From positions 1 to 34,311 of the forward strand of contig JAJPHY010000079.1 of the NCBI GenBank assembly GCA_021325015.1: 34,311 bases of DNA, given 5' to 3'. Source of the DNA: Actinomycetota bacterium. GTDB lineage: Bacteria; Actinomycetota; UBA4738; HRBIN12. This document shows, in pieces, positions 1 to 34,311 of the stretch. The translations under genes and the position numbers were made by a program. Every line of letters begins with the position of its first letter. Within the stretch, counting starts at the first letter, position 1. The notes beneath the pieces are model-generated. The model worked only from the letters and a program-made list of their open reading frames with translations. It ran no database searches and was not told the DNA's origin.

Positions 1-77
1 ATCCCGGACGCGAGCGTCCCGATGACGCTCCACGCCGCGCCCATGCCACCCCAAGCATCCCCGTGTCCTCCGGCCAT
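1..77 (-). CDS. Partial CDS running off the left edge; probable small membrane protein of the AtpZ/AtpI (F0F1-ATPase associated) type
   Basis: Reverse complement from ATG at 77 reads MAGGHGDAWGGMGAAWSVIGTLASG... The GAAWSVIGTLASG segment resembles AtpZ N-termini, and the position downstream of wecA matches the rfe-atpI-atpB order of actinobacteria. Only about 25 codons are visible. Confidence 0.4.
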   Translation of the reverse strand, partial: MAGGHGDAWGGMGAAWSVIGTLASG

Positions 78-216
78 GGGCGCGCGCAGTATAGCCGGGT
101 CCTCCGCAGCGCGTCAAAGGCCGCGTTCGACGTTTCCGCAGGTAGAAGGGCCTTTCTGAGCGATTCTCGGTCGGGCTTGTGAAGGATTTCACGATCGCGG
201 CCCCGCCGAAGGAGGC

Positions 217-1104
217 TCAGGCGCCGGATGCGCGATACGCGCGAGCGGCTCGCTCCCGCCTCCACTGCAACAGGACGTTGATGACGGCCGCCGTAACGCC
301 GACCGTGAAGATGAACGTCCCCATGACGAACACCTGCGGGGGCGTGCCGACTTTCACCGCGCCGAAGACCCAGAGCGGAAACGTGACCGAATTGCCCGAC
401 ACGAACGTGGACGTGATGAAGTCGTCGATCGAGAGCGCGAACGCGAGCAGCCCCCCGGCCAGGATGCCCGGGGCGATCAGGGGCAGCGTCACCGTCCAGA
501 ACGTGACCCACGGCGTCGCGCCGAGGTCCTGCGCCGCCTGCTCCACGGCCATGTCGAACCCCGACAGGCGGGCACGAACCGTGATGGCCACGTAGGCGAT
601 GCTGAACATGACGTGGGCGATGAACAGCGTGAGGAAGCCGCGCGGAAGATTCAGGGTGATGAACAGGCCGAGCAGCGAGGCGCCGAGCACGATCTCGGGC
701 GCCGCGATGTTGAGGAACAGGATCTGCTCGGTCACGACCTTTCCGCGGAACTTGTAGCGAACCAGGGCGAGCGCGAGCAGGGTGCCGAGCACCGTCGCGG
801 TGACCGCGCTCGAGAACGCCAGCTTGAGCGACAGGAAGAAGGCCGGGGTCAGCCCGGGGATCTGGTTCCACTCCTGGTACCACTGGGTGGTGAAGCCCTG
901 CCACTTGAAGGTGACGTTCGGCAGGTGCGAACGCGAGACGTTGAAGCTGTACAGGATCATGATGCCGATCGGGATCAGCAGGTAGAGGATCACGGCCGCC
1001 GAGTACGTGGGCAGCACGAACGAGGTCCAGCGCCGGCGAGCGCCCCGCGCCGGCGGCCGGGTCAGGGACCCGGACCGAGGTTCGGTGGTCGCGATGGCAC
1101 TCAC
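217..1104 (-). CDS. potC: Spermidine/putrescine-type ABC transporter permease (PotC-like)
   Basis: Multi-TM protein with the binding-protein-dependent permease signature (EQAAQDLGATPWVTFWTVTLPLIAPGILAGGLLAFALSIDDF). GTG start overlaps the upstream permease stop by 4 nt. Confidence 0.85.
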   Translation of the reverse strand: MSAIATTEPRSGSLTRPPARGARRRWTSFVLPTYSAAVILYLLIPIGIMILYSFNVSRSHLPNVTFKWQGFTTQWYQEWNQIPGLTPAFFLSLKLAFSSAVTATVLGTLLALALVRYKFRGKVVTEQILFLNIAAPEIVLGASLLGLFITLNLPRGFLTLFIAHVMFSIAYVAITVRARLSGFDMAVEQAAQDLGATPWVTFWTVTLPLIAPGILAGGLLAFALSIDDFITSTFVSGNSVTFPLWVFGAVKVGTPPQVFVMGTFIFTVGVTAAVINVLLQWRRERAARAYRASGA

Positions 1105-2003
1105 ACGTACTCCTCGATCGTGCGCGAGCCCAGCACCCGTGAGTAGAGAGCGATCCCAACGAGCAGCACGGCCATGAGGATCGCCGACAGGGCGGATGCG
1201 GCCGGGTAGTCCGTGAACAGCAGGAACTTGTTCTGGATGATGTTCCCCACCATCAGGTTCGACGTCCCCCCGAGGATGGTGGCGTTGACGAAGTCACCGA
1301 CCGCCGGGACGAACGTGAGCAGGAAGGCGGCGAAGATGCCCGGGATGGCCAGCGGCAGGGTCACCCGAAGAAAGGCCATCGACCGACTGGCGTAGAGGTC
1401 CGCAGCGGCCTCGAGCACCCGCGGATCGATCCGCTCGAGGGCGACGTACAGAGGCAGCGCGGTAAACGGAAGGAAGTTGTAGGCGATGCCCGCCGTGACC
1501 GCCCACCCGGTGGCGAGGACGTGGAAGTCCTGCGGCAGGAGGTGGAGGTTCTTCAGGGTCCCCAGGATCAGACCCTGGTCGGACAGGATGAACTGCCACG
1601 TGAGCGTCCGGATCACGAAGGACACGAAGAAGGGCAGGAGGAGCATGAGCAGGAAGAAGCTCTTCCTGCGTGCTCGGAAGGCGATCCAGTACGCGAGCGG
1701 AAAGGCCACAACCAGGTCGATGACGGTGGCCGCGCCCCCGTACTGAATCGACCGGAGGAAGTAGGCGTGGAACTCGCCGACGGCCTGTGGGAACTCTCCG
1801 ACGTGCCACGTCAGCCGGCAGGCCAGCGTCACGGGGTCGCAGGTCTGCAGGGACAGCGACAGCATCGTGAACATCGGGACGACGAAGAACAGTGCGAGCC
1901 ACAGCGAGGCCGGCGCCCCGAGGAGGTAGGGTGCCAGCCGCCTTCCGAGCCGCGCGCCCTTCCGTTCCGCTACTGGAAGATCGGAACGAACAGGTTGTTC
2001 CAC
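1101..2003 (-). CDS. potB: Spermidine/putrescine-type ABC transporter permease (PotB-like)
   Basis: APYLLGAPASLWLALFFVVPMFTMLSLSL... plus the permease signature EAAADLYASRSMAFLRVTLPLAIPGIFAAFLLTFVPAVGDFVNATILGG. The ORF track extends to 2255, but that part overlaps the potD gene; a GTG at 2003 is the likely start. Confidence 0.8.
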   Translation of the reverse strand: MEQPVRSDLPVAERKGARLGRRLAPYLLGAPASLWLALFFVVPMFTMLSLSLQTCDPVTLACRLTWHVGEFPQAVGEFHAYFLRSIQYGGAATVIDLVVAFPLAYWIAFRARRKSFFLLMLLLPFFVSFVIRTLTWQFILSDQGLILGTLKNLHLLPQDFHVLATGWAVTAGIAYNFLPFTALPLYVALERIDPRVLEAAADLYASRSMAFLRVTLPLAIPGIFAAFLLTFVPAVGDFVNATILGGTSNLMVGNIIQNKFLLFTDYPAASALSAILMAVLLVGIALYSRVLGSRTIEEYV

Positions 2004-3232
2004 TCGGTGAGTTCCTCGTTGTTCTTGAACTGGTAGTAGTTGCGCGAGAGCGACTGCATGTGGGCGTCGGGAAACACCGTGGGGCTGTTCGCGACCGTCG
2101 GATCCTTCAGCTGCTTCGCGATGATCTCCTTGGCGGCCGGAACCGGGCAGACGTAGGCGTTGTAGTCCTCGATCAGCGCCTGGACCTGCGGGTCGTACAC
2201 GTAGTCCATGTAGGTCATCGCGTCGAGGGGGTTCTCCGCGAGCAGCGGGATGCACATGTTGTCCGTCCAGAACATGGCGCCCTCGTCGGGGATGGCGATC
2301 TTCAGCTGCGGATAGCCCTGGTACGTCGCGGCCTGGAACACGTCTCCCGACCAGACCTGGGAGATCCAGATGTCCTCATTCTTGAGCGCCTTGATGTAGT
2401 CCTGGTCGTAGTAGGAGCGCACGATGCCCGCGTCCTTCTGTTGCTGCAGCTTGTCCGCCGCCTTCTTCCAGTCGTCCGGCGTTGAGGTGGCGGGGTCGAT
2501 GCCCAGCGCGAGCAGTCCGATACTACCGAGCTCGCCGGCGTTGGCGAACATCCCGATCTTGCCGGCATACTTCTCGTCCCAGAGGATCTGTACGCTCGTG
2601 ACCGGCTCCTTCACGTACTTGGTGTTGTAGCCGAGGCACGTGTATCCGGATTGCCAGGCCATCGTGTACTTGTTGCCCGGGTCCCACGTCGGATCCTTGA
2701 CCAGGTGGCTTGCGTACTGGTCGAAGTTCTTCATCATCTCGTGGTTCAGCGGGATGAGCCACCCGAGCTCCATCATCTGGCTGAGCGGCCAGTCGTTGTT
2801 GGTGAGCACCACGATGTCGTACCCCGTGGGCTGGCCCGCCTGGAGGACCGGCCGGAGCTTGGACTGATAGAAGGTCACGTTGTCGTCGATCGGCTCGGTG
2901 TAGTTGACCTGGATGCCGGTCTTCTGCTGGAACTGCTCGATGGACGGGTGCTTGCCGTGCGCCGTGTCGATGTAGTACGGCCAGTTGGCGAAGTTCAGCT
3001 GATGGTGCAGCGTCTGCTTGGCCCACCACTCCTGCGAACCGACGCCCGCGCTCGCCTGCGCGCTCGAGCCCGACGACGTCACGCCCTTCGTGCCGCACGC
3101 CTCGAGGAGTGCCGAGAGTCCGAGCGCCCCCACCCCGACGCCGGCGTACCGGAACAGCTCCCGCCGGCTCATCCTCGGCATGGTGAGGCCCCGGGCGAGC
3201 GCGGGATCCAGCTGGTGGTCCTGGTGGCTCAT
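1970..3232 (-). CDS. potD: Polyamine-type ABC transporter substrate-binding lipoprotein (PotD-like)
   Basis: Tat-like motif SRRELFRYAGVGVGALGLSALLEACG with a lipobox-like LLEAC. PotD-like body (NWPYYIDT, TGIQVNYTEPIDDN, GYDIVVLTNNDWPLSQMMELGWLIPLNHE). Confidence 0.85.
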   Translation of the reverse strand: MSHQDHQLDPALARGLTMPRMSRRELFRYAGVGVGALGLSALLEACGTKGVTSSGSSAQASAGVGSQEWWAKQTLHHQLNFANWPYYIDTAHGKHPSIEQFQQKTGIQVNYTEPIDDNVTFYQSKLRPVLQAGQPTGYDIVVLTNNDWPLSQMMELGWLIPLNHEMMKNFDQYASHLVKDPTWDPGNKYTMAWQSGYTCLGYNTKYVKEPVTSVQILWDEKYAGKIGMFANAGELGSIGLLALGIDPATSTPDDWKKAADKLQQQKDAGIVRSYYDQDYIKALKNEDIWISQVWSGDVFQAATYQGYPQLKIAIPDEGAMFWTDNMCIPLLAENPLDAMTYMDYVYDPQVQALIEDYNAYVCPVPAAKEIIAKQLKDPTVANSPTVFPDAHMQSLSRNYYQFKNNEELTEWNNLFVPIFQ

Positions 3233-4356
3233 ACCGCCTCCTCCTCCTCTGCGGCGTATCCCTGCGGGAGCACCGCGAACGTGTGTTCCGGTCGCCAGGA
3301 CAGGACGACGCGCTCACCCGGGCGGGGCGCGGGTCGCGCCCCGAGGTTCTGGACCCAGACCGTGAGCTCCGCCCCGCCGGGGCCCTCCACCTTGTACTGG
3401 TGGCTCACGCCGATGTAGGTGGACATGCGAAGCAGGCCTCGCACCCGGTTGAGGCCCATCGGAGGCTCCCCCCCCTCGTCGGCCTCGATCTGGATCTTCT
3501 CGGGCCGGACGCCCACGCGGACCGCGGAGCCGACGCGGAACGGGGCCCGGGACGAGGGCAGGCGCACGACGTCGCCGCCCGAAAGAAGAACCGTCGAGAT
3601 CCCGTCCCGCTCCTCCTTCAGCTCCCCATCGAGCAGGTTCGAGGCCCCGAGGAAGGTCGCGACGAACTCCGTCTGCGGGTTCTCGTACACGTCCTCGGGG
3701 ACGCCGACCTGCTCGGCTCGGCCGTGGCGCATGACCGCGAGGCGGTCGGACATGGTCATCGCCTCCTCCTGGTCGTGCGTCACGTAGATGAACGTGATCC
3801 CCACTTCCTCCTGGATCCGCTTCAGCTCGAGCTGCATCTGCTTGCGCAGCTTGAGGTCGACGGCCCCGAGCGGCTCGTCCAGCAGGAGGACCTTCGGGCG
3901 GTTGACCAGCGCCCTGGCCAGGGCGACCCGCTGCTGCTGACCTCCCGACATCTGCGACGGCTTGCGCGTCTCGAACCCGCGAAGATCCACGAGCTCGAGC
4001 GCCTCGCGCACGCGGCGATCGATGTCCCGCTTGTCCACCTTCTTCCGGCGAAGGCCGAACGCCACGTTCTCGAAGACGTTCAGGTGCGGGAACAGCGCGT
4101 AGGACTGGAACACCGTGTTCACGTCCCGCCGGTAGGGCGGGAGGTTCGTCACGTCGCGGCCCCCCAGGTAGACGGTCCCCCGCGTCGGCTCCTCGAACCC
4201 GCCGATCATCCGCAAGGTGGTGGTCTTGCCGCACCCGGACGGCCCCAGCATGCTGAAGAACTCGCCCTCGTGGATGTCGAGCGACAGATCGTCCACGGCG
4301 ACCGTCTCGCCGAAGTCCTTGGTGACCCGGTCCAAGCGAACGTCGACTTCCTGCAC
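3229..4356 (-). CDS. potA: Polyamine-type ABC transporter ATP-binding protein (PotA-like)
   Basis: Walker A GPSGCGKTTT, signature MSGGQQQRVALARAL, Walker B VLLLDEPLGAVDLKLR, H-loop VTHDQEEA, and a C-terminal TOBE-like region. Confidence 0.9.
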   Translation of the reverse strand: MQEVDVRLDRVTKDFGETVAVDDLSLDIHEGEFFSMLGPSGCGKTTTLRMIGGFEEPTRGTVYLGGRDVTNLPPYRRDVNTVFQSYALFPHLNVFENVAFGLRRKKVDKRDIDRRVREALELVDLRGFETRKPSQMSGGQQQRVALARALVNRPKVLLLDEPLGAVDLKLRKQMQLELKRIQEEVGITFIYVTHDQEEAMTMSDRLAVMRHGRAEQVGVPEDVYENPQTEFVATFLGASNLLDGELKEERDGISTVLLSGGDVVRLPSSRAPFRVGSAVRVGVRPEKIQIEADEGGEPPMGLNRVRGLLRMSTYIGVSHQYKVEGPGGAELTVWVQNLGARPAPRPGERVVLSWRPEHTFAVLPQGYAAEEEEAV

Positions 4357-4381
4357 GTCCTCCCCCCGACACCGCGAGGCA

Positions 4382-4409
4382 CGATTATCGCGCGGCGTGC
4401 GCGATTATC
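4382..4409. repeat. Short direct repeat CGATTATC, copies 20 bp apart, upstream of potA
   Basis: CGATTATC at 4382-4389 and 4402-4409, in the wecA-potA intergenic region. Confidence 0.6.
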
Positions 4410-4544
4410 ACCCAACGTGGCCGGACGACCCCGGCCCCCGAGGGCGGAGTCCCCCACGACTCTTGTACGAAGTGGACAAGCTACGGGATGCTCGCCTCGC
4501 TCGTGAATCCCCTCCCCGCGAAACCCCGTCCCCGGGCACGCTCC

Positions 4545-5768
4545 TCAGGCCGTGTCCTCGATCGGCGATGTGGCAGGCTCCGGGGCCGGCACCGGCACGG
4601 GCTCTGGACGCCCGGGCGGGCCGGCGGTGGGCCCGACGGGCTCGGGCGGAGTCACCTGGTCCACCGGCCCCGCTCGGTCGCTCCTCCCGGGCGACCGGTC
4701 CCGCACCAGCCGCGGCAGGACGGACGCGAGGAGGACCGCTCCCGCCACGATCGCCGCGACCAGCAGGCGCCCGTTGATGAACGCCACCGCCAACGCGCAC
4801 CCGGAGATCAGCGCGCTCCACAGGTACATGAGGAAAACCGCCTGTCGGTGCGAATGGCCGATGTCCAGCAGCCGGTGGTGGATGTGCTCCTTGTCGGCGT
4901 GCGTGATGCCGAGTCCCCGCCGCATCCGTCGCACGACGGCGAGCAGCACGTCGAGAAACGGGACCGCAAGGACCAGCAACGGCACCGCGACCGGGATGGC
5001 GACCGCGGCGAAGTCGCCCCCGCTCGGGGCGTACGTGTTGCGCCCCACGCCGGAGATGCTCGCGACCGCCATCATGAGGCCGAGCAGCATGGCCCCGGAG
5101 TCCCCCATGAACACCTTGGCCGGGTGGAAGTTCCAGGGCAGGAAGCCGATCGCGGCTCCTGCGACCACCGCGGAGAGCAGGGCGGCCGTCGAGGGATTGG
5201 CGCCCCCACCGGAGCGATACAGGTAGGCGAAGAACGCGATCGCGCCGATCGCCACCATGCCCGCGGCGAGCCCGTCCAGTCCGTCGATCAGGTTGACGGC
5301 GTTCACCATCGCCACGACCCAGAGCACGGTGAGCGGGACGGCGAGGTCGGTCGACAGGAACAGGATCCCCTGCCCGGGGAAGTAGAAATACAGGAGCTGG
5401 ACCCCGAGCAGGACCAGGAGGCCGGCGGCCAGCACCTGTCCGGCGAGCTTGCCGAGCGCCGACAGGCCGCGCGCATCGTCGATCAGCCCGACGACCAGGA
5501 TCACGAACCCGGCGAGGAGGGCCGTGGTGGGGTCGGAGGTGGTCTCGTGCAGGCCCGCCAGGAACGGGATCAGGCGCGACACGCCCAGGCCGGCGGCGAT
5601 GCCGAGGAAGATCGCGATCCCTCCCGCGGTCGGCGTGGGCCTGGGGTGGACCTTTCGGTCGGAGGGGTGATCGATCCACCCCAGCCGGACCGAGAGCCAC
5701 CGCACCAGAGGTGTCGCGACGAACGACACGGCCGCGCTCGCTGCGAAGACGACCAGGTACGGATCCAC
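4545..5768 (-). CDS. MraY/WecA-family undecaprenyl-phosphate N-acetylhexosamine-1-phosphate transferase
   Basis: Multi-TM, HPSDRKVHPRPTPTAGGIAIFLG, NAVNLIDGLDGLAAG, MGDSGAMLLG, HIHHRLLDIGHSHRQ: WecA/TagO-type motifs. Corresponds to rfe in actinobacterial gene order. Confidence 0.88.
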   Translation of the reverse strand: MDPYLVVFAASAAVSFVATPLVRWLSVRLGWIDHPSDRKVHPRPTPTAGGIAIFLGIAAGLGVSRLIPFLAGLHETTSDPTTALLAGFVILVVGLIDDARGLSALGKLAGQVLAAGLLVLLGVQLLYFYFPGQGILFLSTDLAVPLTVLWVVAMVNAVNLIDGLDGLAAGMVAIGAIAFFAYLYRSGGGANPSTAALLSAVVAGAAIGFLPWNFHPAKVFMGDSGAMLLGLMMAVASISGVGRNTYAPSGGDFAAVAIPVAVPLLVLAVPFLDVLLAVVRRMRRGLGITHADKEHIHHRLLDIGHSHRQAVFLMYLWSALISGCALAVAFINGRLLVAAIVAGAVLLASVLPRLVRDRSPGRSDRAGPVDQVTPPEPVGPTAGPPGRPEPVPVPAPEPATSPIEDTA

Positions 5769-5812
5769 GCTCCGTCGATGGTACTCCGCCCGGGTGCCGA
5801 GCCCTCAGGGGG

Positions 5813-7078
5813 TCATCCGGGATAGACGGGGAACCGGGCGACCAGCTCGGCCACCCGGGCTCGGCACCTGCGCTTCACGGTTTCGTCCGAAGGGTGTCGG
5901 AGCGCTTCGCCGATGATCGAGGCGGCCTCCTTCATCTCGGCCTCCTCCATACCGAGGGTGGCCGGCCCCGGCGTCCCCACGCGGATCCCGGAGGGGTCCA
6001 TCGGCGGCTTCGGGTCGAACGGGATCCCGTTCTTGTTCAGCGCCACCCCGATCTCGTCGCACACCGATTCCGCCTGCTTGCCGCCGATCCCCAGCGGTCC
6101 GAGGTCCGCGAGCACCAGGTGGGAGTCGGTGCCGCCGGAGACGATCCGAAGCCCCTCCTCGGCCAGGCCCTCCGCGAGCGCCCGGGCCGCGCGCACGGTG
6201 CGCGCCGCGTACTCGGAGAACTCCGGACTCATCGCCTCCTTCAGGGCCACGGCCTTGGCCGCGATCACGTGCTCGAGCGGTCCGCCCTGCATCATCGGGA
6301 ACACCGCTCGATCGATCGCCTTGGCGTGTTCCTCACGGCACAGGATGATCGCCCCGCGCGGACCTCGGAGCGTCTTGTGGGTGGTGAAGGTGACCACGTC
6401 GGCGTAGGGAACCGGGCTCGGATACGCGCCGCCGGCGCACAGGCCGATGAAGTGCGACGCGTCCACCCACAGGATCGCCCCCACCTCGTCGGCGATCCGA
6501 CGGAAGGCGGCGAAGTCGATCACGCGCGGATAGGCGGTGAACCCGGCCAGGATGACCTTCGGGCGGTGTGTCCGCGCGAGGTCGGCGACCCGGTCCATGT
6601 CGAGCTGCTCTGTGTCGCGATCGACCTCGTACCCGACGAACCGGAACCACATCCCGGAGACGTTGACCGGCGAGCCGTGCGTGAGGTGGCCGCCGTGGGC
6701 CAGGACCAGGGCGAGGACGGTGTCGTCGGACCTCGGCTCGAGGAACGCTCCGAACACGGCCATGTTCGCCTGGGCGCCGGCGTGGGGTTGCACGTTCGCG
6801 TGCTCGGCCCCGAACAGCGCCTTGGCCCGCTCGACCGCCAGGCGTTCGGTCACGTCCACGAACTCGCATCCTCCGTAGTAGCGGCGCCCCGGATAGCCCT
6901 CGGCGTACTTGTTGTTCATCGTCGAGCCGAGGGCCGCGAGCACGGCCGGGCTCGCGTAGTTCTCGGAGGCGATCAACCGGAGCGTGGATCGCTCCCGGCG
7001 GAGCTCGGCCGCCATCGCCTCCGCGACCTCGGGGTCGGTACGCTTGAGCGTTTCCCAGTCCGCCACGTAGTCCTTCAT
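5813..7078 (-). CDS. glyA: Serine hydroxymethyltransferase
   Basis: LRLIASENYASPAVLAALGSTMNNKYAEGYPGRRYYGGCEFVD and PLP-lysine segment VVTFTTHKTLRGPRGAIIL. The start is internal to the ORF track entry; ATG at 7078 overlaps the rpiB stop. Confidence 0.95.
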   Translation of the reverse strand: MKDYVADWETLKRTDPEVAEAMAAELRRERSTLRLIASENYASPAVLAALGSTMNNKYAEGYPGRRYYGGCEFVDVTERLAVERAKALFGAEHANVQPHAGAQANMAVFGAFLEPRSDDTVLALVLAHGGHLTHGSPVNVSGMWFRFVGYEVDRDTEQLDMDRVADLARTHRPKVILAGFTAYPRVIDFAAFRRIADEVGAILWVDASHFIGLCAGGAYPSPVPYADVVTFTTHKTLRGPRGAIILCREEHAKAIDRAVFPMMQGGPLEHVIAAKAVALKEAMSPEFSEYAARTVRAARALAEGLAEEGLRIVSGGTDSHLVLADLGPLGIGGKQAESVCDEIGVALNKNGIPFDPKPPMDPSGIRVGTPGPATLGMEEAEMKEAASIIGEALRHPSDETVKRRCRARVAELVARFPVYPG

Positions 7079-7521
7079 CGCTCCCCCCGTTCGATCTGCG
7101 CGATCTGGTCGATGCGCCGCACGTGGCGACCGCCCTCGAACGGAGTGGCGAGCCACAGCCGAACGATCTCCTTCGCGAGCGTCGGAGCCACGATCCGCGC
7201 CCCAATCGTGAGCACGTTGGCGTCGTTGTGCTCGCGGGACAGTCGCGCCGTGTAGAGGTCGTTGCAGAGTGCGGCCCGGATGCCCCGGACCTTGTTGGCG
7301 GTGATCTGCTCTCCCTGCCCGGAGCCTCCGAGGAGGATGCCGGCGTGAGCGACACCGCCGGCCACGGTGCGGGCGACGTCGGCGCACACCGGAGGGTAGT
7401 CGACGGGATCGGGGGAGTGGGTGCCGAGGTCCAGGACCTCGTGCCCCTCCGACCGCAGGAAGCCCACCAAGGCCTCCTTCAGCTCGAATCCGGCGTGGTC
7501 CGCGCCGATGGCGATCTTCAT
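7075..7521 (-). CDS. rpiB: Ribose-5-phosphate isomerase B (RpiB/LacAB family)
   Basis: MKIAIGADHAGFELKEALVGFLRSEGHEVLDLGT, GILLGGSGQGEQITANKVRGIRAALCNDLYTARLSREHNDANVLTIGARIV. Internal ATG start at 7521. Confidence 0.92.
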   Translation of the reverse strand: MKIAIGADHAGFELKEALVGFLRSEGHEVLDLGTHSPDPVDYPPVCADVARTVAGGVAHAGILLGGSGQGEQITANKVRGIRAALCNDLYTARLSREHNDANVLTIGARIVAPTLAKEIVRLWLATPFEGGRHVRRIDQIAQIERGER

Positions 7522-8135
7522 GCGTCGGCCCCCCCACCCGCGCGGTCGCCGACGACGTCGACGGGCTCCGGTGACCCGAACAGGCCGTCCACGAGGCGCG
7601 AGCACCACTCGTCGACCTCGGCCGCCACCGCCCGGAAGGCGTCGAGGCTCAAGCCCATGGGATCCGCGACATCGCCGTCCGCGAGGCGCTCGAACCCGCT
7701 GCGGCGCAAACGGTCGGCCTCGGCGACGCGTTGGCGTAGGGTCTCACGAGGATCGTCGACCCGGCCGGTCGCGTGGGGAAGCCGTTCGAGCAGCCCGACG
7801 AGCTCCTTCAAGGTGAACGCGCGTGCGGACGTCGATCGGGACAGGAGGACCACGGCGTCGCGATGCTCCTTGGCCATGCCGATCACCAGGTCCGCTGCCT
7901 CGAGATCGTCGGGGCGGAGACGACGGGCCCGATGCCCGGCGACGTCGACGCCCAGCTCGGCGGCGGCCCGCCGGGTCTCCTCGAGCACCGGAGCGGGCTC
8001 GCGGGCGATCGTCCCCGCCGACGCGACCGAGGGCGCGCGACTCCCGAACCGGCGCTCGAGGATCGCGCGCAGGACGCCTTCGGCCGTGGGCGAGCGGCAG
8101 ATATTCCCCGTGCAGACGAGCAGGATGGAAGCCAT
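7518..8135 (-). CDS. Low-molecular-weight protein (tyrosine) phosphatase-like protein
   Basis: N-terminal P-loop ILLVCTGNICRSPTAEGVLRAIL (CX5R). Confidence 0.85.
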   Translation of the reverse strand: MASILLVCTGNICRSPTAEGVLRAILERRFGSRAPSVASAGTIAREPAPVLEETRRAAAELGVDVAGHRARRLRPDDLEAADLVIGMAKEHRDAVVLLSRSTSARAFTLKELVGLLERLPHATGRVDDPRETLRQRVAEADRLRRSGFERLADGDVADPMGLSLDAFRAVAAEVDEWCSRLVDGLFGSPEPVDVVGDRAGGGADA

Positions 8136-8245
8136 GGGATCGGCGCCCGCAGTCTAGCATCGGGGCTCCGCGGCTCGGGACCGTCCTCGGACCACCAAAG
8201 CGGCTCGACCCCGGGTCGCGGGCCGGCGCGATTCCGCACGGGCGG

Positions 8246-8842
8246 TCAGTCCTCGAGGGCAGAGCGGATGGCCGGCTCGTCGATCGTTCCGGACCTCAGA
8301 ACCCGAAGCTCCGGCCCCGTCAGGTCGATGACCGTGGACGGCCGACCGGCGAGAGGGCGATCCTCGCACAGGTAGACGCTCACGCGATCCCCGAAGATCG
8401 CCTCCAGCTCCTCACAGCTCTCCGGCGTCGGCTCGCCCGTGCGGTTGGCGCTCGTCACCGCCAACGGGCCGGTCCTGGAGAGCACGGCGAGCGCCATCGG
8501 GTGGTGGGGGATCCGAAGCGCGACCGTCGCGACATCCTCCCCCAGGTCCCAGGTCCGGCTCGCCTCCGTGCGGCGCAGCACCATCGTGAGGCCGCCGGGC
8601 CACAGTCGGCCCGCGAGACGCTCCGCCCGCTCGTCGAACTCCCCCACCCCACGCGCCTCGGCGACCGAGGCGACGAGGATCGGGAGCTCGAGAGACCGCG
8701 GGCGACCTTTCGCCTCGAACAGCCTCGAGGTCGCGGCCGGCTCGTCGGGTCTCGTCCCGATGCCGTACACCGTGTCCGTCGGAAGCACGATGAGCTCGCC
8801 GGCGAGTGCGGCGGCGGCCGCGTCCTCGATCGGATCGCTCAC
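8246..8842 (-). CDS. Sua5/YciO/YrdC/YwlC family L-threonylcarbamoyladenylate synthase
   Basis: LIVLPTDTVYGIGTRPDEPAATSRLFEAKGRPRSLELPILVAS; PLAVTSANRTGEP. GTG at 8842 overlaps the prmC stop. Confidence 0.92.
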   Translation of the reverse strand: MSDPIEDAAAAALAGELIVLPTDTVYGIGTRPDEPAATSRLFEAKGRPRSLELPILVASVAEARGVGEFDERAERLAGRLWPGGLTMVLRRTEASRTWDLGEDVATVALRIPHHPMALAVLSRTGPLAVTSANRTGEPTPESCEELEAIFGDRVSVYLCEDRPLAGRPSTVIDLTGPELRVLRSGTIDEPAIRSALED

Positions 8843-9669
8843 GGCCGCCTCCCCACGACGACGCGATCGCGTCCCGCGAGATCCCGCTCGACCCGAACGC
8901 GCGCGAACGAGCGCGACAGGAGCTCCGACACCCACGAGGCCAGCGTCGCCCCGGTCTCCACAGCGAGCACTCCGCCGTCGCGAAGCCAACGGAGCGCGCT
9001 CGCTCCGAGATCCCGGTAGACGTCGGTCCCGCCGACCAGCGCCAGCCTCGGTTCGGCACGGACCTCCTCGGGCAGATCGTCGTACTCCTCCGGAGTCACG
9101 TACGGTGGATTGCTCACCACGAGGTCGACCCACCCCCGAAGCTCATTGGGGATCGGGTCGAGCAGGTTCCCCTCGAGCACGTGTACGTGCAGACCCAGCC
9201 GTGCGGCGTTCGACCCGGTGAGCTCCACCGCCTCCGGGGACAGGTCGGTCGCAAGCACCGTCGCATCCGGTCGCTCGGCCTTGATCGAGAGGGCGATCGC
9301 GCCGGTGCCGCAGCCCACGTCGACGACCACCGGCGCCTCCACGTCGGCGACCTCGGCGAGCGCCACCGAAACCAGCACCTCCGTCTCGGGCCGCGGGATG
9401 AACACGCCCGGCCGCACCTCCAGGGTGATGCCTCGGAAGGCCTGCTCGCCGGTCAGATACTGGAGCGGGGTTCCGGCGCACCGCTGGCAGATCGCGCGTG
9501 CGAACATCCTGGCCTCGCGCGCGTCGAGCCCTTCACGTCGCGTGTACAGACCCGCCCGATCGGTGCGGAGCACCGCCATCAGCAGGATCTCCGCGGTCGG
9601 CATCGGGTTCTCGATTCCGTGGCGCGCCAGGTGCTCGGCCGCCCGGCGCAGCACCCCGGCGGGCGTCAT
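8839..9669 (-). CDS. prmC: Peptide chain release factor N5-glutamine methyltransferase
   Basis: PLQYLTGEQAFRGITLEVRPGVFIPRPETEVLV, SAM motif VVDVGCGTGAIALSI, catalytic VVSNPPYV. ATG at 9669 overlaps the prfA stop. Confidence 0.93.
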   Translation of the reverse strand: MTPAGVLRRAAEHLARHGIENPMPTAEILLMAVLRTDRAGLYTRREGLDAREARMFARAICQRCAGTPLQYLTGEQAFRGITLEVRPGVFIPRPETEVLVSVALAEVADVEAPVVVDVGCGTGAIALSIKAERPDATVLATDLSPEAVELTGSNAARLGLHVHVLEGNLLDPIPNELRGWVDLVVSNPPYVTPEEYDDLPEEVRAEPRLALVGGTDVYRDLGASALRWLRDGGVLAVETGATLASWVSELLSRSFARVRVERDLAGRDRVVVGRRP

Positions 9670-10751
9670 CTCCCACCCCGGCCGTCGCCGGCGAGCTGCT
9701 CGGCGCGCTCCGCCGCGAGCAGCGCGTCGACGAACTCGTCGATGTCGCCCTCGAGCACCTCCGGGAGCCGGTGCAGGGTGAGCTTGATCCGGTGGTCCGT
9801 GACCCGGTTCTCCGGGAAGTTGTAGGTGCGGATCTTCTCCGCCCGCTCGCCGGTCCCGACCTGCGAGCGTCGGGCCGCCGCCTCCTTCGCGGCCGCCTCC
9901 TGCTGAGCCTGCTGGAGCAACCGGGCGCGCAGGTAGCGCATCGCCTTCTCCCGGTTCTGTTGCTGGGAACGCTCCTCTTGGCACTCCACCCGGATCCCCG
10001 TCGGCTTGTGCACGATCCGAACCGCCGAGTCGGTCGTATTGACGGACTGGCCGCCGGGGCCGGAGGATCGGTAGACGTCGATCTCGAGATCCTCCGGGCG
10101 GATCTCGACCTCGACCTCCTCGGCCTCCGGGAGCACCGCGACGGTCGCGGTCGATGTGTGGATGCGCCCCGAGGACTCGGTAACGGGGACCCGCTGCACC
10201 CGGTGCACGCCGGACTCGTGCTTCAGCCGGGAGTAGGCGCCCTTGCCCCGGACCTCGAGCACGACCTCCTTGAACCCACCGAGCTCCGAGGGCGACGCGG
10301 ACAGTACGTCGCTCCTCCATGCGTGGCGCTCTGCGTAGCGTCGATACAGCTCGAACAGCTCACCGGCCCAGAGCGCCGCCTCCTGCCCGCCGGCGCCGGC
10401 GCGGATCTCGACCACGACGTCCTTCGCGTCGTTGGGGTCCTTCGGAACGAGCAGGGTCTCGAGCCTCGCGCGCAGGGCCTGCGCGCGGGCGTCGGCCGCC
10501 TCAGCCTCCTCGCGAAGGAACGCCGCCATCTCGGCGTCCGATTCGGCGGCCGCGAGGTCGCGCGCCTCCTCCGCCTGCCGACGGGCCTCGCGGTAGTCGC
10601 GGTAGGGCGTGACGATCTCCTCGAGCTCGGCGAGCTCCTTGCCGAGCCGGCGCATCCGGTCGCGGTCCGAGGCGACCTCGGGAGAGGCCATCTCATCCGA
10701 GAGCTCCTCGTACCGTGCCTCGATCTGGGCCAGACGGGCGTCGAGATCCAT
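9666..10751 (-). CDS. prfA: Peptide chain release factor 1
   Basis: GGQ motif in YRSSGPGGQSVNTTDSAVRIVHKPTGIRVECQEERSQQQNREKAMRYLRARL; EIRAGAGGQEAALWAGELFELYRRYA. Confidence 0.95.
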   Translation of the reverse strand: MDLDARLAQIEARYEELSDEMASPEVASDRDRMRRLGKELAELEEIVTPYRDYREARRQAEEARDLAAAESDAEMAAFLREEAEAADARAQALRARLETLLVPKDPNDAKDVVVEIRAGAGGQEAALWAGELFELYRRYAERHAWRSDVLSASPSELGGFKEVVLEVRGKGAYSRLKHESGVHRVQRVPVTESSGRIHTSTATVAVLPEAEEVEVEIRPEDLEIDVYRSSGPGGQSVNTTDSAVRIVHKPTGIRVECQEERSQQQNREKAMRYLRARLLQQAQQEAAAKEAAARRSQVGTGERAEKIRTYNFPENRVTDHRIKLTLHRLPEVLEGDIDEFVDALLAAERAEQLAGDGRGGR

Positions 10752-10807
10752 CGACCCCGATTATCCCGGACGGCCCGTCGGGCCAGCCGGCCGGGCCAGC
10801 GGCGGGG

Positions 10808-11620
10808 CTACTCCCCCTCGTCCTCGTCGTCCCAGCCGAGGTCCAGCGGCGGAATGTCGGGGATCGTCAGGTCCACGGCGTCGGTCTCCGACCAGAGGTC
10901 CTCGACCCGTCGACGCGCGTCGCCGGGACGATCCCCCTGCGCGGCGCCCTGGGCGGTCCCGACCCTGGGCGACCCCGGCTCGGCGTTCACACGGTCCGCC
11001 TCGGACCGCCCCTCCCGACCGGGGACGGCGACCGACTCGGCGCCGGGCTCGATCTGGGTGAGGTTCACCGTCTGGTGGCGTTCGATCGCGCTCCCGAGCT
11101 CTCGCGCCGCCGTGAGGAGGCGCTCCTGCATGCTCGTGATCTGTTCCATCAGCGCGTTCCGCCGCAGGTCGAGCCCGGCGATCGTGCGGTCGGCGGCCTC
11201 ACGGGCCTCGCGCAGAGCCCGCTCGGCGGACTCGCGGGCCTCCTCCGCCTTGGACTGCGCGTCGAGCCGGATCCGGTCGGCGTCCGTGCGAGCCTCGCGG
11301 AGGACGCGCTCCGCCTCGTCTTGAGCCTCCCGTCGGATCCGCTCCGCTTCGTCCTCGGCGGCGCGGATCAGCCCGCTCAGCCGGGAGGCGAGCTGCTCGT
11401 AGGGATCGGCGCTCTCGGCGTGGGACCGGGCCGCTGCGGCCTCGGCCTCGCGGCGGGCCTCGCGAAGCAGGTCCTGCATGCGCTCCACCTGCGAGGCCAC
11501 CAGGTCGAGGTAATCACGCACCTGGTCCTGGTCGTACCCGCGGCGAGTGGTGACGAACTCGCGGCGGCGGATCTGCTCCGGGCTCGCGAGGACGGGGAGA
11601 TCGAGCTCCGTGCGGGACAT
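10808..11620 (-). CDS. DivIVA-domain coiled-coil protein
   Basis: N-terminal SPEQIRRREFVTTRRGYDQDQVRDYLDLVASQVERM resembles the DivIVA/Wag31 membrane-binding domain, followed by a long Ala/Glu/Arg-rich coiled coil and an acidic tail. Confidence 0.7.
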   Translation of the reverse strand: MSRTELDLPVLASPEQIRRREFVTTRRGYDQDQVRDYLDLVASQVERMQDLLREARREAEAAAARSHAESADPYEQLASRLSGLIRAAEDEAERIRREAQDEAERVLREARTDADRIRLDAQSKAEEARESAERALREAREAADRTIAGLDLRRNALMEQITSMQERLLTAARELGSAIERHQTVNLTQIEPGAESVAVPGREGRSEADRVNAEPGSPRVGTAQGAAQGDRPGDARRRVEDLWSETDAVDLTIPDIPPLDLGWDDEDEGE

Positions 11621-11718
11621 GGGCAGCCTCCTCCGAGTCGGTTTGGGGGGACCGCCCTTGACATGCTAGACGAGCGGATCGCCGATTCAACGACCCGAGG
11701 GAAGGGATCCGGCGGGGC

Positions 11719-12633
11719 TCAAACCTCCGCGCCGGAGCCGGCCGCCGGCCGATCGGCCTCGCGCCGGAGCACCTCGCCGAACGAGGCGATCGCGACCTCG
11801 ATCTGATCGGTCGTCGGCGGCCTCGTGGTGATCTTCTGAAGCCACAACCCCGGGGCCATCAGGGCCCGCATGAACGCGGATCCCTCGAACCGCGCCCCCA
11901 GCCGGAGCATCTCGAACGCGAGGCCGGCGATGATCGGGATCGCAACGATCCGCGAGCCGACGCGCCACCAGATCCCCGGGTTGCCGAACAGGGCGAAGAC
12001 GAGGATTGCGATCACCATCACGATCAGCAGGAAGTTCGTGCCGCAGCGAACGTGCAGGGTGGAGTACCGGTCGACCGCCTCCGGAACGAGGGGCTCGTGA
12101 TGCTCGTACGCGGCGATCGTCTTGTGCTCCGCTCCGTGATACTCGAAGACCCGCCGGACCTCACGGGTCCGCCCGATCAGGACCAGGTATCCGAGGAACA
12201 GCGCGATGCGGAACAGGCCCTCGAGGACGTTCACGAGCAGGCCGGAGCCGACCCGGTGCCCGACCCACCGGAACGCGACCGCGGGTCCCACGATGAAGAC
12301 GGCGAGGAAGATCACGAACGCGACGGTCATGGAGAGCGCCATCTGCCCGGACGAGAGCTGGACGTCCTCCGGCGACGCCTGGTTGGCGGAGATCGAAAGG
12401 GCCCGAACACCGATCGTGAGGGCCTGACCGAGCGCGATCACGCCGCGGAGGCCCGGCGCGCGGAGCACCCGCACGCGGTCGGCGATCGAGCGGATGTCGT
12501 GGGACTCGACGTGGATCGAACCGTCGGGGCGGCGGACCGCCACGGCCCACACGTCACGGCCACGCATCATGACGCCCTCGACGACCGCCTGGCCGCCGTA
12601 GAGGTGATGCCGGCGCGGCGCCTCGTCGGTCAT
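11719..12633 (-). CDS. DUF1385 (YqhQ-like) membrane protein
   Basis: HLYGGQAVVEGVMMRGRDVWAVAVRRPDG; YHGAEHKTIAAYEHHEPL; LHVRCGTNFLLIVMV: DUF1385 motifs. Confidence 0.88.
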   Translation of the reverse strand: MTDEAPRRHHLYGGQAVVEGVMMRGRDVWAVAVRRPDGSIHVESHDIRSIADRVRVLRAPGLRGVIALGQALTIGVRALSISANQASPEDVQLSSGQMALSMTVAFVIFLAVFIVGPAVAFRWVGHRVGSGLLVNVLEGLFRIALFLGYLVLIGRTREVRRVFEYHGAEHKTIAAYEHHEPLVPEAVDRYSTLHVRCGTNFLLIVMVIAILVFALFGNPGIWWRVGSRIVAIPIIAGLAFEMLRLGARFEGSAFMRALMAPGLWLQKITTRPPTTDQIEVAIASFGEVLRREADRPAAGSGAEV

Positions 12634-12646
12634 GCGCCGGCCCGGC

Positions 12647-12862
12647 TCAGCCGCGGCCGCCCGGGCGCTGTCCGTACCGGCGCTGGAATCGCTCCACGCG
12701 GCCGCCGGTGTCGACGAGCTTCTGCTTCCCCGTGTAGAACGGGTGGCAGTTCGAGCAGATCTCGACCCGGAGCTCGGCCTTGGTCGAGCGCGTCTGGAAG
12801 GTGTTCCCGCAGGAACAGTGGACGGTCGCGATCCGGTACTCCGGATGAATCCCCTGCTTCAT
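12647..12862 (-). CDS. rpmE: 50S ribosomal protein L31, zinc-ribbon (C+) type
   Basis: [27 protein letters not shown]...[31 protein letters not shown]; retains CxC and CxxC. Confidence 0.96.
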
Positions 12863-12899
12863 GACGTTGCGGCTCCTCGTGGTCGGCGGGACCTGCAGC

Positions 12900-14462
12900 T
12901 TACGACGGCGCCTTGGCGATCTCCTTCAGGAACTGCTCGTTGGACTTCGTGGCGCGGATCTTGTCCACGAGCAGCTCGAGCGCGGCCGCCGGCTCGAGCG
13001 CGTGGAGCACGCGGCGCAGGCGCCACACCAGGGCGAGCTCGTCGGCCGGCATGAGCAGCTCCTCCTTGCGGGTTCCCGAGGCCTCGACGTTGATGGCCGG
13101 GAAGATCCGCTTGTCGGCGAGCTGCCGGTCAAGTCGGAGCTCCATGTTCCCGGTGCCCTTGAATTCCTCGAAGATCACCTCGTCCATCCTGGACCCGGTC
13201 TCGACGAGCGCGCTCGCGATGATCGTGAGGCTGCCCCCCTCCTCGATGTTCCGGGCCGCGCCGAAGAAACGCTTCGGCGGATAGAGCGCGGTCGAGTCCA
13301 CACCGCCGGACAGGATCTTGCCCGACGCCGGCGCCGCCAGGTTGTAGGCGCGGGCGAGCCTCGTGATCGAGTCGAGGAGGATGGCGACGTCCATCCCGGT
13401 CTCGGCCAGCCGCTTGGCCCGCTCGAGCACCAGCTCCGTGACCTGGATGTGCTGGTCGGCCGGCTTGTCGAACGTGGAGTAGACGACCTCCGCGGCCCGG
13501 ACCGTCCGCTGCCAGTCCGTGACCTCCTCGGGCCGCTCGTCGACGAGCAGGATGATCACGTGGGTCTCGGGACTGCAGGTGATGATCCCGTTGGCGATCT
13601 GCTTGAGCACCGTGGTCTTGCCGGCCTTCGGCGGCGAGACGACCATGCCCCGCTGACCCTTCCCGATCGGCGCGATCATGTCGATGATCCGCTCCGTGAT
13701 CGCGGTGGGGCCGTGCTCGAGACGGAAGCGTTCGTGCGGGAACAGCGGCGTGAGCTTCTCGAAGTGCGGCCGCATCTTGGCCGTCTCCGGGTCGAGGCCG
13801 TTCACCGACTCGATCTGCAGCAGCGCGAAGTACTTCTCGTTGTCCTTGGGCTGGCGAACCTTTCCGGTCACCGTGTCGCCCTTGCGAAGCATGAACCGGC
13901 GAACCTGGGACAGCGAGACGTAGATGTCCGTCGGGCCCGGCAGGTAGCCGGACGTCCGCAGGAACCCGTAGCCCTCGGGCAGGATGTCGAGAAGCCCCGT
14001 CGCGGTGGGCGCGTTGGCGATCTCCTCCTCGCGCGCCTCCATCTCGCGCTGGCGCCGCTCCTCCCGCTGGCGCCGGCGCTCCTCTCGGGAGAGCCTCCGG
14101 CGCTCCCCGGGGCGACCCTCCGGACGCCCGCCCTCGGGACGCCCCTCGGGCCGCTCCGAGCGGGGTTCGGGCTCGCGCACCGGGCGCGTCTCGATCTCGG
14201 ACGCCGCCACCTCGCCGTTGGAGGCAGGCGCGGCGGCCTCGACGCCGACCGGGGCGGGCGCGACCGTCGCCTCAACATCGTTCGTGGCCGCCTCCGTCCG
14301 AGCCGCTCCGTCACCGTCCGCGGTGCGCGTCAGGATTCGCTCGATGAGCTCGGCCTTCTTCAGCTTCTGGTGCCCCTCGATCCCCAGGCCCGCGGCGATC
14401 GAGTGGAGCTCCGACGCCACCTTGCCCTCGAGGATGCTCTTGTCCATGGTCTCGGATGCCAC
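12900..14462 (-). CDS. rho: Transcription termination factor Rho
   Basis: Rho-[11 protein letters not shown], an Arg/Glu-rich insertion, RNA-binding segment [27 protein letters not shown], Walker [21 protein letters not shown]-loop/R-loop [13 protein letters not shown]...[32 protein letters not shown] start at 14462. Confidence 0.97.
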
Positions 14463-15125
14463 CTAGGCTCCCCCCTTCAGTTCCCGCTGGAGGGCGTTCC
14501 AGTCCTGATCGAACTTCTGCAGCCCCACATCGGTCAGCGGGTGCTTCACCAACTTCGTGAACACGTCGAACGGCAAGGTCGCGATATCGGCCCCCGCGAG
14601 CGCCGCCTCCACCACGTGCATCGGATGACGGAGCGAGGCCGCGAGCACCTGGGTCTCGTAGCCCTGGACCTCGTAGATCTCGCAGATCTGCCGAAGAGCG
14701 TACATCCCGTCGGACGCTACGTCGTCGATGCGCCCGAGGAACGGCGAGACGATGTACGCGCCGATCTCGGCCGCCAGGATCGCCTGGGCGGGAGAGAAGA
14801 CCAGCGTCACGTTGATCCGAACGCCGTCCTTGACCAGGCGGCTCCCGGCTTGCAGCCCCGCGGGGGTCATCGGCACCTTCACGACCGCGTTCGGCCCCAT
14901 CTGCGACAGCCGCAGGCCCTGCTCGTACATGGGGCCCGCCTCGGGCTCGGTGGTCTCGAGGGAGACGTCCCCGTCGACCTCCTGCAGGATCTCCTTCCAC
15001 ACCCGTTCTGGGTCCTGCTTCTCGCGCTCCACCAGCGTTGGGTTCGTGGTGACGCCGCGAAGCACGCCCCATCGGTTGATCTCGCGGATCTCCTCGATGT
15101 CCGCCGTGTCGAGGAACAGCCTCAT
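14463..15125 (-). CDS. fsa: Transaldolase / fructose-6-phosphate aldolase family
   Basis: MRLFLDTADIEEIREINRWGVLRGVTTNPTLVEREKQD, VVKVPMTPAGLQA, INVTLVFSPAQAILAAEIGAYIVSPFLGRIDD. ATG at 15125 overlaps the preceding gene's stop (ATGA). Confidence 0.93.
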   Translation of the reverse strand: MRLFLDTADIEEIREINRWGVLRGVTTNPTLVEREKQDPERVWKEILQEVDGDVSLETTEPEAGPMYEQGLRLSQMGPNAVVKVPMTPAGLQAGSRLVKDGVRINVTLVFSPAQAILAAEIGAYIVSPFLGRIDDVASDGMYALRQICEIYEVQGYETQVLAASLRHPMHVVEAALAGADIATLPFDVFTKLVKHPLTDVGLQKFDQDWNALQRELKGGA

Positions 15126-16081
15126 GCGCTCCGTCCTTTCTCCGAGTGTGCCGCGCCCGCCGTCGCCCCCGAAAGCGACGCCCGTTCGGTGACTCGGCCC
15201 ATGACCAGGTCGATCACCGCCGCGAGCGTGTGATCGAAGTCGTAGTTCGGGATGATCGGTACCCCGTGCGAGAGGGCCTGGCTCTTGATGTATCGCTGGA
15301 CCCGCCGGATGCTGTCGAACCCCTGCAGGTACCTGGCCGCGGGGCGGTGCACGTGGTCGACCGAGCGAGCCAGGAAGTGGCTCCGGTGGACGTCCTCGTC
15401 CTCGACCGTCACGATCACCGGGACCGCGAGCACCCGGTCCTGACGGTCCTCGATCTCGAAGAAGCCCGGGACCACGTGCGCGCCCTCGAGGATCATGCTC
15501 ATCCCCTCGACCGCTGCCCGCTCGAGCAGCGCGTCCAGGCCGACCGCGACCGCGGACACCTGCTCGCGGAAACCCACCACGACCGCGTCGCGCGTCGGCG
15601 GTTCCCGGAGTGCCTCCCCCGCCTCGAACGACGACCGGTACAGGGTCGGCATCAGCCGCTCGGAGAACATCGCCCGCATGACCTCGCGCACGGCGTCGGT
15701 CGCGACCACCCGCACGATCCCAAGGCGCGCCGCGAGCTGGGTGGCGATCGTGGACTTGCCCACCCCCGTGGTGCCGCCGATCAGGATCACGAGCGGGATG
15801 TCGAGGGCCTCGAGCTCGCGCCAGCGAAGGAAGTTCTTCGCATAGCGCTCGCCCGCGAGGTCCTCGATCACCTGCACGGCGAGGCCGAACAGCTCCTCGG
15901 ACGTGATCGAGGACACGCGCCGCTCGACCAGTCGCTCCTCGATGGACTCGGCGACCTGATAGGCGCGATAGGGCGACAGTCCGGTGACCATGACCCGTGA
16001 CGCCATCAGCCCCTTGGAGAAGGGGAACCCCGGCTCCTGGTCCGAGATGAGGATGTGGGGACTCTTGCGTTCCTGGCTCAT
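15122..16081 (-). CDS. 2-phosphoglycerate kinase family protein
   Basis: N-terminal ATP-cone-like region (PFSKGLMASRVMVTGLSPYRAYQVAESIEERL), then P-loop LVILIGGTTGVGKSTIATQLAARLGIVRVVATDAVREVMRAMFSERLMPTLYRSSFEA, typical of archaeal 2-phosphoglycerate kinases. Confidence 0.82.
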   Translation of the reverse strand: MSQERKSPHILISDQEPGFPFSKGLMASRVMVTGLSPYRAYQVAESIEERLVERRVSSITSEELFGLAVQVIEDLAGERYAKNFLRWRELEALDIPLVILIGGTTGVGKSTIATQLAARLGIVRVVATDAVREVMRAMFSERLMPTLYRSSFEAGEALREPPTRDAVVVGFREQVSAVAVGLDALLERAAVEGMSMILEGAHVVPGFFEIEDRQDRVLAVPVIVTVEDEDVHRSHFLARSVDHVHRPAARYLQGFDSIRRVQRYIKSQALSHGVPIIPNYDFDHTLAAVIDLVMGRVTERASLSGATAGAAHSEKGRSA

Positions 16082-17409
16082 CTGCCCTCTCGCCGAACCT
16101 TCGCGAGCTCGATCGTCGTCTCGAGCGCGTCACGAAGGTCATCGCGACCGTCGACCACCACGGCTCGGTTGTCGACGAAGACCACCTGCGCGCCCGCGGT
16201 CAGCGCCCGCTCGCAGGCGACGTCCACCGCGGCCGCCTTCAACTCCGTGAGGAGCACCTCGTACCCCTGCGCCCTCTCCAAGTCCTCCACTAGCCCGGCG
16301 CGGTCCGCCAGGCGGTCGCTCCACCCCACCACGTGCGCCCCGTGGACCGCCTCGAGAGCGGCGACCTGCCTCACGGCGACCGCTCCAGGCGCCGTCGTGG
16401 TGAAGAACGCGTCCTTGCCCTGCACATCGCCCAGCGGAACCGGAACGAAGTCCGTCACGACGAGCCGGGCATCACCGCGAAATCGCTGGACGTGGGATCT
16501 GAGGGCGAGGAGGTTCTCGGGCCCGGCTTGTGGGCTGCCAGCCATTGTAAGGACAACCAGGTCGGATCGCAACAGTCGATACGGGCCGAGGTATCCGCCG
16601 AGGTACTCGGGGGGCACGTCGGCCGGGACGACGAGGATCCCGGCGTCCCACGGGACCGGCGGCACCGAGGATCCGCTTCCCTCGAGGATCACCAGGCCCG
16701 CCCCCAGCTCGAGCGCGCGGTCGGCGGCCTCACGGACGTTCGTCGCGAGCGGGGCCCCGGCGAGCCCGCCACCCGACCGCCTCGCGCCGACCGTCGTGAC
16801 GCCGGTGGTGACGGCGTCCTCCAGATAATCGCTCGCCGCGTGCTCGCCGCGCCGAGCGAGCTCGATGAGTCGTTCGACGTCCACGGTCCCGGCGAGCGCG
16901 ACCTGCGGCTCGGGGGGGCCTCCCCGGCCCATGGCGACGACGACCGGTTCGTCGCCCAGCTCGGCTGCCACCCTCGCGAGCTCACCCGCGATGGCGGTCT
17001 TCCCGGTCCGCTTCCCCGTGCCGATGACCGCGACGGTCGGCGCGGAGAGCGGGGGCCCCCAGACCGGGGGGTCCAGGCGGAAGTCGGGCCCGAGGTACGG
17101 CAGGCCGGTCGCGAGCGTGACCGCGACCAGCTCCATGCGTTCGCGGTACCCGAGCACGGGCTCGTCCGACAGATCCAGGACCGCCTCCGGGCTCACCCTC
17201 GCGATCGCGTCCGCGAGCGCGGTCATCCGGTCACCCTCCGCCGGAATCGTCTCCACCCCAAGGTCGGGGAGCCCCTGAACCGGGATCTTCTCCGCGCCGC
17301 CGCGAAACAGAGCGGCGATCACCTCGTACCCCATCGTTCGCGCCGCCTGGATGCCCCAGCGCGTCACCGGGGGATAATGCTCCCCGTCCACGAGGGCGAG
17401 GACGTTCAC
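16078..17409 (-). CDS. Cyclic 2,3-diphosphoglycerate synthetase-like protein
   Basis: MNVLALVDGEHYPPVTRWGIQAARTMGYEVIAALFRGGAEKI plus P-loop TVAVIGTGKRTGKTAIAGELARVAAE and VVVAMGRGGPPEPQVALAG; 4-nt overlap with the downstream 2-phosphoglycerate kinase. Confidence 0.8.
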   Translation of the reverse strand: MNVLALVDGEHYPPVTRWGIQAARTMGYEVIAALFRGGAEKIPVQGLPDLGVETIPAEGDRMTALADAIARVSPEAVLDLSDEPVLGYRERMELVAVTLATGLPYLGPDFRLDPPVWGPPLSAPTVAVIGTGKRTGKTAIAGELARVAAELGDEPVVVAMGRGGPPEPQVALAGTVDVERLIELARRGEHAASDYLEDAVTTGVTTVGARRSGGGLAGAPLATNVREAADRALELGAGLVILEGSGSSVPPVPWDAGILVVPADVPPEYLGGYLGPYRLLRSDLVVLTMAGSPQAGPENLLALRSHVQRFRGDARLVVTDFVPVPLGDVQGKDAFFTTTAPGAVAVRQVAALEAVHGAHVVGWSDRLADRAGLVEDLERAQGYEVLLTELKAAAVDVACERALTAGAQVVFVDNRAVVVDGRDDLRDALETTIELAKVRREGR

Positions 17410-17442
17410 GACGACCCTCCCATCACGGGCGGCAGCGCCAAC

Positions 17443-18228
17443 CTAGTCGGCGTGCGCGCCCTGCTGGACCGGCGGCTCGAAGGTCCGGTAGTGCTGTTCT
17501 CCCGTCGAGATCGAGAAGTGGGCGATCACGCTCTCGCCGCCGAACGGGAACCTCCGGGTGATCTTGACCTCGTCGCCCTCGAACTCGAGGACGTTGTAGC
17601 AGGGCCTCGTGTACCCGCGAAGCCGCAGCGAGGACACGGTCCCGGCGTTGGCCACGTACAGGCTCTCCAACCGCCATACGTACGGGACGTGCTTGTGGCC
17701 CGACAACACGATGTTGACGCCCGCCGCGATGAGCTCCTCCAGCAGGTCCCCGGCATCGGCCACGGTGCTTCGCTCCCTGCCGGTGCCCGGGACCGGGATG
17801 AGGTGGTGGTGCAGAACGAACACCTTCAGGGCGGCCGGGACGGCGAACTGCTCGCGGATCCACGGGTACCGCTCGCGGCCGATCTGTCCCTCGTTCAGGT
17901 CGGGTTCGCTCGAGTCCACGCCGACGATCCGGACGTCCCCGACGTCAATCGCCCAGTGACGCGGGCCGATCAGCTCCTCGAAGTGCAGATAGCCCACGTT
18001 CCGGGCGTCGTGGTTGCCGGGGACGGTGTGCATCGGCGCCTGCACTCGATCGGCATAGGCGACCCAGTTCTTGTACTCCTGCCGATACCCCTCGTTCGTC
18101 AGGTCGCCGCTGCAGATCACCACGTCGGGGGCGAGCTCGTTCAGCTCGACGATGACCCGGTTCATCAGGTTCGGCACGAAGTAGGGCGAGCCGACATGGG
18201 GGTCGGAGATGTGGGCGATCGTGACCAC
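17443..18228 (-). CDS. Calcineurin-like metallophosphoesterase (Icc/cyclic phosphodiesterase-like)
   Basis: Motifs IAHISDPHVG, VVICSGDLTNEG, TVPGNHDARN, FVLHHHLIPVP, VLSGHKHVPYV. The ORF track extends to 18882, but that upstream part overlaps the plus-strand protease gene; GTG at 18228 is the likely start. Confidence 0.85.
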   Translation of the reverse strand: MVTIAHISDPHVGSPYFVPNLMNRVIVELNELAPDVVICSGDLTNEGYRQEYKNWVAYADRVQAPMHTVPGNHDARNVGYLHFEELIGPRHWAIDVGDVRIVGVDSSEPDLNEGQIGRERYPWIREQFAVPAALKVFVLHHHLIPVPGTGRERSTVADAGDLLEELIAAGVNIVLSGHKHVPYVWRLESLYVANAGTVSSLRLRGYTRPCYNVLEFEGDEVKITRRFPFGGESVIAHFSISTGEQHYRTFEPPVQQGAHAD

Positions 18229-18280
18229 GACCCTCAGTCTATCCCCGGGACCGTCCGCGGTGAGGCCGCCCCGTGGCACG

Positions 18281-19459
18281 ATGGCAGGCATGAACTGGCT
18301 CGACCTCCTGCTGGCCGTCCTCCTCGCCCTCGCGGCCGTGAGCGGGTTCCGCCGCGGCGCCCTCCTCCAGCTCCTCGCGTACGGGGGGCTCGCCGCCGGG
18401 CTGGTGGCGGGCTCATTGCTCGCGGCTCCGCTCGCCGGGCTGGCGCGCACCCCCGGCGCGCAGGCGGGGATCGCAGCCGGAGCGCTGCTCGGAGGCGCCG
18501 CGCTCGGGAACGCGGTCGGCTGGCTCGTCGGCAGCTGGGCTCGGTCGCGCGCCCATGCCACGAGAGCGGGATTCCTCGATCGCGCAGGCGGCTCGCTCGT
18601 CTCGGTCGTCGCGATGCTCGTCGCGACCTGGTTCCTCGCGCTGAACCTCGTGAGCGGGCCGCTGCCCGCCCTGTCCCGGGAGATCCGGGGCTCGGCCATC
18701 GTCCGGGGCCTGGACGCCGCCCTGCCGCCCCCGCCGTCGCTGCTCGCCGAGGTGCGCACGTTCCTCAACCGGTACGGGTTCCCGCAGGTCTTCCTCGGCC
18801 TGCCCCCCGCCCCCTCCGGGCCGGTGCGGCAGCCGGCTCCCGCGGCCGTCCGCCGCGCCATCGAAGCGGCGGAGGCGAGCACCGTGCGCGTGATCGGCCG
18901 CGCCTGCGGTCAGATCCAGTCGGGCACGGGCTTCGCCGTCTCGGACCATCGGGTGGTCACGAACGCCCACGTGGTCGCCGGGGTGACCTCGCCGGTGGTC
19001 CAGGCGCCGAACGGAAGCGCGCAAACGGCCGCCGTCGTCCTGTTCGATCCCCGCACCGACCTCGCGGTGCTCCGCATCGAGGCCGCCCCAGGACCGGCGC
19101 TCGAGCTGGCCCCTCGTCTGGTCGGGCGGGGCGCGGGCGGCGCCACCCTGGGCTATCCGGGCGGAGGGCCGCTCGCCACGGAGCCGGCCGCCGTCCGCCG
19201 CGCCATGGCCGCCCTCGGACGCGACATCTATGGCCGGAGCACGGTCGAGCGCGAGGTCTACGAACTGCAGGCGCGAGTCGAGCCCGGTGATTCCGGCGGA
19301 CCGTTCGTCACCTCGGACGGAACGGTCACCGGGGTCGTGTTCGCGGCCTCGACCACCGACCCCGACGTCGGGTACGCGATCGCCTCGACCGAGGTCCTCA
19401 GGGACCTCCGGAGCGTGCACGGTGGCGCTCCCACCTCCACGGGTCCCTGTCTCCGCTGA
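18281..19459 (+). CDS. MarP-like membrane serine protease: N-terminal CvpA-type membrane domain plus trypsin-like domain
   Basis: Hydrophobic N-terminus MNWLDLLLAVLLALAAVSGFRRGALLQLLAYGGLAAG; catalytic triad contexts VVTNAHVVAG (His), DPRTDLAVLRI (Asp), VEPGDSGGPFVTSDGTVTGVVFA (Ser). Start could be ATG at 18281 or 18290. Confidence 0.85.
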   Translation: MAGMNWLDLLLAVLLALAAVSGFRRGALLQLLAYGGLAAGLVAGSLLAAPLAGLARTPGAQAGIAAGALLGGAALGNAVGWLVGSWARSRAHATRAGFLDRAGGSLVSVVAMLVATWFLALNLVSGPLPALSREIRGSAIVRGLDAALPPPPSLLAEVRTFLNRYGFPQVFLGLPPAPSGPVRQPAPAAVRRAIEAAEASTVRVIGRACGQIQSGTGFAVSDHRVVTNAHVVAGVTSPVVQAPNGSAQTAAVVLFDPRTDLAVLRIEAAPGPALELAPRLVGRGAGGATLGYPGGGPLATEPAAVRRAMAALGRDIYGRSTVEREVYELQARVEPGDSGGPFVTSDGTVTGVVFAASTTDPDVGYAIASTEVLRDLRSVHGGAPTSTGPCLR

Positions 19460-19496
19460 GACGTCAAGCGCCCGCCCCCTCCACCCGACGGGGGAT

Positions 19497-19545
19497 GGCC
19501 GATCGGCCCTCTCCAGAGCGAACGCCCCGGCCCCGATGCATCGGG
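19497..19545. repeat. Two perfect palindromes upstream of the L,D-transpeptidase gene
   Basis: GGCCGATCGGCC (19497-19508) and CCCGATGCATCGGG (19532-19545) read directly. Confidence 0.7.
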
Positions 19546-19546
19546 T

Positions 19547-20440
19547 ATGCGAGCGGGCGAGAGGTCGAACCCGGAGGCCGGCGACGTCGCGACGGTCTCC
19601 CGCGGGCAGGACCTGCCGGGCGGGAGCGCCCGCGCCGCGCGGGGCGGTCTCGTCCTGGCCCTCGTCCTCGCGATCTCGCTCGGCGGCGTCGCCGGGGCCC
19701 AAGTCGGCTCGTCGGGTCGAGGGCCGTCCTCCCATCGGGGCGCGCGAACCGTTCGTCCAGACCCGAGCTCCCGGCCTCCCGTGGGACCACCCGTGCGCCC
19801 GAACGCGTTCGCGCCGGCACCGGCCGCTCACCGAACCCGTCCCAGCCTGCTCGTCCGCGTGCGCGGCCCGATGCCCGCCACCGCCCGGCCGGGGGGCGGA
19901 CGGGTGGTCGGCAGCGTCCCCGCCACCTCCCGCTACTACCACGTGCCGCTCGTGGCCTGGGTGATCCGCACGGCCGACCACGGCCGGTTCGGCCTGGTGA
20001 GCCTGCCCTACCGTGGGGCGCGGCAAGCGGGGTGGATCCCGCTCGACGGGCTTCCCCGGTCGCGAACCCCGATCGAGGTCCGGATCGATCTTTCGCGGCA
20101 CGAGCTCGTCGTCGAGCGCCTCGGCCGGGTGATCCTGCGGGCTCCGGCTGCCACCGGCGCCGCCGGCTCCCCCACCCCGCCCGGGCGATACTTCGTCACG
20201 GACCGCGTCCCCTTCCCGGCCGGAAGTCCCTACGGGACATTCGCCTTCGGGCTCTCTGGGATCCAGACCCACCTGCCGCCCGGCTGGACCGGGGGCGATC
20301 AGCTCGCGATCCACGGCACGAACGACCCCGGTTCGATCGGCACCTCGGCCAGTGCCGGCTGCGTCCGCGTCGCCGAGACGGTGCTTGCCAGGCTGCGGCC
20401 GTTGCTCCGCCTCGGTACCCCGGTTGTGATCCGGCCGTAG
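19547..20440 (+). CDS. L,D-transpeptidase (YkuD family), single N-terminal signal/anchor
   Basis: Hydrophobic GLVLALVLAISLGGVAGA; IRIDLSRHELVVERLGRVILRAPAATGAAGSPTPPGRYFVTDRVPF; catalytic AIHGTNDPGSIGTSASAGCVRVAETVLARL. Confidence 0.88.
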   Translation: MRAGERSNPEAGDVATVSRGQDLPGGSARAARGGLVLALVLAISLGGVAGAQVGSSGRGPSSHRGARTVRPDPSSRPPVGPPVRPNAFAPAPAAHRTRPSLLVRVRGPMPATARPGGGRVVGSVPATSRYYHVPLVAWVIRTADHGRFGLVSLPYRGARQAGWIPLDGLPRSRTPIEVRIDLSRHELVVERLGRVILRAPAATGAAGSPTPPGRYFVTDRVPFPAGSPYGTFAFGLSGIQTHLPPGWTGGDQLAIHGTNDPGSIGTSASAGCVRVAETVLARLRPLLRLGTPVVIRP

Positions 20441-20474
20441 CGGCAGCGCCGGCACCGTCCCGGGGGGCGCGGTG

Positions 20475-20525
20475 ACTCCTCCATCACGACGCGGCTCGGG
20501 GCCGCGGCTACTCCTCCATCACGAC
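20475..20525. repeat. 16-bp perfect direct repeat (ACTCCTCCATCACGAC), start-to-start period 35 bp
   Basis: Copies at 20475-20490 and 20510-20525. The second covers the last codons and stop of the GDE gene. Confidence 0.85.
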
Positions 20526-22706
20526 ACGGATGCGTCCCTCGCGGGAGAGCAGCGAGAAGGAGGTGATCTCGCCCTCGCGCCGGAACACCAGCGAGATCCG
20601 GCTGTCGCCCACCGACAGGTTGCGGACCTCAACGGTGTTGAGCCACGTGGGGAGGTGGGGCTTGTTCACCGTCACGAGGTTCAGGTGCGCCTGTGCCGAG
20701 AGCCCGAGCATCGCCTGCAGCATCAGGAACGGCGAGCCTGCCGCCCACGCCTGCGGCGAGCAGGCGACCGGGTAGCTCACCGGCCGGTTCGGGGTTCGCC
20801 GTGTGAAGCCGCAGAAGAGCTCGGGCAGGCGCAGGTAGTCGGCCTGGATCGCGGCGTCGAAGATCGCCGTCGCCACCCGGTTGGTGGAGCGGGCGAACCC
20901 GTAGCGCTTGAGCCCGGCGGCGATCAGCGCGTTGTCGTGCGGCCACACCGAGCCGTTGTGGTAGCTCATCGGGTTGTAGGCCGCGGCGGCCTTGCTGAGG
21001 GTTCGGATGCCCCACCCGCTGAACATGTCCGGCGCGAGCAGCCGCTTGGCGAGGGGCGTCGCCTTGTCCTCGTCGACGATTCCGCAGTACAGGCCGTGGC
21101 CGGGGTTGGACATGATGGTTCGGACGGGACGCTTCTCGCCGTCGAGCGCGGCCGCGAAGTAGCGCTCGTCCTCCATCCAGAAGACCTCGTTGTAGCGCCG
21201 CTTGAGCTCGTGCGCCTGCGCGAGCAGGTACTCGGCGCGGCGGTCGTCGCCGAGCGCGCGGTACACGTCGGCCATCCGCACCTTGGCCAGGTACACGTAC
21301 CCCTGCACCTCGGAGAGCGCGATCGGGGGCTCGGCCAGACGGCCGTCGGCGTGGACGATCGCGTCGTGCGAGTCCTTCCAGCCCTGATTGCGCATGCCGG
21401 CGGGCGACCGGGTCTGGTACTCGACGAACCCGTCCCCGTCGAGGTCGCCGTAGCGGTCGATCCACTCGAGCGCCGCCTCCGCGGCGGGAAGGAGCTTGGC
21501 GGCGAAGTCCAGATCGCCGGTCCATCGCAGGTGCTGCGCGTACACGATCAGGAACCACGGGGTCGAGTCGACCGAGCCGAAGTACGGCGTGTGCGGGACG
21601 ATTCCCGCCCGGGCCAGCTCGCCCTGCCGGATCTCGTGGAGGATCTTGCCGGGCTCCTCGTCCCGCCAGTCGTCGATCCGGGTGCCCTGCCGCGCCGCGA
21701 GCAGCTCGAGCGCGTGGCGCGCCGGCATCGTGGTGACCGACAGGAGCTGGTGGGCGGAGATGAGGGAGTCCCGCCCGAAGACCGTGACGTACCAGGGGAT
21801 GCCCGCCGCGAGGACGCCGCCCTCCGCCGTCTCGGTGTACAGCGCGCGCAGGTCGCGCAGGCTGCGGTCGAGCAGCTGGTTGAAGAGCTCGTTGTCCGTG
21901 ACGATCTGGGTGCACTCGCGCTCCCACTCCTCGTAGGAGCGGCGCAGCTCGTGGATCGCAACGTCGAAGTCGATCGCGCCCGGGCGCTCGTCGTCCACGA
22001 TCGGTTCCACGGTCAGCCCGATCAGCCGAGTCTGGTACGCGCCCAGCCGCAGGCGAAAGACCACTCGGACCAGGTCCCCGTCGACCTCAACGGCGTCGGG
22101 GGGCTGGGCGAACTCGACGAGGGTCACCCGGCGGGCTCCGTCCGCGCCGGTGGCCGCGAACTCGATCCGCTTGCCGTCGACCTTCGGGGGATCGGCCGGC
22201 GCGTGACGCTCGCGAGTCATCCCCCGGACCTCGAAGATGTCGGCGAAGTCCGCCCCGAGCGCGAACTCCAGATCGAGCGCAACCGGGGCGGCGTTGTAGT
22301 TCTTGATCCGGACGCGCTCGAACATCCGGCCGTTGATCGCCCGGATCCGACGGATGTTCAGGGTCTGCTGCGGAACGGCCAGGCGCTCGCCCTCGTAGAG
22401 GTCGGGGTTCGTCAGGTCGACGTACGACATGTAGCCGCGCTCCGAGGAGGAGGACAGCAGCACGGGATCGCGCCCCGAGAGGGTCATTCGAAAGTGCGAC
22501 AGGAACCGCGTGTCCTTCGAGTACAGACCGAGCCCGTAGTCCCCGCCGTGGTCGAGGTTGCCCTCGAGGTCCGTGTAGAGGAACGTGCCCCCCTCCTTCA
22601 CCGCGAGCGTCTTGCTCGCGAGGTCGGTGACGAGCACCGGCACCGGGTCCTTGAGGGGCCGGCCGGTGGGGCGGGGCTCGGGTCGTGGCTGGGGCTCTGC
22701 GCTCAT
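20508..22706 (-). CDS. Amylo-alpha-1,6-glucosidase / glycogen-debranching-enzyme family protein
   Basis: GDE N-terminal bis-type domain (VLVTDLASKTLAVKEGGTFLYTDLEGNLDHGGDYGLGLYSKDTRFLSHFRM) and catalytic-domain segments (GIPWYVTVFGRDSLISAHQLL, RNQGWKDSHDAIVHADG, PMSYHNGSVWPHDNALIAAGL, ACSPQAWAAGSPFLMLQAMLGL). An upstream in-frame ATG at 22751 also exists. Confidence 0.87.
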   Translation of the reverse strand: MSAEPQPRPEPRPTGRPLKDPVPVLVTDLASKTLAVKEGGTFLYTDLEGNLDHGGDYGLGLYSKDTRFLSHFRMTLSGRDPVLLSSSSERGYMSYVDLTNPDLYEGERLAVPQQTLNIRRIRAINGRMFERVRIKNYNAAPVALDLEFALGADFADIFEVRGMTRERHAPADPPKVDGKRIEFAATGADGARRVTLVEFAQPPDAVEVDGDLVRVVFRLRLGAYQTRLIGLTVEPIVDDERPGAIDFDVAIHELRRSYEEWERECTQIVTDNELFNQLLDRSLRDLRALYTETAEGGVLAAGIPWYVTVFGRDSLISAHQLLSVTTMPARHALELLAARQGTRIDDWRDEEPGKILHEIRQGELARAGIVPHTPYFGSVDSTPWFLIVYAQHLRWTGDLDFAAKLLPAAEAALEWIDRYGDLDGDGFVEYQTRSPAGMRNQGWKDSHDAIVHADGRLAEPPIALSEVQGYVYLAKVRMADVYRALGDDRRAEYLLAQAHELKRRYNEVFWMEDERYFAAALDGEKRPVRTIMSNPGHGLYCGIVDEDKATPLAKRLLAPDMFSGWGIRTLSKAAAAYNPMSYHNGSVWPHDNALIAAGLKRYGFARSTNRVATAIFDAAIQADYLRLPELFCGFTRRTPNRPVSYPVACSPQAWAAGSPFLMLQAMLGLSAQAHLNLVTVNKPHLPTWLNTVEVRNLSVGDSRISLVFRREGEITSFSLLSREGRIRVVMEE

Positions 22707-22760
22707 ACGTGTCTGTTGGGGTCTGGAGGGTCCGGGGCGTTCCGGACGCAAACCGCGCCG

Positions 22761-22789
22761 AGTCTAGGTTCGCCGATCGGAGCGTTCAA
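22761..22789 (-). promoter_or_regulatory. Candidate sigma70-type promoter for the debranching enzyme gene
   Basis: On the minus strand, TTGAAC (22784-22789), 17-nt spacer, TAGACT (22761-22766), located between the thrB stop and the GDE start. Confidence 0.35.
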
Positions 22790-22798
22790 TGACATCGG

Positions 22799-23722
22799 TC
22801 ACACGTTCATAGTCCTGGAAGAGCCGCTCGCGGGCTCCCCGTCCGGTCCGGCGATGAGCTCGACGCCCCGGGAGCGCGGCGAGAGCCGGAGCACCCGCCA
22901 TCCCTCGCCCAGCTCCGGAAGGGTCGCCGGGTCGGACGGGAACGCAAGGAGCGAGGGCCCCGCGCCCGACACGCAGACCGGTATCGAGCGCTCCAGTCGC
23001 TCGAAGACCTCCCGGACCTCCGGGACGAGCGCGAGGCGGGCGGCCTGGTGCAGCCGGTCGTGGAGCGCCACGCGCAGCAGGTCCAGGTCTCCCCGGACCA
23101 GCGCCTGAACGACGAGCGCCCCGTACGCGACGTTGGCCACCGCGTCGACGAGGGGGACCCGCTCGGGGAGGACCCCTCGGGCGTGTTCGGTCGGCACCCG
23201 GACCGACGGGATCAGCACCGTCGGCACGACCTCGGGGGCGACCTCGAATCGCCGAACGTGGCCGTCGGCGATCACGGTGAGGCCGCCGTAGACGGCCGGA
23301 GCCGCGTTGTCGGGGTGTCCTTCGAGCTCCGCGGCGCAGGCGAAGGTGGCGTACGGGTCGTCCCCGAGCCCCGCGTCGCCGAGCAGCGCGCTCGCCAGCG
23401 CCGTCCCGGCCACGGCGGCCGCGGACGAGGAGCCCAAGCCCCGCTCGAGTGGGATCCGGTTCACGCCGTGGAGGGCGAACGGAGGGATGGCCGCACCGGG
23501 ATGGAGCTTGGCCTGCCGACGGAGCGTGTGGACGATCGCCCGGCTCACGGCATCGGTGCCGTCGGTCGGAAGCTCGTCCTCTCCCTCCCCCTCCCAGCTG
23601 ATGCCTGGCTCGAGCCCGGTGTCGATCGTCACCTCGTTGCAGAGATCGAGCGCGAGACCGAAACAGTCGAACCCGGGACCGAGATTGGCGGACGTCGCCG
23701 GGACGCGCGCGGTGAGCCGCAT
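22799..23722 (-). CDS. thrB: Homoserine kinase
   Basis: GHMP kinase: MRLTARVPATSANLGPGFDCFGLALDL, IPLERGLGSSSAAAVAGTALASALL; adjacent to thrC and hom. Confidence 0.93.
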   Translation of the reverse strand: MRLTARVPATSANLGPGFDCFGLALDLCNEVTIDTGLEPGISWEGEGEDELPTDGTDAVSRAIVHTLRRQAKLHPGAAIPPFALHGVNRIPLERGLGSSSAAAVAGTALASALLGDAGLGDDPYATFACAAELEGHPDNAAPAVYGGLTVIADGHVRRFEVAPEVVPTVLIPSVRVPTEHARGVLPERVPLVDAVANVAYGALVVQALVRGDLDLLRVALHDRLHQAARLALVPEVREVFERLERSIPVCVSGAGPSLLAFPSDPATLPELGEGWRVLRLSPRSRGVELIAGPDGEPASGSSRTMNV

Positions 23723-23725
23723 CGC

Positions 23726-24778
23726 CTACACGCCGAGCTCGGCGGCGACCGCGGCAGGGTCCGCGGGGACGGTCGGTGGGTGGCCGGCGCCGGCGATGGC
23801 CCACTCCGGGTCCTTCAGCCCGTGGCCGGTGAGGACGCAGACGGCGGTGGCGCCCCGCGGGAGCGTTCCCTCAGCCGCGTGGTGGAGCAGACCGGCCACC
23901 GATGCGGCGGAGGCGAGCTCGGCGAACAGGCCCTCGCGGGCCAGCCGACGGTAGGCCGCCAGGATCTCGCGGTCGGTCACGGCATCGATCGCTCCCTCCG
24001 ACTCCCTGGCCGCGGCCACCGCCTTGTCCCATGAGGCTGGATTCCCGATCCTGATCGCCGTCGCGATCGTCGAGGGGTTCGACACGGGCTCGCCGCGGAC
24101 GATCGGCGCGGCGCCGGCCGCCTGGAACCCGAACAAGCGCGGCGGCTCGGCGATCACGCCGTCACGGAGATACTCGGAGTACCCCATCCAGTGGCTGGAG
24201 ATGTTCCCGGCGTTGCCCACCGGGACGAAGTGGAGGTCGGGAGCTCGACCGAGCGCGTCGCACACCTCGAACGCGAGCGTCTTTTGACCCTCGAGGCGGA
24301 AGGGGTTCACGGAGTTCACGAGCGTCACCGGGTAGTGGGCCGCCAGATCCTGCGCGAGCGCGAGCGAGTCGTCGAAGTTGCCGTCGACTTCCAGGACGCG
24401 CGCGCCGTGGATCAGCGTCTGCGCCATCTTGCCGAGCGCGATCTTGCCCTTCGGCACCAAGACGGCGCAGGTGAGCCCCGCCTTGGCGGCGTAGGCTGAG
24501 GCCGACGCGCTCGTGTTGCCGGTGGAGGCGCAGACGACGGCCTTCGAACCCTCCTCGAGCGCCTTGGAGATCGCGAGCGTCATCCCGCGGTCCTTGAACG
24601 AGCCGGTGGGATTGGCACCCTCGAACTTCAGGAGGACCTCGCAGCCGGTCTCGGTCGAGAGCGACTCCGAGCGCACCAGCGGCGTCCCTCCTTCGCCCAA
24701 CGTGACGACCGGCGTCGCGTCGCTGACGGGCAGGCGGTCCCGGTACTCGCGGATGATCCCGCGCCATTGAGCCGTCAT
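23726..24778 (-). CDS. thrC: Threonine synthase
   Basis: [86 protein letters not shown]. Internal ATG start at 24778. Confidence 0.94.
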
Positions 24779-26064
24779 TCCTCGGCCTCCACCCGGAGGA
24801 TGCTTCGGACCTCCTCGACGACCTTCACGTTGCGCAGCTCCGACACGGCTCGCTGGAACGCGCCCTCGCGCGCGCGGTGCGTGACGAACACGAGCTGCGC
24901 GTCCTCGCCGGTTCCCTCCTGCCACACGCTCTTGATCGAGACCCGATTGTGCCCGAAGACGCTCGCGATCTCGGCGAGGACGCCGGGCCGGTCCTCCACC
25001 CGCAGGAGGATGTAGTACTGGCCCTCCATCTCGTCCATGGGCCGGATCGTCCGCTCGAGGAAGCAGGTGCACCCCACGCCGCGCGTCCCCGCGATCAGGT
25101 TGCGGGCCACGCTCACCAGGTCGCCCACGACGGCCGTCGCCGTGGCGTCGCCCCCGGCGCCGCGCCCGTAGAACATCAGTTCGCCGATCTTCGGACCCTC
25201 GAGGAACACGGCGTTGAAGGCGTCCCGAACCGCCGCCAGCGGGTGGGCCGCGGGAATCATCGCGGGGTGCACGCGCGCGGCGATCCGCTCCCCGTCGAGC
25301 TCCGCGATCGCGAGGAGCTTGATCACGTAGCCGAGCCGCCGGGCGAACTCCACGTCCTCGCTCGTCACCCTGCGGATGCCCTCGCGGAAGACGTCGCCGG
25401 CCACCACTCGGGCGTTGAACGCGATCGACGCGAGGATTGCGCACTTGGCGGCGGCGTCGTGTCCCTCGACGTCGGCCGACGGGTCGGCTTCCGCGTACCC
25501 GAGTCGCTGTGCCTGCGCGAGCGCGTCCGCAAAGGGGAGCCCCTCCTCGGTCATGCGGGTGAGGACGTAGTTGGTGGTCCCGTTCACGATGCCGATCACG
25601 CGGGAGATGCGCTCGCCGGTCAACGACTCCTTGATCGGCCGGATGAGCGGGATGCCCCCGCCCACCGACGCCTCGAAGTACAGGTCGAGCCCCGCCGCAT
25701 CGGACGCGTCGAACAGCTCGCGCCCCCGCGTGGAGACGAGCTCCTTGTTGGCGGTCACGACGGGCTTGCCGCGGTCGAACGCCGCCAGCACGAGGCTGCC
25801 GGCCGGCTCGACCCCTCCGAGGAGCTCGCACACGATGTCCACGTCGGGGTCGCCCACGACCTCCATCGGGTCCGTCGTGAACCGGTCCCCGCCGAGCGGC
25901 ACCGCTCGCGGACGATCGAGGTCGCGCACGGCGACCCGGGCGATCTCGAGCCGACACCCCGCGCGCCGGGCGATCTCCTCTCGGTGCTCGTCGAGGAGCC
26001 GCGCGACGGCCGACCCCACCGTTCCGCAGCCGAGCATCCCGACCCGCAGCGTCCGCTGCCTCAC
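24775..26064 (-). CDS. hom: Homoserine dehydrogenase with C-terminal ACT domain
   Basis: [98 protein letters not shown]-like [38 protein letters not shown] at 26064 overlaps the lysA stop. Confidence 0.94.
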
Positions 26065-27908
26065 CCCACCACCTCCCCCGCGTCGGAGCCCGTGCCCGGC
26101 TCGCCCAGCCAGGCCGCCATCAGGATCTCGTCCTCGTAACCGTAGGACTTCTTCGCGTGCCGGACGAGCCTCCCCTCCTCGACGAAGCCGAACTTCCGGT
26201 ACAGCGCCATTGCGGCGACGTTGTGCGGGTACACGGTGAGCTCCACGCGCTCGACGCCGACGCTTCGAGCCCATCGCAGCGCCTCGTCCATCAGGGCCGA
26301 CCCGATCCCGCGCCCCCGGCGGTCCCGCGTGACGAACATGCCGAGCGTCGCCACGTGACGCGTCGACTCGTGCGCGTCGCGCCGGATCGAGAGGCCGCCC
26401 ACCACGCGACCCTCCTCGACGGCGACCAGGTGCGCTCCCTCGCCCGTCCACGAGCGCCGAAAGCGCCTGCGGAGCTCGCGGGGCGAGTGCCGCACCTGCT
26501 CGGTCTGGATGTAGCGCCGCTCCGCGGCGACGCTCGCGTAGGCATGGAGGTACGAGGCGGCGTCCCGGGCGACGGCCGGGCGCACGACGACCCCCGGCGG
26601 CGGCTGCGACCGCGCGGCGGGCGGCGGCGAGGACTCGAGCCGTTCGAGATCGACGGCATCCTCGCGCCGGAGCCAGAGACGCGGACGGCCACCGCGCACC
26701 GCGACCACCGCGGGGCGGCCCACGCGGTTGTAGGTGCTCGCCATCGAGTACGTGTACGCGCCGGTCGCGGCGACGGCGAGCAGGTCGCCGCGGGCGACCG
26801 GGAAGGGCAGCTCCACGTCCCGGGCGAGCACGTCGCCGGACTCGCAGTGGCGGCCGACGACGTCGACGCGGACGGTCGACCCGGGCCGCGGTGGTCCCGC
26901 CGGCGCGACCGTATAGCGGGCCCCGTACAGCATCGGCCGGATGTTGTCGGACATGCCGCCGTCGACGGCGACGAGCGTTCGTCCGTCCGACTCCTTCACG
27001 GTTCCGACGCGGTACAGGGTCACCATCGCCGCGCCGACCACGGAGCGGCCGGGCTCGACGAGAACGTGCGGGATCGGCAGCCCGCGAGCCACCGCCCCCT
27101 CGCGGATGCGCGCGAGCAGGGCGGGGGCCAGCGCGTCGAGCTCCAGCGGGCGCTCGTCCGTGTAGGCGACGCCGAACCCGCCCCCCAGGTCCACGATCTC
27201 GGCCTCGAACCCGACCTCCGCCCGCAGCCGTTCGAGCAGATCGAGCACGACCTCCACCGCCGCAAGGTACGGCTCGGCCTCCAGGACCTGGGAGCCGATG
27301 TGGGCGTGGATGCCGACCGGCCGCACGTTCGGCAGCTCCGTCGCGCGCCGGAGGGCGTCCGGCACGACCTCGAGCGGCATCCCGAACTTCGTGCCCGCTC
27401 CTCCGGTCTGGATGGCCCGGTGGGCCCCTGCCCCGATGCCCGGGATCACGCGCAGGAGGACCGCCTGGGTGGCTCCCACCCGCCGGGCGGCCCGGTCCAG
27501 TCGCTCCAGCTCCTCGGGGTTGTCCACGTTCACGAGCCACACGCCGGAGGCGACGGCGAGCTCGAGCTCCTCGTCGGACTTGTTGTTGCCGTGAACCGCG
27601 ATGCGGTCGCCCCGCACTCCGGCGCGCAGGCAGGCCTCGAGCTCCCCTCCCGTCGCGACGAGCACGTTGAGGCCCTCTGCGGCGACCAGCCGGATCATCT
27701 GCCTCGACGTGAACGCCTTGACCGCGTAGAGCGGGTGCGGGAAGAGCGCGGCGAACGACCGGCACCGCGCCCGCACGTGCTCCTCGTCGACGACGAGCAG
27801 GGGCGTACCGAACTCGTCGGCGAGCTCGCGCGCCGACACGCCGCCCACGGCGAGGCCCTCCGGCCCGAAGCGCGCGCTTGCGGGCCAGGGGCCGGTGGGC
27901 TCAGGCAT
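26061..27908 (-). CDS. lysA: Diaminopimelate decarboxylase fused to a C-terminal GNAT acetyltransferase domain
   Basis: N-terminal about 437 aa: [115 protein letters not shown]-terminal about 175 aa: [15 protein letters not shown]...[58 protein letters not shown] (GNAT). One uninterrupted frame. Confidence 0.9.
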
Positions 27909-29574
27909 CGACGCGCTCCATCGACTCGGGGGCCGAGACGCCGAGCAGGGCGAGCACGTTCGCGATCGCCTGGCGGGCGGCGGCGCAGAGCCACAGTCGC
28001 GCCTGGGTCCTCGCGTCGTCGTCCGTGACCACCCGGCACTCCGTGTAGAAGCGGTGGAACCTGGCCGCGAGGTCCTGGGCGTAGTGCGTGAGGCGGTGCG
28101 GAGCGCGAAGCTCGGCGGCCTCCGAGACTCGGCCGGGAAGCTCCGCGATCCCGCCGAGCAGGTCGACCTCGGTCTCGTGGTCGAGCACCGACAGGTCCAC
28201 CTCGTGGATCGGACGAAGCGCCACTCCGCGGGCCGAGGCGTGGCGCAGGATGCTCGAGATGCGCGCGTACCCGTACTGCACGTAGAACACCGGGTTGTCC
28301 ATGGACCGACGCTTCACCTCCTCGAGGTCCACCTCGAGCGGCGCGTCGTTCGAGCGCAAGAGCAGCGTGAAGCGGAGGGCGTCGGTCCCGACCTCGTCGA
28401 TCAGCTCGTCGAGCGTGAGAAACGTCCCGGCGCGCTTGCTCATGCCGACCGCCTCCCCCCCGCGGGTGAGCGAAACCCACTGGTACAGCACGATCTCCAC
28501 GGCGTCGGGGTCGTAGCCGAGCGCCCGCGCAGCTCCCTTGACGCGAAGGACGTCCCCGTGGTGGTCGGCGCCCCAGACGTAGATCAGGCGATCGAATCCT
28601 CGGGAGAACTTGTCGATCAGGTAGGCGCAGTCGGCGGCGAAGTAGGTCGGGGCGCCGTTCGAGCGGATCAGCACGCGGTCCTTGTCGTCGCCGAACGCGG
28701 TCGCCCGGAAGAAGACGGCCCCCTCGTGGTCGTAGGCGTACCCGGCCTCGCGGAGGCGACGCACCGCCTCGGCGATCTCGCCGGAGTCGTGGAGCGTGCG
28801 TTCGGAGAAGTAGGCATCGAACCGGACGCCGAATCGCTCGAGGGTCGCCTTGATCATCCCCAGCATGCGGGCGGCACCCTCGTGGAGCAATCGCGCGCGT
28901 CGCTCCTCGGGCGGCAGGTCGGCCAGCGCCTCTCCGAAGGTCTCGAGGATGCCGCGCGCCAGGTCGATCACGTAGGACCCGTGGTAGCCGTCGTCCGGCA
29001 CCTCGGCCGGCCGGCCGAGCAGCTCCAGGTACCGAGCCTCGACCGACGCCCCGAACAGGTCCATCTGACGGCCCGCGTCGTTGAAGTAGTACTCGCGCTC
29101 CACGCGCCACCCGGCGGCCTCCATCACGCTGGCGATCGCGTCGCCGATCACGGCGTTGCGCGCGTGGCCGATGTGGAGGGGCCCGGTCGGGTTCGCGGAG
29201 ACGTGCTCCACCTGGACCGACCGGCCGGTGGGCTCCGCCCGTCCGAACGTCGGCCCGCGGGCCACCACCTCACGCAGCACGTCGTGGAGCCACCGCTCGC
29301 GAAGGAAGAGGTTCACGAAGCCGGGGCCGGCAACCTCGGCCCGCGCGACGAGCTCGTCCTCCGGGAGGTGGCGGACGAGGACCTCCGCGACCTCACGCGG
29401 CGGTCGGCCGACCCGGCCGGCGAGGACGAGGGCGACGTTGGTGCTGAAGTCGCCGTGCTCCTTCTGCCTGGAGCGCGTGAGCTCGATCACCGGGCGGTCG
29501 TCTTGCAGGCCGAGCTCGCGAGAGGCGAGCTCGAGCGCGTCCCGCAGCAGGTTGGTGAGCCGGTCCTCGATCAT
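27901..29574 (-). CDS. argS: Arginyl-tRNA synthetase
   Basis: VEHVSANPTGPLHIGHARNAVIGDAIA (HIGH), GEAVGMSKRAGTFLTLDELIDEVGTDALRF (KMSK-like), C-terminal DALR anticodon-binding region. Overlaps lysA by 8 nt. Confidence 0.95.
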   Translation of the reverse strand: MIEDRLTNLLRDALELASRELGLQDDRPVIELTRSRQKEHGDFSTNVALVLAGRVGRPPREVAEVLVRHLPEDELVARAEVAGPGFVNLFLRERWLHDVLREVVARGPTFGRAEPTGRSVQVEHVSANPTGPLHIGHARNAVIGDAIASVMEAAGWRVEREYYFNDAGRQMDLFGASVEARYLELLGRPAEVPDDGYHGSYVIDLARGILETFGEALADLPPEERRARLLHEGAARMLGMIKATLERFGVRFDAYFSERTLHDSGEIAEAVRRLREAGYAYDHEGAVFFRATAFGDDKDRVLIRSNGAPTYFAADCAYLIDKFSRGFDRLIYVWGADHHGDVLRVKGAARALGYDPDAVEIVLYQWVSLTRGGEAVGMSKRAGTFLTLDELIDEVGTDALRFTLLLRSNDAPLEVDLEEVKRRSMDNPVFYVQYGYARISSILRHASARGVALRPIHEVDLSVLDHETEVDLLGGIAELPGRVSEAAELRAPHRLTHYAQDLAARFHRFYTECRVVTDDDARTQARLWLCAAARQAIANVLALLGVSAPESMERVDA

Positions 29575-29592
29575 CGACGGGTCGGGCGAGCG

Positions 29593-29985
29593 CTAGGCCC
29601 GCTTCGTCCGGTCCAGGGCGCGGCGGACGATCTCCACCAGGTGCGCGGGGTCGAACGGCTTGGTGACGTACTCGTCCACGCCGAGAGCGTATCCGCGCTG
29701 GCGATCCTCGTCCTGGGCCCGCGCCGACAGGAAGATCACCGGGATGTGCGACACGGCGGGGTTCGCCTTGAGCTGTCGGGCGACTTCCCACCCGTCCAGT
29801 CCCGGCATCATCACGTCGAGCACGACGACGTCCGGCCGGTGCTCGCGGACCTTCAGGAGCGCCTCCTCCCCGCGGGAGGCGGCGTCGACCTCGTAGCCCT
29901 CGAGCCGGAAGTTGATCTGGAGGAGCCGAACGATCACCGGGTCGTCGTCGACGATCAGGATCCGGGGTTTGGGAGTGGCCTCCAC
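29593..29985 (-). CDS. Stand-alone response-regulator receiver domain protein
   Basis: RILIVDDDPVIVRLLQINFRLEGYEVDAASRGEEALLKVREHRPDVVVLDVMMPGLDGWEVARQLK...IPVIFLSARAQDEDRQRGYALGVDEYVTKPFDP. No output domain. GTG at 29985 is the likely start; the track ORF reads on through the tRNA region. Confidence 0.88.
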   Translation of the reverse strand: MEATPKPRILIVDDDPVIVRLLQINFRLEGYEVDAASRGEEALLKVREHRPDVVVLDVMMPGLDGWEVARQLKANPAVSHIPVIFLSARAQDEDRQRGYALGVDEYVTKPFDPAHLVEIVRRALDRTKRA

Positions 29986-30056
29986 GATCGCAGCATATCG
30001 GAGCGACCTCGGGCTCCGGCCGAACCCAAGGGGGCCGTTGCTAGACTTCGGAGCGA

Positions 30057-30131
<75 letters not shown>

Positions 30132-30149
30132 GGGAGCTCCCGCGGAGCT

Positions 30150-30684
30150 TCCCGGTGGCGATTCGGGAGGGCTTTGGGATCCGGTCACCGGCGAGACCAC
30201 GCCCTTTCCCGCCGGGCGGGGCCTCGACCTGTCGAGCCTCTCGTGGACCCCGCATGGGCATCGCTTCGCCGCCGTGCGAGACGTCGGAACAACCAGCGAG
30301 ATCGTCCTCGGGGCGGCCTCCGGCCGGATCGTGCGCCGCATCCCGCTCCCACGAAGGGCAGACGGTGTGCCGACCTGGTCTGCCGATGGAGATCGGCTCG
30401 CCTTCCTCGTTCCCGGATCCGGGAGAGACGGCTACCTGCACGCGGCGCTGCACGTGTTCGATCGCTCGAGCGGCGCTGACACCGTCGTCGCCGAGGATCT
30501 GCCCGATCCGTGGTGGGCATCCTGGTCCCCCGACGGTCGATGGCTCCTGGTTACTGGACGTGCCCGGTGGTTGTTCATCGCGACGGACGGCAGCGCCCAG
30601 ATCAGGTATCCGTCGCTAGGGGCGTTCCCTAGGTGGTACGGCCCGTCGAGTCCCTCGCTCTCCATCCAGATACCGGTCTGTTGA
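30150..30684 (+). pseudogene. 5'-truncated WD40/TolB-like beta-propeller gene fragment
   Basis: Frame contains propeller-blade-like repeats (LSSLSWTPHGHRFAAVRD, GVPTWSADGDRLAFLVPG, DPWWASWSPDGRWLLVTG). The track start at 30100 lies inside the tRNA and there is no plausible start codon or signal peptide. Confidence 0.55.
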
Positions 30685-30729
30685 TGGCGGAAGACGGCCC
30701 CGGCCCCGCAACGTCCCGCAAGGTGCCGC

Positions 30730-31599
30730 CTACGGACCGGCGAACCACTCCTCCCGCCGCGGGAACAGGCGCGTGTCCGTGAGCACGTTCAGGACCCGGC
30801 GCGCCTGCGAGAACTCGTGGGCGATCTCCTCGAGGGCGCGAACGAGGTCGGTGCGCGGCTCCGGAGCCGCGGCGAGCGCCATCCGGTAGGAGCGGCGGCC
30901 CAGCCGTTCGAGGAGCCCGATCCCTCCGGGCGGGGGCTCGGGCTCCTCCTCCGGGCCGTCTCGCATCTGCTCGAGCAGTCGCTCCAGGCGCTGAACCTGG
31001 ACCGGCCGGAACAGTCGCTCCGCGGCGAAGTCGGGGAAGACCCCCGAGAGGAACAGCGCCAGGTCCCCTAGCCGCCGGTACACCGCCGGGCGTTCCGCCG
31101 GGCCAACCACGTCGAGGAGGCCCGCCAGGCGCCCGGGGTCCAGCTCGTTGAACCGGCGCCTGGCCCAGCCCCGGCGCCCGCGAACCCACACGACCCCCGA
31201 GGCGACGTGCGTGTACGAGGCCAGCACGTCGGCGAGGAAGACCCGGCGCCGCACGTCGTTCAGGAACGTGCGGAGCGGCCCGACGGCGAACACCGGCAGC
31301 CGCTGCCTCGGCCCGATCCACTCCCAGACGAACGGCGCGTCCTCCAGCGTCCTGGCCGTCGCGGTGAGCAAGACGGAAAACACCAGGAAGGGGCTGGCGT
31401 GCACGAACGGGTGATCCGACCACGGGGCGAACAGCGCATCGAAGACCTCGGATCGACCGATCAGCTCGTCGATCCTCGCCGGCTCCGCGCGGAGCCGCGC
31501 GACCGCCTCGGCGGGCCCGCGGAACGCGCCGACCGCGCCGGCGAGAAAGGCCAGGTCGCGGTCGCTCAGCCGTTCGAGGTAGAGGTGCGCACCCATCAC
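30730..31599 (-). CDS. Conserved-looking hypothetical protein of unknown function
   Basis: 289-aa ORF (MMGAHLYLERLSDRDLAFLAGAVGAFRGPAEAVARL...) with typical coding composition; no family confidently recognised by eye. Confidence 0.65.
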   Translation of the reverse strand: MMGAHLYLERLSDRDLAFLAGAVGAFRGPAEAVARLRAEPARIDELIGRSEVFDALFAPWSDHPFVHASPFLVFSVLLTATARTLEDAPFVWEWIGPRQRLPVFAVGPLRTFLNDVRRRVFLADVLASYTHVASGVVWVRGRRGWARRRFNELDPGRLAGLLDVVGPAERPAVYRRLGDLALFLSGVFPDFAAERLFRPVQVQRLERLLEQMRDGPEEEPEPPPGGIGLLERLGRRSYRMALAAAPEPRTDLVRALEEIAHEFSQARRVLNVLTDTRLFPRREEWFAGP

Positions 31600-31722
31600 A
31601 CACCGGTCCCCGGATGGCCCGAGCTCGCCTCGCGGCCGTCGGATCGCTCGCGGCCTCCGTATCGAAGGTAGCAGCCGCGTGCGCCAGGGTCACCGGCCGG
31701 GAGCTCGATCGCGACCGGCGGT

Positions 31723-32142
31723 CTACCGGGACGGGGCGCCCTCCCCCGATGCAAGCTCGATCCGGACCTCGGGTGCCTGCCGGATGGAGTTGTGTACGGT
31801 GCAGTGCTCCACCACCGCCCGAAGTCCCTCGCGGCGCTCGTCGGGGAACCCCGCGGGAAGCAGCACCCGGAGCTCGACCTCGGAGACCCGGGCCGGGCGG
31901 TCGGTCGAGAAGGAGAACTCGCACTCGACGGCGAGCCCGTCCAGAGGCAGCCCGTGGCGCCTCAGGAAGCGCTCGGCGTAGAACCCGACGCACGCGGCGA
32001 GCCCGCCGACGAAGAGCTCCGTCGGGGTTGGACCCAGGTCGCCGCCTCCGTCCTCGACCGGCTGGTCGAGGACGATCTCATGCCCCCGCACCGCCATGCG
32101 GAGGCGGTCACCGCCCTCGTAACGCACCTCGATCCGCGACAT
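31723..32142 (-). CDS. OsmC/Ohr family protein
   Basis: MSRIEVRYEGGDRLRMAVRGHEIVLDQPVEDGGGDLGPTPTELFVGGLAACVGFYAERFLRR...VVEHCTVHNSIRQAPEVRIEL; two conserved Cys (AAC, EHC). Internal ATG start at 32142 within the much longer track ORF. Confidence 0.85.
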   Translation of the reverse strand: MSRIEVRYEGGDRLRMAVRGHEIVLDQPVEDGGGDLGPTPTELFVGGLAACVGFYAERFLRRHGLPLDGLAVECEFSFSTDRPARVSEVELRVLLPAGFPDERREGLRAVVEHCTVHNSIRQAPEVRIELASGEGAPSR

Positions 32143-32325
32143 CTGCCCCGCACCTCCGCGACGGCTTTCGGATCGAGCCTGCGGGCTCGTCCGGAACGCG
32201 GCTGAGGGCGAAGGGCCCGGCTCGGGTGGCGCGAAGGACCCCAGTCCGAGCTGCCGGATCGGCGAGCGGATCGGGCCAGCGGAGCGCGACCCGGTGCCAA
32301 GCCCGCTGGTATCGTTCGCGGCCGT

Positions 32326-33666
32326 ATGGCTCGCGGACTTCGAGAGGCGGTCGCGGAGCTCGCCCCCGCGATGCGGGAGGACCTGGAGCGTCTCGTGCGC
32401 ATCCCCTCGGTCGCCTTCGACGGGTTCGACCCCGCGCAGGTTCGGCGCTCGGCCGAGGCCACCGCCGACATCCTGGGCTCGGCCGGACTCGGCGGCGTGC
32501 GGCTCATCGAGCTCCCCGGCGACCACCCCGCGGTCTTCGGGCAGGTGGACGGTCCGGCGGGATCTCCGACCGTCCTGCTGTACGCCCACCACGATGTGCA
32601 ACCCTCTGGCCCCGAGGAGCTGTGGGACACCCCGCCCTTCGAGCCGATCGAGAAGGACGGTCGGCTGTTCGGACGGGGTGCCGCCGACGACAAGTCCGGC
32701 ATCGTGATCCACGCGGCCGTGCTGCGGGCGTTCGAAGGGCGGCCACCCGTCACCGTCAAGGTGATCGTGGAAGGCGAGGAGGAGGCCTCGACCGAGAACC
32801 TCCCGAATCTCGTCCGCGGCAACCGCGAGCTGCTCGAGGCCGACGTGATCGTCGTCGCGGACTCCGGCAACTGGCGCACCGGCGAGCCCACGCTCACGAC
32901 GACGCTCCGCGGCGTCGTCGACTGCGTCGTCGAGGTTCGAACGATGGAGCTCCCGGTGCACAGCGGCATGTACGGCGGCGCCGCGCCGGACGCGCTCATG
33001 GCGCTGATTCGGATGCTCGCGACGCTCCAGGACGAGCGCGGCTCGGTCGCGGTCGCCGGACTGACCTCCGCCCCGTGGCACGGCGTCGCCTATCCGGAGG
33101 ACGCGTTCCGCACGGAGGCCGGCCTGCTCCCCGGAGTCGAGCTCGTCGGCGAGGGCCCGCTCTCGGAGCGACTGTGGACCAAGCCCTCGATCAACGTCAT
33201 CGGGATCGACGCTCCGGCCGTCCACGGGTCCCGGAACATCCTGGTCGATCGCGCTCGAGCCCGGATCAGCCTGCGGATCCCGCCGGGCGAGGACCCCAAG
33301 CGCGCGCTCGACCTCCTCACCGCGCACCTCGAGGCGGCGGCGCCCTGGGGGGCGCGCGTGCAGGTCACGCGCGGGAACCCCGCGAAGGGCTTCGCCGCGC
33401 CGACCGAAGGGCCCGCGCACCGAGCGGCTCGAGCCGCGCTCGCCGAAGCCTACGGTCGCGAGGTGGTCGAGATGGGAAGCGGGGGGTCCATCCCCCTGGT
33501 CCCGGCGCTCACGGAGACCTTCCCCGAGGCCGAGCTCCTGCTTCTCGGCGCGATGGACGACCGCTCCAACATCCACGCGCAGAACGAGAGCGTCGACCTT
33601 GCCGAGCTCGGGAGGGCGACCCTCGGACAGGCCCTGATGCTCGAGCGCCTGGCCGCCGGCGGCTGA
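32326..33666 (+). CDS. M20-family metallopeptidase (dipeptidase type)
   Basis: VLLYAHHDVQPSGPEELWDTPPFEPIEKDGRLFGRGAADDKSGIVIHAAVLRAF, VIVEGEEEASTENL, VDCVVEVRTMELPVHSGMYGGAAPDALMALIRMLATL, SIPLVPALTETFPEAELLLLG. Confidence 0.92.
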   Translation: MARGLREAVAELAPAMREDLERLVRIPSVAFDGFDPAQVRRSAEATADILGSAGLGGVRLIELPGDHPAVFGQVDGPAGSPTVLLYAHHDVQPSGPEELWDTPPFEPIEKDGRLFGRGAADDKSGIVIHAAVLRAFEGRPPVTVKVIVEGEEEASTENLPNLVRGNRELLEADVIVVADSGNWRTGEPTLTTTLRGVVDCVVEVRTMELPVHSGMYGGAAPDALMALIRMLATLQDERGSVAVAGLTSAPWHGVAYPEDAFRTEAGLLPGVELVGEGPLSERLWTKPSINVIGIDAPAVHGSRNILVDRARARISLRIPPGEDPKRALDLLTAHLEAAAPWGARVQVTRGNPAKGFAAPTEGPAHRAARAALAEAYGREVVEMGSGGSIPLVPALTETFPEAELLLLGAMDDRSNIHAQNESVDLAELGRATLGQALMLERLAAGG

Positions 33667-33700
33667 CCCGCGGCCCCCTCCTGCTGCTAAGGTGGCGACG

Positions 33701-34186
33701 ATGGACCAGCACCCCGAGCCGCGACCCGCGCCCTCGCAGCCTCCCGGCCCGTCCCAGGGCCGGCAGGAGGCCCCGCAGGAGGCCATCACGCAGCCGGCCA
33801 AGCTGCTCCGGATCGCGAGCATGGTGCGGGAGCTGCTCGAGGAGACTCGGGCCGCGTCGATCGACGAACCCGGGCGGATCCGCCTTCGCGAGATCTACGA
33901 GCGCTCTGTCGGCGAGCTCCGGGAGGTCCTCTCCCCCGACCTGCAGGAGGAGCTCGCGATGCTCGCCCCGCCGATGGAGGGCGTGCCGACCGAGGCGGAG
34001 ATCCGGGTGGCGCAGGCCCAGCTCGTCGGCTGGCTCGAAGGCCTGTTCCACGGCATCCAGGCCGCGCTATTCGCGCAGCAGGCCGCGGCGCGGGCGCAGT
34101 TCGAGGAGCTCCGTCGCCGCGGGCTGATGCCCGGCCAGCCGCAGGCCCCGCAGGAGGAGCAGCGCAGCCCCGGGCAGTACCTCTAG
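33701..34186 (+). CDS. Bacterial proteasome activator (Bpa/PafE)-like protein
   Basis: Small helical protein (QPAKLLRIASMVRELLEETRAASIDEPGRIRLREIYERSVGELREVLSPDLQEELAMLAPP...PTEAEIRVAQAQLVGWLEGLFHGIQAALFAQQAAARAQFEELRR) ending in GQYL, the C-terminal proteasome-docking motif of mycobacterial Bpa. SD-like AAGGTGG at 33689-33695 precedes ATG 33701. Confidence 0.85.
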   Translation: MDQHPEPRPAPSQPPGPSQGRQEAPQEAITQPAKLLRIASMVRELLEETRAASIDEPGRIRLREIYERSVGELREVLSPDLQEELAMLAPPMEGVPTEAEIRVAQAQLVGWLEGLFHGIQAALFAQQAAARAQFEELRRRGLMPGQPQAPQEEQRSPGQYL

Positions 34187-34218
34187 GCGGCAGGGACCCC
34201 TAGGCCGTGTGGCCAGCG

Positions 34219-34311
34219 TTACGAGCGGACAGTTTGCGGGATGAACTCATCGAGGTCCCATCCTTTCGCGACGAGGAGCTCGGGGCAATCGGCGTAGAAG
34301 ATCTCGGCGGG
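34219..34311 (-). CDS. 3' end of a CDS entering from the right edge, product unknown
   Basis: Reverse complement is open from the edge: PAEIFYADCPELLVAKGWDLDEFIPQTVRS then TAA at 34219-34221. Only 30 codons visible. Confidence 0.35.
   Translation of the reverse strand, partial: PAEIFYADCPELLVAKGWDLDEFIPQTVRS

Follow-up and report, generated by a model that had tools for sequence, protein, structure and literature searches.

According to the literature, the solute cyclic 2,3-diphosphoglycerate (cDPG) is confined to hyperthermophilic methanogens (PMC10690619). The closest described system is the cDPG pathway of Methanothermus fervidus (PDB 8ORK/8ORU), and both of its enzymes, 2-phosphoglycerate kinase (2PGK) and cDPG synthetase (cDPGS), have homologues at the locus described here. 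A cDPG hydrolase activity has also been reported in M. thermautotrophicus, where it is known as a membrane-bound activity, and a review (PMC1224877) names no gene for it. The initial annotation of the locus knew of no characterised bacterial cDPG system of this form; a literature search that covered few subscription papers found neither a report of a bacterial cDPGS nor a gene for a cDPG hydrolase. In contrast to the M. fervidus pathway, the host here is a bacterium, and the pair lies in one operon with the gene for a metallophosphoesterase (MPE).

The window, that is, the whole 34,311-nucleotide stretch of Actinomycetota DNA that was analysed, carries the MPE, cDPGS, 2PGK and fsa genes, followed by rho, as a one-directional run on the minus strand, as had been annotated. 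Both 4-nt overlaps previously claimed, at the synthetase/kinase and kinase/fsa junctions, were confirmed from the sequence (Table 1). At the other two junctions, the TAG stop codon of the MPE gene is separated by a 33-nt gap from the GTG start codon of cDPGS, while the GTG of rho directly follows the TAG of fsa. The same gene order recurs across loci of many families in Actinomycetota and, therefore, the arrangement is not a product of chance.

Table 1. Genes and gene junctions of the cDPGS locus, with positions in the window
Feature	Position	Strand	Evidence
MPE (metallophosphoesterase), 261 aa, GTG start	17443..18228	-	PF00149
cDPGS (cDPG synthetase)	16078..17409	-	phmmer to 8ork/8oru and 9sxb; ligand residues conserved
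cDPGS stop/2PGK start overlap, ATGA, 4 nt	16078..16081	-	sequence
2PGK (2-phosphoglycerate kinase), 319 aa	15122..16081	-	NF003259, E=8e-88, positions 5-297 of 306
2PGK stop/fsa start overlap, ATGA, 4 nt	15122..15125	-	sequence
FSA (fructose-6-phosphate aldolase/transaldolase-like), 220 aa	14463..15125	-	TIGR00875, 255 bits
Rho (transcription termination factor)	12900..14462	-	TIGR00767, 627 bits

Judging from sequence, the operon probably represents a bacterial module for cDPG synthesis and turnover, with the MPE as candidate hydrolase or phosphatase. This reading draws on sequence homology, conserved catalytic residues, operon-like spacing, co-occurrence across genomes and linkage in Bacteria as well as Archaea. 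In such a module, 2PGK would convert 2-phosphoglycerate and ATP to 2,3-bisphosphoglycerate (2,3-BPG), after which a cDPGS dimer would spend a second ATP and close the two phosphates into a cyclic phosphoanhydride, by the mechanism put forward for the M. fervidus enzyme, in which a phosphoryl group is transferred to the 2-phosphate and the 3-phosphate then attacks. With its dinuclear metal centre, the MPE would then open cDPG or dephosphorylate 2,3-BPG, so that phosphate and phosphoglycerate re-enter central metabolism. Four features of the module are predictions: its product, its direction of flux, the MPE substrate and the physiological role, either as a phosphate or energy reserve or as a protective solute.

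Synthesis is the part of this reading that can be put forward with the most confidence. Although cDPGS had no match among Pfam or NCBIfam models, its best phmmer matches were genuine cDPG synthetases, namely the crystal structures 8ork/8oru of the M. fervidus enzyme (E=5e-88) and structure 9sxb (E=1e-86). The alignment is full-length (query residues 2-435 to chain residues 7-452), spans both domains and shows 39% identity to the M. fervidus enzyme. With residue roles taken from PMC10690619, the catalytic and 2,3-DPG-binding residues were found to be the same as in the archaeal enzyme: E45, K46, K145, R146, K149, T150, D208 and E404 are kept here and in 96-98 of 98 aligned sequences, and K406 is invariant. 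Among these, the Walker A motif GTGKRxGKT (K145, R146, K149, T150) and the Mg ligand D208 are identical here and in all 98 sequences, and E45 and K46, which contact 2,3-DPG from the other subunit, are present here and in 96. Of the nucleotide contacts, T353 and E404 are kept; by contrast, E305, a Glu in 72 of the 98 sequences, is replaced by Gly, and the CRRC cysteine pair of the M. fervidus enzyme reads ARRS. It is very likely that the operon directs cDPG synthesis. The earlier proposal that the organism makes cDPG or a related compound is supported by sequence with respect to the pathway genes, cDPGS and 2PGK, with the product itself putative.

Within Actinomycetota, the occurrence of the MPE follows that of cDPGS. 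Among 199 Actinomycetota genomes, cDPGS was found in 113, 2PGK in 113 and both in 112, and the MPE (at E<1e-20) in 112, 111 of which also carry cDPGS; these are raw counts, uncorrected for phylogeny. In 64 of 78 loci the MPE gene immediately precedes cDPGS, and most of the 14 loci that lack a linked MPE have a paralogue elsewhere in the genome. In Rubrobacter, the MPE-cDPGS adjacency is kept and 2PGK is located elsewhere. Archaeal clusters in Thermococcales (L142, L157) and Thermoplasmata (L171, L192) bring the same three families together, in the order cDPGS-2PGK-CBS-MPE, with MPEs that share motifs and 34-42% identity with the MPE described here; in another Thermococcales locus (L162) the MPE is on the opposite strand. 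These clusters differ from the bacterial operon in that their MPE has two phosphoesterase domains and a downstream position, a CBS-pair protein is inserted and fsa and rho are missing. The annotated role of the phosphoesterase as the turnover enzyme is supported by sequence insofar as the gene, which stays next to the pair both in relatives and in archaeal genomes, is probably part of the pathway; its substrate, cDPG or 2,3-BPG, is putative.

All the dinuclear metal motifs (D-x-H, GD, GNHD, HH and GHxH) are present in the MPE, whose sequence motifs include GNHDAR, HHHLIPVPGTGRER and GHKH, and residues D9, H11, D42, N72, H73, D74, H140-H142, H178 and H180 are kept in 98-100% of relatives. Folding from the single sequence gave a poor model (pLDDT 52) and an alignment-based AlphaFold model (pLDDT 87) was used instead, for which the nearest solved folds were Rv0805 and GpdQ. 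As in that class, the MPE combines the fold with the metal-binding motifs D-H, D, GNHD and GHxH; identity, however, is only ~20%, and the signature HHHxxPxPxxGRER is specific to the MPE subfamily found here, in the Thermococcales and Thermoplasmata clusters and in Methanobrevibacter, Methanopyri and Methanolliviera. This subfamily is a candidate cDPG hydrolase (or 2,3-BPG phosphatase), and on balance the MPE would be expected to act on one of these two compounds. The reaction predicted for it would be identical to that of the M. thermautotrophicus hydrolase; that this activity is membrane-bound counts against the assignment.

The strongest competing explanation is that the pair makes cDPG but the MPE is not its hydrolase, with turnover achieved by reversal of cDPGS. 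The MPE would then be a phosphatase of 2,3-BPG, or a phosphoesterase for cyclic nucleotides or phosphodiesters whose place is to regulate the module or simply to accompany it. The solved folds nearest to the MPE are indeed phosphodiesterases, M. fervidus cDPGS has been reported to be reversible (PMC1224877), and several carriers of cDPGS have no close MPE: no match at E<1e-10 was found in cDPGS-bearing genomes of Haloarchaea, Omnitrophota and Neomarinimicrobiota, and 3 of 4 cDPGS-bearing Bacillota genomes have weak matches only. In Methanobacteriota, most sampled genomes have a homologue with HHHxxPxPxxGRER that is unlinked to cDPGS-2PGK, and MPE and cDPGS presence is discordant in 20 of 130 genomes. 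On the other hand, the low identity to Rv0805 and GpdQ, the private conserved motif of the MPE (GRER plus GNHDxR) and the fact that it is linked to cDPGS in Bacteria and in Archaea, even where 2PGK is unlinked, make this explanation rather unlikely.

The broadest form of the proposed reading is that much of the deep-branching Actinomycetota makes cDPG and that the GRER-motif MPE is a cDPG hydrolase common to both domains, which would allow the complete cycle of synthesis and release to be assigned to genes. This reading is tentative, with its chances falling a little short of even. If true, cDPG would be a common trait in these largely uncultured bacteria and would be present in a cultured genus, Rubrobacter, where it would be open to 31P NMR, and the hydrolase activity described in 1992-1994 would have a testable gene. 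A phosphate/energy-storage or protective role of cDPG beyond hyperthermophilic methanogens would also be suggested.

Alternatively, the kinase may act on another phosphate ester and the synthetase homologue may form a different cyclic or pyrophosphate compound. The kinase superfamily does include mevalonate-3-phosphate 5-kinase, and no characterised bacterial member was found among the papers retrieved. The score of 2PGK with NF003259 (PRK04220), 294.7 bits over 293 of 306 model positions, is below the curated cut-off of 343 bits; two archaeal 2PGKs adjoining cDPGS are also under this cut-off (L171, 291 bits; L187, 287 bits) and one exceeds it (411 bits). With two 2PGK models the kinase scored 294.7 and 275.9 bits, compared to 79.4 bits with the model of its sister family, and by these scores it is closer to 2PGK than to mevalonate-3-phosphate 5-kinase. 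Given also the conservation of the 2,3-DPG contacts seen in the crystal structure, and an Omnitrophota locus (L153) that is the only one where a phosphoglycerate-mutase-type apgM gene adjoins the pair, a change of substrates is improbable. Residues 21-91 of 2PGK gave a weak ATP-cone match (PF03477, E=0.002) below cut-off.

The whole module sits inside a housekeeping block (hom-thrC-thrB ... rho-prfA-prmC-sua5), and its adjacency to fsa and rho therefore says little about function. FSA exceeds the TIGR00875 cut-off (255.3 vs 246.0 bits) and Rho passes TIGR00767. The proposed coupling of the module to the sugar-phosphate gene fsa was found to be weak, as fsa is missing from 26 of the 74 loci able to show it (about a third) and glpX takes its place in most Rubrobacter loci. 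The rho gene, conserved downstream of the module, is probably a syntenic neighbour only. Conservation of the module together with the flanking thr genes and rho-DUF1385-prfA could likewise reflect syntenic carry-over of functionally uncoupled genes; this is very improbable, however, considering that MPE-cDPGS-2PGK is retained outside the block in families f8 and f46, where neither fsa nor rho was matched in the vicinity, and that MPE-cDPGS(-2PGK) is united in archaea under a different gene order.

Least probable of all is that 2PGK supplies 2,3-BPG as the cofactor of dPGM, the 2,3-BPG-dependent phosphoglycerate mutase (a known role of this compound; PMC2964296), with cDPGS as a side branch or buffer, since no dPGM scored above cut-off in 12 cDPGS-positive genomes, the source genome included, a cofactor-independent PGM (apgM or iPGM model) did so in 11 of them and the only PGM reported for R. 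xylanophilus is of the archaeal, cofactor-independent type (PMC2964296). In many relatives an apgM gene precedes the MPE gene; these genes were considered as a source of 2-phosphoglycerate and rejected, as they pass the cut-off of TIGR02535, 'proposed homoserine kinase', and adjoin thrC.

All five genes of the proposed operon were found as open reading frames on the minus strand where the initial annotation had placed them. The two overlaps, cDPG synthetase (cDPGS)/2-phosphoglycerate kinase (2PGK) and 2PGK/fsa, both consist of ATGA as read from the sequence, and the GTG of rho lies directly 3' of the fsa TAG. A divergent ORF with trypsin-like and colicin-V domains has a listed start at 18209 (+) that overlaps the start of the metallophosphoesterase (MPE) gene (18209-18228); translation probably begins at an ATG further along. 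Except for one tRNA-Arg, no Rfam family reached the gathering score in the window.

Genes of the module and rho in the window
Gene	Position	Strand	Feature
MPE	17443-18228	-	open reading frame
cDPGS	16078-17409	-	open reading frame
2PGK	15122-16081	-	open reading frame
fsa	14463-15125	-	open reading frame
rho	12900-14462	-	open reading frame

The window 2PGK aligned with almost the whole 2-phosphoglycerate kinase model and scored 294.7 bits, below the cut-off of 343, and archaeal 2PGKs adjoining cDPGS scored 287-411 bits; the mevalonate-3-phosphate 5-kinase model gave only 79 bits. The cDPGS had no match in Pfam or NCBIfam. Its sole matches among solved structures were cDPG synthetases (8ork/8oru from M. 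fervidus, 5e-88; 9sxb, 1e-86), 9sxb being presumably of Thermococcales source since its sequence closely resembles the cDPGS of a Thermococci MAG (L157). The substrate, Mg and catalytic residues of the archaeal enzyme (roles from PMC10690619) are kept: among 98 sequences of the phylum, K145, R146, K149, T150, D208 and E404 are identical in 98, E45 and K46 are kept in 96, and K406 is invariant, the sole exception among the residues checked being E305, which is Gly in the window. Taken together, these sequence features make cDPG synthesis in this bacterium likely. A CRRC cysteine pair occurs in 110 of 160 cDPGS, including that of M. fervidus; the window protein has ARRS in its place and its family (L002-L024) mostly ARRA. 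Because reducing agents were used to stabilise the M. fervidus enzyme (PMC12136491), this loss may bear on oxygen tolerance.

Across 199 Actinomycetota genomes (exact tests, with kinship among genomes ignored), cDPGS and 2PGK were each found in 113 and together in 112, while MPE (E<1e-20) was found in 112, in 111 of them with cDPGS. Eighty neighbourhoods were fetched, of which 78 or 74 were scorable per gene. MPE lies directly upstream of cDPGS in 64/78 loci, confirming that the phosphoesterase is conserved beside the pair in relatives, and 2PGK directly downstream in 65/78. All 13 loci in which 2PGK is unlinked belong to the Rubrobacter type (family f14), where MPE and cDPGS are still adjacent and a divergent 2PGK (33-37%) is located elsewhere in the genome. 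A glpX-like gene (TIGR00330, 247.7 bits; cut-off 259.3) lies between cDPGS and rho in the Rubrobacter-type loci read, but not in every one (L097, for instance, lacks it). In 14 loci no MPE is linked; most of the genomes concerned encode a more distant MPE at another site.

Further downstream, rho was found in 68/74 loci and fsa in only 48/74. Neighbours of the module in the phylum are hom, thrC and thrB upstream and DUF1385, prfA, prmC and sua5 downstream. Since the module sits in a housekeeping block, its linkage to fsa and rho is weak evidence of shared function. In the window this block (8246-29574) comprises argS, a lysA-like decarboxylase with a GNAT domain within the same open frame, hom, thrC, thrB, a glycogen debranching enzyme, the module, rho, DUF1385, prfA, prmC and sua5.

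The alternative that 2,3-bisphosphoglycerate (2,3-BPG) serves as a mutase cofactor is disfavoured, because none of 12 cDPGS-positive genomes had a 2,3-BPG-dependent mutase over the cut-off and the cofactor-independent type passed in 11. The apgM-family protein of the window genome passes TIGR00306; its highest score, which falls short of the corresponding cut-off, is with the model of a phosphonate-pathway relative. The apgM genes found upstream in relatives were rejected as support for the pathway, being of the homoserine-kinase type; only L153 has a mutase-type apgM adjoining the cDPGS-2PGK pair. In many Actinomycetota, an apgM-family "proposed homoserine kinase" (TIGR02535) occupies the place of thrB beside thrC (e.g., G040:C5:189044-190219; loci such as L085, L120 and L128), apparently a displacement.

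Regarding the possible built-in hydrolase of the proposed cDPG operon, the role of the MPE rests on linkage, which supports it well as the candidate turnover enzyme. The alignment-based model (pLDDT 87; low confidence in loop 152-155) is nearest in fold to Rv0805 and GpdQ (20-23% identity), and the metal ligands are conserved among relatives. A private motif set, HHHxxPxPxxGRER plus GNHDxR, is common to bacterial and archaeal members, including those of Methanobrevibacter, Methanopyri and Methanolliviera. The conserved arginines would suit a substrate that is small and strongly charged, cDPG or 2,3-BPG for example. Methanothermobacter is known to have a cDPG hydrolase activity, to which a review (PMC1224877) assigns no gene. 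The pathway itself is already known; its likely bacterial form is new and brings a candidate gene for a missing step.

When 84,980 species genomes were scanned, the best 80 cDPGS loci fell in Actinomycetota, Methanobacteriota (with haloarchaea), Thermoplasmatota, Bacillota, Omnitrophota and Neomarinimicrobiota. In a tree of 74 cDPGS sequences, the archaeal ones were placed among those of actinobacteria, the deep branches being weakly supported; as the tree is unrooted, it does not tell which way any transfer went. Among 130 Methanobacteriota genomes, cDPGS and MPE were each present in 109, both in 99 and neither in 11. Similar to the bacterial module, loci of Thermococcales (L142, L157) and Thermoplasmata (L171, L192) carry in a row cDPGS, 2PGK, a CBS-pair protein (4215-4652, 2402-2821, 8218-8649 and 8230-8661, respectively) and a double-domain MPE; in another Thermococcales locus (L162) MPE is on the opposite strand. 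The CBS-pair protein might sense nucleotides and regulate cDPG metabolism. Haloarchaeal loci such as L187 and L195 have the cDPGS-2PGK pair and no MPE, suggesting that extreme halophiles metabolise cDPG or 2,3-BPG.
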